Below, one piece after another: positions 1 to 64,000 of a stretch of DNA of 64,000 nt (its first letter is position 1; every line of letters starts with the position of its first letter). This stretch comes from Chloroflexi bacterium HGW-Chloroflexi-4 (GTDB lineage: Bacteria; Chloroflexota; Anaerolineae; Anaerolineales; Anaerolineaceae): NCBI GenBank assembly GCA_002840715.1, contig PHBW01000004.1:62001-126000 (forward strand), in the 5' to 3' direction. Made by a program: the position numbers and the translations under genes. The notes under the pieces are model-generated. The model did no database searches. It worked only from the letters and a program-made list of their open reading frames with translations, and was not told the origin of the DNA.

Positions 1-1
1 T

Positions 2-778
2 GTTGGTACAAATAATGTACTTGAACAAGCTTTACAATACAGTATAAAACGATTTGTTCATATTTCTTCAACTGCCGTTTACGGTGTGCCAGACCATCAT
101 CCCTTGTATGAGACCGATCGCGTTTATGGTGTTGGTCCATATGGTGAAGCTAAAGTTCAAGCCGAAGAAATCTGTAAAGGGTATCGCGAGAAGGGTATGT
201 CAGTATCCATTCTTCGCCCAAAATCCTTTGTTGGCCCAGAACGACTTGGCGTTTTTGCAATTTTTTATGAATGGGCGTCCGAAGGCAAGAATTTTCCCAA
301 CATTGGCCCCGGCGATAATCTTTATCAATTGCTTGATGTTGAAGATTTGTGTCACGCAATTCATTCATGCATGACACTTCCTGAAATAAAAGTCAACGAC
401 ACCTTCAACATTGGTGCTGCAATATACTCCACCATGAAAAATGATTATCAAGCAGTTCTTGATGAAGCAGGTTTTGGTAAAAAAATCATTCCATTTCCGG
501 TTAAACCTGTTGTATTTGCTTTGAAAATTCTAGAATATCTTAAACTTTCTCCTCTTTATCCTTGGATATACGAAACCGCTTCAAAAGAGTCTTTTGTATC
601 GATTGAAAAAGCACAATCTCAAATCAACTACTCTCCCATTTATTCAAACAAGGATGCATTAATTCGAAATTATCATTGGTACTTGGAGAATAAATCCAAC
701 TTAAGTGGTGGATCTGGTGTATCACATCGTTTGCCGTGGAAACAAAAAGCGCTGAAACTTTTAAAAATATTTTTTTAG
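2..778 (+). CDS. NAD-dependent epimerase/dehydratase, 5' end outside window
   Basis: The reading frame is already open at the first bases of the window, so the N-terminal Rossmann glycine motif lies outside. What remains is typical of the extended short-chain dehydrogenase family: a hydrophobic strand ending in HISSTAVYG, then a YxxxK catalytic pair in YGEAK, then LRPKSFVGP, the usual substrate-domain entry. The C-terminal third (SxEKAxxxINYSP) also matches nucleotide-sugar epimerases. Such enzymes interconvert nucleotide sugars in the cytoplasm. The substrate cannot be told from this fragment. It may serve the glycosyltransferases further along, but distance and the intervening tRNA make that only a guess. 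Confidence 0.85.
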   Translation, partial: VGTNNVLEQALQYSIKRFVHISSTAVYGVPDHHPLYETDRVYGVGPYGEAKVQAEEICKGYREKGMSVSILRPKSFVGPERLGVFAIFYEWASEGKNFPNIGPGDNLYQLLDVEDLCHAIHSCMTLPEIKVNDTFNIGAAIYSTMKNDYQAVLDEAGFGKKIIPFPVKPVVFALKILEYLKLSPLYPWIYETASKESFVSIEKAQSQINYSPIYSNKDALIRNYHWYLENKSNLSGGSGVSHRLPWKQKALKLLKIFF

Positions 779-853
779 CCTGGCCAATTTTCCACGAATA
801 GGTATCAAACGCCTTGACGGAAGTTTTTGATTATGATAAACTTTTGTCAGTTC

Positions 854-926
854 GGGGGCGTGGTGTAGCGGCTAACATGCGGCCCTGTCAAGGCCGAGAT
901 CGCGGGTTCGAACCCCGTCGCTCCCG
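854..926 (+). tRNA. tRNA-Asp (anticodon GTC)
   Basis: The cloverleaf folds by eye. The 7-bp acceptor stem (854-860 with 919-925) has one G-T wobble. The anticodon stem 880-884/892-896 carries loop CTGTCAA with anticodon GTC at 887-889. The T stem 902-906/914-918 holds the loop TTCGAAC. A G discriminator follows, and CCA is not encoded. GTC reads GAC/GAT, hence aspartate. Confidence 0.96.
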
Positions 927-935
927 CTCGAACTA

Positions 936-967
936 AAAAGAATCCTCAACTGCGGATTCTTTTTTTT
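936..967 (+). terminator. Rho-independent terminator after tRNA-Asp
   Basis: An 8-bp stem AAGAATCC/GGATTCTT with an 8-nt loop runs into eight Ts, 12 bases after the tRNA end. Confidence 0.85.
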
Positions 968-1088
968 ATATTTTCATCAACTCAATAAAGATATTAAATC
1001 AATATGTTCCATTTTTTTGAATTCCAATATATACTTAAGGTAGCATTTTGAAAAAAGGTTTATCAATTATTATACAGGTGGTTATTTA

Positions 1089-1490
1089 ATGACAATCAAA
1101 GAAAAATCCTCATCAAGAGGTACCGGAGCCATCGGAATCGCCATTGTAGTTGTAATTATCGTATCAATCATCGGTATTTGGTTGGTAAAAAGCCAATCCT
1201 CCGATAAAGGTGCAATGCGTCAGGTAACATATATTGTTTATTCTGATGGCGGATATGCTCAAATTATTTATACAAGTAGTGTTGATGTCAATACTGCTCC
1301 GGCTATGATGACTACCCCGTTTACAAGAACGATTGCATTGCCTGTTGGTACCGAAGTATTTTTAACAGCAAGCAACCCCTCACAAAACGGTCAAATTTCT
1401 TGTGAAATAAAAATAGACAATCGTGAATGGAAATTTAGTAAGGGAACCCATCCAATAGATTCTGTTGCTTGTGGTGGTATTCTAAGATAA
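1089..1490 (+). CDS. Membrane-anchored MmpS-like small protein
   Basis: This 133-residue protein has a short cytoplasmic N-terminus, one membrane segment at about residues 14-33 and an extracytoplasmic domain. The domain pattern (VTYIVYSDGGYAQIIYT, a TPFTRTIALPVG stretch, then GQISCEIKIDN and a late Cys) resembles the soluble domain of the MmpS family, small accessory proteins first known beside mycobacterial MmpL transporters. The two cysteines near residues 107 and 128 could form a disulfide. A GGTGG Shine-Dalgarno lies upstream of the ATG. No MmpL gene is nearby, so its role here is open. It converges on cheW with a 15-bp gap. Confidence 0.55.
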   Translation: MTIKEKSSSRGTGAIGIAIVVVIIVSIIGIWLVKSQSSDKGAMRQVTYIVYSDGGYAQIIYTSSVDVNTAPAMMTTPFTRTIALPVGTEVFLTASNPSQNGQISCEIKIDNREWKFSKGTHPIDSVACGGILR

Positions 1491-1505
1491 TTAATTCATA
1501 TAACA

Positions 1506-1940
1506 TTAATTTTTTATCTTCTCGTCAGAAAATATTTTGGCTAAATCCAACATAATGACGAGAAGATTTTCTATTTTAACGATCCCACGAATAAAACTCG
1601 AATCAACATTGGTGGATAATTGTGGTGTATCTTCAATTTGTGCATCATCAATCTCAATAACTTGTGATACTGCATCCACAACCATTCCAACCTTTGATTC
1701 TTGAAGTAATGCAACGATGATCCGTGTATCAATACTATTATCAGTGGCCGGCAAACTTAATCGCTTCTTAAGATCAATAACTGGAACAATATTTCCCCTT
1801 AAATTAGTGACTCCTACCACATGTGGCTGAGCATGAGGTACTTTTGTGATGGCCTGTAACTTAATAATCGCTTCTACAGAAGATACTTCAACAGCAAAAT
1901 CTTCATTGGATAATTTAAAAACCACCATTTGCGTACTCAT
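1506..1940 (-). CDS. cheW: CheW chemotaxis coupling protein
   Basis: CheW links chemoreceptors to the kinase CheA in the membrane-bound signalling array. The 144-residue product is a single CheW domain: VVFKLSNEDFAVEV at the start, then the conserved VVGVTNLRGNIVPVIDLKKRL core and the GMVVDAVSQVIEI strand pair. I place the start at the second ATG because TGGAG lies 8 bases upstream of it, while the first ATG, six bases earlier, almost touches that site. It is the last gene of the minus-strand chemotaxis operon, 27 bp after a cheX gene. No receptor gene is in the window. Confidence 0.93.
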   Translation of the reverse strand: MSTQMVVFKLSNEDFAVEVSSVEAIIKLQAITKVPHAQPHVVGVTNLRGNIVPVIDLKKRLSLPATDNSIDTRIIVALLQESKVGMVVDAVSQVIEIDDAQIEDTPQLSTNVDSSFIRGIVKIENLLVIMLDLAKIFSDEKIKN

Positions 1941-1967
1941 ATGCATGCTCCAGTAAATCTGATCATT

Positions 1968-2489
1968 TTATTTTGAAATTTCAGGTTTCGATGGAATTGC
2001 CATCTGCGCCGTAGTTTGCCCGTGTATTTTTCCTTCACGCAATGCTAAATGTATGTTAATCCCCGTTCCATCAAATAACACTGGAACAACAATTCGTGCA
2101 AAATCTAATGTTGAGATGGTGGCATCTTTGCCCAGTAATAATGTTGGTGGAGAAATCGTGGCTTCATAACCGGCGACAGAAAGTTTAACACTTGCTCTTC
2201 CTGTAATCACATTACCAAGTTCCGCAATTCCACTTTGAGCAAGACTATTAAAGGATGTGATATTTTCGCCAATCATTTTAGAAACTAATAACATGGCTGT
2301 GTCGTTAGACATGCCAAAATACACTGTTCCCTCTACTGTTCCAACAAGAGCTAGAATAACGGTAATGTCATCAGTCTTATATTCATTTTGCTCTAAACCA
2401 AGGCTTCCCCGTTCTGCAGTAATACCAGCTTCAGCTTTAAGAACTTCAAAAGCCGCTTCAATAAATGGATTTAAAAATTTTACATTCAT
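1968..2489 (-). CDS. cheX: CheX-type CheY-P phosphatase (copy 1)
   Basis: CheX proteins hydrolyse the phosphoryl group of CheY-P and so reset the flagellar motor signal. The 173-residue product has the CheX fold signature: NPFIEAAFEVL at the N-terminus, the single active-site helix SGIAELGNVITGRA with the ExxN pair, and the SPPTLLLG segment. A GAGGACC Shine-Dalgarno precedes the ATG. It is a paralogue of the gene immediately upstream, with the same length and the same MNVKFLNPF start, so the pair arose by tandem duplication. Which copy is the main phosphatase cannot be told. Confidence 0.88.
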   Translation of the reverse strand: MNVKFLNPFIEAAFEVLKAEAGITAERGSLGLEQNEYKTDDITVILALVGTVEGTVYFGMSNDTAMLLVSKMIGENITSFNSLAQSGIAELGNVITGRASVKLSVAGYEATISPPTLLLGKDATISTLDFARIVVPVLFDGTGINIHLALREGKIHGQTTAQMAIPSKPEISK

Positions 2490-2511
2490 TAGGTCCTCAT
2501 TCTCGATTTTC

Positions 2512-3033
2512 TTACTTCGAAGCAGTGGCCTGTTTGATCAATGGCACGAAATTGTCATTCCATTCACCAGCCTGGCTTTCTCGTAAAGCTAAATGGATTA
2601 CCATATCACCAAATTCACAGGATAGCGGAACAACAATCCTTGGAAAGTCCAAAGTTGATATTTGAACACCTTTACCAGTTATCATCGTGGGAGGTGAAAT
2701 TGTAGATTGATATCCAGCATCAGACAACATAACAGTTGCGCGACCTGAAATCACGTTGCCAAGTTCTGCTACGCCACTTTGTGCAAGATTATCAAAAGCA
2801 GTAAATTCTTGATCCATCATTTTTGAGACTAGACTCATCCCTAATTTTTCTGAAAGACCAAAAAGAACCACTCCTTGAACCTGACCAACAAGGTTAATTA
2901 ATACCGTCACTTCATCTGTTGTCATTGCTGATTTTTGAAGTGTAAGAGTTCCTTTGTTGAACATGACTTTTGCTTCTGCCATTAGAACTTCTGCAGCAGC
3001 ATCAACAAAGGGATTTAGAAATTTTACATTCAT
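2512..3033 (-). CDS. cheX: CheX-type CheY-P phosphatase (copy 2)
   Basis: The first of two tandem CheX genes. It has 173 residues, the MNVKFLNPFVDAA start and the active-site helix SGVAELGNVISGRA with conserved Glu and Asn, followed by SPPTMITG. A strong AGGAGG site precedes the ATG. It lies 22 bp before its paralogue. The two differ over much of their length but keep the catalytic helix, which suggests both remain active, perhaps on different CheY-like proteins (cheY in this operon and the stand-alone receiver between fliQ and fliR). Confidence 0.88.
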   Translation of the reverse strand: MNVKFLNPFVDAAAEVLMAEAKVMFNKGTLTLQKSAMTTDEVTVLINLVGQVQGVVLFGLSEKLGMSLVSKMMDQEFTAFDNLAQSGVAELGNVISGRATVMLSDAGYQSTISPPTMITGKGVQISTLDFPRIVVPLSCEFGDMVIHLALRESQAGEWNDNFVPLIKQATASK

Positions 3034-3068
3034 GAATCTTCCTCCTGGTAAAAAGCGTCAACTGATAA

Positions 3069-3914
3069 TTATCGCTTTATTCCAATAAATAATTCCGCTT
3101 CATTTACATATTCACTAACTTTTTCTATTAATGAATCCATCTTTTGTTGGTTAAATTCTAGTTTTTGAATTGCATAATCATTCAAATTATATTGAAGCCC
3201 ATCAATACCAATACCGACACCCATTATCATCATTGCAGCGTCGGCAATATGAACTGCAGAAGCAATTAGGCTATGTTCTCCTGCCAATTGAGGGGCATGA
3301 TGAAATTGGATGGCAGAAATTAGCGGATCAGCCAATCTCCACCTTTTAGCGATTTCAGCACCGAGGTCAGCATGATTTACGCCAAACAATTTGTTTTCAA
3401 GGTCTTCAAAGGACATATTCTTCCAATTTGAAAACTTTTGTTGTTCTTTTCTTAGTAGAAATTCAAATGCCAGTTTACCAATATCACATAATAATCCGGC
3501 ATGATAAGCTGTTTCAGCGGCTTCTCTACCATAAGGCTCGGCTACAAATCTTGCACCGGCAGCAATACCAATCGAATGTCTCCATAATTCGCCCCTATCC
3601 AACCCATAGCCTGGAATTGGCCGCTCAAGATATGGAGCAACTGAAGCTGCCAAAATTATTGACTGAATGGTACTTTGCCCCAAAACGACTGTGGCTTGCT
3701 GAACGGTCGTGACGGGAAAAGTTAAACCATAATAGACAGAATTTGCCATACGCAAAATTAAACTGGTCAACACTTGGTCCTTGCCTAAGACCTCAGAAAC
3801 ACTAGACATGCTTGACTTTGGATCACGAATTAAAGCCAATGCTTTCTGTGCAGCCTGGGGTAATGGAGGTAGGTTTCCTACTTGGTTTACCAACTCATCA
3901 ATGCTTACGCTCAT
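3069..3914 (-). CDS. HDOD domain protein in the chemotaxis operon
   Basis: HDOD domains are relatives of HD phosphohydrolases that usually lack full metal ligands and act in signalling. The 281-residue product is almost wholly one HDOD domain. It opens with VGNLPPLPQAAQKALALI, continues with MANSVYYGL, and has HAGLLCDIGKL and FGVNHADLGAEIAKRW in place of the metal-binding motifs. Its ATG overlaps the cheR stop by four bases (ATGA), so the two are translationally coupled. A second HDOD gene lies between fliQ and fliR. A link to chemotaxis output or cyclic-di-GMP is plausible from context but not shown by sequence. Confidence 0.85.
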   Translation of the reverse strand: MSVSIDELVNQVGNLPPLPQAAQKALALIRDPKSSMSSVSEVLGKDQVLTSLILRMANSVYYGLTFPVTTVQQATVVLGQSTIQSIILAASVAPYLERPIPGYGLDRGELWRHSIGIAAGARFVAEPYGREAAETAYHAGLLCDIGKLAFEFLLRKEQQKFSNWKNMSFEDLENKLFGVNHADLGAEIAKRWRLADPLISAIQFHHAPQLAGEHSLIASAVHIADAAMMIMGVGIGIDGLQYNLNDYAIQKLEFNQQKMDSLIEKVSEYVNEAELFIGIKR

Positions 3915-4726
3915 TTATTATTCTCATCCGTCTTTTGATAAAAGGAAATGCCCATATTCTTAAGACCAAATTCATTTGGTCTTGGAATAATTTCTGTTCC
4001 ACCAAGGAACAATATTCCACCAGAACGTAATGCTTTTTGAAATTTGGTATTCAATTGTGCTTTAACTTCAGTCGTAAAATAGATAATTACATTTCTACAC
4101 ACAATTAAATCAAAATCATCATCATAAGAATCTGTAATTAAATTCTTTTCTTTAAACTCAATTTTTTTAGTATGTTCTTCTTTTACGTAATAAGGAGGAA
4201 AATCCGCTCTAAAATAACGCGTCATCTGTTTTTCGTTTACATTTTTTACTTCGTCTTGTCTGAAAGGACCACCTGCGCGTGCTTTATCCAACGCTCCCCG
4301 ATCAAGATCTGTTCCAACAATTGTATATGGAATTCCAGGATTCAATTCTTCCATAATCATTAGGAGCGTAAAAGGTTCTGCGCCTATGGAACAACCAGCA
4401 CTCCAAATTTTTAACGATTTCTTATCATTTTTCGAATTCTTCACATAATCAATTAATGATGGCAACACTTGGTTTCGTAATGAATTCCATCTTTCAAAAT
4501 CCCTAAAAAATTCAGTTACATTTATTGTTAAATAATCTCGAAACCGAGACAATTCTTTTTCTTGCGTTTTTAACCTTGCAAAATAATCATCCCAATTGGC
4601 GTCGCCCATACGAATGATCCATGAATCAAGGCGGCGCTTCATTTGTTCATCTTTATAACCCGTCAGATCAATATCCAACATTTTTTTGACGGTTGATCGA
4701 ATTTGCAGGTAAACATCTTGTTCCAT
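3911..4726 (-). CDS. cheR: CheR chemoreceptor glutamate methyltransferase
   Basis: CheR methylates glutamates on chemoreceptors with S-adenosylmethionine, for adaptation. The 271-residue product has the N-terminal helical CheR_N domain (to about residue 75), the TEFFRD motif near residue 94, and the methyltransferase core with WSAGCSIGAEPFT as SAM-binding motif I, TDLDRGALDKA as the acidic strand and CRNVIIYF near residue 210. No Shine-Dalgarno is clear. It lies 19 bp after cheB and overlaps the next gene by four bases. CheB, encoded just upstream, performs the opposing demethylation. Confidence 0.95.
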   Translation of the reverse strand: MEQDVYLQIRSTVKKMLDIDLTGYKDEQMKRRLDSWIIRMGDANWDDYFARLKTQEKELSRFRDYLTINVTEFFRDFERWNSLRNQVLPSLIDYVKNSKNDKKSLKIWSAGCSIGAEPFTLLMIMEELNPGIPYTIVGTDLDRGALDKARAGGPFRQDEVKNVNEKQMTRYFRADFPPYYVKEEHTKKIEFKEKNLITDSYDDDFDLIVCRNVIIYFTTEVKAQLNTKFQKALRSGGILFLGGTEIIPRPNEFGLKNMGISFYQKTDENNK

Positions 4727-4745
4727 AACTTAAAATCCCGTATTT

Positions 4746-5825
4746 CTAATCTGATTTTCTCAAGTAACTCATGACAGCAGGCGCCATCTCATGGAGCGGC
4801 ACAATTTTATCTACAACGCCGGCTTCAGTAACACTTCGAGGCATTCCCCAGACTACACATGAAGATTCATCTTCCGCAAAGATATACCCCCCAGATTCAT
4901 GAATGAGGGTTGATCCACTTGTTCCATCCATACCCATCCCTGTGAGGATTACACCCACAACAGATTTTCCATAATGTTGAACAACAGAAAACATCGTTAC
5001 ATCAATTGATGGCCTAACGCCATGGACAGTTGGATTTTGATTAAGTGTAATTTTATTATCATTATCCAATACCATATGGAAACCACCTGGGGCAATTAAT
5101 GCTTTTCCCACTTCTAATTGATCTCCGGGTTCTGCTTCCTTGACACGAATCTTTGATGCAGCATCCAGCCTTTCAGCAAGTGAGTGTGTGAATCCGACAG
5201 GCATATGTTGGATAATCAATATTGCTGCTGGAATATCTTCTAATTCAGGAACCAAAGTATTTAATGCTCTTGGACCACCAGTTGAAGATCCAATAATTAG
5301 AACTTTATCTTTGTTGGTTAATGGCCTAACAATTTTTGAATCGTTTTTTACGATTGACTTTGGTTGTTGCGTAGCAATCGGAATAGAAACAACTCTGGCA
5401 TTCACAACTTTTAAAATTTTTGCAACAACTTCGTTCATAACATCTGAAATATTGACCTTGTTTTCAGGTTTAGCGACAAAATCAATGGCTCCCAAAGTTA
5501 ATGCACGTATAGTTTCAGTTGCACCCTCTTTTGTCAAACTGCTTAGCATTATTACAGGACATGGATGATGTGCCATAATTTCTTTTAAGGTAGACAATCC
5601 GTCCAATCGTGGCATTTCAACATCCAAGGTAATAACATCAGGATGGAACTTTTCCAGAAGCTCTAAAGCTTCACGTCCATCTCTGGCAGTAACAATCACC
5701 TGAATATTTGGTGTGCTATTGAGATGCTTTGTAATTGAAAAGCGCATAAATGCAGAATCATCAACAACCATTACTTTAATGATTTTGCTTGCATCTACCA
5801 TTGAAGTATTACGGCTTATATTCAT
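4746..5825 (-). CDS. cheB: CheB receptor methylesterase/deamidase
   Basis: CheB removes methyl groups from receptors when phosphorylated by CheA. The 359-residue product has a receiver domain (residues 16-130, phospho-acceptor Asp68 in TLDVEMPRLDG, Lys119) and a C-terminal methylesterase domain with the catalytic triad Ser181 (GSSTGG), His207 (QHMP) and Asp300 (GMGMDG). All key residues are present. A second in-frame ATG at residue 9 could be the true start. It sits 3 bp after cheY, so co-translation is likely. Confidence 0.96.
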   Translation of the reverse strand: MNISRNTSMVDASKIIKVMVVDDSAFMRFSITKHLNSTPNIQVIVTARDGREALELLEKFHPDVITLDVEMPRLDGLSTLKEIMAHHPCPVIMLSSLTKEGATETIRALTLGAIDFVAKPENKVNISDVMNEVVAKILKVVNARVVSIPIATQQPKSIVKNDSKIVRPLTNKDKVLIIGSSTGGPRALNTLVPELEDIPAAILIIQHMPVGFTHSLAERLDAASKIRVKEAEPGDQLEVGKALIAPGGFHMVLDNDNKITLNQNPTVHGVRPSIDVTMFSVVQHYGKSVVGVILTGMGMDGTSGSTLIHESGGYIFAEDESSCVVWGMPRSVTEAGVVDKIVPLHEMAPAVMSYLRKSD

Positions 5826-5828
5826 TAA

Positions 5829-6185
5829 TTAACCAACCAGTTTTTGAAGAGCTCCAACAACACGATCTCTTTCAAATGGTTTAACGATGAAGTCTTTGGC
5901 ACCTGATTTGATTGCTTCTAGCACAACAGATTCCTGACCTAGGGCTGTGAGCATGATAACTTTCGCACTTGAATCAACGGCTAAAATTTCACGTAAAGCA
6001 GTTAAGCCATCCATCTCAGGCATGGTAATATCCATTAGAACTACGTCAGGCTTTTGTGCTTTAAACGCATTTAGAGCTAATAAACCATTTTCGGCTTCGA
6101 TCACATCATAGCCATCGCCAACCAACATTTTGGAAATTCTTACACGTAAGAATTCTGCATCATCCACAACTAAAATCTTTGCCAT
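5829..6185 (-). CDS. cheY: CheY chemotaxis response regulator
   Basis: A stand-alone receiver of 118 residues. CheA phosphorylates it and it then binds FliM to alter motor rotation. The acidic pocket (VVDDAEFL), phospho-acceptor in VVLMDITMPEMDG, switch Thr in MLTALG and Lys in VKPFERDR are all intact. The open frame extends 17 codons further upstream, but AAGGAGTA lies just before the MAKILVVDD start, so I use that. The 28-bp gap after cheD holds only the ribosome binding site. Confidence 0.95.
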   Translation of the reverse strand: MAKILVVDDAEFLRVRISKMLVGDGYDVIEAENGLLALNAFKAQKPDVVLMDITMPEMDGLTALREILAVDSSAKVIMLTALGQESVVLEAIKSGAKDFIVKPFERDRVVGALQKLVG

Positions 6186-6213
6186 CCTTTTACTCCTTCG
6201 TAAATAAAAAAAT

Positions 6214-6699
6214 CTAAAAAACGGTTTCTTTTTCACCGATCATTCTGATTGTCATTTTTCCGTCCGCTACATAAACGCGGAACGTTCTTCCTATATTTCC
6301 ACCAACATTTTGACTAACAATTTTCATTTTTTGTGTTTCTAAAACACTTTGTGCCACAGCTATATTGCGTGTACCAATATCAAATGTTTTTGAAAGTCCA
6401 GGAGAAGTTAACATATTTGCTCCTCCAGCCATGCGAATGATTAATCTGTCTCTAACAGCTCCTTTTTTTAACATTTCGTCAAAAAGCTTGTTTATTCCGT
6501 TGCCGACATATTTTGTTGAAGTAAGATCAGAACCATTTAAGGGTTCTGGTAATACAGCATGCAAAAGTCCTGCTATGCCTTTAACAGGGTCATACGCTCC
6601 GATCCCTACGCAAGATCCCAATCCAAATGCCACAAGTATTTCATCACGGTTTTGGCTTACCGCAATTTCACCCAAGCCAACGCCTACACTCGTTTCCAT
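6214..6699 (-). CDS. cheD: CheD receptor glutamine deamidase
   Basis: CheD deamidates receptor glutamines and stimulates CheC. The 161-residue product has the GLGSCVGIGAYD nucleophile segment with Cys30, LLHAVLP with His47, and KYVGNGINKLFDEM with RMAGGANM beyond it. In the Thermotoga CheD, catalysis uses Cys, His and a Thr six residues before the Cys. Here that position appears to be Ala24, so activity may be altered. It lies 8 bp after cheC, its usual partner. Confidence 0.93.
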   Translation of the reverse strand: METSVGVGLGEIAVSQNRDEILVAFGLGSCVGIGAYDPVKGIAGLLHAVLPEPLNGSDLTSTKYVGNGINKLFDEMLKKGAVRDRLIIRMAGGANMLTSPGLSKTFDIGTRNIAVAQSVLETQKMKIVSQNVGGNIGRTFRVYVADGKMTIRMIGEKETVF

Positions 6700-6707
6700 A
6701 ACAGTAA

Positions 6708-7313
6708 TTATTTAGCTCCGTATGCTAAAATGGTCTTAGGATCAGGAATGACCCAAAATTGTATTTCTGTAGACAATTCGCCTTGTACAAACTCCGCGTC
6801 AAACATTAAGACTTCTTCATTTTCTATACCTGCTGTGGCAATTACAATATCCAAAATCGCTGCACACATATCAACCATAACAGCCGGTGGCGTTGGTCTT
6901 ACAGAACGTCCAGTATTATCAGAAACATAATTTAAGAAGTACGTACCAGTAATGTTTCCTAGTTCTTGCAAAGCGGATTTTTCCATTGTCCCTAAAGTAG
7001 TTGTTGTTCCGATCGGCTCCCCCATAATCATATCAACTAACCCAAAGGCTTTTTCGCATGGCATGACCAACATCATTTGACCAGCAATACTTCCTTCAGT
7101 TTTAAGATAAATGGCAACTGTTTCATCTTCTGGTCCACCAAGCATTTTTGAGATATCCAATAATTTGATCAATTTTGCACTGGAACTTTTTACAGTAAGT
7201 TCTTTTCCAAGCATGCCTGAAAAACCCTTTGAAGCATTCTCTATTCCTTCCTTTGAAATTTTTGTCAGAAGGTTGATAAACTCATCAGTAAAAATTGATC
7301 TTAGCTCGGTCAT
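6708..7313 (-). CDS. cheC: CheC CheY-P phosphatase
   Basis: CheC is a CheY-P phosphatase that binds CheD. The 201-residue product has two pseudo-symmetric halves. The second active-site helix is canonical (SALQELGNITGTYF, Ser-x3-Glu-x2-Asn) with a downstream Pro. The first (SKEGIENASKGF) is shifted and lacks the exact spacing, so probably only one site works. With the two CheX proteins this operon encodes three candidate phosphatases. It lies 12 bp after cheA. Confidence 0.9.
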   Translation of the reverse strand: MTELRSIFTDEFINLLTKISKEGIENASKGFSGMLGKELTVKSSSAKLIKLLDISKMLGGPEDETVAIYLKTEGSIAGQMMLVMPCEKAFGLVDMIMGEPIGTTTTLGTMEKSALQELGNITGTYFLNYVSDNTGRSVRPTPPAVMVDMCAAILDIVIATAGIENEEVLMFDAEFVQGELSTEIQFWVIPDPKTILAYGAK

Positions 7314-7325
7314 TTTTTCCTTTTG

Positions 7326-9617
7326 TTAATGGTTCGCAGATAATTTGATTAAACCTTGAACATCCACAATTAATGCAATTTGTCCATCACCCAAAATTGC
7401 AGCACTTGAAATACCCTGGATATCACCAATAACGTGCCCGAAGGATTTCACAACAACTTCTTCTTCACCAACTAAATGCTCAACAACAATACCTACTTCT
7501 TGTTTACTAGTTCTAACAACAACAACATATGAATAATGAGTTTTTTGGTTTTCTTCATTAAGATCAAAAACTTCAGCCAATTTTATAAGTGGAATAATTT
7601 TTTCTCGTAAAACAACAACAGATTTGCCATTAACAGTCTGAAACTCTTGATTGACCAATTTTTGTGTCTCAACAACAGTAACAAGGGGGATTGCAAAAAT
7701 CGAATCTTGTACCTTTACAAGCAAAGTTGGCACAATTGCAAGTGTCAAAGGCAAAATTATTTGAAATTGAGATCCTTTACCTGGAACTGAATCAACAACA
7801 ATAGATCCATTAAGTCGCTCAATGTTGCTTCTAACAATATCCATACCAACACCGCGGCCAGAAATATCAGTTACTTTCTCGGCAGTTGAGAGACCTGATT
7901 CAAAAATCAGATCGATGGCTTTTTCATCTGACATACTATCAGCTTCAGCTTGTGTGATAACGCCTTTTCGGACGGAAGCTGCTTTTATTCTATTTACATT
8001 AATTCCACCACCATCATCTTCAACAGTAATAACAATCCGTCCCTGATCATGGCGCGCAGATAAAATAATAGTTCCTCTCTTTTCTTTACCAGCTTCAACC
8101 CTTTTATCGGGTGTTTCAATTCCATGATCAACAGAATTTCTGATCAAGTGGATAAGTGGATCATTTATCTCTTCGATTACTGACCGATCCAATTCAGTTT
8201 CTTGACCACGAATTACAAGGTCAATTTCTTTACCTACTTTTTGAGCCATATCCCTGACCATTCGAGGGAATTTCTTAAAAACATTTGCAACTGGAAGCAT
8301 ACGGATATGCATTACTTCTTCTTGTAACTGGTCCGTAATCCTTCCTATATGAACAACCGCCTCAGATAAAATATTTGTGTTTTCGTTTCCTCTAAAATCA
8401 CGTTCAAAAGCTGAATGAATCTTGATCAGACGGTTTCGATCAGTGATTAGTTCTCCGACCAAATTCATTAATGCATCCAAACGTTCAACACTTGTTCGAA
8501 CCGTTCGATCTACTAAATGATCTCCACCTTTTGAGCTATCACCACCGGCCAATATAGCAGTTCTTTTTTGGTTCATTGTTTCTTCGATTGCTTTATCAAC
8601 AACAGATTGAGTGAGTAAACCCATAGAGACCAATAATTGTCCGAGAAGTGGAGCGCTATCTGGTGGATAAGTTTTTTGTTTTTCAAGAACTGTTTGTAAT
8701 TCTTCAGCAGTAATAAGATTTTTTGATAATAAAAATTCGCCCAGTCGAGATACTTCAAATCCTGGTTGAGCTGAGGCTTCTAAATTACCATCCTTACCAG
8801 TCGAGATGCCCAGAGAAATAACCTCATTTTTAAACACGAGCCTATCAATTTCAGGGATGTTAAGAATGTCGGTTTTAATATCATTTTCTGATCTACAAGG
8901 AATAATCCTTGCAGATAAATGTCCTACGGGTGCAGCACTTTCAATTGTTTGCTGACTAGGAACCAATTCAATAATTTCTCCGGCGCTTTGAAGGACAATA
9001 AGAATTTGAAAAGCACGAGCAGCCGAAGCAACGCTCGTTGAAGAAATATCAACTTCAATATGCAGTTCTTTGCCTGTATCTAATTCGGGTTCAGCGATAA
9101 TTGCTTTATTTTCAACTTTTACCGCTTCAGGATGTTTTGTAATTTCCTCTTTTTCCATTGGTTTAGGAGGCAAAGTATTTTTACTGCCAGAATCGAGCTT
9201 TACTTTTTGTTCCCGCGAATCATCCATGGTTGATTCTAGAAAAGTTTTAAAAGATTCAATCATTTGCGGAACATCGCAAGCGCTATTTTCATTCGTAATT
9301 ACTTCGTCCCTCAAAGACCGCAAAATATCAACGGTATCCAAACATAAATCGATTAAATTTGTAGAGATTGGAAGTTCACTTTTTCTAACGGCATCAAATG
9401 CATTCTCGAGAACGTGGGTAATTTCAACCAGCCTTTTATGACCGATCATTCCAGCCGTCCCCTTAATAGTATGAGCAGCCCTAAATAATGCCTGAAGCAA
9501 TTCAGGATCCCTGTCATCTTGTTCAAGGCGGACAAGACCATCTTCTAAAGTAGTTAAGTGGTCTTCAGTTTCTGCTTGAAAAATTGGAAGTTCATCTTCA
9601 CTAATATCAAAAACCAT
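7326..9617 (-). CDS. cheA: CheA chemotaxis histidine kinase with MshEN-like insert
   Basis: CheA autophosphorylates in response to receptors and passes phosphate to CheY and CheB. Domains in the 763 residues: Hpt (1-105, phospho-His49 in AAHTIKG); a P2-like CheY/CheB-binding domain (about 184-268); an unusual segment 291-350 resembling tandem MshEN motifs; dimerisation helices (365-440); HATPase (470-625, N-box RNSVDHGIE, DDGGGI, GRGVGMDIV); and a CheW-like regulatory domain (630-760). The catalytic motifs are intact. It is the first gene of the chemotaxis operon, and promoter elements upstream are not clear to me. Confidence 0.96.
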   Translation of the reverse strand: MVFDISEDELPIFQAETEDHLTTLEDGLVRLEQDDRDPELLQALFRAAHTIKGTAGMIGHKRLVEITHVLENAFDAVRKSELPISTNLIDLCLDTVDILRSLRDEVITNENSACDVPQMIESFKTFLESTMDDSREQKVKLDSGSKNTLPPKPMEKEEITKHPEAVKVENKAIIAEPELDTGKELHIEVDISSTSVASAARAFQILIVLQSAGEIIELVPSQQTIESAAPVGHLSARIIPCRSENDIKTDILNIPEIDRLVFKNEVISLGISTGKDGNLEASAQPGFEVSRLGEFLLSKNLITAEELQTVLEKQKTYPPDSAPLLGQLLVSMGLLTQSVVDKAIEETMNQKRTAILAGGDSSKGGDHLVDRTVRTSVERLDALMNLVGELITDRNRLIKIHSAFERDFRGNENTNILSEAVVHIGRITDQLQEEVMHIRMLPVANVFKKFPRMVRDMAQKVGKEIDLVIRGQETELDRSVIEEINDPLIHLIRNSVDHGIETPDKRVEAGKEKRGTIILSARHDQGRIVITVEDDGGGINVNRIKAASVRKGVITQAEADSMSDEKAIDLIFESGLSTAEKVTDISGRGVGMDIVRSNIERLNGSIVVDSVPGKGSQFQIILPLTLAIVPTLLVKVQDSIFAIPLVTVVETQKLVNQEFQTVNGKSVVVLREKIIPLIKLAEVFDLNEENQKTHYSYVVVVRTSKQEVGIVVEHLVGEEEVVVKSFGHVIGDIQGISSAAILGDGQIALIVDVQGLIKLSANH

Positions 9618-9742
9618 AGATTTTTCTTTCCACCAATCAAAATAAGTAAATACTATTTTGTATCTAGATTATCATTTTGATCCAATCAATAACGTAAATC
9701 ATATATAAAAAGATCGGAAAGGATACATAAATCTATTAATTA

Positions 9743-10396
9743 TCAACGTAATGACAATAAAGGGTTTACTGCAATCCCGTTCTTTCTAATTTCGTAATGC
9801 AAATGAGGACCGGTGGAGTTGCCTGTATTTCCTGATAAACCAATGATTGCTCCATCAGTAACGAATTGTCCCTTCTTAACTGGTATATTTGAAAGGTGTG
9901 CATAATAAGCTTTATAAACACCATTATCAATGATTACCAGATTCCCATATCCTTCTGTGTTCCAATCAGCAAATGTAACTTCACCTGTCATGGTGGCTTT
10001 GACTTTAGTTCCAACAGGAACTCCAAAATCAAGTGCAACATGCCCTTCATGACTGGTTTGTGTTAAAACGCCATTCACAGGATTCCCCACTGGTGAACCT
10101 ACCTTAGTTGTAGCTGGATCCTCTTGTTCACCAAATAACTTGTAATACAACATACTTATTATTGCTGAGAATTGCTCACTTGAAGATGAGTTATGGTCAT
10201 AAAGAATTGAACTTGAATTCATATCTGACATTAATGTTGCAAACAAATTGTGAAAACTTGCATTTTCAATCAATTCTGTTTGTTTGGAGATCAAATATCT
10301 GTTTAAAACAGGCAGAGTTTGATTATTAGTAGATAGAATCGGAGTAGTCATGCTTTTGATTTTATCCATTGGCAATGAATGGGTCAGTAAACTCAA
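9743..10396 (-). CDS. M23-family peptidoglycan endopeptidase, no signal peptide
   Basis: The C-terminal 110 residues form an M23/LytM zinc endopeptidase domain: HEGHVALDFG (His and Asp zinc ligands), YGNLVIIDNG, AYYAHLS and the closing GPHLHYEIR. M23 enzymes cut peptide cross-links in peptidoglycan. The N-terminal 90 residues show no Sec signal or membrane helix. The open frame starts at a TTG; an ATG nine codons later is an alternative. Its place beside cheA in a motility locus, and the absence of flgJ, suggest a role in opening the wall for the flagellar rod, possibly exported by the flagellar secretion system. That is inference. Confidence 0.85.
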   Translation of the reverse strand: MSLLTHSLPMDKIKSMTTPILSTNNQTLPVLNRYLISKQTELIENASFHNLFATLMSDMNSSSILYDHNSSSSEQFSAIISMLYYKLFGEQEDPATTKVGSPVGNPVNGVLTQTSHEGHVALDFGVPVGTKVKATMTGEVTFADWNTEGYGNLVIIDNGVYKAYYAHLSNIPVKKGQFVTDGAIIGLSGNTGNSTGPHLHYEIRKNGIAVNPLLSLR

Positions 10397-10521
10397 TGTA
10401 AAAATTAGCCTGAGTATGTATATTTGTGAATTTAATGTATAAGTATTTTTTATCTTGTCATTTATTTTTTTACTTATGTTTATCTTGTATTTACGCGGGC
10501 TTCAGAGAAGTTTTATTACAC

Positions 10522-10592
10522 AATTTAACCAAATCAGTTAAATTAGTATCAGCAAGTATATGTTTGCTGATATCCGATCAATTTCAGATTGG
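10522..10592 (+). promoter_or_regulatory. Three consecutive inverted repeats upstream of the TPR-glycosyltransferase gene
   Basis: Within the 232-bp divergent intergenic region three stem-loops lie end to end: AATTTAAC/GTTAAATT (10522-10544), TATCAGCAA/TTGCTGATA (10547-10572) and CCGATC/GATTGG with one G-T pair (10574-10592). No T-run follows any of them. They could be a structured leader or operator sites. I see no clear promoter boxes. Confidence 0.5.
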
Positions 10593-10628
10593 TGTTTTCT
10601 ATTGACACATAGCTAAAAAAGGTAAAAA

Positions 10629-12299
10629 ATGGAAATAGTTATTGATGACCCTCAAATTATGGAATATGACATGGATGATTTGAAACAACGTAAGAATGAA
10701 GGCATTTCACATCTTGAAAACAATAATTTCAAAGAAGCTGTAAATGTCTACAAAAAAATCCTGGCTGATTATCCTGAGGATGTTGAATCTTATCTTCTAT
10801 TAGGCGATCTTTACCTCGCTAATGAAGACTATCCTTCTGCGGAAAAGCTATACCAAAAAGCGTTATCACTTGAACCAAACAATGAAGTAATACAAAGACG
10901 GGTAAAACTTTCAGCTCTTGAACTCAATACTCATGCATTAGAAGAAATTCCCACTGATTCAGCCTCTGTCTCTAAAATGCTTCAAGATTTAACCGGACGC
11001 CCCAATCCGGTCAGTGAAGCAGAAATTCTTTCAGCAGCTTCGCTTCTAGACAATATTGTTCATGCACACAACCCCGCAGAAATAGTTGCCAGAAATCTGG
11101 ATCAAATTGATACTCTGCTTCCTGCGTTAATAGAATTAAATATTCGTCAGGCAAAAAATGATCGGCGCTTTGACCTTGTCAATATGTTACAAGCGTTGAA
11201 AGAAAACATAGAATCATTAAAAATAGAGACAAGTGCTTCACCTAATCCCGGAAAAAATAATAATAAAATTGTGCCAACAACTACAAATGTTTCGATTAAA
11301 CATGTTGTGTTTCTTGTGCCCGATTCAGAAAATCGATCAGAGAGAATTAATACCTTTCAAAGTGTCTTAGAAAAAAATGGCGTCGAAGTAACCTTTGCTG
11401 ATTTTGAACCGGATTTTAATAAATCTGATATTGATCTTGTGGTTTCTTTCAATGCACATGTCAATCCGGCAATGATGGAAAAAATGGCAAGTTATTCTGC
11501 TCAGCACATTCCATTAGTGCTCGATTTGGATGATGATTTTGAATATATGCCCATAAATCACCCCGATTATACAAATGCTGGATTGGGATCGTTGGATAAA
11601 TCTCGTTCTTATACAGCTGCAATGTTATTTGCCAATCTCATAACAGTCCCTGGTGAATCGATGGCAGACCATATAAGAGAAACTGGGTACAATGTTGAAG
11701 TCGTTCCTTTCGGGTGGTCAAAGAAAAATGAACAGTGGCAAAAGAATAATACATCTCGTACCAGTGTAAATATTGGTTTAATTGGAATTCAAGGGAATTT
11801 TGAAGACGTTCAAAAATATAGGCGTATCATAATTAGAATCTTGCGTGAATACCCTCAAACACGCCTTGTTGTATGCGGAGATCCAGTTACTTATAAGATG
11901 TTCGAGAATGTGTCTGAAAATCGTCGTGTATTCCTTCCACGCGTACCAGATGAAGAAATGCCTTATATATTAAGCCAAATTGATGTTTTGTTGCTTCCAC
12001 TAAACTCAACCCCTTATCATTTGGTAACAACTGATCGACTTTTAGTTCAAGCAAGCGTAAAAGGGATACCCTGGATCGCATCACCGATGCCCGACTTTAT
12101 TCGTTGGCAGGCAGGTGGCGTGACGGCAGAAAACCCTGATGAATGGCATAGCTATATGCGACAATTTATTCAAGACCAAGAATTGAGAGTTTCTCTCGGT
12201 CAAGCTGGTAAAAAACACGCACAATTACGTGAAGATATCATTATTGGTGAGCAATGGTATTCGCTTGTTAACAAATTGGTGTCAAAATCTAATAAATAA
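10629..12299 (+). CDS. TPR protein fused to a GT-B glycosyltransferase
   Basis: The 556-residue product starts with about two tetratricopeptide repeats (residues 17-90, with AEKLYQKALSLEPNN a textbook TPR end). A linker follows, then a GT-B-like glycosyltransferase region (about 225-550): VVFLVPDSENRSERI at the first Rossmann strand, PLVLDLDDDFEY, ITVPGESMADHIRETGY, and a C-terminal lobe with TRLVVCGDP and DEEMPYILSQIDVLLLPL. The acceptor is unknown. TPR-glycosyltransferase fusions are common in protein O-glycosylation, including flagellins. It starts a three-gene plus-strand operon. Confidence 0.75.
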   Translation: MEIVIDDPQIMEYDMDDLKQRKNEGISHLENNNFKEAVNVYKKILADYPEDVESYLLLGDLYLANEDYPSAEKLYQKALSLEPNNEVIQRRVKLSALELNTHALEEIPTDSASVSKMLQDLTGRPNPVSEAEILSAASLLDNIVHAHNPAEIVARNLDQIDTLLPALIELNIRQAKNDRRFDLVNMLQALKENIESLKIETSASPNPGKNNNKIVPTTTNVSIKHVVFLVPDSENRSERINTFQSVLEKNGVEVTFADFEPDFNKSDIDLVVSFNAHVNPAMMEKMASYSAQHIPLVLDLDDDFEYMPINHPDYTNAGLGSLDKSRSYTAAMLFANLITVPGESMADHIRETGYNVEVVPFGWSKKNEQWQKNNTSRTSVNIGLIGIQGNFEDVQKYRRIIIRILREYPQTRLVVCGDPVTYKMFENVSENRRVFLPRVPDEEMPYILSQIDVLLLPLNSTPYHLVTTDRLLVQASVKGIPWIASPMPDFIRWQAGGVTAENPDEWHSYMRQFIQDQELRVSLGQAGKKHAQLREDIIIGEQWYSLVNKLVSKSNK

Positions 12300-12313
12300 A
12301 TTGGAAAAGTAAA

Positions 12314-13369
12314 GTGAATATCGTTTTTGTCACAACAAATGCCACTCTTTCCAAATCTACTAATTCCGCGTGGCGCGGGATTTTATTATTTAATGCACTT
12401 CGTAAAATGGGTTTACATAATGTTGAATTAGTAAATTCAGTTGACTTCAGCTGTCGCTCGAAAGAATCAACCATCGCGTGTAATAATTCAAATCTAATAG
12501 TTATTGAAGGGTCACCTGAATTTGATCTATTAAACACAATCAACCATTGGAAATCTCGTGGGAAAAAAGTAATTGTAGATATTCCTTTACTCTCTGAATC
12601 TTTTTGCCAAAATCTTTATCCAAAAAATGAAGGTTTATTTTCTATATCTCAACTCTATTCAGACTACCACTCCAATGAGAGCAAAGCATTAGACCAATCA
12701 GAGAAATTCCGATGGGGCCTACATCTGGCGGATTGTATTCTGGTTTCTTCTTTAGTACAGCAGGAAATATGGTCAATTACTGCACCTGTTAGAGTTATCC
12801 CGGAATTTATAGACTATGATTCTCTTCGAGACAAAGTAAGAATCAAAGATTCATCATTTATTGTAGCTATTAACACAAACTCTTGTGAAAAAGATAATTT
12901 TCTCGAATCGGTTATTTTAAGAATAAATGAAAAATATCCAAAAACAAAATGGTTAAATATAAGCTCATCAAGTGCAAAATTAGCGCTTCAAAATGAAGTT
13001 ACATTAGCAGATTTTCCAGGTGGTATTTCAAACAACTGGCCAGACTTTTTACCAATTGTTGATTTAGGTTTCTTCTGGGATACACAAGTATTAAGGGGTT
13101 CATATTACCGAAATATGTTAGAGTTGATGAGCCTCCATATCCCCTGGATAATTAATGATTCAAGAGGTTATCAAGATTTATCAAAATATGGTTTAATAAT
13201 TCATAATCATTTGAATTGGTATGAAATACTTGATCTTGAAATTCAAAAATCAGTTTTGCATATAAATGATTTAGATGAAGGCTATTTATATGCCATTAGT
13301 CAAAATACTGATGACCACATAAATGAAGTGTTAACTGCTTTTTCTGAAATTCTTAAAACCCCTTCTTAA
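12314..13369 (+). CDS. Probable glycosyltransferase-like protein (GT-B type)
   Basis: A 351-residue protein beginning at GTG, with GGAAAAG upstream. The N-terminus (MNIVFVTTNATLSKSTNSAWRG) looks like a GT-B Rossmann start. Later parts such as KKVIVDIPLLSESF, ADCILVSSLVQQEIW and RVIPEFIDYDSL parallel the nucleotide-sugar-binding region of family 4 transferases and the layout of the preceding gene. I do not see a full EX7E motif, so the assignment rests on overall pattern and on its position 14 bp after another glycosyltransferase gene. Confidence 0.5.
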   Translation: MNIVFVTTNATLSKSTNSAWRGILLFNALRKMGLHNVELVNSVDFSCRSKESTIACNNSNLIVIEGSPEFDLLNTINHWKSRGKKVIVDIPLLSESFCQNLYPKNEGLFSISQLYSDYHSNESKALDQSEKFRWGLHLADCILVSSLVQQEIWSITAPVRVIPEFIDYDSLRDKVRIKDSSFIVAINTNSCEKDNFLESVILRINEKYPKTKWLNISSSSAKLALQNEVTLADFPGGISNNWPDFLPIVDLGFFWDTQVLRGSYYRNMLELMSLHIPWIINDSRGYQDLSKYGLIIHNHLNWYEILDLEIQKSVLHINDLDEGYLYAISQNTDDHINEVLTAFSEILKTPS

Positions 13370-13377
13370 AGGATATT

Positions 13378-14187
13378 ATGGCAAACGAAAAAGATAAGAA
13401 AGACGATTTACACAAAAGAGATCAAATTAATGAATCCATGAAGCACCCGCTGATGGTTGAAATCCCTGCTGGTGAATTTTTAATGGGAACCAGTGATCAA
13501 CAAATAGCAGTACTATTGGAAACTGAAAAATGGGCTGAAGAATGGGTTGAAGAAGGCATGTTTCAAGTTGAACAGCCTCAGCATAAAGTTGAACTACAAT
13601 CATTTGAAATTGGACTTTATCCAGTTTCAAATATTGATTATTATTCATTTATTTATAATACAGGTCATCGCGTTCCTAAGAATTGGATTGGTTATCATTA
13701 TGCTGATGGTGAAGCAAATTTTCCAGTAGCCGGGATATCAAAAAAAGATGCACTCGCATATTGCGAATGGATATCTAAAAACCTAAAAACAATCTATCGT
13801 TTGCCCAATGAGGCCGAATGGGAGAAAGCTGCGCGAGGAACTGACGGTAGAATTTATCCTTGGGGTGATTTTTTCGATCCATGGCGCTGCAATACACTTG
13901 AAAGTGCTAAACGTGCCACTACTGCAAATGGATCTTATTCTCCAAGTGGAGATTCAATTTATGGTATTGCTGATATGGTTGGCAATGTATGGGAATGGAC
14001 AAGTTCGTTTCTGTTGCCTTATCCATTTAAAAACATATCAGAAAAAGAAGCTAATACAAACAAATGTGTCGTAAGAGGCGGAGCATGGTATTATTCTCAT
14101 AAATTAGCTCGTTGTGCAGCCCGAGAAACAGTCTTAGCAGATTATGTATCGCCAGCATTAGGTTTTCGACTTGCCAGATCGATATAA
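13378..14187 (+). CDS. SUMF1/FGE-fold protein, formylglycine cysteines not conserved
   Basis: The 269-residue product has the formylglycine-generating-enzyme (SUMF1) fold. It shows VEIPAGEFLMGTSD, YPVSNIDYYSFI, RLPNEAEWEKAARG, YPWGD, GIADMVGNVWEWTSS, VVRGGAWYY and GFRLARS. In true FGEs a Cys pair follows RGGS(F/W)L. Here that stretch reads WYYSHKLARC, so the catalytic pair is incomplete and sulfatase activation is unlikely. Other members of this fold modify amino acids or bind ligands. It ends a glycosyltransferase operon and converges on the kinase gene with a 2-bp gap. Confidence 0.85.
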   Translation: MANEKDKKDDLHKRDQINESMKHPLMVEIPAGEFLMGTSDQQIAVLLETEKWAEEWVEEGMFQVEQPQHKVELQSFEIGLYPVSNIDYYSFIYNTGHRVPKNWIGYHYADGEANFPVAGISKKDALAYCEWISKNLKTIYRLPNEAEWEKAARGTDGRIYPWGDFFDPWRCNTLESAKRATTANGSYSPSGDSIYGIADMVGNVWEWTSSFLLPYPFKNISEKEANTNKCVVRGGAWYYSHKLARCAARETVLADYVSPALGFRLARSI

Positions 14188-14189
14188 AA

Positions 14190-16271
14190 TCAATTTTGTT
14201 TATTTTCAGGAAGAATAATAGTGAATTGGGTGCCTCTTCCCAATTCACTTTCAACTAAAATACGCCCCCCATGTGATTTAATAATTCTATGAACGACAGA
14301 CAAACCCAATCCGGTTCCTTTTAATGGGCTTTTTGTAGTAAAAAATGGTTCAAATATCTTTCCAACCTGATTTTCAGGTATACCAGGTCCATTATCTCTA
14401 ATAGTGACAGTAAATTCTGCATCCTTATAGCGAGTGCTGACGATAATGATCCCTTCATTATCACCAATAGCCTCAATTGCATTCATGATGATATTTATCC
14501 AAACACTTTGCATATTTTCTTTACTGGCTACCAACATTGGAAAATCCTGTCCAGGATCAAAATTAATGGTTACAGGGTGAACAAGCAGTTCGTGTGACAA
14601 TAAATTTAGAGCATTTTTAATGGATTCATTAAGGTTGATTGGTAAAAATTCATATAGTTCTTTTCGAGCCAAACCAAGCAAGTTTTTAACAACGTTTCCA
14701 GCCCTCTGCCCTGCTGTTTCAATTAGTTTTACAGATTCCATCCAATCTTCTTCGTCTTTTGGCAAATCTCGCATAAGTATTTGAGCATTTGCGATAACTG
14801 CAGCTAAAGGATTATTAATTTCATGAGCAACACCGGCAGCCAATTGCCCAACTGCAGCCAATTTCTCGCTTTGAATTAATTCGGTTTCTAAGTGGCGTTT
14901 TTCAGTGACATCCTGTTCGAATAAAATTGCTTGGATTACCAATTCGTTGTTGTCAAAAATAGGGTAAGTACTGATTTCCCATTCAGTAGAAGTATCATTG
15001 TCGCCCCAAAATCTTTGATTTCGGTTAGTTAATCCGCCATTATATAAAGTTTCGGCAACTTTACAACCAGGACATGGTGAATATTGATGATGTAAAGCTT
15101 CATAACAACGCTTTCCTACTAACAAATTTGGAGCTATACCCACACGTGTTGCACGACTTCTATTTATCGCCACCAATGAGTAATTACGATCAATAATATA
15201 GAAAGAAGCTGGAATGCTATCAAAGAGGGCCCTTAATGTATTTCGTGAATTTAGAAGTTCCCAACCGCTAGCTTCAAGATCAGCATTAGCAATTTTTAAT
15301 TGTTGAATTAATTGATTGTTATAAATACTGTTGGCTAATGAAGTTGTGAGTGAAACCAATAATCCTTGATCAAAGGCGTCCAAAGGCGTATGTGGCGAGT
15401 TATAAATTGTAATCACACCCACGGTGATAGAATTTACAATTATGGGCGAACAAATCATTGACCGTTGCGTAATATCTCTGCATGAATCAGTTTCATAGTC
15501 AAAAAGTTGATCATTTAGAACATCAATGACTTGGTAAAAGAGGCTTTTTTCAACACAATTCTTCAATATTCCTTTTTCAAATCGTATGGTGTCGTTTATT
15601 AGCCATTCAGATCCAGAACCTACCATTCTTTTCTGTGCAATTGATGGGTTTTCAAGGTCAACAAGTACCAAGCCGGCCATTTCCCCTTTAAACGTATCTT
15701 TTATTCCTTTTAATATCCATAGCTGAACATCATTTAAGTTGAGTTCTGAACTTTGTGTTGCTGAAATAATTCTTAATGTCGTTAAATATTGTTCACTACT
15801 AATCGTGGTTACTTTAGTTTGATGAATGTGCAGCTCTCTTGCAATCATGTTTCCAACCAATTGAATTAATGCCAGATCGAATTCAGCAATTTCTTTTGAG
15901 TCCAGCACAATAATGGCTTGAATATCCTGTTTCCAATAAAGTGGGATTAATTGAAAGAAATCGCGTCTATACGATCTCTCTTCTCTGGATTTTCCTTCAA
16001 TGAAATTTGTTATTTCGTATAAAAGATGGGCTGATATATCTCTATTACCATCCACCCATGAATCCAGTGGAGATAAAGTTAACCATATAGGCTCTCTTTT
16101 TTTATATGTCTTCGGTATGAAAATGCCCCCATTTTCCTGATTAAGCAGTTCCAACAAGCCCGGAAGTCCTATTTTTATGACATTTCGAAGTGAATCTGCC
16201 TCACTTAAAGCGACATCTAATTTTGAAACTAAATCCAGCTTATCGAGTTCAGATTCCATATTATTTGACAA
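14190..16271 (-). CDS. GAF-GAF-PAS sensor histidine kinase
   Basis: A soluble 693-residue kinase with no membrane helices. It has a GAF-like region (about 20-150), a second GAF domain (165-315), a PAS domain (340-460) with a Cys cluster in SPCPGCKV near residue 400, then HisKA with phospho-His483 (GVAHEINNP) and HATPase (N597 in MNAIEAI, DNGPGI at 626, GTGLGL at 652). It probably phosphorylates the winged-helix regulator encoded 17 bp upstream. The Cys-x2-Cys in the PAS could bind metal or respond to redox, though similar cysteines occur in many PAS domains of unknown ligand. Confidence 0.92.
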   Translation of the reverse strand: MSNNMESELDKLDLVSKLDVALSEADSLRNVIKIGLPGLLELLNQENGGIFIPKTYKKREPIWLTLSPLDSWVDGNRDISAHLLYEITNFIEGKSREERSYRRDFFQLIPLYWKQDIQAIIVLDSKEIAEFDLALIQLVGNMIARELHIHQTKVTTISSEQYLTTLRIISATQSSELNLNDVQLWILKGIKDTFKGEMAGLVLVDLENPSIAQKRMVGSGSEWLINDTIRFEKGILKNCVEKSLFYQVIDVLNDQLFDYETDSCRDITQRSMICSPIIVNSITVGVITIYNSPHTPLDAFDQGLLVSLTTSLANSIYNNQLIQQLKIANADLEASGWELLNSRNTLRALFDSIPASFYIIDRNYSLVAINRSRATRVGIAPNLLVGKRCYEALHHQYSPCPGCKVAETLYNGGLTNRNQRFWGDNDTSTEWEISTYPIFDNNELVIQAILFEQDVTEKRHLETELIQSEKLAAVGQLAAGVAHEINNPLAAVIANAQILMRDLPKDEEDWMESVKLIETAGQRAGNVVKNLLGLARKELYEFLPINLNESIKNALNLLSHELLVHPVTINFDPGQDFPMLVASKENMQSVWINIIMNAIEAIGDNEGIIIVSTRYKDAEFTVTIRDNGPGIPENQVGKIFEPFFTTKSPLKGTGLGLSVVHRIIKSHGGRILVESELGRGTQFTIILPENKQN

Positions 16272-16288
16272 TAAAAGTATTTACCAAT

Positions 16289-17101
16289 TTAATTAGTATC
16301 GGCTTTTATTGTGTATCCATATCCTGGTACTGTTTCAATAAAACTGGGCAAATGAGGATCAAGTTCAACTCTTTCTCTTAGGTTTTTAATATGAACTCGA
16401 ACCAGATCTGGGCTTCCTGTATCTGAGGGATAGTCCCAAACTTCATCCAATAATCGATTTGGTGAAAAAATTTCTCCTGGATGACTCATTAAATGATACA
16501 AAAGGTCATATTGAATAGGTGTTAATCTGATTTTTACGTTGCCAGGGATGGATAATTCGTAGGTTTTTGTGTCAAGAATGTACCCATGTAATTGAATACA
16601 ATGGATAGGAACCAACGGTTGTTGATCAGTTTTATTTTCTTTTGAACTATTCTTATTCTTTGAAAACATGTTGCTAAATGAAAATGGTTTATTGGTTGAG
16701 TCGATTTCTAATTCTTTTTTAACTGTTTTTGTTCTTCGAATAATCGCTTTAACTCGAAGAATCAATTCATCTAAATTAAATGGTTTTCCAAGATAGTCGT
16801 CTGCACCAGCATTAAAACCTGTAATCTTGTCTTCATCTTTCGTTTTTGCTGTTAGAAAAAGAATTGGTACATTTACAAGTAACGGATCGGCTCGCATCTC
16901 TCTGCAAACAGTATAACCATCCATGCCGGGCATAATAACATCAAGGATAACGAGTTCCGGAATTCTTTTATGAGCTAACTGCAGCCCTTCAACTCCAGAA
17001 CTAGCCAAAGCGACTTTATAATTTTCTCTTCTCAGACATCGTTCAATAGTCCTTGAAACAATATCATCATCTTCAATTACAAGGATATTTGCCTGTTCCA
17101 T
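16289..17101 (-). CDS. OmpR/PhoB-family response regulator
   Basis: The 270-residue product has a receiver (1-120, IEDDD acidic pocket, phospho-acceptor in VILDVIMPGMDG, Lys in LGKPFN), a long charged linker and a C-terminal winged-helix DNA-binding domain (about 170-268, ending TVPGYGYTI). I take the ATG that follows AGGGAGGG rather than the TTG one codon earlier. It is transcribed ahead of the sensor kinase and divergently from the flbD-mot-fli operon, so it may control that operon or its own. The targets are unknown. Confidence 0.92.
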   Translation of the reverse strand: MEQANILVIEDDDIVSRTIERCLRRENYKVALASSGVEGLQLAHKRIPELVILDVIMPGMDGYTVCREMRADPLLVNVPILFLTAKTKDEDKITGFNAGADDYLGKPFNLDELILRVKAIIRRTKTVKKELEIDSTNKPFSFSNMFSKNKNSSKENKTDQQPLVPIHCIQLHGYILDTKTYELSIPGNVKIRLTPIQYDLLYHLMSHPGEIFSPNRLLDEVWDYPSDTGSPDLVRVHIKNLRERVELDPHLPSFIETVPGYGYTIKADTN

Positions 17102-17300
17102 CAATACCCTCCCTTTTTGATTGTTTTTTGTAATGAATCAGTAATCATAATACTATCCATTATAAGCGCCTGTGAAAAAAATTGCTACATATATTAGTAA
17201 ATACTAAGCTTATCTATTAAATAATAATTAATAACTGTAATTTTAATTAATAATAATTATAATCAATTATATGAAAATAATAGAATTCCTCCAAACTGGC
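17102..17300. other. AT-rich divergent intergenic spacer
   Basis: The outer part of the 349-bp gap between the response regulator and flbD is extremely AT-rich, with TAATAATTAATAA-like runs. I see no gene and no clear promoter boxes for the leftward gene here. The flbD-side half holds a promoter candidate and a structured leader, listed separately. Confidence 0.6.
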
Positions 17301-17327
17301 TAATGATTTTAAAAATATTACCGATAA
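17301..17327 (+). promoter_or_regulatory. Candidate sigma-28 promoter for the flbD-mot-fli operon
   Basis: TAATGATT-N11-ACCGATAA matches the sigma-28 pattern TAAAGTTT-N11-GCCGATAA at 6 of 8 and 7 of 8 positions with exact spacing. It would give a leader of about 115 nt. If real, fliA in this operon would drive its own synthesis. It is weaker than the late-gene promoters in this window. Confidence 0.55.
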
Positions 17328-17375
17328 TATTTTTTTTAGACGCTCTTAACACTCCTTTCACGGTCAATTTACAGG

Positions 17376-17446
17376 TTCTACCCCATGGGTATGCTAAAGT
17401 ATTCTCTAGCAACCCCGTATCAGGCGTTATTACCTGAAAGGTAGGA
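17376..17446 (+). promoter_or_regulatory. Structured flbD leader that can pair the Shine-Dalgarno
   Basis: The 70 nt before the GTG can fold as a three-way junction. P1 is TTCTACC (17376-17382) with GGTAGGA (17440-17446). P2 is GGGTATGCTA with TAGCAACCC (17387-17415), capped by a TATT loop and with one bulged A. P3 is TCAGG with CCTGA (17420-17437). The 3' strand of P1 is the apparent ribosome binding site, so folding would block translation of flbD. The shape is riboswitch-like, but I do not recognise a known class. Confidence 0.45.
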
Positions 17447-17450
17447 TATC

Positions 17451-17675
17451 GTGATTCTTGTAACGCGGTTTGATGGTTCAACATTTTACATAAACGCCGA
17501 ATTAATTAGGTCAATCGAGCACACTCCGGACACAGTGATCACATTGACCTCAGATTACAAAATAATCGTTCGAGATACTGCTGAACAGATACTTGAGAGA
17601 ATTATTGCATACCAACAAAATGTTCATGGTGCTGGTTTTAATTACTCAATAAAACAAAACAATAAAGAGGACTAA
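17451..17675 (+). CDS. flbD: FlbD family flagellar protein
   Basis: A 74-residue protein matching the small FlbD (YlzI) family found at the head of motA/motB-fliL clusters in Gram-positive bacteria. The pattern ILVTRFDGSTFYINAELI, then the VITLTSDYKIIVRDTAEQILERI core, is diagnostic. The function of this family is not established. Translation starts at GTG, and the last base of its stop codon is the first base of the motA ATG. It opens the long early flagellar operon. Confidence 0.88.
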   Translation: MILVTRFDGSTFYINAELIRSIEHTPDTVITLTSDYKIIVRDTAEQILERIIAYQQNVHGAGFNYSIKQNNKED

Positions 17676-18487
17676 TGGATCTTTCATCCCTACTTGGATT
17701 GGTCGTCGGATTTGCTACAGTTGTTGTTGTCTTGATTTTAGATGGCGGTGAACCTGGACAATTATTTGCGGTTCCTCAAGCAATTTTGTTGATCTTTGTC
17801 GGCTCTTTATCAGCAACAGCAATTTCAGTTGGCGCCAAGACTTTTGCGGCCTTACCGAAAATTATTTCTGAAGCTTTCAGACAACACAAACACAACCCTA
17901 GTGAGGCGATTGAATTATTAACGAAGATGGCAGACAAAGCTCGTCGAGAAGGATTGCTTGCACTTGAAGAAGAAAGTAAAAAAATTAAAGACCCCTTTCT
18001 TCAAAAAGGAATTATGCTAGTGGTTGATGGCGTTGACCCGGCTCAAGTTAGATCAATTTTGGAAACCAATATTGAAAATCTCGAGGAGCGCCACAAAAAA
18101 GGGGCTGCAGCCTTTTCAGGTGCAGGCGCTTTTGCCCCCACCTTTGGTATTATCGGTACCGTTATGGGCTTAATGCATGCACTTGAAATGCTTGATGATC
18201 CCAAAAAACTGGCCGAGGCCATTGCAGGTGCTTTTTTAGCGACGCTGTGGGGGTTGCTTTTTGCTAATCTTATTTTTCTTCCCCTCGGAAATAATCTAAA
18301 AAATAAAAGTGCTCAAGAAGTGCATTACCGTTATCTACTCACAGAAGGTATTCTTGCTCTGCAAGCTGGTGAAAATCCACGTATTGTTCGTGAAAAACTA
18401 AATGCATTTCTGGCTCCCAAAGAAGTAAAATCTGACGATGGGAAAAAGAAATCTACAACAACGTCAACCGAAAGCGCAAAGGCATAA
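17675..18487 (+). CDS. motA: MotA flagellar stator protein
   Basis: MotA forms, with MotB, the ion channel that drives rotation. The 270-residue product has four membrane segments (two near residues 4-22 and 34-50, two near 145-165 and 180-200), the long cytoplasmic loop with charged residues between segments 2 and 3, and the conserved GAFAPTFGIIGTVMGL and ATLWGLLFANLIFLP signatures. Whether H+ or Na+ is used cannot be told by eye. It overlaps flbD by one base and precedes motB by 3 bp. Confidence 0.96.
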   Translation: MDLSSLLGLVVGFATVVVVLILDGGEPGQLFAVPQAILLIFVGSLSATAISVGAKTFAALPKIISEAFRQHKHNPSEAIELLTKMADKARREGLLALEEESKKIKDPFLQKGIMLVVDGVDPAQVRSILETNIENLEERHKKGAAAFSGAGAFAPTFGIIGTVMGLMHALEMLDDPKKLAEAIAGAFLATLWGLLFANLIFLPLGNNLKNKSAQEVHYRYLLTEGILALQAGENPRIVREKLNAFLAPKEVKSDDGKKKSTTTSTESAKA

Positions 18488-18490
18488 TAC

Positions 18491-19261
18491 ATGAGTAAGA
18501 AAAAAGGACATGCTGAAGCCCACGAAAATGAAGAGCGGTGGTTGGTTAGTTACGCTGACTTTATCACTCTACTTTTTGTGCTTTTCGTTGTTTTATGGTC
18601 CTTAGGACAAGTAGATGTTGAAAAATATAAAATCCTTGCAGAGAGCATGAGAGCTGCATTTTCTGCTGGTGGAGCTTCTAAAGTTGTATCCAATTCAATT
18701 AGTTCTGGCGGTGGTGGAACTGATCCAAATAGTGTTACTGCTCCAATCTCAATTCCGGGCATGCCAGAAAAACCGCCCCAATCAGAAGAAGTGGCAAGCC
18801 AATTAACTGCTATGTTGAATGAGATGAATATGGGATCAGGCGTCAGCGTTCAAACGAATATTGAGGGTGTTCTTATCTCTCTCAGCGAAAGCTTGATCTT
18901 TTATCCTGGCACAGCAAATCTATATCCGCAAGGTTACCCGGTTTTGGATGGAATCATCGGTATGTTGAACTCGATGCAAAACCAACTAAGAATCATTGGG
19001 CATACAGATAATTCACCTCCAACTGATCCCAAATATAATAATAATTTCGAACTTTCTGTGGCACGTGCCAACGTTGTTGCTCAATATCTAATTAACAAAG
19101 GCGTTGATCCTGCACGGCTTACGATTTCAGGTAAAAGTGAATATTCTCCAGTTTTTCCAAATGACTCTGTTGAACATCGTTCATTAAATAGTAGAGCAGA
19201 AATCATCATCATTTATCCCGACACATCAAGCATTATCACCACGGGTGGTTCTATCCAATAA
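18491..19261 (+). CDS. motB: MotB flagellar stator protein
   Basis: The 256-residue product has a short N-terminus, a single membrane helix beginning SYADFITLLF with the ion-binding Asp23, a linker with a Gly-rich stretch, and a C-terminal OmpA-like peptidoglycan-binding domain (about 130-245: GHTDNSPP, SVARANVVAQYL, NSRAEIIIIYP). It anchors the stator to the cell wall. It lies 3 bp after motA. Confidence 0.96.
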   Translation: MSKKKGHAEAHENEERWLVSYADFITLLFVLFVVLWSLGQVDVEKYKILAESMRAAFSAGGASKVVSNSISSGGGGTDPNSVTAPISIPGMPEKPPQSEEVASQLTAMLNEMNMGSGVSVQTNIEGVLISLSESLIFYPGTANLYPQGYPVLDGIIGMLNSMQNQLRIIGHTDNSPPTDPKYNNNFELSVARANVVAQYLINKGVDPARLTISGKSEYSPVFPNDSVEHRSLNSRAEIIIIYPDTSSIITTGGSIQ

Positions 19262-19273
19262 TAAGGAATTAAT

Positions 19274-19867
19274 ATGGAAAATCCTAAAAAAACCTCAATA
19301 TTGCCAAAAATCTTGCAGATATTTGCACTTGTCCTTATGGGTATTTTTTCATTGACGGGTTTGGCGGCAGCTTATATTATTTTTGCTCCAGATAACCTGC
19401 CAAAACCTTTTTATTTGCAATACAACTATCCAACTATTCCAGTAGTTGAATCGTTGTCTGCAGAAGGTATGGTACCCACAGAACCTGAAATTGATCATAC
19501 TTATGTTGCAGGTGAAGGTATCATGATTAATACCGGGTCGAAGATTATTAATCTCTCAGATCCGCTTGGACGGAAATATATACGCATCACTATTGTCATC
19601 GAATTTGCACCGGAAGAAATTGCTTATTTTGAAATGCCAATTGAAGAAAAATCTACTTACATTGCAGAATTCACTTCTGAAGTAACAGCCAAATTGCCTA
19701 TTATAGATGATGCAGTTGTTACACTAATTTCTTCAAAAACTTTTGACGAACTTTATACTGCTCAAGGAAAAGAAACTCTTCGTACTGAATTATCCAATCT
19801 CATTACTCAACGGTTGCCAGATTATCATATTCTTTCGGTATATTTAACTGAATTTGTTGTTCAGTAA
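19274..19867 (+). CDS. fliL: FliL stator-associated protein
   Basis: FliL surrounds the stator and supports torque. The 197-residue product has one membrane helix (about 13-33) and an extracytoplasmic FliL domain (PLGRKYIRITIVIEFAPE, TELSNLITQRL, ILSVYLTEFVVQ). The C-terminal YLTEFVVQ is the characteristic FliL ending. Between helix and domain there are about 70 extra residues, which makes it a little longer than usual. It lies 12 bp after motB. Confidence 0.93.
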   Translation: MENPKKTSILPKILQIFALVLMGIFSLTGLAAAYIIFAPDNLPKPFYLQYNYPTIPVVESLSAEGMVPTEPEIDHTYVAGEGIMINTGSKIINLSDPLGRKYIRITIVIEFAPEEIAYFEMPIEEKSTYIAEFTSEVTAKLPIIDDAVVTLISSKTFDELYTAQGKETLRTELSNLITQRLPDYHILSVYLTEFVVQ

Positions 19868-19878
19868 TTTGGAGAGTT

Positions 19879-20919
19879 ATGCTCAGTCAATCAGAAATTG
19901 ATGCCCTCTTAAAAGGCGCAATAGAAATTGAAGAAAAGGATGGCGGTGGAAGCGTCAACCTCGCTGAAATTATGGGCCAACCCAGTGGGTCGGCGCCAAG
20001 CAATAAACCGTCTTCTGATCCTTCCAAAAAGATTCAAAATTATAACTTTTGGTCTCCTGAGCGATTTTCTAAAGAACAAATTCGTGCTGTGGAACTTGTT
20101 CATGAAGATTTAGCTGAAAGGCTGGCTACATCACTGCCAACATTCATTAGGACAGCATTAAGACCGCGTTTGGTACATACTGAACAGGGTCGTTTTCATG
20201 ATTTTCTAAAAGATTTACCTGAACAAAGTCTTTTCCATTTAATTACCCTGGCTCCCCTTCCAGGACAAATGATCTTGACCATAAGCCCAAATGTCTGCCA
20301 TGTCATTCTAGAACAACGCCTAGGCGGAAAAATAGAAGGTGAACCAGTAGTCAGAGCATTAACGGATATTGACCAATCATTATTACGTGGTCTGATCGAA
20401 CATATGTTGAATGACTTAAAAAGTGCCTGGAGCAAAGTAGCATCAATTGAGCCTCAATTAGACGACAGCACTGTCAACCAACATTGGGTTCAAATGTTAA
20501 TGGGAAATGAACGAGTTCTATTGTTGACTTTTGAATTATCGATCAATATGATTACTGGAACAATGAATGTGTATATTCCGTTCAGTTCACTAAAACCCCT
20601 TGCTGCAAATCTGAATCCTGCGGTTTGGGTTACTGGTCGAAAAGAAAAACAGACCAATCCTGCTGCACGACAACTTACCCTTGATCTCTTGTATCCAGTG
20701 AAATTGCCAGTCAAGGTAACTGTTGGAAAAACAAAGCTTTCATTGGGAGATGTTGCGAATCTATCCATTGGAGATGTCATCCAAACAGACACTAATGTCA
20801 AAAATCCGCTAATAATGCGTGTGGCCAATGAAGACTTATTTAACGTTCAAATAGGAAAAGTTGGTAAGAATATTGCAGTGCAAGTAGTCTCTGTCAATCG
20901 TGTAGAAAAATTGTTTTAG
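19879..20919 (+). CDS. fliM: FliM flagellar switch protein
   Basis: FliM is the CheY-P-binding part of the C-ring. The 346-residue product has the N-terminal CheY-docking motif SEIDALLKG (residues 5-13), a Ser/Gly linker, the CheC-like middle domain (about 55-245) and a C-terminal SpoA domain (about 265-340) that pairs with FliN. All parts are present. A GGAGAG site precedes the ATG. Confidence 0.96.
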   Translation: MLSQSEIDALLKGAIEIEEKDGGGSVNLAEIMGQPSGSAPSNKPSSDPSKKIQNYNFWSPERFSKEQIRAVELVHEDLAERLATSLPTFIRTALRPRLVHTEQGRFHDFLKDLPEQSLFHLITLAPLPGQMILTISPNVCHVILEQRLGGKIEGEPVVRALTDIDQSLLRGLIEHMLNDLKSAWSKVASIEPQLDDSTVNQHWVQMLMGNERVLLLTFELSINMITGTMNVYIPFSSLKPLAANLNPAVWVTGRKEKQTNPAARQLTLDLLYPVKLPVKVTVGKTKLSLGDVANLSIGDVIQTDTNVKNPLIMRVANEDLFNVQIGKVGKNIAVQVVSVNRVEKLF

Positions 20920-20933
20920 GAAGAGGTCTCGAT

Positions 20934-21257
20934 ATGGATAATAATCCCGCAGTTTCAGATACTGTAACTTCTGGAAATAACGTACATTCAGCCAATATTG
21001 ATATGCTGCTGGATGTTCCACTTACCGTAACCATCGAGCTCGGACGTACTGAAATGACATTAAAGCAAGCCCTTGAATTAAACCAGGGATCAGTAATTGA
21101 ATTGAGTAGACTTGCTGGTGATCCCATCGATGTTTTTGTAAATGAACGACTCATTGCTCGCGGTGAGGTGGTTGTCGTGGATGATAGATTTGCCGTACGT
21201 ATTACCGAATTATTTTCAAATACCACAAAGACCAATGGTCAGGGGGAGAAAGCATGA
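20934..21257 (+). CDS. fliN: FliN flagellar switch protein
   Basis: The 107-residue product is essentially one SpoA domain: MLLDVPLTVTIELGRTEMTLK, then GSVIELSRLAGDPIDVFVNERLIARGEVVVVDDRFAVRI. FliN forms the base of the C-ring and helps dock FliH-FliI. It is the short form, without the CheC-like domain of Bacillus FliY. Its stop overlaps the fliO start by four bases. Confidence 0.95.
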   Translation: MDNNPAVSDTVTSGNNVHSANIDMLLDVPLTVTIELGRTEMTLKQALELNQGSVIELSRLAGDPIDVFVNERLIARGEVVVVDDRFAVRITELFSNTTKTNGQGEKA

Positions 21258-21751
21258 ACAAAAGCAACGAGCGATTGATGGCAATCATTGTCGCTTTACG
21301 CAAACTACCACGTTGGGCCTTAATTTCAATAACAGTTGGGGTAATTGTTATTCTCGGTTTGGCTATGTTTTTGTTATTGCCTCAATCTTCTCCTTCAACT
21401 GGAGATGCTTCTTATCTCAATTCAACAGGTTTTGCATTTAGCGTTTTCTTAAAACTCGGTGTTGTGGTTCTGATCATTGCCGGACTTGCGATTTTAATTC
21501 GAAGAATGCAAGTTAAAGGACAAACAACCACTCAGAAACAAATAGGTGTTATAGAAACCGTTCACCTTTCGCCACATCGGACTTTATATCTTGTAAGTGT
21601 TGAAAATCAAAAGATTCTCATTGGTGCAACCGACCAAACCATGACAACACTTTATCAACTGTCTCAGAATCAAAAGGATGACACAATAAAAGAATCATCC
21701 CCCAATTTTTCTGATTTCTTAAATCAAGCAAATAACAGCCTCGATAATTAG
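21254..21751 (+). CDS. fliO: FliO/FliZ-type flagellar biosynthesis protein
   Basis: FliO helps assemble FliP in the export gate. The 165-residue product has two hydrophobic segments (about 20-40 and 60-80), then a small cytoplasmic domain with IGVIETVHLSPHRTLYLVSVENQKILIGAT, the recognisable FliO motif. Its place between fliN and fliP supports the call. It overlaps fliN by four bases. Confidence 0.9.
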   Translation: MNKSNERLMAIIVALRKLPRWALISITVGVIVILGLAMFLLLPQSSPSTGDASYLNSTGFAFSVFLKLGVVVLIIAGLAILIRRMQVKGQTTTQKQIGVIETVHLSPHRTLYLVSVENQKILIGATDQTMTTLYQLSQNQKDDTIKESSPNFSDFLNQANNSLDN

Positions 21752-21758
21752 ATCAACT

Positions 21759-22529
21759 ATGAAAATAAATCGTAAATTCATTCTTTTGGTTACTGTCTTA
21801 TCTTTGGTTATGTTAGGTTTGACTTCTTGTGATACTTCGTCAGAATTATCTGCACCAGGTGTCACTTTTTCGGTTTCACCTGCTGATGAACCTCAGCAAG
21901 TAACAACTGGTGTTCAGCTTTTGGTCATGTTAACGGTGCTCTCTTTAGCCCCTTCAATTCTAATTTTAGGCACATCGTTCACCAGAATTGTAATTGTTTT
22001 ATCTATGATCCGAAATGCCATTGGTACTCCACAGATACCCCCGAATCAAGTTGTAATTGGTCTCTCTCTGCTTTTGACCTTCTTTGTAATGGGTCCAGTA
22101 TATACACAAATCAATGAAAATGCGATCAAACCATATATTAATAAACAAATCTCTCAAACAACAGCCATCAATAATGCCATTGAACCTGTCAGAGAGTTTA
22201 TGTTCAAACAGACTAGGGAAAAAGATATTCAACTATTTATGGAAATGCGTGGTGATCCCCAACCTGTAACGCTTGCGGATATCCCAACATCGTCATTATT
22301 CCCTGCGTTTGTGATCAGCGAACTCAAAACTGCACTAACCATGGGTTTTTTGTTGTACATTCCTTTTCTTATTATTGACCTTTTGATTTCAAGTATTCTA
22401 CTTTCATTAGGTATGATGATGCTTCCGCCTTCGCTTGTTTCGCTTCCCTTCAAATTACTCTTATTTGTTATGGTTGATGGATGGTACCTAATCACTCGTT
22501 CATTAATGCTAAGTTTTGGTGGTGCATGA
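21759..22529 (+). CDS. fliP: FliP export-gate protein with a lipobox-like signal
   Basis: FliP forms the core of the flagellar type III export gate. The 256-residue product has the family signatures TSFTRIVIVLSMIRNAIGTPQIPPNQVVIGL and the C-terminal MMLPPSLVSLPFKLLLFVMVDGW, and four membrane helices. The N-terminus is unusual: a basic start and hydrophobic core end in LTSC (Cys24), a good lipobox, so the precursor may be processed as a lipoprotein before the mature FliP. Ordinary FliP signals are cleaved by signal peptidase I. It lies 1 bp before fliQ. Confidence 0.95.
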   Translation: MKINRKFILLVTVLSLVMLGLTSCDTSSELSAPGVTFSVSPADEPQQVTTGVQLLVMLTVLSLAPSILILGTSFTRIVIVLSMIRNAIGTPQIPPNQVVIGLSLLLTFFVMGPVYTQINENAIKPYINKQISQTTAINNAIEPVREFMFKQTREKDIQLFMEMRGDPQPVTLADIPTSSLFPAFVISELKTALTMGFLLYIPFLIIDLLISSILLSLGMMMLPPSLVSLPFKLLLFVMVDGWYLITRSLMLSFGGA

Positions 22530-22530
22530 C

Positions 22531-22800
22531 ATGGATGAAGCTTATCTTATTACACTTTCTCAAAATGCAATTACACTTATGTTGGTAGTTGCCGGTCCAA
22601 TTTTATTAGTTAGTTTAATAATTGGTACTATAATTAGTTTGATACAGGCCGCAACACAGGTCAACGAAGTGACCATGACATTTATTCCAAAAATAGTTGG
22701 CATTGGTCTTATTCTGCTCCTGCTTGGTTCCTGGATGATGCAGCAGATTCTTGTTTTTACAGCCGGGATATTCAACAGCTTGCCCAACTTTGTAAAATAA
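22531..22800 (+). CDS. fliQ: FliQ export-gate protein
   Basis: An 89-residue protein with two membrane helices (about 17-40 and 55-78), the normal FliQ size. The conserved core IISLIQAATQVNEVTMTFIPKI is present. An upstream TTG would add five residues inside fliP, but the ATG one base after the fliP stop is the better start. Confidence 0.95.
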   Translation: MDEAYLITLSQNAITLMLVVAGPILLVSLIIGTIISLIQAATQVNEVTMTFIPKIVGIGLILLLLGSWMMQQILVFTAGIFNSLPNFVK

Positions 22801-22825
22801 TTTTGAACATCAATCGGAATATATT

Positions 22826-23659
22826 ATGTCAACAACAAAAGTAGACACGATCATCAGAAATGTTGAAAATTTACGGCCAATGCCTACAAGCATCACTCGT
22901 GCATTACGAGCAATAGAAGATTCAAGTGCTACATCAGTTGAGATTTCTGAAATAATTGGTCTTGATCAAGCACTATCTGCTTCTATTCTTCAATCTGCCA
23001 ATTCAGTAGCTATGGGTTTTTCAACTGACTGTTCAAAACTCTCTGAAGCTGTTATGCGACTTGGTTTTAAAAGGCTAAAGGGTCTGATCCTTGGAATAGC
23101 TGCTGTTGGTCCGTTCAATCAAAGTTTAAAAGGGTACCGTTTCGGCGCTGGTGAATTATGGAATCATTCCATTGCCACAGCAGTATCGGCAGAATGGATA
23201 GCTCGTGAACTAAGATATCCTGATCCTGAAGAGGCTTATACCGCAGGTCTTTTGCATGATATGGGTAAACTTTTTCTTGATCAATTTGTTTTCTCAGATT
23301 ACACTCGCATTGTTGATTTGATGCTTAAATACAAACTAACCCTTTATATGGCTGAAGAACAATTGTTGGGCATAGACCATGCCAAAGTTGGCGGTTTGAT
23401 TGCTGAAAAATGGAATTTTCCAGTAGTATTGGTAGACGCCATTCGGTACCATCATACGCCTTCTTTTGCCCGGTCCAATCAAAGATTGCCAGCTATCATC
23501 AATGTCGCCAATTCATATTTTGAAAATACAGGCAATCAAAACGCCTTATTCTTTGAACGCTCAATTCATCCTGAGACTTTTCAAATACTAAATATCTCGA
23601 AGGAAAGAATTGACCAAATGCATGTTCAACTCACCAACTACATGCTCTCTTCCGGATGA
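22826..23659 (+). CDS. HDOD domain protein between fliQ and fliR
   Basis: A 277-residue HDOD protein. It has VENLRPMPTSITRALRAI, QSANSVAMGFS, then HSIATAVSAEWIA and AGLLHDMGKLFLDQF. The HD pair is better preserved here than in the copy in the che operon (which reads LLCDIGK), so residual phosphohydrolase activity is possible. It separates fliQ from fliR, normally adjacent, and lies 1 bp before a stand-alone receiver gene. The two probably act together. Confidence 0.85.
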   Translation: MSTTKVDTIIRNVENLRPMPTSITRALRAIEDSSATSVEISEIIGLDQALSASILQSANSVAMGFSTDCSKLSEAVMRLGFKRLKGLILGIAAVGPFNQSLKGYRFGAGELWNHSIATAVSAEWIARELRYPDPEEAYTAGLLHDMGKLFLDQFVFSDYTRIVDLMLKYKLTLYMAEEQLLGIDHAKVGGLIAEKWNFPVVLVDAIRYHHTPSFARSNQRLPAIINVANSYFENTGNQNALFFERSIHPETFQILNISKERIDQMHVQLTNYMLSSG

Positions 23660-23660
23660 A

Positions 23661-24041
23661 ATGACAGCAAATCCAGTTCCTCTGGTCTTGGTTGTTGAAT
23701 CTGATAAGGTTCAACGAGACTTAATACAGTTATGCCTTCAGCGCATAGGATGCGAAGTCATATCTACGCGCAATATTGGTCAAATTTCCACCATTATTTC
23801 AAAAGATCACCCTTCACTGCTTATTCTTGATACTTTCTTACCTGGATCCAGCGGTCTAGAAGTTATTAATGAACTTAATCAAAAAAAATTACTAAAGCAC
23901 ACTTTGGTCTTATTAATCTCAGCTTTTGGATTTTCAGATATTATCCAAAAAGCAAAAGATGCCGGTGTTCAAGAATTTCTTATGAAACCGCTTGATATTG
24001 AGGAATTTGCAACCAGAGTTAAGTTGATGTTAAAAATTTAG
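23661..24041 (+). CDS. Stand-alone receiver (CheY-like) protein
   Basis: A 126-residue receiver domain: VVESDKVQRD acidic pocket, phospho-acceptor in LLILDTFLPGSSG, a Ser in the Thr switch position (LLISAF) and LMKPLD with the conserved Lys. The open frame extends upstream into the HDOD gene, but the ATG one base after its stop is the likely start. It lacks an output domain and is less similar to CheY than the che-operon copy. A 129-bp gap, with no feature I can name, separates it from fliR. Confidence 0.85.
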   Translation: MTANPVPLVLVVESDKVQRDLIQLCLQRIGCEVISTRNIGQISTIISKDHPSLLILDTFLPGSSGLEVINELNQKKLLKHTLVLLISAFGFSDIIQKAKDAGVQEFLMKPLDIEEFATRVKLMLKI

Positions 24042-24170
24042 TATTTTCGGCTGTTTTTTAATTAACTTTAGCATTTTTTACGTTTTCTTTAGATTCACTT
24101 CATCCCACCTTTACTGACAAAACTATTGGGCAGGATTATCCTCATTCTAGAGGTAACCAAACTATTTAAT

Positions 24171-24935
24171 ATGTTGATTTCGATTGCCCAAACCCAGATA
24201 TTCTTTCTTGTTCTCACCCGTGTGATGGCTGTAATTATTCACATTCCCAATCTGGGCGGTCAAATTATCCCCAATCAGATCAGAATCGCTTTAAGTTTGG
24301 TTTTAGCAGCGATCCTAGTTCCTTGGACAAATCCTCTCGGCGTTGATGCTGAAAGCATGGCACTAATACCATTTGCTGCAGCAATTTTAAAAGAAATCAT
24401 AATAGGAACGTTAATTGGCTATGCTGCCATATTAACCTTTGCGACTATTTCCATCGCAGGTGAAACCATGGGCATTGGCAGTGGTTTTGGATCTGATAGA
24501 ATTTTTAATCCGGCTATTGAAGCATCTGTAACGCCTATCGGTCAATTATTTATCGTGATTTCAACACTCTATTTCATGGCGATAAATGGGCATCATATTG
24601 CCATTGCTGCTTTGCAGAAATCCCTAACTTTAATTCCAGTTGATACTCCACTTCCCATTTTTTCAGTTGATACATTAATGCGTTCAACTGCTCAACACAT
24701 TGCGATAGGCATTCAAATCGCATTTCCAATTTTTGCAGCACTATTATTGACAGATATCACATTAGGTTTGCTATCAAGAGTAGCACCTCAAGTTCAGGTC
24801 TATTTCCTTGGACTACCGATCAAGATTGGATTAAGCCTTTTTGCTTTAGGTTTATCTCTTTCAATTTTCTTTCCGTATTTGCGTGATCTTTTTACCAATC
24901 TTGGTTCACGCATGCTAAGCATGGTCGCTTTTTGA
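24171..24935 (+). CDS. fliR: FliR export-gate protein
   Basis: FliR joins FliP and FliQ in the export gate. The 254-residue product has six hydrophobic helices and the family pattern LTRVMAVIIHIPNLGGQIIPNQIRIALSLVLA, ETMGIGSGFGSDRIFNP and the late VYFLGLPIKIGLSL. A TTG start 15 codons upstream is open, but the ATG at MLISIAQTQIFF matches the usual FliR beginning. It lies 6 bp before flhB. Confidence 0.95.
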   Translation: MLISIAQTQIFFLVLTRVMAVIIHIPNLGGQIIPNQIRIALSLVLAAILVPWTNPLGVDAESMALIPFAAAILKEIIIGTLIGYAAILTFATISIAGETMGIGSGFGSDRIFNPAIEASVTPIGQLFIVISTLYFMAINGHHIAIAALQKSLTLIPVDTPLPIFSVDTLMRSTAQHIAIGIQIAFPIFAALLLTDITLGLLSRVAPQVQVYFLGLPIKIGLSLFALGLSLSIFFPYLRDLFTNLGSRMLSMVAF

Positions 24936-24941
24936 GGCTAG

Positions 24942-26015
24942 ATGGCAGATAAAACTGAAGCCCCAACTCCAAGACGGTTAGAAGAAGCTCGCGAAGAAGG
25001 CCGCGTAGCCAGAAGTATTGAATTAAACTCCGCCGCAGTATTGATGCTTGGTCCATATCTACTTTTGGGACCAGGCAAGAGCCTTTTTCAATGGGTGAAA
25101 ACATACCTGGTTGAAACCATAGCAGCATTATCTACAAAAGAATTAACAGCAATAGCTGCCCGTGAACTCTTTATCCAACTTGCTTTAGGCATTCTTCCAA
25201 AATTAGCAGTTATTCTCGTAATCATATTATTGACGGGCGCAGTAATAACATTAGCCCAGACTAAATTCCTATGGTCAACTAAAAGATCCAAATTTGATTT
25301 CAAAAAGGTAAATCCAATTCAAGGTTTTAAACGCATTTTTTCAGGCCAGGGGTTAGTTGAATTGGCTAAAGCCTTACTAAAATTAGGCGTTATCGGTTGG
25401 GTTGCATTCTCGTTCTTAAAAGGCAAAGTGAATGAATTAGCCTGGTTGGGAAATGTTGATCTTCGTTCTGGCATCCAATCTTTGACAGATCTTGCTTCAG
25501 CTTTAGCAGTAAGAGTGGGCACTACATACTTGATCCTCGCAATCGCAGATTATGCATACCAACGTTATCAATTCATGAAATCAATGAAAATGTCAAAAGA
25601 AGAAATTAAGGAAGATTTCAAACGTTCTGAAGGCGATCCCTTCATGCGTGGACGTATTCGTTCACAACAAAGAGCCCTTGCCCGAAATCGTATGATGTCG
25701 AATGTACCGAAAGCTACGGTTGTTATTACCAACCCGACTCATATCGCTATTGCAATTGAATACAGCGGAACAAACATGTCAGCGCCTAAAGTATTAGCCA
25801 AAGGGGCCAATATAATGGCTCAACGAATCGTAGATATTGCACGTGAACATAATATTCCCGTTGTGCAGAACATTCCTTTAGCAAGAACTATATTCAAGAC
25901 TGTTGAAATTGAACAGCAAATCCCACCTGATCTTTATATTGCAGTTGCGGAAATTTTAGCCTACATATATCGGCTGAAAGGCCGCATACCCCGCCCTGCA
26001 AAAGCGCAAGCATAA
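24942..26015 (+). CDS. flhB: FlhB export switch protein
   Basis: FlhB controls substrate class in flagellar export. The 357-residue product has the N-terminal DKTEAPTPRRLEEAREEG signature, four membrane helices, and a C-terminal cytoplasmic domain with the autocleavage site NPTH (residues 264-267), followed by HIAIAIEY and IPPDLYIAVAEILAYIYRL. All features of a working protein are present. A separate gene encoding only the post-cleavage domain lies at 36316. Confidence 0.97.
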   Translation: MADKTEAPTPRRLEEAREEGRVARSIELNSAAVLMLGPYLLLGPGKSLFQWVKTYLVETIAALSTKELTAIAARELFIQLALGILPKLAVILVIILLTGAVITLAQTKFLWSTKRSKFDFKKVNPIQGFKRIFSGQGLVELAKALLKLGVIGWVAFSFLKGKVNELAWLGNVDLRSGIQSLTDLASALAVRVGTTYLILAIADYAYQRYQFMKSMKMSKEEIKEDFKRSEGDPFMRGRIRSQQRALARNRMMSNVPKATVVITNPTHIAIAIEYSGTNMSAPKVLAKGANIMAQRIVDIAREHNIPVVQNIPLARTIFKTVEIEQQIPPDLYIAVAEILAYIYRLKGRIPRPAKAQA

Positions 26016-26030
26016 ATAAGAGGAAAACGA

Positions 26031-28115
26031 ATGACTACAACTACACAAACACCTGCTTCGACATTTAGCCTTCGGAAACTTCTTGGTCGCAAAGATATGG
26101 CAATGGCAGTGGGCCTTGTTATTATCGTTTCATTGCTGATTGTTCCATTACCGGCACCCATCGTTGACGTTTTAATTGTGATTAACCTTTCGATTTCAAT
26201 TGGCATTTTATTGCTTACCATGTATATCAAACAGCCAATGGAATTTTCGGTTTTTCCTACAGTTTTGCTACTCGTTACGCTTTTCCGCTTAGGTATTAAT
26301 ATTCGGACAAGCTACTTGATCCTCTTGGAAGGCAATGCAGGCGCAGTCGTGGCTGGCTTTGGCAACATGATTATCGGCGGCAATTATGTGGTTGGCGTAG
26401 TTATTTTCTTAATCCTGATGATCATCCAATTTGTAGTTATCAATAGCGGTGCTGGCAGAGTTGCAGAAGTTTCAGCAAGGTTTACCCTTGATGCCATGCC
26501 CGGAAAACAGATGTCCATTGATGCTGATCTAAATGCCGGGTTGATCGATGAAGTGCAAGCACGTGCACGTCGCAAGTCCATTGAGTCTGAAGCTGATTTT
26601 TACGGTGCGATGGATGGTGCTTCAAAATTTGTCCGCGGTGATGCAATTGCAGCAATCATTATTATGTTGGTCAATATTTTAGCTGGTTTTGTCATAGGCA
26701 TGCTTCAAAAAGGCATGGATGCCATGACAGCATTACAAAACTATGCCCTGGTTACCATTGGTGCAGGTTTGGCTGTTCAAATTCCTGCATTGTTAATTTC
26801 TGCAGCTTCGGGTTTAATAGTCACCCGTTCGACTTCAGAAGATTCTTTAGGAACAGATCTTTTCAAACAAATTTCAAACTTCAGCGTATTGACAGTGGGT
26901 GCTGTAATTATGGGGGTTCTGATTATCATCCCTGGTTTGCCAAAACTTCCATTTGTGGCGGTTAGTGCAGTACTTGGCGGAGCAGCATTTTATGTAGGTC
27001 GATTAAAAAGAAAAGAAGCTGAAAGTTTACCTTCAGTAACTGAGATTACAAAATCTTCAGAAGCAGAAACACCCGAAGATATGATGGAACTTATCGTTAT
27101 CGATGCCATGGAATTGGAAATCGGTTACAGCTTGATTCCATTAATTGACGATGAAATGCCTGACAATTTACTCAAAAGAATCACAGGCATTCGCCGCCAG
27201 ATGATGTCTGAATTGGGGTTGGTCCTTCCAGTTGTTCGAATTCGCGATAATCTACGCCTTCAACCTCAGGCCTATCGAATCAAAATTCGCGGACAAGAAG
27301 TCGCACATGGCGATTTGCTACTTGATCGCTTGTTGGCCATTCCCGGTAATGAAACGGATGAGGAATTAAAGGGTATTGAAACCATGGAACCTGCCTTTGG
27401 TTTACCAGCATTGTGGGTTTCTGAAGGAGAACGTGGCAGAGCTGAATTAATGGGCTATACGGTTGTAAACCCGGTATCAGTATTGTCAACCCATTTGACC
27501 GAAGTTGTTCGCTCACATGGGGCAGAACTTTTGAATCGGCAGATGGTTCAAGAAATGTTAAACCAACTAAAATCCAAGAGCCCTGCTTCTGTTGAGGGTG
27601 TCGTTCCTGAAATGATCAGCTTAAGTGATGTTCTCAGTGTCTTACGCAATCTTCTCAAAGAACGTGTACCAATTCGTGACTTGAGCGGAATTCTGGAAGT
27701 AATTGCGAATAACGCCAATATCACCAGAGATCCGGCTATTTTAGCTGAAGCTGTCCGTCAATCACTGGCAAACACAATATCAGGCATGTACCGTGATGAT
27801 TCAAATACTCTCAATGTATTTACATTATCGCCGCAGCTTGAATCTGCCCTTCGAAGTTCTCTTGGTGCAAATGAAAATGGAGTTGGTTTTCAAATTGATG
27901 CATCATTAGCCCAGACTATATTGACCCACACAGGCGAACAAATGGAGAAGATGGCACAAAATGGCAATCAGCCAGTGCTCTTATGCCCACGAGAATTACG
28001 TTTGGCGTTTCATAAACTTGTTGATATGTCTCTACCGAATCTTGTTTGTCTGGCTTTCTCAGAAGTCAGTCCAGGCACTCGCGTAAAAGCTCACGGAATG
28101 GTCGAAATTGACTAA
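26031..28115 (+). CDS. flhA: FlhA export-gate protein
   Basis: FlhA forms the nonameric ring of the export apparatus. The 694-residue product has eight membrane helices in the first 330 residues, the FHIPEP-type loop region (SARFTLDAMPGKQMSIDADLNAGLI), and a large cytoplasmic domain (about 350-690) including VIDAMELEIGYSLIPL. The start follows AGGA by 6 bp. Length and motifs are standard for the family. Confidence 0.97.
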   Translation: MTTTTQTPASTFSLRKLLGRKDMAMAVGLVIIVSLLIVPLPAPIVDVLIVINLSISIGILLLTMYIKQPMEFSVFPTVLLLVTLFRLGINIRTSYLILLEGNAGAVVAGFGNMIIGGNYVVGVVIFLILMIIQFVVINSGAGRVAEVSARFTLDAMPGKQMSIDADLNAGLIDEVQARARRKSIESEADFYGAMDGASKFVRGDAIAAIIIMLVNILAGFVIGMLQKGMDAMTALQNYALVTIGAGLAVQIPALLISAASGLIVTRSTSEDSLGTDLFKQISNFSVLTVGAVIMGVLIIIPGLPKLPFVAVSAVLGGAAFYVGRLKRKEAESLPSVTEITKSSEAETPEDMMELIVIDAMELEIGYSLIPLIDDEMPDNLLKRITGIRRQMMSELGLVLPVVRIRDNLRLQPQAYRIKIRGQEVAHGDLLLDRLLAIPGNETDEELKGIETMEPAFGLPALWVSEGERGRAELMGYTVVNPVSVLSTHLTEVVRSHGAELLNRQMVQEMLNQLKSKSPASVEGVVPEMISLSDVLSVLRNLLKERVPIRDLSGILEVIANNANITRDPAILAEAVRQSLANTISGMYRDDSNTLNVFTLSPQLESALRSSLGANENGVGFQIDASLAQTILTHTGEQMEKMAQNGNQPVLLCPRELRLAFHKLVDMSLPNLVCLAFSEVSPGTRVKAHGMVEID

Positions 28116-28129
28116 AGGAAAAGTAAACT

Positions 28130-29422
28130 ATGTTAACTAAAACGTTCCGAGCACCGAATATGCTAATTGCTTTGAAAAACGTTCAGGCTGAACTTGGCGC
28201 TGACGCCATGATTATTTCAATGCGTGAAGTTCCTTCAGGTCCAATTTGGGCTGCCTGGAAAAAACCAGGAGTTGAAGTGATCGCCTCAAAAGCTCAAAAA
28301 GCTGAACCTGTTCAAAAAGTGCAGGAAACCAGAGGAACACCAACCCAAGAAGAATTAAAGAAAGAAATTGAGAATTTAAAATTATTGGTTACTGGTCAAA
28401 AAATTCAAGCTCCCAGCTCAAAACTTCCATTTGCAGATCTACAGAAAGGAAAAACACCTGAACCTTCTCTCAAAGCCGAATCCGAAGACACTCACTTCGA
28501 TTTGGACGACTTTAAAACTTTACGTGAAGCCCCAACAAATCACTTGAACCTTATTGCAGAAAAAACAGAAGCCGCAATTGCAAAATCGAACTCAATCATC
28601 ATTGATAAAAAATATCAACCTGAAATTCCTTCAGTACTATTGGCAATCAAACAAAGTCTGATTGATCAAGGTGTTAACACACAATTGGTCAACAAGATCA
28701 TCGACACCAATCTTGATGCGCTTAGCCCTGCTATTTTAGAGGATTTTTCTCGTCTCGACCGGTTCATAAAACACCAATTATCTGCCTGTTTACCTCCCTC
28801 AAGAAAATCATTGGCGCTTGTTCCAAGCAAAGTGATGGCTCTAACGGGCATTAGCGGATGTGGAAAAACATCTTGTTGTGCAAAACTGGCCTCTTTTTAT
28901 ATGATCACCATGGGTAAAAAAGTGGTCTGGATTGAAGCAGATACTGTAAGAACTTCAGCAATTGCCGAAGCCCGCACATATGCTGAGACTTTAGGCATTC
29001 CCCTATTTCTAGCCTATACACCTCAAGAATTGGCTGAATTGATTGAATCACAAAAAGATGCAGATCTCATCCTTGTAGATACAGCCGGTTGTAATCCGCG
29101 TAATGAAGACAATGTTGTCGAACTTGGTTCATTTCTTTCTGTCATCCCCTCTGGTTGCACCTACCTGGTTGCTTCAGCTACAACAAAAGACCAGGATTTG
29201 AATCAAGCCGAAAAAACAATTAAACAATTTGGTCTCAAAGGCGTCATTTTAACAAAAACAGATGAAACTGGATCTTTTGGAGCAAGTTTTAACCTGTTGT
29301 GGCAAAGCAAACTACCACTCTACTTTGTTTCATCTGGACATCAAATCTTTGGAAATCTAAAACCTGGCAACCCTGAAGACATTGCAAGTGCAGTTGTCGA
29401 CGGCGATTATCCTGAAAAATAG
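28130..29422 (+). CDS. flhF: FlhF signal-recognition-like GTPase
   Basis: FlhF is an SRP-type GTPase that sets flagellar position or number. The 430-residue product has a basic N-terminus, the family's MLTKTFRAPNMLIALKNVQ start, a variable charged linker, and an NG domain (about 165-425) with P-loop LTGISGCGKTSCCAKLA, LVDTAG and VILTKTDET. The usual partner flhG (MinD-like ATPase) is not next to it. Confidence 0.93.
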   Translation: MLTKTFRAPNMLIALKNVQAELGADAMIISMREVPSGPIWAAWKKPGVEVIASKAQKAEPVQKVQETRGTPTQEELKKEIENLKLLVTGQKIQAPSSKLPFADLQKGKTPEPSLKAESEDTHFDLDDFKTLREAPTNHLNLIAEKTEAAIAKSNSIIIDKKYQPEIPSVLLAIKQSLIDQGVNTQLVNKIIDTNLDALSPAILEDFSRLDRFIKHQLSACLPPSRKSLALVPSKVMALTGISGCGKTSCCAKLASFYMITMGKKVVWIEADTVRTSAIAEARTYAETLGIPLFLAYTPQELAELIESQKDADLILVDTAGCNPRNEDNVVELGSFLSVIPSGCTYLVASATTKDQDLNQAEKTIKQFGLKGVILTKTDETGSFGASFNLLWQSKLPLYFVSSGHQIFGNLKPGNPEDIASAVVDGDYPEK

Positions 29423-29430
29423 TGTAAAAA

Positions 29431-29757
29431 ATGGCTAAAAAACAAACTCAACCACAAAAAACCTCTACTCCTCAAGGATTGAAACTTCCAGTCTTAATTG
29501 AGTTGGTTTTTACGCTGTCTAAATTGACTGTTGTATTAGTTGGCGTTATTGTAATGATACTGACCTTTGCAAATGGAAACCCATATTGGGTTGCCCTATT
29601 TAGAGGTGGCGTTACTGTTTTGGGATTAGGTTTGATCGTATGGTTTGCCTCATGGATAGTTTCAAAAGGTGTAATCGAATCAGCCAGAAGTATGCTAAAA
29701 GAAGCAGATGATCTTGAAACAGCTTCATCAGGAAATTCAATGGATACTAATGCATGA
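29431..29757 (+). CDS. Small two-helix membrane protein in the flagellar operon
   Basis: A 108-residue protein not matched to a family by eye. It has a basic Gln/Lys-rich N-terminus, two membrane helices (about 22-42 and 53-76) and an acidic C-terminal tail (KEADDLETASSGNS). It occupies the slot where flhG normally lies, between flhF (8 bp) and fliA (4-bp overlap). That tight coupling makes a flagellar role likely, but the function is unknown. Confidence 0.7.
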   Translation: MAKKQTQPQKTSTPQGLKLPVLIELVFTLSKLTVVLVGVIVMILTFANGNPYWVALFRGGVTVLGLGLIVWFASWIVSKGVIESARSMLKEADDLETASSGNSMDTNA

Positions 29758-30524
29758 TGTCAACTATTGATATTAACACTAAACAAACAACTGATATTGA
29801 TTTATTAAATCAATTTCTGTCTTCACGTTCACCAATTCTCCGTGAAGAATTAGTGTTAAGACACGTTTCATTAATCCATTACGTACTCGGTCGGCTTGGC
29901 GTTTCTTCAGACATCGGAATGGATTACGAAGATCTTGTCCATCAAGGTTTGCTTGGTTTGATAGATGCAGTTGATCGTTACAATCCAGGTTTTGGCACAC
30001 AGTTTTCAACATACGCAACAGTGCGCATCAGAGGAAAAGTTCTTGACTATTTGCGATCAATCGATTGGTTATCGCGAACTGCCAGACATCGCTCTAAATC
30101 GATCCAAAAAGCAATTCAAACCATAACCAACCAGACGAATGTGCCGCCTAATGAGCAGCAAATATCAGAATATCTAGGAATTGACCTTGATAAGGTACAT
30201 CAAGGGTTACTCGATTCAAACAAGATCATTGTATCCTTGGATGCATTGGTAAATAATGATGAAGAAAGCGAGACTTCGCTATACGACACGCTGGCCGACG
30301 ACAATCAAGAGGATCCAGCAGAAATTGCAACCGAAAACGATCTTAAAATCCGTATGGTTGGTTGTATTAAAAAATTATCAGAAAGAGATCAACTTGTTTT
30401 ATCACTTTACTATTTTGAGGAATTAACCCTAAAAGAAATAGGAAAAGTATTGGAAGTCTCTGAATCCAGAGCATGCCAAATCCATTCACAAGCAATTTTG
30501 AATTTGCAAGCCATGTTATCGTAA
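29754..30524 (+). CDS. fliA: FliA, flagellar sigma-28 factor
   Basis: This 256-residue sigma-70-family factor directs RNA polymerase to late flagellar promoters. Region 2 (YEDLVHQGLLGLIDAVDRYNPGFGTQFSTYATVRIRG, split here as the core YEDLVHQGLLGLI and the following strand) and region 4 (ELTLKEIGKVLEVSESRACQIH) are clear. It overlaps the preceding gene by four bases; a second ATG follows directly. Its cognate antagonist flgM and four good target promoters are in this window. Confidence 0.95.
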   Translation: MMSTIDINTKQTTDIDLLNQFLSSRSPILREELVLRHVSLIHYVLGRLGVSSDIGMDYEDLVHQGLLGLIDAVDRYNPGFGTQFSTYATVRIRGKVLDYLRSIDWLSRTARHRSKSIQKAIQTITNQTNVPPNEQQISEYLGIDLDKVHQGLLDSNKIIVSLDALVNNDEESETSLYDTLADDNQEDPAEIATENDLKIRMVGCIKKLSERDQLVLSLYYFEELTLKEIGKVLEVSESRACQIHSQAILNLQAMLS

Positions 30525-30530
30525 GGAGTT

Positions 30531-30950
30531 ATGATGTCAAATACCATTCCTGGTCTACTTAGCGACACATTGAACTTGGTCACTCTTGCCCGAGAGACTG
30601 CTTTGGTATTGGGAAAAGAAAATCAGGCTAAAAAGCTCACCCCTGTTGTTGAGGAATTACGAACAGCAGTATCTACAGCCAAAAATCCTACTGTCTCATC
30701 CGAACCAACAGGCATTATGGCCCAAAATGATTTTCAAACACTACTGAGCGCTGCCCAAAAGACCACCCCGACGGAGAGAACGATCCCCTCTTTGGGAATC
30801 AGTGAAAGAAACATGATTGTCAAAGCAATGGCTGAAGGCAGCATGCCCGATGTAGATATTGCAAGACAACTAGGCATGACAAGAGATGAAGTGAATCTTG
30901 TTCTCAATATAGGAAAAGCTTCATCAGCGAATTTGGAGGTGAAAAGATGA
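30531..30950 (+). CDS. Flagellar-operon protein with C-terminal HTH-like segment
   Basis: A 139-residue soluble protein. The first 80 residues are low in recognisable features. Residues about 95-135 (ISERNMIVKAMAEGSMPDVDIARQLGMTRDEVNLVL) look like a helix-turn-helix: a helix, a turn at MPDVD, and a recognition-like helix TRDEVNLVL. Similar small HTH proteins occur in flagellar operons of Gram-positive bacteria next to rod genes. It overlaps the next gene by four bases. Function unknown. Confidence 0.65.
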   Translation: MMSNTIPGLLSDTLNLVTLARETALVLGKENQAKKLTPVVEELRTAVSTAKNPTVSSEPTGIMAQNDFQTLLSAAQKTTPTERTIPSLGISERNMIVKAMAEGSMPDVDIARQLGMTRDEVNLVLNIGKASSANLEVKR

Positions 30951-31702
30951 TTAAAGGTCTCTATGCAGCCGCATCAGCAATGATAACCGGTGTTTATCGA
31001 CAACAAGCTGTTGCACATGATATTGCCAATGTTGACACACCAGGATTTAAACAAATCTTGACTTCACTCAATGAATTTGACAAAACCAGTGCCTATACGC
31101 AATCAGGTTTGACTAACAAAGACCAAATCGCCTACCTTGGAAATATGGGTCTTGGTGTTATGGCTGCACCCGAAACCACTGATTTTACTCAAGGCACATT
31201 AAAAAACACAGATAGCCCATTGGATCTTGCCATTAGTGGAACAGGTTTCTTTAGAATTCGCACACCTGAAGGTGATCGTTTCACTCGTGATGGCCGTTTC
31301 AGTAAAGATGCCAACGGTCAATTAGTGACAGTGGATGGACACCTTGTGCTTTCTTCAAGCGGACAACCCATTAAATTAGCTGAAGGTAATCCAACAATTT
31401 CAACAAATGGTGATATTTATATCAATGGTGTTGCCAGTGGAAAAATTGGGGTTGCCTTTTTCGCTGATCTTTCGACACTAACACGAACTGCCGAAAACAC
31501 GTTCACCAGTACCGCAACACCGGCTACTACTGGCGGTGGAACAGTGCTGCAAAGCACACTAGAACAATCTAATGTTGATTCGGCACAATTAATGACCCAA
31601 ATGATCGAAATTTCAAGGTCATATCAAGCAGCACAACAAATGGTTCAAAATCAGGATGAATTGTTGGGCAAAGCGATTTCTACCCTTGGTAGAGTCAGTT
31701 AA
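30947..31702 (+). CDS. Flagellar rod protein, FlgF/FlgG family (first)
   Basis: Rod proteins polymerise outward from the MS ring through the wall. The 251-residue product starts MIKGLYAAASAMITGVYRQQ, then AHDIANVDTPGFKQ, the N-terminal rod motif, has SPLDLAISGTGFFRI in the middle domain and ends with the C-terminal coiled segment QLMTQMIEISRSYQAAQQMV. The start residues suit FlgG in some species and FlgF in others, so I leave the symbol open. It forms a pair with the next gene. Confidence 0.9.
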   Translation: MIKGLYAAASAMITGVYRQQAVAHDIANVDTPGFKQILTSLNEFDKTSAYTQSGLTNKDQIAYLGNMGLGVMAAPETTDFTQGTLKNTDSPLDLAISGTGFFRIRTPEGDRFTRDGRFSKDANGQLVTVDGHLVLSSSGQPIKLAEGNPTISTNGDIYINGVASGKIGVAFFADLSTLTRTAENTFTSTATPATTGGGTVLQSTLEQSNVDSAQLMTQMIEISRSYQAAQQMVQNQDELLGKAISTLGRVS

Positions 31703-31719
31703 AGAAAGCGAGGCACCCT

Positions 31720-32460
31720 ATGTCACCCTCTCTCTTCCAGGTTCTCAATATATCCAGTCAGGATATGAATTCCAGAATTGCAGATTTAAGCAATTCCAGC
31801 AATTCACTGGCAAACATCAACACTACTGGATATAAAACCACTCGATTGAATTTTCAAGAACTTCTGGATGGAGCAACCCGTTCAGGTGTAAAAAGCAGTT
31901 CTTCACAAGTAATGAATACACAAGGAAAACTTCAAAACACCGGCATTTTGTCTGACGTCGCCATCAATGGAGAAGGTTTTTTCACAGTTACACTTCCTGA
32001 TGGTAAACCAGCCTATACCCGTGATGGTTCATTCTTGTTGGATGAAAACAAAAAACTACTAAACGGCAGTGGATATCCCATCACTTTTCAAGGGACTATT
32101 CCACCAACAGCGACAGAAGTTACGATTGACCAAAATGGCACAATCCATGCATTGGTAGAAGATGCCTGGGTTACCGCCGGCACAATTCAACTTACACGTT
32201 TCACCAATCCTGGCGGATTAACAAATATTGGAAGCAATCTTTGGTCAGAAAGTTTCAACTCTGGAAAACCTCAAACAGGAGCACCTGGCACCATCAATTT
32301 TGGTATCCTTGTTCCTGGAACACTTGAGAGCTCAAATGTCAACATGGCAGACGAAATGACACATATGATAGTAATTCAAAGGTCGTTTCAGATGGCTTCA
32401 AAAGCTTTTCAAACCACCGCCGATATGATTGATAGCGCAATTCGCTTAAGAAAAGTGTAA
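31720..32460 (+). CDS. flgG: Flagellar rod protein, FlgG-like (second)
   Basis: The 246-residue product has the rod N-terminal motif NSLANINTTGYKTTRLNFQELL, the middle-domain GEGFFTVTLPDGKPAYTRDGSF, and the C-terminal ESSNVNMADEMTHMIVIQRSFQMASKAFQT typical of FlgG. It lies 17 bp after its paralogue and its stop codon is part of the -35 box of the flgM promoter, so the early operon ends exactly where the late unit begins. Confidence 0.9.
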   Translation: MSPSLFQVLNISSQDMNSRIADLSNSSNSLANINTTGYKTTRLNFQELLDGATRSGVKSSSSQVMNTQGKLQNTGILSDVAINGEGFFTVTLPDGKPAYTRDGSFLLDENKKLLNGSGYPITFQGTIPPTATEVTIDQNGTIHALVEDAWVTAGTIQLTRFTNPGGLTNIGSNLWSESFNSGKPQTGAPGTINFGILVPGTLESSNVNMADEMTHMIVIQRSFQMASKAFQTTADMIDSAIRLRKV

Positions 32461-32484
32461 AGTTTTGAAAATAGTGGCCGATGA
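32458..32484 (+). promoter_or_regulatory. Sigma-28 promoter for flgM-flgN-flgK-flgL-csrA
   Basis: TAAAGTTT-N11-GCCGATGA: a perfect -35 box and 7 of 8 bases of the classical -10 (GCCGATAA), at the exact spacing. The TAA of the flgG stop forms the first three bases of the -35. About 45 nt separate the start point from the flgM ATG. Confidence 0.9.
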
Positions 32485-32535
32485 TAAGAGTACAGGTTGA
32501 TGTTTTTTTGCCCTTATAGTCGGAGGTAGTGGAAG

Positions 32536-32838
32536 ATGAAAATAGAAAATAACAACATTAGTAACGCAAATTTCAACAAAACAGAAGCGACGAACCAGGT
32601 AGAAAAGCAATATGCTACCTCTTCGTCCAATAACACTTCGGCCGTGTCAAATAAAGACAAAGCTGAGCTTTCAGATAATGCAAAATTGTTATCCAAGGCC
32701 CGCATTGCTTTAAATGAAACACCAGAAGTCGATCAAGCCAAGGTTGATGATCTCAAAGCAAAAATTCAAAAAGGTGAATATAACATCCCTTACGAGGATT
32801 TAGCTGAAAAAATGTACGCCAAGCTTGGCCTGAAATAA
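32536..32838 (+). CDS. flgM: FlgM anti-sigma-28 factor
   Basis: FlgM holds FliA inactive until the hook is complete, then is secreted through it. The 100-residue product is polar and Ser/Asn-rich at the start, as in intrinsically disordered FlgM proteins, with KAELSDNAKLLSKARIALNETPEVDQAKVDDLKAKIQKGEYNI as two predicted helices in the FliA-binding half. A GGAGG site precedes the ATG. It heads the late operon driven by a clear sigma-28 promoter, the normal feedback arrangement. Confidence 0.92.
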   Translation: MKIENNNISNANFNKTEATNQVEKQYATSSSNNTSAVSNKDKAELSDNAKLLSKARIALNETPEVDQAKVDDLKAKIQKGEYNIPYEDLAEKMYAKLGLK

Positions 32839-32865
32839 TCAACCTGTGATGATTAGGATGGGCAA

Positions 32866-33387
32866 ATGGAACACAACCCGCAAGTGCAAGATCTCCTCAA
32901 TTCATTGGAGAATGTCTTAGTTCAGGAATTTCGCACGCTTCAATCTTTAATTGGAGCAACCAAACAAGAACGAGTTCTGCTAAACAAGAAAGACCCAGAC
33001 GCGATCATGGCGATCGTTGAAGAAAAAGAAGGCTTGCTGGATCAATTTGGCCTTTTAGAAGAAAAACGCAGAATGTTCATAACTTCGATCGCGAATGAAT
33101 TAAGCATAAAACTCGCTGATGTCTCAATCAATGAACTTTATTCCGGTCTGGATTCAGATGAATCTGACCGTTTGCATCGTTTAAATGACGGAATCACTAT
33201 GCTGGTTCAACAATCCAGAGATTTAAATTATGGCAATCAGGCTTTAGCCCGCACAGCCTTAGAATGGTTGATTTCTGCCCAATCCTTCTTACTCAATATT
33301 ACCAACCCAACAGATGGATACTATCCTCCTGGCGTCAAGCGCTCACTTGAGACTTCCACTTTTGGTGATATGGGAATGAAAGCATAG
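32866..33387 (+). CDS. flgN: FlgN chaperone for FlgK and FlgL
   Basis: FlgN keeps hook-filament junction proteins unfolded and delivers them for export. The 173-residue product is predicted almost all helical, with the FlgN pattern LENVLVQEFRTLQSLIGATKQERVLLNKKD and VEEKEGLLDQFGLLEEKRR. It lies between flgM and flgK, the standard order. Confidence 0.9.
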   Translation: MEHNPQVQDLLNSLENVLVQEFRTLQSLIGATKQERVLLNKKDPDAIMAIVEEKEGLLDQFGLLEEKRRMFITSIANELSIKLADVSINELYSGLDSDESDRLHRLNDGITMLVQQSRDLNYGNQALARTALEWLISAQSFLLNITNPTDGYYPPGVKRSLETSTFGDMGMKA

Positions 33388-33397
33388 AGAAAAGGTC

Positions 33398-34798
33398 ATG
33401 GCTAACTTACTTGCAAGTATAAATGTAGCATTAACCGCCCTACTTAGTCATTCACAGGCAACCACAGTGTATGAGCACAATGTTGCCAATGTCAACACAC
33501 CCGGTTATCACCGACAAAATGCTAAAGTAACAGCAGGCCCAGCTGTTTCACTTTCTAATGCTTATTATGGCACCGGTATTGGCCAAATGGGTTCAGGGGT
33601 CTACGTTACAGCCATTCAACGCTATGCAGTTGATTTTTACGATACAAGGTATCGCCTTGAAAATCAAGAAGCGAGCAAATGGTCAGCTGAAAGTGAAATT
33701 GTTGCCCAACTTGAAGCGTCTCTGCTTGAGACATCTACCGATGGACTTTTGCCAAAGATTGAAGCTTATTTCAGCAATTGGCAGGCAGCTTCTGATGATC
33801 CGACCAATACCAGTGTTCGGCGGCAGCTCCTTGACAGTGCAAAAGAACTGGCAAGTTCAATTAATACCCGTTATAGTCAGATCGAATCAATTCGTTCCGA
33901 ACAAGATTTACGTATTGAACAAAGTATTCAAGAAATAAACCTTATTGCAGAAAACATTGCCAGTTTAAATCGCGAGATCTCACGTGTAATGTCAATTGGT
34001 GATTCACCAAATGATTTATTGGATGCACGTGATGTTGCTTTGGATCGATTATCTGAAATTGCAGGTGCAACATCATTTAAACAAGCCAATGGCGAAGTCA
34101 GCGTTTCTATCAACGGACATATTTTAGTTGGTGGACACGACACCTATCCACTGCATACCGAGATTGATCCAACGAACGAAAATCTTACCAGGATGGTGTG
34201 GAGCGATGGTAAAGAAATGGTGCCAACTTCTGGCGAATTGGCCGGTGTAATTGAAGCACGCGACACCATTTTTGAAGACCAACGCACTGGATTAAACACT
34301 CTTTCCATGATGCTAAAAGATCAGGTAAATGCACTTCACTTTAACGGCTATGGTTTAGATAATTCAACTCAAATCAATTTCTTTGAAGGTACTGATGCTG
34401 GTAACTTTAAAGTGAATGAAGCATTAGAGGATGTATCTAAAATTGCGCTATCCTCTGCCATAAATCAACCAGGTAACAATGAAATTGGCCGGGAAATATT
34501 CAAACTCAGAACCACTGGCACACTAAATTCAGATACGATGACTTTTAGTCAATATTACAATGACCAAATTTCTAAATTAGGTTTAACAGTGTTAAGAGCC
34601 AAAACCAATGCACGTGATCGTTCTCTAGTAGCTCAAGCACTTATATCCCAACGTGAATCAGTTACAGGTGTCAGTCTTAACGAAGAAGCTGCCAATATCG
34701 CTAAATCTCAAAAAGCGTATGAAGCTGCGGCAAGAGTCATTAGTGTGATTGATGAAATGCTAAATACCGTCATCAACGGTATGGGCGCCGGTAGATAG
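33398..34798 (+). CDS. flgK: FlgK hook-filament junction protein 1
   Basis: The 466-residue product has the conserved N-terminal ANVNTPGYHRQ motif, a helical D1 domain with a long coil (about 150-210), and the C-terminal SGVSLNEEAANIAKSQKAYEAAARVISVIDEMLN type ending (here GVSLNEEAANIA). FlgK is the first junction protein on top of the hook. It lies 10 bp after flgN. It lacks the tandem module seen in FlgE and FliC. Confidence 0.95.
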   Translation: MANLLASINVALTALLSHSQATTVYEHNVANVNTPGYHRQNAKVTAGPAVSLSNAYYGTGIGQMGSGVYVTAIQRYAVDFYDTRYRLENQEASKWSAESEIVAQLEASLLETSTDGLLPKIEAYFSNWQAASDDPTNTSVRRQLLDSAKELASSINTRYSQIESIRSEQDLRIEQSIQEINLIAENIASLNREISRVMSIGDSPNDLLDARDVALDRLSEIAGATSFKQANGEVSVSINGHILVGGHDTYPLHTEIDPTNENLTRMVWSDGKEMVPTSGELAGVIEARDTIFEDQRTGLNTLSMMLKDQVNALHFNGYGLDNSTQINFFEGTDAGNFKVNEALEDVSKIALSSAINQPGNNEIGREIFKLRTTGTLNSDTMTFSQYYNDQISKLGLTVLRAKTNARDRSLVAQALISQRESVTGVSLNEEAANIAKSQKAYEAAARVISVIDEMLNTVINGMGAGR

Positions 34799-34809
34799 GA
34801 TCAATAATT

Positions 34810-35706
34810 ATGAGAGTTCCTGACAGCATGACCTATAACAATGCCATACGCTATATGAATGAATCAAAAGCAAAAATGGATAAATTGGCCGAAAGAGCGA
34901 CCACATTTAAGAATTTCTCTAATTCTTCTGACGATCCAAGTTTGGTATCATCTGCCCTTGTTTTACGCTCGAGCATACTTGTCAGCAAAGGTTATATTTC
35001 AACAGGTACCAATGCACAAGCCTGGATGGAAAACAATGAGACCTCATTTAATTTAATGAATGACCTTATTGGACAGGCGAACACGATTATGTTAAAAGGC
35101 GTTTCAGACACAGTAGGCGCTGAAGATCGTGCCAATGATTATGCCGTTCAAATTGCCCAAATTCTAAATCAAGCGGTATCTGTAGGAAACTCTTCTTACA
35201 ATGACACATATTTGTTCGCAGGAAACATGGTAAAAACGAAACCCTTTGAACTAGTCACAGCCCTTGATGGTACTCTCTCGGTTGATTATTCAGGTGACTC
35301 AGGTTCAATGAAACGAGATCTTGCTCCTGGTGTTGTCGTTTCTATCAATACAGATGGAGTTGCCGCTTTTAATCCTTTCTTTGATGCATTAATTCTCGCA
35401 AAACACGGTCTTGAAACAAATAATGCCACCGAGATGAATACCGCACTGGCTAACATCAGTAGTTCACTATCAACCATGAATGTTGCAAGAACCAACAATG
35501 CAGCCATTCTAAGGCAAATTAAAACAAGCAACGAACATTTAACCACAACCCAAAATGAATTAAAGGGGTTATTATCAATCAAAGAAGATGCCAATATGGC
35601 TGAAGCGATCTCAATGTTTAATCTTCAACAAACCACCTATCAAACAGTGCTTGATGTTTGCGCCAGATCGATCTCTGCCCTCAATTTATTTGACGCATTA
35701 AGGTAA
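34810..35706 (+). CDS. flgL: FlgL hook-filament junction protein 3
   Basis: The 298-residue product starts MRVPDSMTYNNAIRYMNESK and carries the flagellin-like helices with FSNSSDDPSLVSSALVLR, then DTYLFAGNMVKTKPF in the middle, and ends with the helical LLSIKEDANMAEAISMFNLQQTTYQTVLDV. FlgL links FlgK to the flagellin filament. It lies 11 bp after flgK. No additional module is inserted. Confidence 0.94.
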   Translation: MRVPDSMTYNNAIRYMNESKAKMDKLAERATTFKNFSNSSDDPSLVSSALVLRSSILVSKGYISTGTNAQAWMENNETSFNLMNDLIGQANTIMLKGVSDTVGAEDRANDYAVQIAQILNQAVSVGNSSYNDTYLFAGNMVKTKPFELVTALDGTLSVDYSGDSGSMKRDLAPGVVVSINTDGVAAFNPFFDALILAKHGLETNNATEMNTALANISSSLSTMNVARTNNAAILRQIKTSNEHLTTTQNELKGLLSIKEDANMAEAISMFNLQQTTYQTVLDVCARSISALNLFDALR

Positions 35707-35718
35707 AAGGCATTTTTT

Positions 35719-35976
35719 ATGCTGGTGCTTTCTCGGCGGACCAATGAATCCATTCAGATTGGTGATGAAATTTTCATCACCATTCTTGGCGTTGAGGGAG
35801 ATAAAGTGAAGATTGGCATTACTGCTCCTCGTGAAGTTACAATCTTGCGAGGTGAAATTGTAGAAGCACTCAAGTCACAAGAAAAATTAAAAGCCCTCCT
35901 TGTTGAAGGGCCTGAACCTGATTCTTTTAAAAATTTACGAGAATTGCTCGAATCCGAATTTTCTCCAGAAAAATAA
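35719..35976 (+). CDS. csrA: CsrA RNA-binding translational regulator
   Basis: CsrA binds GGA in RNA hairpin loops, usually over ribosome binding sites. The 85-residue product has the family core [34 protein letters not shown] and the RNA-contacting Arg in [12 protein letters not shown], plus a C-terminal tail. It ends the late operon. In Bacillus its regulator fliW is adjacent; here it is absent. The flagellin leader in this window has three matching hairpins. Only 4 bp separate it from the convergent pilZ gene. Confidence 0.95.
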
Positions 35977-35980
35977 TTAT

Positions 35981-36316
35981 TTACGAATTCATATTTCGAA
36001 GAAATGCCTGTTCAGCTAAAATGATCTGGTAGGGTATCTTTTTTACAACCATAAACATGGCTGCATGTTGTCCGGTTATTCGAATAATTCTGCCTAAAAC
36101 TTCGACAGTTGAATCATTATGAAGTTTTACTTCAGCGTGAAACAAATCTCCAGGAAGTTTTACATTTTCTTTTAATTTAAAACGAACCCCTGTTTCGCTT
36201 AGGTCCAAGATGTCAAATTGATTATTTCTAATAATCAAATTTGGATGATAAGTTTCAGGATAAATAATTCGATAATTTTGTCTTCGTTCATCGTTTTGGA
36301 TATTTGTATCGCTCAT
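35981..36316 (-). CDS. PilZ domain protein
   Basis: A stand-alone 111-residue PilZ domain, the common cyclic-di-GMP receptor. Both binding motifs are present: RxxxR in ERRQNYR near residues 12-16 and DxSxxG in DLSETG near residue 40. In many bacteria such proteins slow the flagellar motor, and its position in the locus supports that kind of role. Its ATG overlaps the stop of the preceding gene by one base (TAATG). Confidence 0.9.
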   Translation of the reverse strand: MSDTNIQNDERRQNYRIIYPETYHPNLIIRNNQFDILDLSETGVRFKLKENVKLPGDLFHAEVKLHNDSTVEVLGRIIRITGQHAAMFMVVKKIPYQIILAEQAFLRNMNS

Positions 36317-36621
36317 TATATAGTCACCTTGCCAGTCTTGTTTTGGATTCGATAGATGTAAGAAAGAACTTCTGCAACTACTCTATATAATTCAGGTGGA
36401 ATCGTTTGGTTAATGTCAATTTCCATCAGTGCAGCTGTGAGTACAGGATCATCTCTGATTGGTATTCCATTCTGCTTTGCAACCAAAATGATTTGTTCCG
36501 CAATTTTGTTCTTACCTGAAGCTAAAATCCGTGGTGCTTCATCCTTAATTGGATCATATCCAAGTGCAACAGCCTTTTGGTTCTCTTCATTACTATCAGT
36601 ATGAATATGAAGTGAAGTCAT
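36316..36621 (-). CDS. ylqH: Stand-alone FlhB C-terminal-domain-like protein (YlqH type)
   Basis: The 101-residue product aligns with the part of FlhB after the NPTH cleavage site: AVALGYDPIKDEAPRILASGKNKIAEQIILVAKQNGIPI parallels the HIAIAIEY to IPVVQNIPL part of FlhB, and IPPELYRVVAEVLSYIYRIQ is nearly the same as the FlhB end. It lacks membrane helices and the cleavage motif. Homologues (YlqH in Bacillus) can substitute for the FlhB domain in export switching in some hosts. It lies 2 bp after the ylqG-like gene, as in Bacillus. Confidence 0.9.
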   Translation of the reverse strand: MTSLHIHTDSNEENQKAVALGYDPIKDEAPRILASGKNKIAEQIILVAKQNGIPIRDDPVLTAALMEIDINQTIPPELYRVVAEVLSYIYRIQNKTGKVTI

Positions 36622-36623
36622 AT

Positions 36624-37997
36624 TTATACTCCAAGATCTATCGAAGAAATAGTGGGTAGAAATTTACCTGATTCGTCAAGATCCATTTCAAGAATTGTGT
36701 TTCCCAACTCAATCTTGCTAGTCTTTAAAGTATACCCGAGATTTGATAATCCCATCTTTAATTCATCTAATTCTTCTGAAGCTTTAGAACAAATTTCGTT
36801 ATTTGATGCAGTAATTTCAGCAGCTACCATTTTCGAAACAATTGATAAATCCACTTTTATGGTATCAAATTCATTAAGGTCAACATGAATGACCAGCCTT
36901 GTATAATCCGGATTTATTCTGCTACCTTCTTCACTATCTTCTTCATGTGCTACTCTAATTTGAAGGTTATGAACATTATATTGTTGTACTTGATTCAAGG
37001 CATTGAAGCCAAACGTTATTGGCAAATCCAACTGAGTCCACTGACCTTTTGCTAAAGGCTGTTCCGGCTCAACATTTACGAAATGCGTCCATCGCATACC
37101 TTCGATAAACCTATCTATTGTATCTACCAATCTGCCCATGCCTGCATTGGCCAATTCATGTCTTAAACTGGCCAAATTAAATAAGATACCGTTTATATTG
37201 GAACCAGGATATTCTTTTGTTGATTGTGTTAATAATTTGCTAATTTCATTTTCCAATGATGAACCCAGCCCTTTGATCGAGATCAAGAGGTTTTGTTCTA
37301 TATTTTCAATAGAGCCACCACTTTGGATTAATGTATTTTGGAGTGCTGATAATGTCGATCGAATCATTTGCTGGGTTTGTGCAGGCAATCCTGGCCGGTT
37401 CAAAGTTTCAGTAAGCTGATTTACCAAATTAATAAAGTTTGAAGTGACATCTTTGATCGAATTTTGAGCCAAATTCAAACTACCCTCTGATAGAGGCAGC
37501 CCGGCTGATTTTATCGCAGTTGCCAGTTGGACATCAGTCTGACTCCAGCCCGGAACAGCTTCTAGTACTTGCCGCATATCATTAATTAATTCTGGTGAAA
37601 TTTTCAATCCGCGATTTAATGCAGCTTGAACAATGGATAGGTTTGCTGCATCCGCTGGCAAACCATACTGCTCCAACAACGCTAGACCAATCGAATTATT
37701 AGCTGCTGCTTTTTGACTTGTTGAATTTTGAGCAGGCGACGCTAATTGAAGTGTAATTTGGTTATTTGCAATTTCCTTGACAACAAAATTGGCAAAACGC
37801 CTATCGAGGAGTAATGCCAATTGATCGGCAGATGTCATTTTAGCAACAATTTGAACCCCATTAACTGCCAAAACAACATTTTCATTCGAGATGCTGATAA
37901 TTTCACCGGCAATTCTTTGATTAACCTTCAGGAATTGATCTGCTCTTTCCTGAGAGGGAGGAAGATTTGGTTGGATTGGACCGGTGATATTCAACAT
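36624..37997 (-). CDS. FliK-C-terminal-like flagellar protein (YlqG type)
   Basis: The 457-residue product has a FliK-like C-terminal region (about 300-440): NVHNLQIRVAHEEDSEEGSR, TRLVIHVDLNEFDTIKVDLSI and the helical SEELDELKMGLSNLGYTL. The rest is a Gln/Ser/Leu-rich helical region. Its tight linkage to the YlqH-type gene matches ylqG-ylqH of Bacillus, whose role is poorly known. The open frame extends 17 codons upstream, but these are encoded by a perfect hairpin, so I prefer the internal ATG (MLNITGPIQPN), without a strong Shine-Dalgarno. Confidence 0.75.
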   Translation of the reverse strand: MLNITGPIQPNLPPSQERADQFLKVNQRIAGEIISISNENVVLAVNGVQIVAKMTSADQLALLLDRRFANFVVKEIANNQITLQLASPAQNSTSQKAAANNSIGLALLEQYGLPADAANLSIVQAALNRGLKISPELINDMRQVLEAVPGWSQTDVQLATAIKSAGLPLSEGSLNLAQNSIKDVTSNFINLVNQLTETLNRPGLPAQTQQMIRSTLSALQNTLIQSGGSIENIEQNLLISIKGLGSSLENEISKLLTQSTKEYPGSNINGILFNLASLRHELANAGMGRLVDTIDRFIEGMRWTHFVNVEPEQPLAKGQWTQLDLPITFGFNALNQVQQYNVHNLQIRVAHEEDSEEGSRINPDYTRLVIHVDLNEFDTIKVDLSIVSKMVAAEITASNNEICSKASEELDELKMGLSNLGYTLKTSKIELGNTILEMDLDESGKFLPTISSIDLGV

Positions 37998-38018
37998 CGC
38001 AAGATGGCTCTTTTTTTG

Positions 38019-38047
38019 TGACCGACCTGCATTTAGCAGGTCGGTCA
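38019..38047 (-). other. Perfect hairpin between flgE and ylqG
   Basis: A 12-bp perfect inverted repeat TGACCGACCTGC with GCAGGTCGGTCA and a 5-nt loop, 12 bases after the flgE stop. On the minus strand it is followed by CAAAAAAAG, not Ts, so it is not a classical terminator in that direction. It may stabilise the 3' end of the flgE message or reduce expression of the downstream genes. Confidence 0.8.
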
Positions 38048-38058
38048 TTATTTTATGC

Positions 38059-39957
38059 TTATTGCTTGAGGTTTACCAATTCTTGAAGAATTTGATCAGA
38101 AGTCGTGATTACACGAGTGGAAGCCTGGAAACTGCGCTGGGCAAGAATCATGTTGGTAAATTCTTGAGCCATATCGACATTTGAGGCTTCAAGATAACCA
38201 GAAGATATTGCACCACGACCACCAGTGTTGGCAGTACCGATTTGTGGTTCACCAGAGTTCAAACCAATTTTATATTGGTTGCCGCCGGCACGCAACAAAC
38301 CTGAAGGATTTGTGAAATGTGCCAGAGCAAGCTGACCCACCAATTGTTTCAACCCATTGGAATAAACCAGGTACATTTCGCCTGTATTCGGAGCACCGTA
38401 TAATTCTGATACTGAGCCGGCTGCCAAACCATCCTGGCTGCGTGGTGAAAGTGTTGTGTCAGCCGATAACATAGTCAACTTGGAGAGATCCAGGTCAATG
38501 TCAATTGGATCCGCGCCATCAACTCCTGGAATAACCACTGGATTTGCAAGCGTTGAATTATTGTATCTTCCATCAGATGTAAATGTAATTGTTCCGTTTC
38601 CAGAAGAGCCCACAGGGTCAGTTACTGCCCAAGTCCACACTAATGGATCAGCAGTACGAGTAAATTGAATGGTGGGGGTGTGAGAGGCTCCCATTGAGTC
38701 ATATACAGCAATCGTGGTAGACCTTGAAGCGGAAGTTTCGGCTGCAACAGAATGCGTGTACCCTACCGTTCCACTTGTAATAGACTGATCGGTACCTGGT
38801 GACCCTGAATGTGTGTATGTGAATGCCAAATCATTAGCTGAATTAGCTCCAAGACCAGCAGCCAAATTTATCGAAATACCATTTCCTAAATCAATTGTCG
38901 TTCCAGTAGTATTGTTATAGACCCCAGAAACCGCTGCACTACCAGATAACTGAACTGTATAATTGAAACCACTCGCTCCATTCGAAGTAGTAGTGTAAGA
39001 AACAGTATATGCTCCACTTGCTAACTCGGCTACGCCAATACCCAACGGAGACAATGAAGCCGAATATTGTGTTCCAGCGTTTGTAGTGGTCATAGTTGCA
39101 GCTAATCCACTATCCAAGGTAAAGGTTAAACCTCTTCCAACATCAATTACAGCTCCGGGATCGCCAGGGTTGGCAGGCGTGTTTTCGTATGTCCCAGTTA
39201 TTGGTGCGCCAACACTGGTACCTGAACTATTCCGCAATTGTGCCGTATATGAATAACCACCTAAAGAATTGGCTGAGATAACCGTTCGTAGAGAATAGTT
39301 ACCGCTCGCTAATTCAATGGTTGTGCTTGTCGGAGGAGATACTGCGGCAGTGTAATCTGTGCCTATATTTGTGATGTCCACATCTGCTGCAGCAGGTGAG
39401 ATTTCATAGGGTAAACCTGAATCCAAATTACCACCAAGAGATGCGGCAGAAGTGGCACGGGCTATTGTTGCGTCCAAAGAAATCTGCATGGCCGTAGTGG
39501 GTTGATTTGTGTCGACTACCGTTGATGTTCCAGGGTTGATCATCCACCCCATGATGCGCATACCAGTGGAATTATTTACTAGATAACCGTCAGCATCAAT
39601 TTCGAGTGAACCTTCACGAGAATAGCGGGTTTCTTGCCCATTGGTGTAGGTGAAGAATCCGTTTCCTTGGACGGCAAGGTCAGTACTTCGACCAGTAGAT
39701 TGCATCATGCCTTGGGTAAAGGTTGGAGATACATAACCCAATTTTACGCCCAAACCGATTTGAGTCGGGTTGATACCACCGACATTTCCAATTGGCGCTG
39801 CGCCTGAGCTCATGATCTGAGCAAATTGATCCTGAAAGATTACTCGGCTGGCTTTGAAACCAGTGGTATTTGAATTGGCAAGGTTGTCAGAAATGACATC
39901 CAAAAAGGTTTGGTTTAAGTTTAACGAACTGATAGCTGTAAACATTGAGCGAATCAT
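38059..39957 (-). CDS. flgE: FlgE flagellar hook protein with tandem module insertion
   Basis: FlgE forms the hook. The 632-residue product has the N-terminal MIRSMFTAISSLNLNQTFLD, SDNLANSNTTGFKASRVIFQDQ, and the C-terminal ASNVDMAQEFTNMILAQRSFQASTRVI. Gram-positive FlgE is often about 260-400 residues, so this one is long. Residues about 195-406 hold two Ser/Thr/Gly-rich repeats (IGTDYTAAV..., then AGTQYSASL...), each ending in a VGRGLTFTL or LGNGISINL strand, also found in FliC. The upstream frame extends 12 codons, but AGGAGAG directly precedes MIRSM. Confidence 0.95.
   Translation of the reverse strand: MIRSMFTAISSLNLNQTFLDVISDNLANSNTTGFKASRVIFQDQFAQIMSSGAAPIGNVGGINPTQIGLGVKLGYVSPTFTQGMMQSTGRSTDLAVQGNGFFTYTNGQETRYSREGSLEIDADGYLVNNSTGMRIMGWMINPGTSTVVDTNQPTTAMQISLDATIARATSAASLGGNLDSGLPYEISPAAADVDITNIGTDYTAAVSPPTSTTIELASGNYSLRTVISANSLGGYSYTAQLRNSSGTSVGAPITGTYENTPANPGDPGAVIDVGRGLTFTLDSGLAATMTTTNAGTQYSASLSPLGIGVAELASGAYTVSYTTTSNGASGFNYTVQLSGSAAVSGVYNNTTGTTIDLGNGISINLAAGLGANSANDLAFTYTHSGSPGTDQSITSGTVGYTHSVAAETSASRSTTIAVYDSMGASHTPTIQFTRTADPLVWTWAVTDPVGSSGNGTITFTSDGRYNNSTLANPVVIPGVDGADPIDIDLDLSKLTMLSADTTLSPRSQDGLAAGSVSELYGAPNTGEMYLVYSNGLKQLVGQLALAHFTNPSGLLRAGGNQYKIGLNSGEPQIGTANTGGRGAISSGYLEASNVDMAQEFTNMILAQRSFQASTRVITTSDQILQELVNLKQ
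38740..39375 (-). repeat. Two tandem axial-protein modules within flgE
   Basis: Two copies of about 95-105 residues. Shared features: (I/A)GTxY(T/S)A, then SGxYxxxxxxxxN followed by G(Y/F)xYTxQL, then GxYxNT, then IDxGxGxxxxL. The second copy is followed by an SGTVGYTHSVAAE segment that matches FliC. One copy pair in FlgE and one in FliC align over their whole length. Confidence 0.8.
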
Positions 39958-39977
39958 TTTACTCTCCTGTAGGTAAG

Positions 39978-40008
39978 TGCAGGCTTCCTCCAAGAGGGCC
40001 AGCCTGCA
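39978..40008 (-). other. Hairpin in the leader of flgE
   Basis: TGCAGGCT and AGCCTGCA (8 bp) enclose a second partial stem (CCTC/GAGG), lying in the 67-bp gap between the TIGR02530 gene and flgE, about 20 nt before the flgE ATG. No T-run follows on the minus strand. It could modulate flgE expression within the operon. Confidence 0.65.
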
Positions 40009-40024
40009 TCTGAATTTTGATTAA

Positions 40025-40456
40025 CTATTTTTCAATATTAATAGAACTGCTCTTGTCAATATCAGATGGATCGGCGAATACCACACTGTCTATCTGTGTG
40101 AAAACACCTTCTCCACGTGTTTTTGAATCAAGAGCTGTGACCACCATACGGTCACGCACATTGACGATAAACGCCATATCATCAACCATTACCAACGATT
40201 CTTTACCGCCGCGTTTTTCCGCTTTATCGATTGCATTTGACAATCTGCTGATGCCATCATCAGTCAAGCTGATATTGCGTGCTTCAAGTCTTTTTTGAGC
40301 ATGATTTGAGAATCGTAGATTCTGAGTTTGTGATAAAGTCTCAGCAAAACTCACTCCATTGAGGCCATTTCCAGCTTTATTGACTGAATTGGGTGATTGA
40401 GAGGCTGAGGTCGGGATTATGCCCGGGTTGGATTGAATCTTAATCTCATCTGCCAT
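40025..40456 (-). CDS. Flagellar operon protein, TIGR02530 type
   Basis: The 143-residue product matches a small protein regularly found between flgD and flgE in Gram-positive flagellar operons (TIGR02530). Key stretch: RFSNHAQKRLEARNISLTDDGISRLSNAIDKAEKRGGKESLVMVDDMAFIVNVRDRMVVTAL, of which NHAQKRLEARNI is the hallmark. The function is not established; hook assembly is suggested by its neighbours. It lies 5 bp after flgD. Confidence 0.85.
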   Translation of the reverse strand: MADEIKIQSNPGIIPTSASQSPNSVNKAGNGLNGVSFAETLSQTQNLRFSNHAQKRLEARNISLTDDGISRLSNAIDKAEKRGGKESLVMVDDMAFIVNVRDRMVVTALDSKTRGEGVFTQIDSVVFADPSDIDKSSSINIEK

Positions 40457-40461
40457 AGGAT

Positions 40462-40884
40462 TTATCCATTCGAGACTGAAACTATGGTTGATAGTTTTAC
40501 ATCTGTATCGCCAATTTGAACCAAAGTTTCGCCATTGTAGGTTGTCATTGAAGTTACAACTCCGGTGACAATTGCGGATGTATCGCTGGCATCAGGAACT
40601 GCGTTGATGGTTTTTCCGATCAAGCTGGATGCGTAGCTCAAAGTTTGTGAGGCATTTAATGCATTAATGCTTTCTTTAATCGCCAATAATGCATTTAGTG
40701 AATTTAACGTTGCAATCTGTCCCATCATTTCAGAGCTATCCATGGGTTTCATCGGATCCTGATTTTTTAGCTGCGTAAACAATAATGTCATAAAATCATC
40801 ATTGTCGATGGCAGTTTGATCTTTTTTTGTCGTTGTGGTCGTGTTATAAGTCGACATAACCGTACCAATTGCACTTGTAGCCAT
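40462..40884 (-). CDS. flgD: FlgD hook cap / scaffolding protein
   Basis: FlgD caps the growing hook. The 140-residue product has the family start DDFMTLLFTQLKNQDPMKPMDSSEMMGQIATLNSLNALLAI (core MTLLFTQLKNQDPMKPMDSS). It ends soon after ASSLIGKTINAV and a short domain, so it lacks the Ig/tudor-like region of enteric FlgD. This short form is usual in Bacillus and relatives. It lies 8 bp after fliK. Confidence 0.93.
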   Translation of the reverse strand: MATSAIGTVMSTYNTTTTTKKDQTAIDNDDFMTLLFTQLKNQDPMKPMDSSEMMGQIATLNSLNALLAIKESINALNASQTLSYASSLIGKTINAVPDASDTSAIVTGVVTSMTTYNGETLVQIGDTDVKLSTIVSVSNG

Positions 40885-40892
40885 TTTTTCTC

Positions 40893-42293
40893 CTAGACTC
40901 TATAATCCACAACTGAGGAAGTCAAATGAACACGTGGATCGTCTGAAGTGGACTTTGAGTTTTCTGATCTCTCATCAGGGTATGAACCATTTGAAAAATT
41001 TTGTCTATGGTCAAATGATTGTTGCTTTGTTGAATGATGACCCTGATTGATATTCAGATTTGATAGTTGGATACCGGCTTGCTCAATGCTCTGTCTTAAC
41101 AAATCCATTTCGGATTTAAGAGCTTGTTGAGTCGAAACTTTGTCCGCAACCATTGTTACACCGATTCCGTCTTTGGTAGTCACAATTCTCAAATCGATGT
41201 GTCCCAATTCTTCGGGATATAACTGCAAACGTAAAGAGGATCGATTCGATTTAACCATCTGATCCAATTGGTTTGCAATCTGGTTGATGACTTCGTTCTT
41301 GGGAGCTTCCGCCAAGCGGGCCGGCTCACTGACTTGAGTTGTGTTTTGGACGGATGCACTTGTGATTGCAGCCGCAGGTTCATCAGGATTATCCGGTGGA
41401 GCAGTTTGTGGATTGGTGGATATCTCAGCAGATTTTATGTTTTTATCAATTGATTCTACAGTTTTTGGCGTTGTTTCTTGATAATTTCTCGCAATGCTGA
41501 TAACCGACTTTCCTTCGGAATCTGAGCTGTTGGTTACATTAACCTTACCATTTTCTGACATTTTATGGCTTGGGTCTTCATTTACTGGGTTCAACTCAGT
41601 AGAAGTTTTTTCACTAACTTTTGCGGTTTTTTCCATTACTTGAGAAAAAACGATTTGGTTATCTGTGTCAACCTGAGACTCTTGTGTTGGTTCGGTCGCA
41701 CCCTTTGAGGTGGATACACCACTCTGATTCGCAGTAGCCTGAGCATCTGGCAATACTTTTTCTAGTTTCAAATCATTTGTTGAAGAACCTTTTACAATAT
41801 TCATTGGTTGAACTTCTTTTTCTAATGTTACTTCGGTTTTAACTGGTTCTTCCACGACTTCAATCTTGTTGTTTTCGGTAACTATAGATTTAGTTTCAAC
41901 AGTACCGAAAATCATTGGATTTATTTCGGTTTCAGTTTTTTCATCAATTTGAAGCTCAGATTCTTCATATTTAATAGCTTTGTCAGATACATCAGATTTT
42001 TCTGTTTCTTCGAATTTTTTTGAATTGTTCGATAGTTGAACCTCTCTCTCATTTTTTTCAGAAGATAATTTTTTGGCAGTTGAATCTGCTCCATTCAATT
42101 TATCGATGGACTTTGAATCACTGCTTTTGCTAGCTCTGTCAGATTGTTTATCATTTACAATCCGATCAGATGCTTTTTGCAGTACAAGATCAAAAGGATC
42201 TTGTTCGCCAGCCTGCACCGCTTTCGCAGCCGGCTTTGTTGCATTCATCGTAACAGGCGGTGATGAACATGCAACGTCAACAACATTTTGCAT
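40893..42293 (-). CDS. fliK: FliK hook-length control protein
   Basis: FliK measures hook length and switches export to filament proteins. The 466-residue product has a long disordered Ser/Thr/Glu/Lys-rich region (about 1-330) and the globular Flg_hook domain (about 350-430: LRLQLYPEELGHIDLRIV, GIGVTMVADKVSTQQALKSEMDLLRQ, LSNLNINQG). It lies 2 bp after flgB and before flgD. Confidence 0.92.
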   Translation of the reverse strand: MQNVVDVACSSPPVTMNATKPAAKAVQAGEQDPFDLVLQKASDRIVNDKQSDRASKSSDSKSIDKLNGADSTAKKLSSEKNEREVQLSNNSKKFEETEKSDVSDKAIKYEESELQIDEKTETEINPMIFGTVETKSIVTENNKIEVVEEPVKTEVTLEKEVQPMNIVKGSSTNDLKLEKVLPDAQATANQSGVSTSKGATEPTQESQVDTDNQIVFSQVMEKTAKVSEKTSTELNPVNEDPSHKMSENGKVNVTNSSDSEGKSVISIARNYQETTPKTVESIDKNIKSAEISTNPQTAPPDNPDEPAAAITSASVQNTTQVSEPARLAEAPKNEVINQIANQLDQMVKSNRSSLRLQLYPEELGHIDLRIVTTKDGIGVTMVADKVSTQQALKSEMDLLRQSIEQAGIQLSNLNINQGHHSTKQQSFDHRQNFSNGSYPDERSENSKSTSDDPRVHLTSSVVDYRV

Positions 42294-42295
42294 TA

Positions 42296-42706
42296 TTAGC
42301 CTCCTTGGGCAATTGATTTCAATAGGAGCAGCTTACTGCTGATCTCCTGACTGATCGCTTGGTATTTGATACTTGTTTCTGACATATCGATCAATTCAGT
42401 ATCGATATCAACATTATTTCCGTCTTCCCGATATGTACCTCCAGCCCGATTGCTGGTGTTATAAAAAGACGACGAAGATGAACTTGAATCAAGATGCAAT
42501 TTATTTGTTTTGGCCATTGAAACCATGCTTTTGGAACTTTTTAATGAACGCTGTAAGGTGGTTTCAAAATCAAGCTGCTTTGCGCTATATCCTGGCGTAT
42601 CGACATTTGCAATATTGCTGCTAATCGTCTGCTGCCTTGCCGCCAAACCCTTTAATGCAAGCTTTGCGGCGCCGATTGCATCATCAGTAAACAACGAACT
42701 ACTCAT
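42296..42706 (-). CDS. flgB: FlgB proximal rod protein
   Basis: The 136-residue product has the rod motif LAARQQTISSNIANVDTPGYSAKQLDFE and the C-terminal IDMSETSIKYQAISQEISSKLLLLKSI, which fit FlgB. The usual flgB-flgC-fliE order is broken here: flgC and fliE are 6 kb away at the operon start, while flgB follows a transglycosylase gene and precedes fliK. Confidence 0.93.
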   Translation of the reverse strand: MSSSLFTDDAIGAAKLALKGLAARQQTISSNIANVDTPGYSAKQLDFETTLQRSLKSSKSMVSMAKTNKLHLDSSSSSSSFYNTSNRAGGTYREDGNNVDIDTELIDMSETSIKYQAISQEISSKLLLLKSIAQGG

Positions 42707-42715
42707 ACTTCCTCC

Positions 42716-43222
42716 TCAAGATTGATTCTTGTAAAAACCAATCACTTTGGAAACATAAGACAATGTTTCTTGATAAGGCGGTATTCCATTATATTGATCA
42801 ACAGCTCCTGGACCTGCATTGTATGCAGCCAGTGCTTTTTCAATATCACCACCATATCTCATCAACATCTTTTTTAAATATAATGTTCCACCATTGATAT
42901 TTTGTGAAGGATCAAATGAATCTGAAACGCCAAGCCCATATGCCGTTGAGGGCATGAGCTGCATCAACCCTTGTGCTCCACTTGCAGAGACGGCAGTGGG
43001 ATTGAAACTTGATTCTGCCTGAATAACTGAGCTTATAAGATTCTCATCAATTCCATATTTATCCGAGGCTTGTTTGATCAAATCAGAAAATGAATTATTT
43101 GAGTATGAATTCTTAGTAAAAGCATTTTCATTAGAGATCTCTTCAGATTCTTTCTCTAACAGCTTCATTACTAAATTCATCATCATCAATTGCATATTAT
43201 TGTTAAATGAGGTGTCAATCAT
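42716..43222 (-). CDS. Lytic transglycosylase without Sec signal
   Basis: The 168-residue product has a soluble lytic transglycosylase domain (about 50-165): [28 protein letters not shown] with the catalytic Glu, [10 protein letters not shown], and [18 protein letters not shown] enzymes cut glycan strands of peptidoglycan. The N-terminus is a Met-rich amphipathic helix, not a Sec signal. The start I use (overlapping the fliJ stop by 8 bp, after AGGAGG) is better than the longer frame. It probably opens the wall for the rod, as FlgJ does elsewhere. Confidence 0.87.
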
Positions 43223-43679
43223 TTTGGATATCAACCTCCTGTCTTTTCTGGAAGTTTCGTGAGATATAAATATCATCTTGTTCTTTATTCTCGTGAATGA
43301 CTTCCTTTTCTTTAAACTTCTTTATTTCATTACGTTTCAATATATCAAGTGTCTCTTCTGCTTGTCTTGCAGAAATCAATTGTCGCCTTTTACTCTCTAT
43401 TTCAACCTGCAAATTTGCCAAAGCCAAATGGCAATTTTCCACGGCAGTGGTATGTTGATTCACATTAGCACGTAAATGAGCAACTGTAAAAAGATCCATT
43501 TCGCCTGTCATTTGCTCATGCAATTTGAACATCAAAGATTGTTTATTATTTTCAAGTGTTTCAATTTCGCTAAATATCATCTTTTCACGCTGTAACAACT
43601 TGCTGAACTCTATTTCAAGAGCTTCAGCCCGATTATGTCTCACATCCAATACTGTTTGCAATGAAAATTTAGGAGCCAT
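43215..43679 (-). CDS. fliJ: FliJ export chaperone / ATPase stalk
   Basis: The 154-residue product is a coiled-coil protein beginning [25 protein letters not shown], the FliJ start, with long heptad-rich helices. FliJ sits in the FliI ring and couples ATP hydrolysis to export. Its position 1 bp after fliI confirms the call, given weak sequence conservation. It overlaps the downstream transglycosylase start by eight bases. Confidence 0.88.
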
Positions 43680-43680
43680 T

Positions 43681-45006
43681 TTATTCTTCCTCTGATCGCA
43701 TTACCATTAAGGTATTCAATGTGTCTTCAAATGGTGTTACATCGCGCATATTTTGCTGCAAAAACCCTGTTAGCGTTGGCATTACACGTATCGCAGAATC
43801 TATTTCATGATCAGAACCGTTAACATAGGCGCCAATGTTTATCAAATCTCTCGCTTTTTCATAAGTTGCAAGATGTTTACGTGCCTGACCTGCTGAGATT
43901 AGGTGGTCTCTGGATGTAACAGCAGGCATAACCCTGCTGACGCTATTGAGAACATCGATAGCTGGATAGTGATTTCTGGCAGCCAACTCACGACTCAAAA
44001 TGATGTGTCCATCCAAAATACCTCTGGCGGCATCACAAATTGGTTCATTGAAATCATCACCTTCAACTAATACAGTGAAGAAACCAGTTATGGTACCAAC
44101 TTTCCCTGCACCGGCACGTTCTAATAAACGCGGTAATAATGCAAACACAGAAGGTGTATATCCTTTGGAAGCAGGTGGTTCTCCAATAGCCAGACCAATT
44201 TCACGCTGTGCCATGGCAAACCGTGTCACTGAATCCATGAGAAAAGTAACATCCATACCTAAATCACGAAAATGCTCTGCTATCGTCATGGCTATCGATG
44301 CAGCTTTTAAGCGCACCAAAGCAGGTTGATCTGATGTTGAGACCACCACGACAGACCGGGCCAAACCTTCTGGACCTAAATCTCGCTCCAGGAACTCTCT
44401 AACTTCACGTCCACGTTCGCCAACCAGTGCAATCACACTGACGTCAGAACGGGAACTTCGCGCCAGGGCACCCATCAAAGTGCTTTTACCGACACCTGAG
44501 CCCGCAAAGATACCCATACGTTGGCCTTTGCCGCAGGTTAGCAAGCCATCAATAACGCGTACGCCGGTCACCAATGGACTCGTAATAGGGGCACGTTCAA
44601 GAGGGTGCGGTGGAATTGCATAGGTTGATACTTTTTTGACAGTATCCAGCTCAGGCCCGCCATCCATGGGTCTTCCAAGTCCATCCAAAACTCTTCCCAA
44701 TAAGACTGTCCCAACTGGAGCTTTAAAAGACTTTGAAATTGGATAGACAGTACTTCCAGGTTGAATACCCTGCATATCTCCCAAAGGCATAAGTAAAACA
44801 CGTTCTTCTTTAAATCCGATCACTTCAGACATAATAGTTACGCCGAGGTTGGTGGTGATCACACAAACCTCGCCAATCTGACAATCCAATCCTATGGCTT
44901 CAATAGTTAAACCCAATACCTGAACAACCTTCCCTGAATTTCGGGTTGTGGCAACTTCTTTCAAAGCTGATGAATAACGTGAAATATCAGGGAGCTCGAT
45001 TTGCAT
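43681..45006 (-). CDS. fliI: FliI flagellar export ATPase
   Basis: The 441-residue product is an F1-beta-like ATPase: Walker A in GIFAGSGVGKSTLMG, Walker B in VTFLMDSVTRFAMAQREIGLAIGEPP, and GYTPSVFALLPRLLERAG. It powers substrate unfolding at the export gate. The N-terminal barrel and C-terminal helical domain are intact. It overlaps fliH by one base and precedes fliJ by 1 bp. Confidence 0.97.
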   Translation of the reverse strand: MQIELPDISRYSSALKEVATTRNSGKVVQVLGLTIEAIGLDCQIGEVCVITTNLGVTIMSEVIGFKEERVLLMPLGDMQGIQPGSTVYPISKSFKAPVGTVLLGRVLDGLGRPMDGGPELDTVKKVSTYAIPPHPLERAPITSPLVTGVRVIDGLLTCGKGQRMGIFAGSGVGKSTLMGALARSSRSDVSVIALVGERGREVREFLERDLGPEGLARSVVVVSTSDQPALVRLKAASIAMTIAEHFRDLGMDVTFLMDSVTRFAMAQREIGLAIGEPPASKGYTPSVFALLPRLLERAGAGKVGTITGFFTVLVEGDDFNEPICDAARGILDGHIILSRELAARNHYPAIDVLNSVSRVMPAVTSRDHLISAGQARKHLATYEKARDLINIGAYVNGSDHEIDSAIRVMPTLTGFLQQNMRDVTPFEDTLNTLMVMRSEEE

Positions 45007-45884
45007 TAATCGTCTCCTCTGTCAGGTTCTTCAACTTCTGAAAACTGCTCAAGTATCGCAGCAAGTTGAGTTTCTACTAATGCGTCAGCAGTTCCCCACT
45101 CTCCTTGTATATAACATCCACCTTGTTTGATGGATTCATTAGAAACAATTTCCACCTTGTTTCCAAGCACAGATGCCTGATATTCACGCCAATCAGGACC
45201 TAATAAAATTGCATCAGCCGGGTTCATATAAACCCGCAAATCTCCTAATGATCGTGCTGATTCCATTACAGAAGCAAAATGTTGCTGCAAAGCTGTATTG
45301 TCAAGTTCAACACCATCTCCAAACATTTTTTGTGCCATCTTCTTTACCAAATCCATAATCATGGGTTCGGCTTGATTCATCATATCTATTCGCCATTCTC
45401 TGGCGACATTGATGACAGAAGCTGCTGCTTGAAGTGATTCACGCATTTCAGCTTTTGCAGTCTCGATGCCCTTGTTATAGGCTTCTTGACCACGCCGTTC
45501 AATGGATTCATTCGCTGAAGTTAAGATCTCTTCAGCTTGCTTCTTGGCATCAAGAATAATTTGATCAGCAATCTTTCGGGGATTGGGCTGTTCAAGAAAA
45601 GGTTCCCAGCTTGATGTTGCAAAGCCTTCTTCTTCGGTTTTTATTGCTACATTGTTTATATCATCCGGCTGCCATGCTTGAAATCGAATATCGCCCTGCT
45701 CTGCTTTAACCAAATTCTTGGCTTTTTCTTTTGTTTCTCCTGGTTTTACTCCAAAGAAATTTATTGTACTCGAATAAATTAAATCATTCGAAAACAATTC
45801 TTCCTGTTCGAATTCAACAGGAGACCATGGAGTCAAATCAGACAGGTTTTCACCTGCCCGAATTATGTTACTGGATGATCTCAT
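45006..45884 (-). CDS. fliH: FliH regulator of the export ATPase
   Basis: The 292-residue product has a polar N-terminal region and a helical central part with the AKKQAEEILTSANESIERRGQEAYNKGIETAKAEM pattern (core QAEEILTSANESIERRGQEA). It then shows the FliH C-terminal domain (VARLIVQK-like YMNPADAILLG, IVSNESIKQGGCYIQGEWG). FliH binds FliI. The start at MRSSSNIIRAGE follows GGAG and overlaps the end of fliG by 17 bp; a longer frame exists but is less likely. Confidence 0.9.
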   Translation of the reverse strand: MRSSSNIIRAGENLSDLTPWSPVEFEQEELFSNDLIYSSTINFFGVKPGETKEKAKNLVKAEQGDIRFQAWQPDDINNVAIKTEEEGFATSSWEPFLEQPNPRKIADQIILDAKKQAEEILTSANESIERRGQEAYNKGIETAKAEMRESLQAAASVINVAREWRIDMMNQAEPMIMDLVKKMAQKMFGDGVELDNTALQQHFASVMESARSLGDLRVYMNPADAILLGPDWREYQASVLGNKVEIVSNESIKQGGCYIQGEWGTADALVETQLAAILEQFSEVEEPDRGDD

Positions 45885-46884
45885 AATCTTCTCCACCACC
45901 AGCAATCACAATTTCTCCAGCTTCTTCAAGTGCTCTTACTGCATCCACAAGTCTTCTTTGTGAAGCATAAACATTTTTCGCCAATTGTGGACCAAGAATT
46001 TCGATTTCTTCTTGCAAATTTTCTCGAGCCCTTTCGGACAAGCATTTGAAAATCAGCTCTTTTAATTTGTCATTTGCAGCCTTCAAAGCGAGTGCGAGAT
46101 CCGCTTTGCTGACATCTCTTAACACACGCTGCATGGTCTTTTCATCCAATTTACTCAAGTCATCGAATGTGAACATATTAGAATGAATTTCTTCAACGAG
46201 TTTCGGGTTCGTGGTATCAAGAGCTTCAAATATAGTCTTTTGAACACCACGGTCAACTTGATTTAGCATTTTAACAAGAAATGATACGCCTCCGGTTGCC
46301 CTAAAATCAGCTTCATTCATAACACCCGAAAGTTTGTTCTTGAGGTCTTTTTCAACAACTTGCACAACTTGAGGAGAAACTCGATCCATTCCGGCGAGCC
46401 GCAAGACTACTTCAATCTGTAAATCTTTTGGCATTGAAGTCAAAATATCTGCGGCCACTTTGGCTTCCAAATATGAAAGAACAAGCGCAATCGTTTGAGG
46501 CATCTCATCTTCAAGCAATGATGCTACCTGGGCTGGATCTGCACTACGCAGCATTTCAAAAGAAGACAATGTCTGATGTGCAGAAATTCTTTCAAGAATT
46601 TCTGCACCACGACGTGGACCTACTGCTCGCGCTAAAAGTTGGCGGCTATATTCCACTCCGCCGCCATGCAAACCCGTTTCTGCTTGAGCTAGCTCATATG
46701 CTTCTTGCAAAGCGATGCTTCGAATCTCAGGTGGAATTGAAGACGCTTTGGATAATGACATCAAAACGCGTTCAATTTCGCTTTCACCCAGATATTGCAG
46801 CACTTTGGATGAATTATCAACACCCAAGCTGAGCAATAAGACTGAAGCCTTTTCAAGACCTGTGGCTGTCACATAATTACTCAT
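45868..46884 (-). CDS. fliG: FliG motor switch protein
   Basis: FliG links MotA torque to the rotor. The 338-residue product has all three domains: N-terminal (GLEKASVLLLSLGVDNSSKVLQYL), middle with EHPQ-like region, and C-terminal torque helix DLSKLDEKTMQRVLRDVSKADLALALK with SERARENLQEEIEILGPQL. It lies 2 bp after fliF. Charged residues contacting MotA are in place. Confidence 0.96.
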   Translation of the reverse strand: MSNYVTATGLEKASVLLLSLGVDNSSKVLQYLGESEIERVLMSLSKASSIPPEIRSIALQEAYELAQAETGLHGGGVEYSRQLLARAVGPRRGAEILERISAHQTLSSFEMLRSADPAQVASLLEDEMPQTIALVLSYLEAKVAADILTSMPKDLQIEVVLRLAGMDRVSPQVVQVVEKDLKNKLSGVMNEADFRATGGVSFLVKMLNQVDRGVQKTIFEALDTTNPKLVEEIHSNMFTFDDLSKLDEKTMQRVLRDVSKADLALALKAANDKLKELIFKCLSERARENLQEEIEILGPQLAKNVYASQRRLVDAVRALEEAGEIVIAGGGEDYEIIQ

Positions 46885-46886
46885 CT

Positions 46887-48509
46887 TTACTTCTCATCCT
46901 CAGCCAACCAAAGTTGGATAATCTCGGCGACACTAGCTGGAGAATCTTCACTCAATCGAGTCATTACTTTTTGCATTTGCTCATCTTCTGCTGAGATTCT
47001 TTGTTTTGGAACCGGCATTTCAACTTGAGTTGAAATGGTGGCCATTTGAGGCACTGGAATTGTGGGGCTTATCATGGGAGCCATTTGCGGAGCACGTAAT
47101 GCATTATCTGATACGTTTTTCATCACAGGCACCCACGCATCATTTGAAGCCAATTTCAAGTTTTTCAATAATTTTTGTACATAAAGTAACAAGATTATAA
47201 AAAGTAAAACTGCTCCACCAATTTCACCATATTTAATATACATGCTGGTTTTAGAAGCGGCTTCCATTTCAGCGACCTGGTCAGTATAAAATGTTCTGTC
47301 AAACACTATTGATTCAACAGATAATGAATCGCCGCGCTCCGCATCGATGCCAACGGCTGCAGAAACAGCATTTTTTAACACATTTAATTGAGTGGGATCG
47401 GTGATTGAATCAACCAGAACTGATACTGAAATTTGTTTTATTTGTCCTGGCTCAATTAATTCGTGAGATTGTGTAGATGCCAGTTCATAATTAGTGGTTG
47501 TGTCCGTTTTTTGATAATTGGTAGAGCCTGTTCCGCCTGTTGCGGTGGCAACTGGAGTAGGCAAATTACTGGTCGCTCCTGGAACACCACCAGTAGTTGT
47601 TCCGTTTGTGGTGTAAGTTTCAGAAGTAACCGAAGAAGAACGAATTGCCGAAGGGGTTGGATCAAAGGTTTGAGAAGTCACTTCTCTTTGAGTCCAATCC
47701 AAAGTAACATTTGCTTGAACAATAGCTTTATCAGGACCCAATACAGAATCTAACATTTGTTGAGCTTTATATTGAATATCTTTTGCGGCGGCTAATTCAG
47801 CAGTGCGCCTACTATCGGTAACTGCAGCTGCTGCAGCGTCTGAGCCTGTTGTAGCACCTGATGCAAGCATATTTCCTTCGCTATCAACAACAACCACATT
47901 TTCAGACTTTAAACCTTCGATACTAGCTGAAACAAGATGCGTAATCGCGCGAACTTGACCTGAATCGAGAGCTGTTCCAGATTTGGTTTTTACCATAATT
48001 GAAGCAGTAGGTTCTTTTTGGGTGGAAGACAATAGTGTCTTTTCAGGTACAACGATATGAACACTTACAGCCTCAATAGCATTAAGGCTGCCTATTGTTC
48101 TCTCCAACTCGCCCTGAACTGCTCTTTGATAATTAACTTTTTGTGTAAATTCCGTCATGCCCAATGAGGTTGCATCAAACAACTCATAACCGACAGTCGT
48201 CCCTGTCTGGGGTAATCCGGCTGATGCCATTTTCAGTCTAACGTTATAAACTTGGTCAGATGGCACGAGGATTGTTGAGGATCCATCTAATTTATAAGAT
48301 ATTCCCTCTGTGGTCAATTCTTCTACAATTGCGCCTGCATCCGCTTCTGATAGACCGCTAAAAGCAACTGCATATGTCGTTTTTGTTGCCCAGGTTACTA
48401 AAATTGGAATTAGTATTGCGGCTGCCAGAACAAGTGCGATTAAGGTTACCTTCTCGCTTGTTTTTTGTCTTTTCCAAAAGGCTTGGAATTGTTGTACGAT
48501 GGCATTCAT
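46887..48509 (-). CDS. fliF: FliF MS-ring protein
   Basis: The 540-residue product has an N-terminal membrane helix (about 21-43), the ring-building motifs (VAFSGLSEADAGAIVEEL, SIMVKTKSG, VVDSEGNML), a Ser/Thr/Gly-rich variable region near 290-330, a second membrane helix (about 425-445), and a C-terminal FliG-binding segment RLSEDSPASVAEIIQLWLAED. It forms the base of the flagellum. It lies 17 bp after fliE. Confidence 0.96.
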   Translation of the reverse strand: MNAIVQQFQAFWKRQKTSEKVTLIALVLAAAILIPILVTWATKTTYAVAFSGLSEADAGAIVEELTTEGISYKLDGSSTILVPSDQVYNVRLKMASAGLPQTGTTVGYELFDATSLGMTEFTQKVNYQRAVQGELERTIGSLNAIEAVSVHIVVPEKTLLSSTQKEPTASIMVKTKSGTALDSGQVRAITHLVSASIEGLKSENVVVVDSEGNMLASGATTGSDAAAAAVTDSRRTAELAAAKDIQYKAQQMLDSVLGPDKAIVQANVTLDWTQREVTSQTFDPTPSAIRSSSVTSETYTTNGTTTGGVPGATSNLPTPVATATGGTGSTNYQKTDTTTNYELASTQSHELIEPGQIKQISVSVLVDSITDPTQLNVLKNAVSAAVGIDAERGDSLSVESIVFDRTFYTDQVAEMEAASKTSMYIKYGEIGGAVLLFIILLLYVQKLLKNLKLASNDAWVPVMKNVSDNALRAPQMAPMISPTIPVPQMATISTQVEMPVPKQRISAEDEQMQKVMTRLSEDSPASVAEIIQLWLAEDEK

Positions 48510-48526
48510 AATGATAATTCCTTAAT

Positions 48527-48832
48527 TTAGATGTTCATTCGCATTACTTCTCGATAAGCGTCAACTAATTTATCGCGTATTGCCATGGCTACACGAAAAT
48601 TGACATCATTTTCAGTTGTTGCAATCATCACATCTGCTACATCGATATCTTTTCCGCTGGCAAGCTGCGTAACCAATGAATCAGCATTTGTTTGAGATTC
48701 ATTTAATGAATTTAAGACTTGATTAAAGGTATCTCCAAGTGAATCTGCTTTATTAGTCGCAGTTGTTTTTACGCCCTGAGAAATTCCTTGTAAGCCTGAA
48801 GTAGTAAGTGGTGAAATTGAAGATATCGTCAT
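48527..48832 (-). CDS. fliE: FliE MS-ring/rod junction protein
   Basis: A 101-residue protein with the FliE pattern DSLGDTFNQVLNSLNESQTNADSLVTQLASGKDIDVADVMIATTENDVNFRVAMAIRDKLVDAYREVMRM (core FRVAMAIRDKLVDAYREVM is diagnostic). FliE connects the MS ring to the rod and is exported first. It lies 16 bp after flgC and 17 bp before fliF. Confidence 0.95.
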   Translation of the reverse strand: MTISSISPLTTSGLQGISQGVKTTATNKADSLGDTFNQVLNSLNESQTNADSLVTQLASGKDIDVADVMIATTENDVNFRVAMAIRDKLVDAYREVMRMNI

Positions 48833-48848
48833 TTTTTATCCTCTGGCT

Positions 48849-49304
48849 TTATCTGCCAATATTCAAAGCTTTTAAGGCCATATTTTTGCTGGCGTCAACC
48901 ACAGCCAAATTTGCTTCATACGATCTGGTTGCAGATAACATATTCGTCATCTCAGTGACCAGATCAACATTAGGGTAAGTAACATATCCTTCTGCATCGG
49001 CATCCGGATGACTGGGATCATATACTTTTGCGCCTGTGGTTTGGTCAGTGACTATTTGAGCAATTTGCACGCCGGATTGACTTTCTGCAATCGGCATCTT
49101 GCTTGCCAACCTATTTGCAATAAATTCTGGCAGGCCAACCTGGTTTCCTTGTGCTTGAAATACAACATCCTGCCGTTTATAAGGTCCACCCTCTTCAGTG
49201 CTTGTTGTTTGCGCATTTGCTATGTTATTCGAAATTAAATCCAAACGCAGCCTTTGTGCAGATAAGGCGGCTGAGCTAACACGCATATTACTCCAAAAAC
49301 TCAT
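48849..49304 (-). CDS. flgC: FlgC proximal rod protein
   Basis: The 151-residue product has the FlgC features: SAQRLRLDLISNNIANAQTT, GGPYKRQDVVFQ, then the C-terminal YPNVDLVTEMTNMLSATRSYEANLAVVDASKNMALKAL. It is the first gene of the basal-body operon and is separated from flgB, its usual partner. Its Shine-Dalgarno (GAGGAG) lies in an inverted repeat. Confidence 0.95.
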   Translation of the reverse strand: MSFWSNMRVSSAALSAQRLRLDLISNNIANAQTTSTEEGGPYKRQDVVFQAQGNQVGLPEFIANRLASKMPIAESQSGVQIAQIVTDQTTGAKVYDPSHPDADAEGYVTYPNVDLVTEMTNMLSATRSYEANLAVVDASKNMALKALNIGR

Positions 49305-49306
49305 AG

Positions 49307-49342
49307 TGACTCCTCAACCAGCAACGGTTTACTATGGAGTCA
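49307..49342 (-). promoter_or_regulatory. Inverted repeat covering the flgC Shine-Dalgarno
   Basis: On the minus strand TGACTCC and GGAGTCA (7 bp, 22-nt loop) lie just upstream of the flgC ATG, and the second arm contains the ribosome binding site. Folding would hide it. The large loop makes the fold marginal without a bound factor. Confidence 0.45.
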
Positions 49343-49424
49343 TCTTATCATGTGGGGGAAATTGATTCAGTAAAGGAGATATGAACTTCAAATAAAAAAC
49401 GCGTGAAGGAATTTAATATCCAAA

Positions 49425-49451
49425 TTGGGCACTCGATTTTCCAGTGCCCAA
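49425..49451 (-). terminator. Probable terminator after fliS
   Basis: A 9-bp perfect stem TTGGGCACT/AGTGCCCAA with a 9-nt loop, 22 bp after the fliS stop, followed on the minus strand by a short T-rich stretch. It separates the late genes from the flgC operon. Confidence 0.6.
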
Positions 49452-49472
49452 ACCTTGTCTATTATTTTAAAT

Positions 49473-49841
49473 CTATGCCGGTGTTTCTAAGGCGATCCTT
49501 GATGGTTGAACAGAGGTTGTTTTAACCGGCGTTATTTTTTTTTCAGTTTGAACCCAGGCATCTCTTAATTCGCTCAATGCAGAAATCGCACTGTTGTAAT
49601 CACCTTGACGTATACAATCAAGACACCATTGATAAACTCTAAAAAGTCCTAAGGCCACATCTTGATATTCAAAATTCAAAGCATCACGCAAAACGCTAAT
49701 GGCACGTGTAGCTTTTTCAAAATCTTTTCGTTCACAAGATTGAATTGCCAAATCATATGCCATCACAACTAAACGAAGCGGGCTTGCACCTAAAACGTCG
49801 TTTTGCCGATACTCTTGACTTCTGAAGGGTTGTTGAAACAT
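49473..49841 (-). CDS. fliS: FliS flagellin export chaperone
   Basis: FliS binds unfolded flagellin. The 122-residue product is helical with the FliS features ASPLRLVVMAYDLAIQSCERKDFEKATRAISVLRDAL (core SPLRLVVMAYDLAI) and LFRVYQWCLDCIRQGDYNSAISALSELRDAW. It has its own sigma-28 promoter. An AGGAG site precedes the ATG. Confidence 0.92.
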   Translation of the reverse strand: MFQQPFRSQEYRQNDVLGASPLRLVVMAYDLAIQSCERKDFEKATRAISVLRDALNFEYQDVALGLFRVYQWCLDCIRQGDYNSAISALSELRDAWVQTEKKITPVKTTSVQPSRIALETPA

Positions 49842-49882
49842 TTTATTGCTCCTGCTCAGAATTATTGTTTCTTATACTTACA

Positions 49883-49909
49883 TTATCGGCCAAGTTGATC
49901 TCAACTTTA
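49883..49909 (-). promoter_or_regulatory. Sigma-28 promoter of fliS
   Basis: Reading the minus strand: TAAAGTTG-N11-GCCGATAA, with 7 of 8 at the -35, a perfect classical -10 and the exact spacing. The leader to the fliS ATG is about 35 nt. Confidence 0.9.
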
Positions 49910-49946
49910 GATCAATTTCGCAAAATATAAGCAAGAAAAATAATTC

Positions 49947-50273
49947 TTATGCAAAAATGGTTACCAAATCTCCACGGGTCAAATTTTTCAATTCATCCGT
50001 TGGAATGGTGCGAATGATTTGTCTGCTTGATTTATCCAATACAAGCACAGTTACATCATTCGTTTTTGCATCTACAATAAATTTCAACCGAACATCACCG
50101 TTCAACACAGGGGCAGAAGCTGTTTGTTCAGCAGCTTTACCTTGTTCAGTCGGTCTTTCTTTCTGAACAGTTTCACCATGAGTTGAAACCTCTACGGGTT
50201 TTGGCGCCTCGACCTGAATTGGTCCTGAGCCAAAATCTACTTGACCTACTTTGTTTACAGAATTTACTGACAT
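49947..50273 (-). CDS. flaG: FlaG family flagellar protein
   Basis: The 108-residue product has the FlaG domain in its C-terminal half: VLNGDVRLKFIVDAKTNDVTVLVLDKSSRQIIRTIPTDELKNL, where DKSSRQIIRTIP is the hallmark. FlaG affects filament length in several species. I place the start at MSVNSVNKV because GGAGGG lies five bases before it; ATGs 15-18 bases upstream lie within or before that site. It follows fliD by 75 bp. Confidence 0.9.
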   Translation of the reverse strand: MSVNSVNKVGQVDFGSGPIQVEAPKPVEVSTHGETVQKERPTEQGKAAEQTASAPVLNGDVRLKFIVDAKTNDVTVLVLDKSSRQIIRTIPTDELKNLTRGDLVTIFA

Positions 50274-50321
50274 TTTTCCCTCCGGCATCATGCCTGAGAT
50301 CTTGAATCTGAATGTTACACT

Positions 50322-50339
50322 AACCAGGTCCTTCTGGTT
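50322..50339 (-). promoter_or_regulatory. GGA-loop hairpin upstream of flaG
   Basis: On the minus strand AACCAG-AAGGAC-CTGGTT folds as a 6-bp stem with GGA in a six-base loop, between fliD and flaG. This is the form of a CsrA site, but it lies about 50 nt before the flaG ATG, away from the Shine-Dalgarno, so it is a weaker case than those before fliC. Confidence 0.4.
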
Positions 50340-50348
50340 AATAAAAAC

Positions 50349-52097
50349 CTAAGCATAAAGACTTGCATAAAGTGATGTTACCCAGGCAGAATTTGTATTT
50401 TGAGTATTTGACAATAAATCCATCTGCGCTTGAACATCTGCATAATATTTTATTAATACCTGTTCCCGTGCATCCAACCTCTTATTCATACTAATAATTG
50501 AATTACCGACATCAATCGTCTTTTTTGCATTTGCTTTTATTAGTTGATCAACATAAGAAGTTGTTCCTGTATATTTATCTAATTTTGAAGTGACATCAGA
50601 CATCACGCGATCCATTACAGATATCACATCTGAATAATTATTATTTAGTGCATTTTCCAACTTAGCATTGTTCGTTATTGTCATGTTTAATTGACTATCA
50701 ACTGTAATTCCTATATCCTTAATCGATTTATAAACAGTTGCTGTTAAATCTGAGCTTCCCACGAGACTGAATAGTGAATTTCTCAAGTTAATAATTGATT
50801 GATCACCCGACAAGGATCCTCGTGTATATGTGTTGTCAGTATTCTTAGTAATGGTTAGGTTTGAACTAATGTAACTCTGTAATGCATTAAAATTAGTAAT
50901 AAATGTATTTATCGCAGCTTTTTGTGACGTATTATCTGAATTAATATTGAGTGTTGCTGATTTTCCTTCAGCATCAGCTGCGAGGTTTAAAGTTACTCCA
51001 CTAATGACATCTGTTAAAGCTGAATTTTGAGAACGCGTGACTAACAAGCCATTCACTTTAAAGGTTGCGTCACGTGCAGACTGCATAGGGTTTTTAAAAC
51101 TTGAACCTGTTAAAATGCCGAGGTCACCTAAAACAGCACCACTTGCCTGGATCTCATGTGATTCGCCTGTATATTTTGAACTCAATACCATTTGTTTATT
51201 TACCACTGTAGCAATAACCTCATTGCCTGATGCAAAATTGCTTGAGTTTATTGCAAAAGCAATATCATTGAGCGACATACTTGATGAAACAACAACTTCA
51301 GCACCTTTTGCTTGATAATTAATGCTAGTTGCACCACTCAATTTACTTTTTTCAACAAAATTAGATGAGTCAGTTCCGAAATTAATATTTAATCCCCGGC
51401 CTGTTGAAAAAGTAATACCATCCGTAGGAATTGCCTGCCATGAATTAGTAAAATTGGTTGTACTATTGCCGTTAGCTATTTTTATTGCAGTGCCTTCGCT
51501 GTCAACAAGTCTAAATTGCCAGGTGCCAGCTGCGTTTTTCTGAGTTTCGATGTAATAAGTCCCATTTCCAATTTCTTTTTGTCCTGTAGCAATGGAATCG
51601 CTTGTATTTACTTGCGAAATGGTATCAGGAGATTGAAGAGTAACTACTGCACTGCGGTTTTGGGTTCCGCCAATATAGAAAGTTCCACTCTTAGCTAATG
51701 CCTGATCGGAATATTCTTGCTGATCTGAACGCACCCGATGCGCCAATGCCAAGCTTATCTCTGAAATATCATAGGATGATGCAACTGCACTACTAGAACT
51801 TGCTGCACTAATAATTGTAGTTCCTGTAGCAATATTCGAAACAGAAACAGTTCTTCCGGCTTTTAGTGTGTAAAAAGGATCGGTACTGATCAAAGCTTTT
51901 GATGATGTTCGCAATGCGTCCAATTTCGTTTTTAGTTCCGCATACATGGTTCGTTGAGTCTGCAACGCAGTTTGCTGCGCTTCAAGCTTAGTTAATGGAG
52001 CGCTTTCCATTTTAATTTGATAATCAATCAAATTTTGGTAAGTCGTATCCAGTGACGTAAGACTGGTCCCAGATGTGGATGATGAAGTTGTGGTCAT
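50349..52097 (-). CDS. fliD: FliD filament cap protein with module
   Basis: FliD caps the filament and helps flagellin insert. The 582-residue product has the N-terminal helix SLTSLDTTYQNLIDYQIKMESAPLTKLEAQQ, the domain with VNGLLVTRSQNSALTDVISGVTLNL (FliD core), and the C-terminal coil LDAREQVLIKYYADVQAQMDLLSN. Residues about 167-252 (NGTYYIETQKNAAGTW, RLVDSEGTA, GITFSTGRGLNINFG) resemble the module repeated in FlgE and FliC. It has its own sigma-28 promoter. Confidence 0.95.
   Translation of the reverse strand: MTTTSSSTSGTSLTSLDTTYQNLIDYQIKMESAPLTKLEAQQTALQTQRTMYAELKTKLDALRTSSKALISTDPFYTLKAGRTVSVSNIATGTTIISAASSSSAVASSYDISEISLALAHRVRSDQQEYSDQALAKSGTFYIGGTQNRSAVVTLQSPDTISQVNTSDSIATGQKEIGNGTYYIETQKNAAGTWQFRLVDSEGTAIKIANGNSTTNFTNSWQAIPTDGITFSTGRGLNINFGTDSSNFVEKSKLSGATSINYQAKGAEVVVSSSMSLNDIAFAINSSNFASGNEVIATVVNKQMVLSSKYTGESHEIQASGAVLGDLGILTGSSFKNPMQSARDATFKVNGLLVTRSQNSALTDVISGVTLNLAADAEGKSATLNINSDNTSQKAAINTFITNFNALQSYISSNLTITKNTDNTYTRGSLSGDQSIINLRNSLFSLVGSSDLTATVYKSIKDIGITVDSQLNMTITNNAKLENALNNNYSDVISVMDRVMSDVTSKLDKYTGTTSYVDQLIKANAKKTIDVGNSIISMNKRLDAREQVLIKYYADVQAQMDLLSNTQNTNSAWVTSLYASLYA
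51342..51599 (-). repeat. Single divergent axial module in fliD
   Basis: Residues about 167-252 follow the same order as the FlgE/FliC modules: NGTYYIET, then GTWQFRLVDSEG, then a gap, then GRGLNINFG, which lines up with VGRGLTFTL of FlgE. Identity is clearly lower than between FlgE and FliC. Confidence 0.5.
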
Positions 52098-52111
52098 TGT
52101 TTCACCTCAAA

Positions 52112-52146
52112 TGAAGCATTTCTATTTTTCCGGAAAATCTGCTTCA
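52112..52146 (-). promoter_or_regulatory. Two-step hairpin in the fliD leader
   Basis: On the minus strand TGAAGCA/TGCTTCA (7 bp) encloses an inner hairpin ATTTT-CCGGA-AAAAT. The inner loop carries GGA. The structure lies about 15 nt before the fliD ATG, close to the Shine-Dalgarno GAGGTGA. It may be a CsrA target. Confidence 0.4.
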
Positions 52147-52204
52147 CAAACCGGACTTTCTTTAAATAACAACTATCAAAAACAATCTTTAATACCTATT
52201 CACA

Positions 52205-52231
52205 TTAACGGACATATTGTGAAAAACTTTA
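52205..52231 (-). promoter_or_regulatory. Sigma-28 promoter of fliD
   Basis: Minus strand: TAAAGTTT-N11-TCCGTTAA, identical in both boxes and spacing to the fliC promoter. It gives a leader of about 100 nt before the fliD ATG. Confidence 0.9.
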
Positions 52232-52283
52232 CTTAAAAATGAAACCAATTTTAGTTGCAAATCTTTTTACTATAATAATAAAG

Positions 52284-52311
52284 AACCGGCCTTTGAAAAA
52301 AGGCCGGTTCA
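52284..52311 (-). terminator. Terminator after fliC
   Basis: A 12-bp perfect stem GAACCGGCCTTT/AAAGGCCGGTTC with a 4-nt loop (TTTC on the minus strand), 15 bp after the flagellin stop, followed on the minus strand by TTTATTATTAT. It is a strong end for the most abundant message in the locus. Confidence 0.85.
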
Positions 52312-52326
52312 ATACGAAAAAGCTAA

Positions 52327-53892
52327 TTACTTGAAGAGGGAGAGTAGAAATTGAGGAGCTGCATTAGCCTGGGCTAACATTGCAGTAGAGGTCTGCTGCA
52401 ATATCATCAGTTTGCTCGCATTCACTTGCTCTTCAGCCATATTGGCGTTCATGATTCGGTTATAAGATGCTTCAATGTTGATCTGTGAAGACGAAACCTG
52501 ATCTTCTTTGAAGGTTAATGAACCGGTCAAGGATCCAATTTTGGAGAGTTGAGAATTGACCAGGACCATTGCATCATCAATTTTCTTCATGTACGCCGCA
52601 AAGTCATCCGCATTTGACACCGCCACCGTACCATTTAATCCTGACAGTGCCATATTTACTCCAGCAGCAGATGCAGCTACTGAATGAGTATAACTGAAAG
52701 CGCCGCTTGTTCTTACTGCGTCGGTACCAGCGCCATCATCGAAGACAAATGAGTCGCTAACACCGGTAGCATTAGCAGCAATGCCGGTTCCCAAAGTAAT
52801 TTCCAGAGAGTTTCCGAAATCAATAGTAGCACCTGCAGTAGTTCCGTCGTACGCGACAGTTACAGAACTACCATATGCAGCTCCAAGACTATCCAATAAA
52901 GTGGCTGTAACTGACGTGCCACCTGCCGAGATGGTGTAAGAAACTGTATAGCTACCATCAACTAATGCAACACCAGATGTTCCAGTGCCGGAAAGGTCAA
53001 CAGTCATGCCAGTACCAACGACAGAAGTGCCAACGATGCTTGCAGCAACGGGATCTGTTCCAACCTGACCAGTGGCCAAAGCTACAGAAATACCATTTCC
53101 GAAGTTGATGGTTGCTCCAGCAGAAGCAGAATATGTACCAGTGACAGCACTACCTACTGCTTGACCAGCAAGAGAAAGTTGTGAAGAATAAGTATAACCA
53201 TCAGTTGAATTGCCAGAGATCGTGGTCGTGACTGTATAGGAAGTTCCAGTTGCAGCTTCTGTCCCGGATGCAGCTACAGCACTGGCAGTATAAACGGTTC
53301 CAATGCTGCTTTGTGAAATAGTTGCGGAAGTGGCTTGAACAGCATCATTCAAAAGACCCAATGCTGAAGCCTGCATATCAGCCAGACCATATAATTTCGT
53401 GGTTTCGCCATAATCAGCACCAGTTTGGAAGGTCAATGCATTTGCCAGATCATTATAATTACCACCAATGAGTTTTTTGTCACTCCATTTGGTTTGAGCG
53501 ACAATGTCGTTAATTTGATTTGCATAAGAAAGCAACTGTTCTTTAACGATTGCGCGCTCTTCGGTACCATTGGTGTCATTTGCAGCATTTTCTGTGATCA
53601 TACGCATTGAGTTCAGGATGTCAGTCAAACGTCCTAAACCAGATTCTGCGACAGCCAAGAGGTTCTTGGCATCACCAATGTTTGAAAGAGCAACTTTCAA
53701 ACCTTCGCTGCGAGACATCATTTTTGTAGAGATCGCCAACCCGGCGGGATCATCCGCAGCGCTGTTGATTCTTCTACCAGTTGCCAGACGAGTCTGGTGA
53801 ATCGAAAGTTGTTTGTTGATGTTGGTCAACGCGTACAGCGCATTCATAGCGCCAATATTGCCAGCAATTCTAGTTACATCATTATCAGCCAT
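52327..53892 (-). CDS. fliC: FliC flagellin with tandem module insertion
   Basis: Filament protein, 521 residues. N-terminal D0/D1 helices: NINKQLSIHQTRLATGRRIN, SAADDPAGLAIS and a long helix to about 170. C-terminal D0/D1: NIEASYNRIMNANMAEEQVN, SKLMILQQTSTAMLAQANAA and the terminal LLSLFK. The variable region 197-407 is two Ser/Thr/Gly-rich modules (IGTVYTAS..., then a second ending GAFSYTHSVAA) that align with the insertion in FlgE. It has its own sigma-28 promoter, a long structured leader and a strong terminator. Many Ser/Thr could be O-glycosylated by the enzymes encoded next door. Confidence 0.96.
   Translation of the reverse strand: MADNDVTRIAGNIGAMNALYALTNINKQLSIHQTRLATGRRINSAADDPAGLAISTKMMSRSEGLKVALSNIGDAKNLLAVAESGLGRLTDILNSMRMITENAANDTNGTEERAIVKEQLLSYANQINDIVAQTKWSDKKLIGGNYNDLANALTFQTGADYGETTKLYGLADMQASALGLLNDAVQATSATISQSSIGTVYTASAVAASGTEAATGTSYTVTTTISGNSTDGYTYSSQLSLAGQAVGSAVTGTYSASAGATINFGNGISVALATGQVGTDPVAASIVGTSVVGTGMTVDLSGTGTSGVALVDGSYTVSYTISAGGTSVTATLLDSLGAAYGSSVTVAYDGTTAGATIDFGNSLEITLGTGIAANATGVSDSFVFDDGAGTDAVRTSGAFSYTHSVAASAAGVNMALSGLNGTVAVSNADDFAAYMKKIDDAMVLVNSQLSKIGSLTGSLTFKEDQVSSSQINIEASYNRIMNANMAEEQVNASKLMILQQTSTAMLAQANAAPQFLLSLFK
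52672..53304 (-). repeat. Two tandem axial-protein modules within fliC
   Basis: Copy 1 (residues about 197-290) and copy 2 (about 291-407) share SxYTVxxTIS, then LxxxGxxxGxxVxxxY, then GATI(N/D)FGN. The final DAVRTSGAFSYTHSVAA matches SITSGTVGYTHSVAA of FlgE. A 17-bp stretch encoding YTVSYT (52934-52950) differs by one base from flgE 38993-39009. Confidence 0.8.
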
Positions 53893-53893
53893 T

Positions 53894-53911
53894 TCAAACC
53901 TCCATGTTTGA
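53894..53911 (-). promoter_or_regulatory. flagellin leader hairpin 3 with Shine-Dalgarno in the loop
   Basis: On the minus strand TCAAAC-ATGGAG-GTTTGA: a 6-bp stem with the GGAG ribosome binding site in the loop, ending one base before the fliC ATG. This is the classic form of a repressive CsrA site. Confidence 0.7.
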
Positions 53912-53922
53912 GTATTTCTATT

Positions 53923-53938
53923 TGGGGATCCTTCCCCA
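53923..53938 (-). promoter_or_regulatory. flagellin leader hairpin 2 with AGGA loop
   Basis: On the minus strand TGGGGA-AGGA-TCCCCA: a 6-bp GC-rich stem with the four-base loop AGGA, 30 nt before the ATG. It matches the CsrA preference for GGA in a short hairpin loop. Confidence 0.7.
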
Positions 53939-53963
53939 TTTTATTTGAGCTGTTATTTTCAAG

Positions 53964-53992
53964 TATCGGTGTTCAGCTCCGATGTTCCGATA
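53964..53992 (-). promoter_or_regulatory. flagellin leader hairpin 1 with GGA in the loop
   Basis: On the minus strand TATCGG and CCGATA (6 bp) enclose 17 nt that include CGGAG. It is less compact than the two downstream hairpins but adds a third GGA-bearing loop to the leader. Confidence 0.5.
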
Positions 53993-54066
53993 CCCTTATT
54001 ACTTCTTGAATAATCTTTTTTTTCTTCGATAAGCACACTCCATATGAATGTATCTTTCTACAGTCA

Positions 54067-54093
54067 TTAACGGAAGAAGTATCAGAAACTTTA
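54067..54093 (-). promoter_or_regulatory. Sigma-28 promoter of fliC
   Basis: Minus strand: TAAAGTTT-N11-TCCGTTAA, a perfect -35 and a -10 identical to that of fliD. It gives a leader of about 165 nt that includes the three GGA-loop hairpins. The rest of the 344-bp divergent gap (54100-54236) is AT-rich and holds the start region of the FkbM gene. Confidence 0.9.
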
Positions 54094-54236
54094 GCCACAG
54101 ATCTAAATCATTAACAAATTCTAGGAATACCTTATCCATGAATTTAGCAACTAGTATAAAATTTGATATAGAGTACTTTGGATATATTTTTTCATATTGC
54201 TTGAAACACTAATATTCAGATCGATTAAGGAGATTT

Positions 54237-55100
54237 ATGATTCCATCACAAGATGTTTCATCCAAACCGAGTGCTGATTTATTTATTGAAATTCGCAATA
54301 GATTATTAGCGCCCCCATATAAAGATGTGTTGAAAATCAAGGAATTTATAGCATCATTAGACGGTCAATCATCTGGTTTGATTGTAAATATTGAAGGCGT
54401 GGACCTCCTAATAAAATCAGTTATTGATGTGCATTTAATAAGTAATATCTACATCCAGAAAGTTTATGATTACTTATTTACTGAACCTACGATTGTTGTA
54501 GATATTGGCGCAAATGTTGGTTACTCGGCCATTTGGTTCGCAAAAAATGATTTTGTAAAAAAGGTTTATGCATTTGAACCAGTAAAACCCACCTATGACC
54601 AAGCATTGGAATCGGTTCAATTAAATCCGTCATTTAGTAATAAAGTTGATTTTCGCAATATTGGTGTTTCAGACAGGAATCAAACATCTTCTATACTTTA
54701 TTTTAAAGATCACCATACGATATCCTCTGTATTGTTTACTGACCCTCGGAAAATCACTACTAGTGGAAAACCCCCAAGCAGTGTAACAATTGACTTAGTT
54801 AATGCGAAAACAATTTTTGATGAAATAATCACATACCAAGATCAACAGAATTGCAGAATGGTCATGAAGATTGATTGTGAAGGTTCAGAATATGCAATTT
54901 TTGATAAATTCGATACAAAAATTTGGAATGCTATTGATGTAATCCTTATGGAAGTACATGGAGAGCATTATCGAGATTTATTAAAGAAACTTGCATATCA
55001 TGGATTCGAGGTGTTTTCAATTAATCACCAAAAACATCAGATGTTTGGTCATCTTTGTGACGTTTATGCGATTAAATCTTATAAAAATAAGCAATTATAA
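54237..55100 (+). CDS. FkbM-family methyltransferase
   Basis: The 287-residue product has SAM-binding motif I VVDIGANVGYSAIWFAK (about residues 85-100), the following acidic strand VYAFEPVKPTYDQA, and the FkbM motif MKIDCEGSEYAIF (about 215-227). FkbM enzymes methylate hydroxyls on sugars or polyketides. AAGGAG precedes the ATG. Divergent from fliC and next to glycosyltransferase genes, it may methylate flagellin glycans. That is inference. Confidence 0.88.
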   Translation: MIPSQDVSSKPSADLFIEIRNRLLAPPYKDVLKIKEFIASLDGQSSGLIVNIEGVDLLIKSVIDVHLISNIYIQKVYDYLFTEPTIVVDIGANVGYSAIWFAKNDFVKKVYAFEPVKPTYDQALESVQLNPSFSNKVDFRNIGVSDRNQTSSILYFKDHHTISSVLFTDPRKITTSGKPPSSVTIDLVNAKTIFDEIITYQDQQNCRMVMKIDCEGSEYAIFDKFDTKIWNAIDVILMEVHGEHYRDLLKKLAYHGFEVFSINHQKHQMFGHLCDVYAIKSYKNKQL

Positions 55101-55136
55101 GAATTCTGGGACTAAAACTTACTGAATAAGAAAAAG

Positions 55137-55174
55137 AATAAGAGACTTATTAGAATTAAAAAAAGTCTCTTATT
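55137..55174. terminator. Bidirectional terminator between fkbM-type and glycosyltransferase genes
   Basis: AATAAGAGACTT and AAGTCTCTTATT (12 bp, 14-nt A-rich loop) lie between two convergent genes. T-rich sequence follows on the plus side and the mirror A-rich sequence on the other, so it may serve both. Confidence 0.7.
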
Positions 55175-55198
55175 ATTGAATATCAATTAATGTTTGTG

Positions 55199-57541
55199 TT
55201 ACTTTTTTTGCCCAATATAATGTTCGATAAACTCTTTGAGACTCGACAACGCTTCAACAACTTCGTGTAAATTGAGAGCTTTTGCTTCCTGGATTTTCGT
55301 AATTACAAATTGTCTCAAATCTTCATCCAACCATGTTTCATGTTCTTGTAAAAAGGAAACAACATCGTTTGAATTCACAATTCGATTAAACTTTTCTAGA
55401 ACAGGCAATGCGTTAGGATTCTCTGATTCTTTTGGTAACCAATTATTGAATATTTGCTCTTGAATTTCAAAAAAGTCAGGAATCTCAGCTAGTAAAGAAC
55501 TATAGAAATGTGTAGCTGTAAAAAAATCATTATTTGCACCATAATAATCTGCCAAAAAACATTTCAGTTCATAATCGTGAGGTGCAGCTTCCAACATTTT
55601 TTTTGCGATGTCGATCGCTCTTATTCCTTGTTTGGTTTTGTTTAGCAGTTTAACTATACTTTTTCCTGCAGGTAAATAATTTGGAACGGATTTTAATATC
55701 ATTTCTAGCAATACAATGGCTTCTTTAGTCCTACCCAAATAATCCAATGAAATTGCATGATTATGAATGGCAGGTAAATATGAAGAGGAAATAGCTTGGG
55801 CAGAAGCAAATTCTTTTCTGGCGTCTTCATAACGTTCAGTGCGAATAAATAACATACCTCTTAAATTTATTAGTACTGGATGGTTTGGAAATTCAGTTTG
55901 GGCTTGTTGTAGTGTATCCAGTACCAATGGAAAATTTCCGTCCTTGAAATAATCTCCAATTTTAAAAATATACTCACTCATTTTGTCATTGAGCGTAATC
56001 TTTTTATCTAGAGAACTTCTCAATTCTTCTACAGTCTTATACCCCTCTGGCAAATGTTTACTAACTGCGTGGAATTGTTCCATAGCTGATACTTGTTGAT
56101 TTCTATGTTCGGCAGAACCAGGTGAGTTAAGATATAGCCCCAGTGTTTCAGCTAAATGATAAAACTCCTCTGTTTTTGCGATTCTTAACCAAAATTCATA
56201 ATCTCCAGCTGAAGTATAAAATGGATCAAAATATCCATATTTATCATGAAGGCTTTTCCTCCACAGCGGCTGTGGACCAATGTAACAGTTTTTATACATC
56301 CGAAGTCTATCGAAATCGCTAAAAAGGTAATATCCAGTAATTTGACCGGTTTCAAAATTTGCATTTTCTTGTGTCGTAATGGCTACATCGCTGTATACGA
56401 GTGAAATTTTTTCATTTCCATCTAGAATTTTTGATAGTTTTTCAAGAGCATATGCCTGGTGGCGGTCATCAACATTCGCATTAGTAATGTATTTACCTCT
56501 GGCATGTTTTATTCCCCGATTCCAGGCTGCGTAAACGGTTTCCTTCTTTTCTGTCCTTATATATACAATATTATCAAATCGTGTCTGATAATCAGCCACA
56601 ATACTTTTTTCATTTTGTTCAGATCCGCTGTCAATTACGATAATTTCCATTTCGTTGGCTATTGACTGAGCTTCAAGATCATCCAAACAGCCTTTTATAA
56701 ATCTTTCTCCTCTGAAGGTGGAGGTGATGGCGGAAATTTTATACGGTCGATCAACAGAATTGTCAATTACGATCTCGTCTGGTAACGGTAAGTTGATAAC
56801 TTCTGGTGGAACATCTTTTTTAGCAGGATTTAAAAATACTTCACGATAATCAACCTTTGGAAATTCAGTTAATTTACCTTCTAAGGTCGCATCATAAATG
56901 CTGCGATTATGATTTTTTAGGAATAAATTAGCTAAATGGTAGCCCTGCTCTGATCGGTCCAGATCAGGCAAATGCCAATGGGTACCTGTGTTGAAGTATT
57001 CAGGAGAAAAATGGTTCGGATCTTGACCGTTTGCTACAACTTCCTGGTTAGGTTTTCCTTCTGCGGTGTAATTATGGTCAACTCCAATTAAAAATATTTC
57101 TGAAAAACCAAAATAATAAGCCAGTTGCATACAGACATACGTTACTGTCCATCCTTCAAAAATGCCTTTATTCGGATCCTCAGAAAATATCCATTGGTTA
57201 AGGGAATCCAGAAAATGAAGTTTTGAGTTTGGTTTAAAGAATTTTTCACCACTTCTACTGAGAAATTTTGGGCTGGGTATTGCCATGATCTCATTAACGC
57301 TTTGCGAAATCACCAAGGGATTTACACACACGTAATAACTTGGTACAAAATCAAACTTTTCGAAACCCAAATAAATGCGATTTGTGGCAATGGTGAACTC
57401 ATTTTTTAAAAATGAAAGATCCATTTTATTTAAACTTGGTCCATTACCTATGATGACACACCTTTTTCCAGCGTGAATATTATGATATTTTTCCATTGGA
57501 CCCGGATTGCCGCTAGCAACACCTTGAGGTTTCGATTTCAT
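55199..57541 (-). CDS. DUF115-type / GT2 glycosyltransferase / TPR fusion
   Basis: The 780-residue product has three parts. N-terminal (about 20-230): CVIIGNGPSLNKMDLSFL, TIATNRIYLGF and IFLIGVDHNY, a DUF115-type domain as in motility accessory factors and some sialyltransferases. Middle (about 265-490): a family 2 glycosyltransferase with SAITSTFRGERFIKGCLDDL, IIVIDSGS, TNANVDDRH and YEFWLRIA. C-terminal (about 540-760): TPR repeats. Such proteins are linked to flagellin modification in several bacteria. It follows the 653-residue gene by 37 bp. Confidence 0.8.
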   Translation of the reverse strand: MKSKPQGVASGNPGPMEKYHNIHAGKRCVIIGNGPSLNKMDLSFLKNEFTIATNRIYLGFEKFDFVPSYYVCVNPLVISQSVNEIMAIPSPKFLSRSGEKFFKPNSKLHFLDSLNQWIFSEDPNKGIFEGWTVTYVCMQLAYYFGFSEIFLIGVDHNYTAEGKPNQEVVANGQDPNHFSPEYFNTGTHWHLPDLDRSEQGYHLANLFLKNHNRSIYDATLEGKLTEFPKVDYREVFLNPAKKDVPPEVINLPLPDEIVIDNSVDRPYKISAITSTFRGERFIKGCLDDLEAQSIANEMEIIVIDSGSEQNEKSIVADYQTRFDNIVYIRTEKKETVYAAWNRGIKHARGKYITNANVDDRHQAYALEKLSKILDGNEKISLVYSDVAITTQENANFETGQITGYYLFSDFDRLRMYKNCYIGPQPLWRKSLHDKYGYFDPFYTSAGDYEFWLRIAKTEEFYHLAETLGLYLNSPGSAEHRNQQVSAMEQFHAVSKHLPEGYKTVEELRSSLDKKITLNDKMSEYIFKIGDYFKDGNFPLVLDTLQQAQTEFPNHPVLINLRGMLFIRTERYEDARKEFASAQAISSSYLPAIHNHAISLDYLGRTKEAIVLLEMILKSVPNYLPAGKSIVKLLNKTKQGIRAIDIAKKMLEAAPHDYELKCFLADYYGANNDFFTATHFYSSLLAEIPDFFEIQEQIFNNWLPKESENPNALPVLEKFNRIVNSNDVVSFLQEHETWLDEDLRQFVITKIQEAKALNLHEVVEALSSLKEFIEHYIGQKK

Positions 57542-57578
57542 TTATATCTCCAAACTTGCTATATAGAGTAAATGGTAA

Positions 57579-59540
57579 TTAGTTTAGATATTTTGCCACA
57601 ACGGCATTTACTTCCAAATCTTCTGGTACAAATTTTAAATAAAGCATCAAGGCAAATAAACCTTCCTTTGTCTGCCCCGTACTTAGCCAATTCAATCCAA
57701 CCTTTTTTATTCCTTGAACTGGAGATAAACGTAATAGATTTGAAATTTGTTCAACATTATTTTGATAACTTGAATTACCAGGTTCTTTAATGTAGGCTTG
57801 AACTGCTTTTTCCAAGGCTTTATCGTTTTCTTTTTCTTTGAGTGCGATCAATGACTCAAGGTTATATGCAAAAGGAATTTCAGAATTTATTAATCTAGAT
57901 TCATCAATTAATTTTTGTGCAAATTTAAGGTTGTTAAGTTGTATTTGACAATTTGCCAAATCCAAATAGTCTTGAGCTGTAAGTTCGCTTTTAGATGCCG
58001 CCCTCAGAATATTTGAGTATGTTTCAATATATTTAAGATTTTCTTTTGGGGTTTTTGCCAGAATTCGCAACTGTTCTGCAGAAAATGAATCAACATCTTC
58101 ATAATGCTTATCATAGCTTTGATGTTCAGATTTTTCACTTTGGCTTTTCTGAATTTTTTTTGCTTGAAGATAATATTTCCTTGCTTTTTCATTCTCTTTC
58201 AATAACACACATGTTTCAGCCATCAGCTTTGAACACTCAACTTCGTTGTACTTATCAGGAAATAATACATCAGAAAAGGTTAACTTAGTCGAATATTTTT
58301 TTAAAGTCCAATCAAAGATCTTGTTTGCCCGCTTCCAATCTGCTCTATTGAATAAATAGATTTGCCCAATAAATTGCATCATGCACGAGTAAACATTGAA
58401 ATCAACCTGAGCATCCAGAAGAATGTTTATAAGATCAATATCTCTTTTTTCAAAAACATATTGCTGACACAAAGCTATGTAAGCCAACCCCATATATTTA
58501 ACAGGTGAAGCGTCGTCGGGTATGTCTTTTACGCCTCTTTCCAAGTCACTAATAGCGTCACCCTTTCGTGTGGTGTTTAGCAATAACAGTCCTCGAACCA
58601 GTCTTACGTAAAAATCTTCAGGGTGTTTCTCTAAATACTGTGTACAGACGCTAATATTTCTTTCGGTTTTTTTCTCCGAAGAACCGGCTTCCAGGAATTC
58701 ATAACCAGAATGTAAAAAATCCACATTGGTTAAACATTGAACCAAGCCTAATTTGGCTGCACTAAGAGCCACGGTTTCATGAATAGGATAATGATAGATC
58801 ACACCTAAATGATTTCGTATCAGACGAACATTTTCAACTGTTTGAACACCATTTCTCAATTTACTGACTGTCGGACACAAATAAATATCTGCCACACCAC
58901 TATTGACGCAGTGAAGTAATTTCGCTTTTTCCGGTTCTTCAATCCATTCATCAGCATCGGTACGAAGAACCCACTCGCAACTTGCATAACTCAAACTTAC
59001 ATTTCTCGCTTCAGCAAAATCATTTGTCCATTCATAAAATTCAACCCTTGCTCCATAACTCTTTGCGATTTCAACTGTTCTATCGGTTGAACCTGTGTCG
59101 ACAACCACAATTTCTTTGACAATATCTTTAAAAGACTCTAGACATCTAGGAAGGTCTTTCTCTTCATTTTTTACAATTAATACCAAGGAAATATCGGGGA
59201 ATTTTTCAGGCCGTACTGAATTATCAAATCTGCGATAAATAGTTTTTCCTACAACTTTAGCACTTTGTTCGACAATTAATCTGGTCGCTGTGTCATTATC
59301 TGGATAATCTAAAAGTTCTTTAAAGGCAAATAATCTTGCTTGCCGCCGCTTATTCATTCTTAACAAGCATAAAGCTATACTGAGCTGCAATCCGCGTGGA
59401 TTATTTTCATTCTGGTAAATTGAAAGGTACTGGTTATAAGCACCGACAAAGTCACCTTTATCATAGGCTTCTCTTGCTTTTTTTTGTAAATCTTTATCAG
59501 AATATTCAAAATCAGTTGACAAATGGTTTTTTAAGCTCAT
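57579..59540 (-). CDS. TPR-GT2 glycosyltransferase, SunS-like
   Basis: The 653-residue product has an N-terminal TPR-like part (15-60), a GT2 domain (about 105-320: SLVLIVKNEEKDLPRCLESF, IVVVDTGSTDRTVEIAKSYGA, DFAEARNVSLSYASCEWVLRTDADEWIE with the metal-binding DAD), and a long TPR region to the end. Its GT domain resembles SunS-type transferases that glycosylate peptides. It starts a two-gene operon convergent with the FkbM gene. The target is likely a secreted protein such as flagellin, but this is inferred from position. Confidence 0.85.
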   Translation of the reverse strand: MSLKNHLSTDFEYSDKDLQKKAREAYDKGDFVGAYNQYLSIYQNENNPRGLQLSIALCLLRMNKRRQARLFAFKELLDYPDNDTATRLIVEQSAKVVGKTIYRRFDNSVRPEKFPDISLVLIVKNEEKDLPRCLESFKDIVKEIVVVDTGSTDRTVEIAKSYGARVEFYEWTNDFAEARNVSLSYASCEWVLRTDADEWIEEPEKAKLLHCVNSGVADIYLCPTVSKLRNGVQTVENVRLIRNHLGVIYHYPIHETVALSAAKLGLVQCLTNVDFLHSGYEFLEAGSSEKKTERNISVCTQYLEKHPEDFYVRLVRGLLLLNTTRKGDAISDLERGVKDIPDDASPVKYMGLAYIALCQQYVFEKRDIDLINILLDAQVDFNVYSCMMQFIGQIYLFNRADWKRANKIFDWTLKKYSTKLTFSDVLFPDKYNEVECSKLMAETCVLLKENEKARKYYLQAKKIQKSQSEKSEHQSYDKHYEDVDSFSAEQLRILAKTPKENLKYIETYSNILRAASKSELTAQDYLDLANCQIQLNNLKFAQKLIDESRLINSEIPFAYNLESLIALKEKENDKALEKAVQAYIKEPGNSSYQNNVEQISNLLRLSPVQGIKKVGLNWLSTGQTKEGLFALMLYLKFVPEDLEVNAVVAKYLN

Positions 59541-59800
59541 TTCATCCCTCGATAAATTCAGAGCGCAATATCTTTCGTTGAACAGTTAAATACAGTATCC
59601 CAAAAAAAATATCACTCAAAATTGGTAATAACCCAATTGTTCATTACATAAGAAGTATAGCAACATATAAAAACACATATATAAAATTACTATAAAAAGT
59701 AATATCGATTGGATATAAAAAGGGTAAATTTTTTCAAAAACTTGCCGATTATAATGGGTTAGGTATCGTTTATTTAGAAAAATCATATAAAAGGATTAAT

Positions 59801-60904
59801 ATGGAAACTTCTTCTGTTGTATCAGGTGGGTCAGTTATTGACACGTCTCCAGTATCCAGTGCAAAGGTAAATTGGAAGCAAGTAGGTGCATTTATTGCGT
59901 TAACCTTCGGACTTACATGGTCCCTGGATCTTGTAATCTTTCTCACTGGAGGACTAAATAATCCTTCTGTGGTTGTTGGTTTACAAACTCAGATGCTGTT
60001 GCCAGCGTTTTCTGCGATGATTTTGGGAATGTTCTTTTTTAAGGATAGCCCCATCTATATTAAGACCAATCGAACGACATCACGCTGGTTCATTTGGTAC
60101 TTTATCATTTTTACCTTAATGTATCTGGCTGTTTTTATCGTTACATTATTCAATCCATCTGTGTTGTTTTCGCTAAATACCGTTTTGATCCTTCCAGGCA
60201 TTCTTGGCTTGATTCTGTTAATTGTCTTAAGACTTGTGGGTGGAAAAAACTCCTTTTCAATTGTAAACATGGCAGGCGGAAAGCCAATTTTTTGGCTTTT
60301 GTTTGGTATGGGTATTCTGGCCTATACTGGTCTCCAAACAGTACTATCATGGTTGTTTAAAATGGGCACGCCAGTGGATATTGCCATGATGCAAGCGCAA
60401 GCATCGATTTCTGGTATGGCTTATCCATTGTTCATGGTCATTGTTGCTGCTCAAACGCTTTTGCTTGGACCCTTCCTTGGATTAGTCGTGACCTTTGGTG
60501 AAGAATACGGCTGGCGCGGTTATCTTCAGACTGCATTGATGAAGTTGGGCAAAATAAAGGCCATTATTCTAGTCGGTATTATATGGGGCGTTTGGCACAT
60601 GCCAGTCATTTTGATGGGATTTAACTATCCGTTACATCCGGTTTTGGGAGCCTTCCTATTCATCCCATATTGCGTTGGTTTGGCCTTCATCCTGGGTTAT
60701 GCAGTGTTGAAGTCAAAAGCCGTCTGGCTGGCTGCCTTTTTGCACGCTCTTTTTAACCAATCACTAAGCTATTTCATGGGAATGTTCTACACCCCAACTG
60801 ACACCGTCACCTCTTTCGGTATAGGCTGGCCAACAATCATCATCCTGTTATTGATCACACTGCTCATCTTACGCGATCCAATTTGGAATAAAGCTGAAGA
60901 CTAA
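59801..60904 (+). CDS. CPBP-family intramembrane metalloprotease
   Basis: The 367-residue product has eight or so membrane helices and the CPBP (Abi/CAAX-protease-like) motifs: GEEYGWRGYL (EExxxR), GIIWGVWHMPVIL with His, and FLHALFNQSLSYF with a second His. Family members include prenyl-protein endopeptidases and bacteriocin-immunity proteins; most have unknown substrates. AAAGGA precedes the ATG. It lies outside the motility group and seems unrelated. Confidence 0.9.
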   Translation: METSSVVSGGSVIDTSPVSSAKVNWKQVGAFIALTFGLTWSLDLVIFLTGGLNNPSVVVGLQTQMLLPAFSAMILGMFFFKDSPIYIKTNRTTSRWFIWYFIIFTLMYLAVFIVTLFNPSVLFSLNTVLILPGILGLILLIVLRLVGGKNSFSIVNMAGGKPIFWLLFGMGILAYTGLQTVLSWLFKMGTPVDIAMMQAQASISGMAYPLFMVIVAAQTLLLGPFLGLVVTFGEEYGWRGYLQTALMKLGKIKAIILVGIIWGVWHMPVILMGFNYPLHPVLGAFLFIPYCVGLAFILGYAVLKSKAVWLAAFLHALFNQSLSYFMGMFYTPTDTVTSFGIGWPTIIILLLITLLILRDPIWNKAED

Positions 60905-60910
60905 TCTTAG

Positions 60911-60947
60911 AAAAAACAACTCTCCAGAAATGGAGAGTTGTTTTTTT
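60911..60947. terminator. Bidirectional terminator between the CPBP gene and glpD
   Basis: A long A/T-flanked stem (core CAACTCTCCA/TGGAGAGTTG, GAAA loop) with T-runs on both strands, in the 43-bp gap between convergent genes. Confidence 0.9.
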
Positions 60948-62612
60948 CTAGCTATTGGCTATTATGTTCTTTACTTTGATTATTTCTTCTTTTTTCTTCG
61001 ACATTGACCATTTATACTCATCTGCCATGATATCGGCAAATTCTTCTATTACTTCGTCAGAAGCGTTGCCGAGCCACATAATGGTGGATCTGCGCACAAA
61101 CAAGTCATCAAGATGTAAGGGTTTTTCATTCTTCAAAATATAAACCAATTCTCCTGAATTCCAATTGGGGATGGATTTTATCATCTTACCTTTGCTTTTC
61201 TCAATTTGATCAGCAATCTTTTCTGCACAGGTGCCGTAACGCGTCAATAATTCTCGTGCATATTCTTCGCTAAATCCATACTTTGAAACTAGGGTCTTGG
61301 TATATGCTTCTTTTTGAGTTTTGGTTAAGGGCAGGTTTTTACCTCCACGGATGGGAAGGCTTTCTGTTGACTTGGATTTTATTTTACCCAACCCAGCCAT
61401 CACTTTCGCAGCCACTTGCTCGGAGAACGCCCTGAAACTCGTCCATTTACCGCCCACCAGGCTTAATACAGGGAATCCTTGAACCATATCTTCTTTGACA
61501 CTGTGATCACGAGTGATCTGCCCCGTTGTTTTGGCGTGTTGATATTCCAATGGTCTGACACCAGAGAAGCGAAAAACAATCTGGTCGCGGGTGATCTTTA
61601 TCGTAGGGAAGACGCGATCAACCAGGTTAATGAAGTATTCCTCTTCTTCAGGGGTACAATGGGCGTCGTCAGGGTTATCAATTGGCAGGTCAGAAGTACC
61701 AACGATCACCTTGTCATAAAATGGCAGACATAATACGATGCGACCATCTTTATTTTCAAAGAAAAATTCCGACTCTCCAACGGCTTTACGTAATTCATCG
61801 TTTTTTATGACGAGATGAGAGCCTTTCGTACCGCCGATGTATTTTGTTTTGACGCCGGCGTTCTGGTTGACGTAATCGATCCACGGACCAGCGGCGTTGA
61901 TGATCATTTTTGGTTTCACTGACAGCAATTCGCCGGTTTCTTCATCCTTAATCAATACTTTGCCATCTTCAATTTTGTTGAAGGACGCATAGTTCAAAGC
62001 CTTGGCATGCTCACCTTCATCTTCACCATCGAGAATAATTTCAACGGTCATGCGTTCTGGCGAAAGGAGGTGTCCGTCGTAATAAAGGGCAGCATATTTG
62101 ATATTCTCATTAAGGAAGGGATATCTCGATAAAGCTACTGATTTACCAAAGAATTTGTGGCGAGGGACGGTTTTTTGTTTTCGGGTAAATGAATCATAAA
62201 AGATGAGACCAATTTTGATTACCAGTGCTCCACGTTCTGAGGGTCGATCAAGAAGATTGACAAATTTCAATGGGGCATTCAACAATCCGGACCAAACCTT
62301 AAAAATCGGGATCACGGTTGGCAAAGGCTGAACCAGGTGCGGCGCATTCTCGATCATGCGGTTGCGTTCAGCTACTGCTTCTTCAACCAAACGAAATTCA
62401 CCATTTTCGAGATATCGTATGCCGCCGTGTGCCATATGTGAAGAAGTGGCAGAGGTACCTGAACAGAAATCTCCCCTGTCAATCAAAAGCACATTTACAC
62501 CGTTGAGCGCCAAATCTCTAAAAGTACCAGCTCCATTAATGCCAGCGCCGACGATCAGAACGTCAATTACAGGATTCTTCTTGATTACTTCAATGATTGA
62601 TATCCGATCCAT
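60948..62612 (-). CDS. glpD: Glycerol-3-phosphate dehydrogenase (FAD)
   Basis: Oxidises sn-glycerol 3-phosphate to dihydroxyacetone phosphate at the membrane with quinone as acceptor. The 554-residue product has the N-terminal FAD motif VLIVGAGINGAGTFRDLALNG, then SHMAHGGIRYLE, and a C-terminal domain starting near residue 400. The sequence is full length for the family. It lies 18 bp after proC, so the two are likely co-transcribed. Confidence 0.93.
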   Translation of the reverse strand: MDRISIIEVIKKNPVIDVLIVGAGINGAGTFRDLALNGVNVLLIDRGDFCSGTSATSSHMAHGGIRYLENGEFRLVEEAVAERNRMIENAPHLVQPLPTVIPIFKVWSGLLNAPLKFVNLLDRPSERGALVIKIGLIFYDSFTRKQKTVPRHKFFGKSVALSRYPFLNENIKYAALYYDGHLLSPERMTVEIILDGEDEGEHAKALNYASFNKIEDGKVLIKDEETGELLSVKPKMIINAAGPWIDYVNQNAGVKTKYIGGTKGSHLVIKNDELRKAVGESEFFFENKDGRIVLCLPFYDKVIVGTSDLPIDNPDDAHCTPEEEEYFINLVDRVFPTIKITRDQIVFRFSGVRPLEYQHAKTTGQITRDHSVKEDMVQGFPVLSLVGGKWTSFRAFSEQVAAKVMAGLGKIKSKSTESLPIRGGKNLPLTKTQKEAYTKTLVSKYGFSEEYARELLTRYGTCAEKIADQIEKSKGKMIKSIPNWNSGELVYILKNEKPLHLDDLFVRRSTIMWLGNASDEVIEEFADIMADEYKWSMSKKKEEIIKVKNIIANS

Positions 62613-62630
62613 ATTCGTCCTCGTTATTAT

Positions 62631-63485
62631 TTATTCTGGCTTGTTTTTGTCATCAACAACCAGTTTACTTTTACCCTTGCCCAACTCAATTGAGCGTTCA
62701 TATGCCGCCCAAATTGCACGTGAGATTGCGGTTCTAAAGCCAGCCTTCTCAAGATAATATAACGCTTCAGCGGATGTGCCGCCTGGTGATGTGACATCAT
62801 TGCGCAGTCTGGCAGGATGTTCGTGATTTTGAAGGAAGAATTCGGCACTGCCGCGAACGGTTTGTGTTACCAGCTTTTCGGCTATACGCCGTGGAAAGCC
62901 CATGTGTACACCCGCGTCTATCATGGATTCCATAAAAAGGAACACATAAGCCGGGCCAGAACCTGATAAAGCCGTGGCCATATCCAGATAGCTTTCATCA
63001 TCCACAAAGACTTCGTCACCCAGGGTTTTAATGATCTCGGATGCCATTTCTTTCTTTTCATCGCTGACCTGCGGCGTCTTCACCCAAACGGTAATACCCA
63101 TGCCCACTTGCGCCGGTGTGTTCGGCATGGTGCGAATGATCTGCTCGACTCCGAGTTTTTCGTTCAGAGTCGCCAATGAAACACCGGCCATGATGGAGAT
63201 GACCAACGCATCCTTTTTAATATTGCCTTTCACCGATTTTGAAAGGTGACTCAAACCCTGAGGTTTTACAGCCACGATGACGATATCAGCCTGTCCAATT
63301 ACATCAGCACTGTCAGCATAGCCGGTAATTCCAAATTCCTGTTGAAGAACCTCCAATCGATCAGGCGTTGGTTCAACCACAATCAGATTTTCAGGCTTTA
63401 CTTTTCCATCGTTGATCAAACTGGAGACGATTGCCTTCCCCATGACACCATAACCAATGATTGCAATTTTCGATTTATCCAACAT
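62631..63485 (-). CDS. proC: Pyrroline-5-carboxylate reductase
   Basis: Last step of proline synthesis: reduces pyrroline-5-carboxylate with NAD(P)H. The 284-residue product has the nucleotide-binding IAIIGYGVMGKAI, RTMPNTPAQVG, and the C-terminal P5CR signature (ALSGSGPAYVFLFMESM, TSPGGTSAEALYYLEKAG). The start at MLDKSKIAIIG follows GGGAGTC; a longer frame of six codons is less likely. Confidence 0.95.
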   Translation of the reverse strand: MLDKSKIAIIGYGVMGKAIVSSLINDGKVKPENLIVVEPTPDRLEVLQQEFGITGYADSADVIGQADIVIVAVKPQGLSHLSKSVKGNIKKDALVISIMAGVSLATLNEKLGVEQIIRTMPNTPAQVGMGITVWVKTPQVSDEKKEMASEIIKTLGDEVFVDDESYLDMATALSGSGPAYVFLFMESMIDAGVHMGFPRRIAEKLVTQTVRGSAEFFLQNHEHPARLRNDVTSPGGTSAEALYYLEKAGFRTAISRAIWAAYERSIELGKGKSKLVVDDKNKPE

Positions 63486-63536
63486 TTTTGACTCCCTACA
63501 CAATGATTGGATTATTATACTGATAACCGGAGTTTT

Positions 63537-64000
63537 CTACCTATCAATTCTGCGCAAATCAAGCGGATTCAATTGGATTGGCACAGCCATTTTTTCAGCC
63601 GGATATGATTGAAGCAAGGGCTGCAATTCTTTAACCGGCTTGTCTTCAAGCCACGCCCAACAGGTCTCTGCGTCAAAGATCACCGGCATGCGGTCGTGAT
63701 ACTCAGCCACCATTTCGTTTGGCGCCGTGGTGATGATGGTGCATGAAAAAAGCTCGTTGCCCTGATTATCCTCCCAGTGCTCCCAAAGCCCGGCAAAAGT
63801 TAGCACTTTATAATCTGCAAGCTGGAAGAAATAAGGCTGCTTACGGCCGCCCTCCGCACGCCACTCATAGAAACCGCTGGCGGGGATCAAGCAGCGCCTT
63901 CTGGCAAACGCACTGCGGAAAGACGGTTTTTCGATCAGGGTTTCTGCTCTGGCGTTAATCATTTTATTGCCAATGGAGATATCTTTAGCCCAACTGGGCA
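63537..64000 (-). CDS. SRAP (HMCES/YedK) family protein, 5' end outside window
   Basis: The frame stays open to the window edge. Visible: WAKDISIGNKMINARAET, FARRRCLIPASGFYEW, GLWEHW, CTIITTAPNEMVAEYHDRMPVI, the core of the SRAP family. These proteins form covalent links to abasic sites in single-stranded DNA using the N-terminal Cys2, which lies outside. The active-site Glu (SGFYEW) and His (HDRMP) are present. It lies 51 bp before proC on the same strand. Confidence 0.93.
   Translation of the reverse strand, partial: PSWAKDISIGNKMINARAETLIEKPSFRSAFARRRCLIPASGFYEWRAEGGRKQPYFFQLADYKVLTFAGLWEHWEDNQGNELFSCTIITTAPNEMVAEYHDRMPVIFDAETCWAWLEDKPVKELQPLLQSYPAEKMAVPIQLNPLDLRRIDR

Follow-up and report, generated by a model that had tools for sequence, protein, structure and literature searches.

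The cores of the flagellar hook and of the flagellar filament differ in fold, and the outer faces of the two structures are usually treated as separate. How could a hook protein and a flagellin come to carry what looks like the same pair of surface modules, and what would such a pair do there? The question arises in a flagellar gene cluster that makes up the window, i.e., the stretch of 64,000 nucleotides analysed here (Chloroflexi bacterium HGW-Chloroflexi-4, contig PHBW01000004.1). Our reading, to which we give a probability of about 0.6, is that positions 38740-39375 encode a pair of outer-surface beta modules gained by the hook from the flagellin of its own lineage, and that they most likely form part of a continuous, perhaps O-glycosylated coat.

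The FlgE insertion and its FliC counterpart

The hook gene flgE (38059..39957, minus strand) encodes 632 amino acids from the ATG at 39957, and its product is 94% identical to the FlgE of G009, a sister species of the same genus. The core domains recognized by Pfam are Flg_bb_rod, the FlgE/F/G D1 domain (LlgE_F_G_D1, residues 96-161), FlgE_D2 (405-511), and Flg_bbr_C, and no Pfam family scored above cut-off in residues 162-404. In six other FlgEs that we inspected, at most about 20 residues separate the end of D1 (GGNL or GNL) from the start of D2 and its first strand (YDS or FDS); compared with them, the window's FlgE holds an insert of about 220 residues in the D1-D2 gap. We place this lineage-specific insertion at 38728..39411 (minus strand, residues about 184-411, boundaries drawn by eye against close FlgEs); the matches in 52 other genomes are split around it. 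It contains module 1 (39082..39372, minus, residues 197-293) and module 2 (38740..39081, minus, residues 294-407, with YTHSVAA at its end), the interval 38740-39375 on the minus strand corresponding to residues 196-407. Structure prediction of the insert was poor (pLDDT 60.3, pTM 0.37).

The flagellin gene fliC (52327..53892, minus; 521 aa) also encodes two copies of this module of about 95 residues, module 1 at 53023..53310 (minus, residues 195-290) and module 2 at 52672..53022 (minus, residues 291-407). They lie between Flagellin_N and Flagellin_C, in the place of the hypervariable D2/D3 of flagellins, and no Pfam family scored above cut-off in residues 146-434. Flagellin outer domains (D2/D3) are described in PMC12445082 as variable and partly exchangeable between flagellins. 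With respect to such exchange, the new part would be the capture by a hook.

That FlgE and FliC both carry two tandem modules had been proposed in a preliminary description of this DNA, and the comparisons bear it out. BLASTP of FlgE 187-407 against FliC 185-407 gave 81.6 bits, with a composition-adjusted E of 1e-20, 36% identity, and 53% positives. The Smith-Waterman score of the two regions was 304, for a shuffle mean of 82 and sd of 10.5 (z 21), and 0/500 shuffles reached it. All six pairs among the single modules FlgE1, FlgE2, FliC1, and FliC2 gave z values from 8.0 to 14.3, none of the scores being reached in 500 shuffles; the top pairs by score were FlgE2-FliC2 (178), FlgE1-FlgE2 (145), and FlgE1-FliC1 (141). 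HHalign, which the description had suggested as a check, gave 98.5% between the FlgE modules and the FliC modules of the window and its sister (a value with no shuffle null) and 97.5%, score 68.5, against the flagellin modules of other genomes, above all of 100 column shuffles (maximum 22.8). The motifs quoted there are present in both proteins, with small deviations (FliC has IGTVYTASA, and TGTSY in place of SGxY), and the YTHSVAA end is identical. Moreover, the double-module arrangement in FlgE and FliC recurs in a second assembly, that of the sister species.

Could this likeness be compositional, i.e., could two Ser/Thr/Gly/Ala-rich surfaces look alike without common descent? Both regions are rich in Ser and Thr and nearly devoid of Lys and Arg, which inflates raw identity. 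However, the BLASTP value is already adjusted for composition and the shuffles preserve it, the motifs follow each other in the same order up to the identical end, and the FlgE profile outscores the best of 100 column shuffles by a factor of 3.0 with the FliC of other genomes and of 2.1 with FliD. We give this explanation hardly any credence; BLASTP, shuffles, and motif order refute it for the FlgE-FliC pair. As far as sequence comparison goes, the homology of the two regions is certain.

We searched the FlgE protein (P0003) in 61 genomes and in 400 genomes of the order. At the E 1e-20 threshold of the order search, which misses distant FlgE genes, 54/400 genomes had a match. Among these 54, a match through residues 187-407 occurs only in the window's genome and in G009; in the other 52 the FlgE match comes in pieces, and no piece listed covers residues 196-405. 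Against a profile of 15 modules (A4, see below), the best of 14 other FlgE proteins, four of them long, reached 7.0 bits; the window's two FlgE modules, both of them rows of A4, reached 64.0 and 54.5 bits. The inserts of the window and G009 agree at 87% of protein positions and 78% of DNA positions (dN 0.073, dS 1.46, dN/dS 0.050), and the FliC modules give a dN/dS of 0.099, both ratios being rough since dS is near saturation. With a dN/dS of about 0.05, the FlgE insert is, on this estimate, under purifying selection.

A second origin would be a duplication of FlgE D2, as may have happened in FlgE of the G025 type, followed by convergence on flagellin composition. Indeed, the G025 FlgE matched the D2 region of the query (residues 405-515) one additional time, if weakly (17.6 bits, E 8.7e-4), and hooks may grow in this way. 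We nevertheless find such an origin very improbable for the window's insert: a profile of 15 FlgE D2 segments aligned to the FlgE modules at 0.46% by HHalign (score 14.0, for a null maximum of 14.75 in 40 shuffles), whereas the same modules match flagellin at 97.5-98.5%. The assignment of the insert to FlgE_D2 (PF07559) was also rejected, Pfam placing FlgE_D2 at 405-511 and the D2 profile staying at null level against the modules.

Some other hooks are enlarged. L015 (in G025), L155, and L156 hold FlgE frames of 551-556 aa, possibly with a second FlgE D2-like domain and with no module; L155 and L156 look alike by eye. The FlgE of G959 (L154, a 489-aa frame) shows a Gly/Pro-rich addition in the D2 region and no module match (6.5 bits).

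The module in cap proteins, relatives, and giant proteins

In the window's genome, profile A4 found five copies of the module, two in FlgE, two in FliC, and one in FliD. The filament cap gene fliD (50349..52097, minus; 582 aa; Pfam FliD_N and FliD_C) carries its copy at 51303..51620 (minus, residues about 160-265; A4 E 1.1e-30, the row itself being in A4), and no Pfam family scored above cut-off in residues 120-340. The model of this module (pLDDT 90.8) has flagellar axial proteins as nearest structures, with modest Z. In FlgE, FliC, and FliD alike, the modules are flanked by conserved N- and C-terminal Pfam segments. Neither the short flgK (33398..34798, plus; 466 aa; FlgK_D1 and Flg_bbr_C) nor the probable flgL, short as well (34810..35706, plus; 298 aa; Flagellin_N and a position after flgK), is among the five module matches (A4, E 0.01).

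A first profile (A2), made of the eight FlgE and FliC modules, matched further flagellins and the FliD of relatives. Among the genomes with the module, G000, G012, G025, and G026 contributed rows to A4, and none came from G016, G018, G028, G036, G038, G041, G050, or G052. With A4 (E 0.01 or better), the module was found in 13 of 61 genomes of relatives, in FliD (12/13), flagellin (9/13), and FlgE (2/13), the carrier class being the BLASTP class of the locus or else its position and frame length. With these counts, the hook copy is the unusual one, and the idea that the module is particular to hook and filament falls. FliD was the sole carrier found in G038, G041, G050, and G052; in G046, FlgE is present and A4 found no module. 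In G012 the module is in flagellin only, and its assembly gave no FlgE match and no FliD module. L037 (G012:C7), of the window's genus, holds, close to the beginning of its contig, a flagellin whose two modules have diverged.

Scanning GTDB genomes with a FliD alignment returned 43 loci. Of these, 31 have a FliD and 7 a giant protein that carries the module, and 5 have a FliD that lacks it in this position; this last class is under-sampled, because one of the two search patterns lies inside the module. At L113:9797-12097, a FliD frame of 767 aa has two tandem modules, so that the cap protein can duplicate the module too.

The seven giant-protein loci (L120-L126) match FliD residues in and around the module at 24-45% identity. 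Five of the seven are labelled as Planctomycetota groups and one as Prosthecobacter, a genus of Verrucomicrobiota; this last bin may be mislabelled, its frame resembling by eye that of the planctomycete L126. The frames reach 13,938 residues, each of the seven genomes has one or two modules, and FG-GAP_2 repeats were present in all five of the proteins scanned with Pfam. The module is rare in the phylum of L120, since only one of 246 genomes matched, L120's own.

How tightly these groups hold together was measured by HHalign between group profiles, all of them delimited with A4, itself a mixture of FlgE, FliC, and FliD rows. FlgE modules against FliD modules, with the window and its sister left out, gave 95.1% and a score of 50.3 (maximum 24.0 in 100 column shuffles), and flagellin modules of other genomes against FliD 98.4% and 88.2 (null 17.7). 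The FliC modules of the window and its sister reached only 13.1% against FliD (24.5, null maximum 20.6). By BLASTP, FlgE against FliD was not significant (E 2.6), and the window's FlgE and FliC modules matched their own FliD weakly in Smith-Waterman alignments (z 2.5-3.9, the score being reached by 2 to 10 of 500 shuffles). The relation between FlgE and FliD modules thus appears good at profile level. FliD against giant-protein modules gave 99.9% and 179, and FliC against giant-protein modules 90.5% in the linking chain, neither value having a shuffle null; the FliC modules of the window and its sister gave 1.7%, and the FlgE modules 2.5% (score 18.4, null maximum 28.5). Hence, a relation of FlgE to the giant proteins would be transitive only.

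Precedents exist for related outer domains in axial proteins. The arrangement of domains assumed here for hook, junction, and cap proteins follows PMC12221982. The D2 of FlgL resembles that of FlgK, according to PMC6155364; here the sharing is seen in sequence and joins hook, filament, and cap, and no module was found in FlgK or FlgL of the window's genome. One FlgK has a D3 with a fold like that of its own D2, and the Campylobacter FlgE has two extra domains (PMC5691160). Unlike the D3/D4 of that FlgE and the outer domains of H. pylori FlgE2, the window's insert precedes D2 and shares its ancestry with flagellin; the sequence matches included no solved FlgE. The view that the outer domains of hook and filament are normally unrelated may therefore be too strong at fold level, given the FlgL/FlgK likeness and the FliD-module model. 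In the open-access literature, we found no paper describing an outer domain that hook, filament, and cap share by sequence homology.

Origin and probable direction of the transfer

A tree was built from 15 modules, seven of them from flagellins of other loci and eight from FlgE and FliC of the window and G009. The latter eight group in one clade to the exclusion of the seven (99/99). Within this clade, trees holding E1+C1, E1+E2, or C1+C2 (E, FlgE module; C, FliC module) were not rejected (p-AU 0.51, 0.35, and 0.27), and the grouping E2+C2 had a support of only 60/67. In a tree of 37 rows, the modules of FliD and of the giant proteins group together (98/99), in a clade that includes one flagellin (L100) and no FlgE module, and FlgE1 goes loosely with FliC1 and a G012 module (83/78). 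Several orders of duplication and transfer fit these topologies, and so would, on the trees alone, the reverse direction.

The direction from flagellin to hook is suggested by the distribution, because the module occurs in flagellins from other genera and, among the FlgE proteins compared, in no further hook. The most economical history would be a single transfer, in the common ancestor of the two species or earlier. Movement of the module between axial genes, as the preliminary description had it, is in this respect supported together with the homology. Within the genome, the FlgE insert and the FliC modules are only 50% identical in DNA, which gives no sign of recent gene conversion and makes the capture older than the split of the two species; it is not datable further, because G012, of the same genus and with a two-module flagellin, gave no FlgE match in its assembly.

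Flagellin and hook could also have acquired the double module separately, with FliD or a surface protein from outside the flagellum as donor, or the hook could have been its first carrier. The module does occur in these organisms' own FliD and in giant proteins from other phyla, and the tree does not fix the direction. But the clade of FliD and giant-protein modules includes the L100 flagellin and no FlgE module, the FlgE and FliC copies of the lineage stay together in one clade, and no other FlgE match spans the insert region in the 54 genomes with a match. We judge such histories unlikely, and retain capture by the hook from its own lineage's flagellin. In this Anaerolineaceae lineage, the clear kinship of the hook pair with the filament pair, and its more distant one with the cap module, suggests that outer domains are able to pass from one component of a flagellum to another.

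Surface chemistry and a possible common coat

The FlgE insert is 29% Ser+Thr, with 3 Lys/Arg in 211 residues, and the FliC modules 32%, with 1 Lys/Arg in 213; the window's FliD module has 24% and 8 Lys/Arg in 103 residues. For the window and its sister, median Lys+Arg and Ser+Thr per 100 residues are 1.3 and 28 in the FlgE modules and 0.0 and 31 in the FliC modules, both of which are free of Trp; the medians are 2.6 and 22 in other flagellins, and 6.2 and 24 in FliD modules. Ser+Thr alone is not telling, because it is high in all of FliD.

The insert would leave the polymerising D0/D1 parts intact. The FlgE parts flanking it are 99.5% and 97% identical to those of the sister, so that normal hook polymerisation is expected, the modules projecting outward beside D2 if known FlgE structures are a guide. 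Two modules would then stand on the outer wall of the hook, the same modules on the filament, and one on the cap. Hook and filament would show one chemistry, rich in Ser/Thr and almost without Lys and Arg. The resulting continuous coat, perhaps O-glycosylated in the cytosol by TPR-glycosyltransferases encoded near fliC, would give the hook the same modification and shielding as the filament. We consider a coat shared by the two structures, and possibly glycosylated, to be the likeliest function.

The coat may alternatively be adhesive or structural, the hook modules packing with each other or with filament modules rather than carrying glycans. We see this as a serious possibility, though the less probable one. 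Giant proteins that resemble surface proteins contain the module in its FliD version, and outer D2 domains may reinforce the junction, according to PMC6155364. On the other hand, FlgK and FlgL, which sit between hook and filament, have no module that we could find, Trp is absent and charged residues are scarce in the copies of FlgE and FliC, and no binding site was identified.

On a larger scale, one interchangeable domain family might build the outer surface of the flagellum (hook, filament, and cap), the hook having captured the tandem pair of flagellin, flagellin glycosyltransferases coating the whole appendage, and exchange taking place among axial genes with unrelated cores and with giant surface proteins of other phyla. 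We offer this generalization tentatively and find it rather doubtful as a whole. A hook that captured a flagellin outer domain, kept under selection, makes the exchange of surface domains among axial genes directly testable, and FliD, single-module flagellins, and hooks without the module are available for comparison. The domain family lies outside Pfam coverage and links flagella with giant proteins of other phyla. The captured pair also offers a natural way to ask whether glycosyltransferases specific for flagellin recognize the outer domain or the core.

For glycan attachment, the evidence is circumstantial and partly contrary. According to PMC7591256, FlmG of Caulobacter, a TPR glycosyltransferase, uses its TPR part to bind flagellins, to which it attaches O-glycans in the cytosol; loss of NeuB is without effect on hook export there, which we count against the coat. 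Like FlmG and Maf, two window proteins beside fliC are candidate flagellar glycosyltransferases with TPR and glycosyltransferase domains fused. One is an MptE-like, GT2, and TPR protein (55199..57541, minus; PF01973, PF00535, PF14559), the MptE-like (DUF115) domain being presumably the Maf core; the other is a GT2 and TPR protein (57579..59540, minus; PF00535, PF14559). Both have GT2 first and TPR behind, whereas FlmG is described with an N-terminal TPR and a GT-B-like C-terminal end (same source). An FkbM-domain methyltransferase (54237..55100, plus; PF05050, 1.3e-12) lies beside fliC as well. Compared across 34 loci, 15 of them longer than 21 kb, the FkbM gene had no match at E 1e-8, the sister's locus included, and the MptE-like protein had matches in L117, L092, and L089 and none in the sister's locus (L084). 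The interval 54237-59540 looks like a flagellar glycosylation locus, of which only the GT2/TPR gene was matched in the sister's locus; its homologue there is 79% identical and lies about 6.6 kb upstream of fliC, and weaker homologues occur in five further loci.
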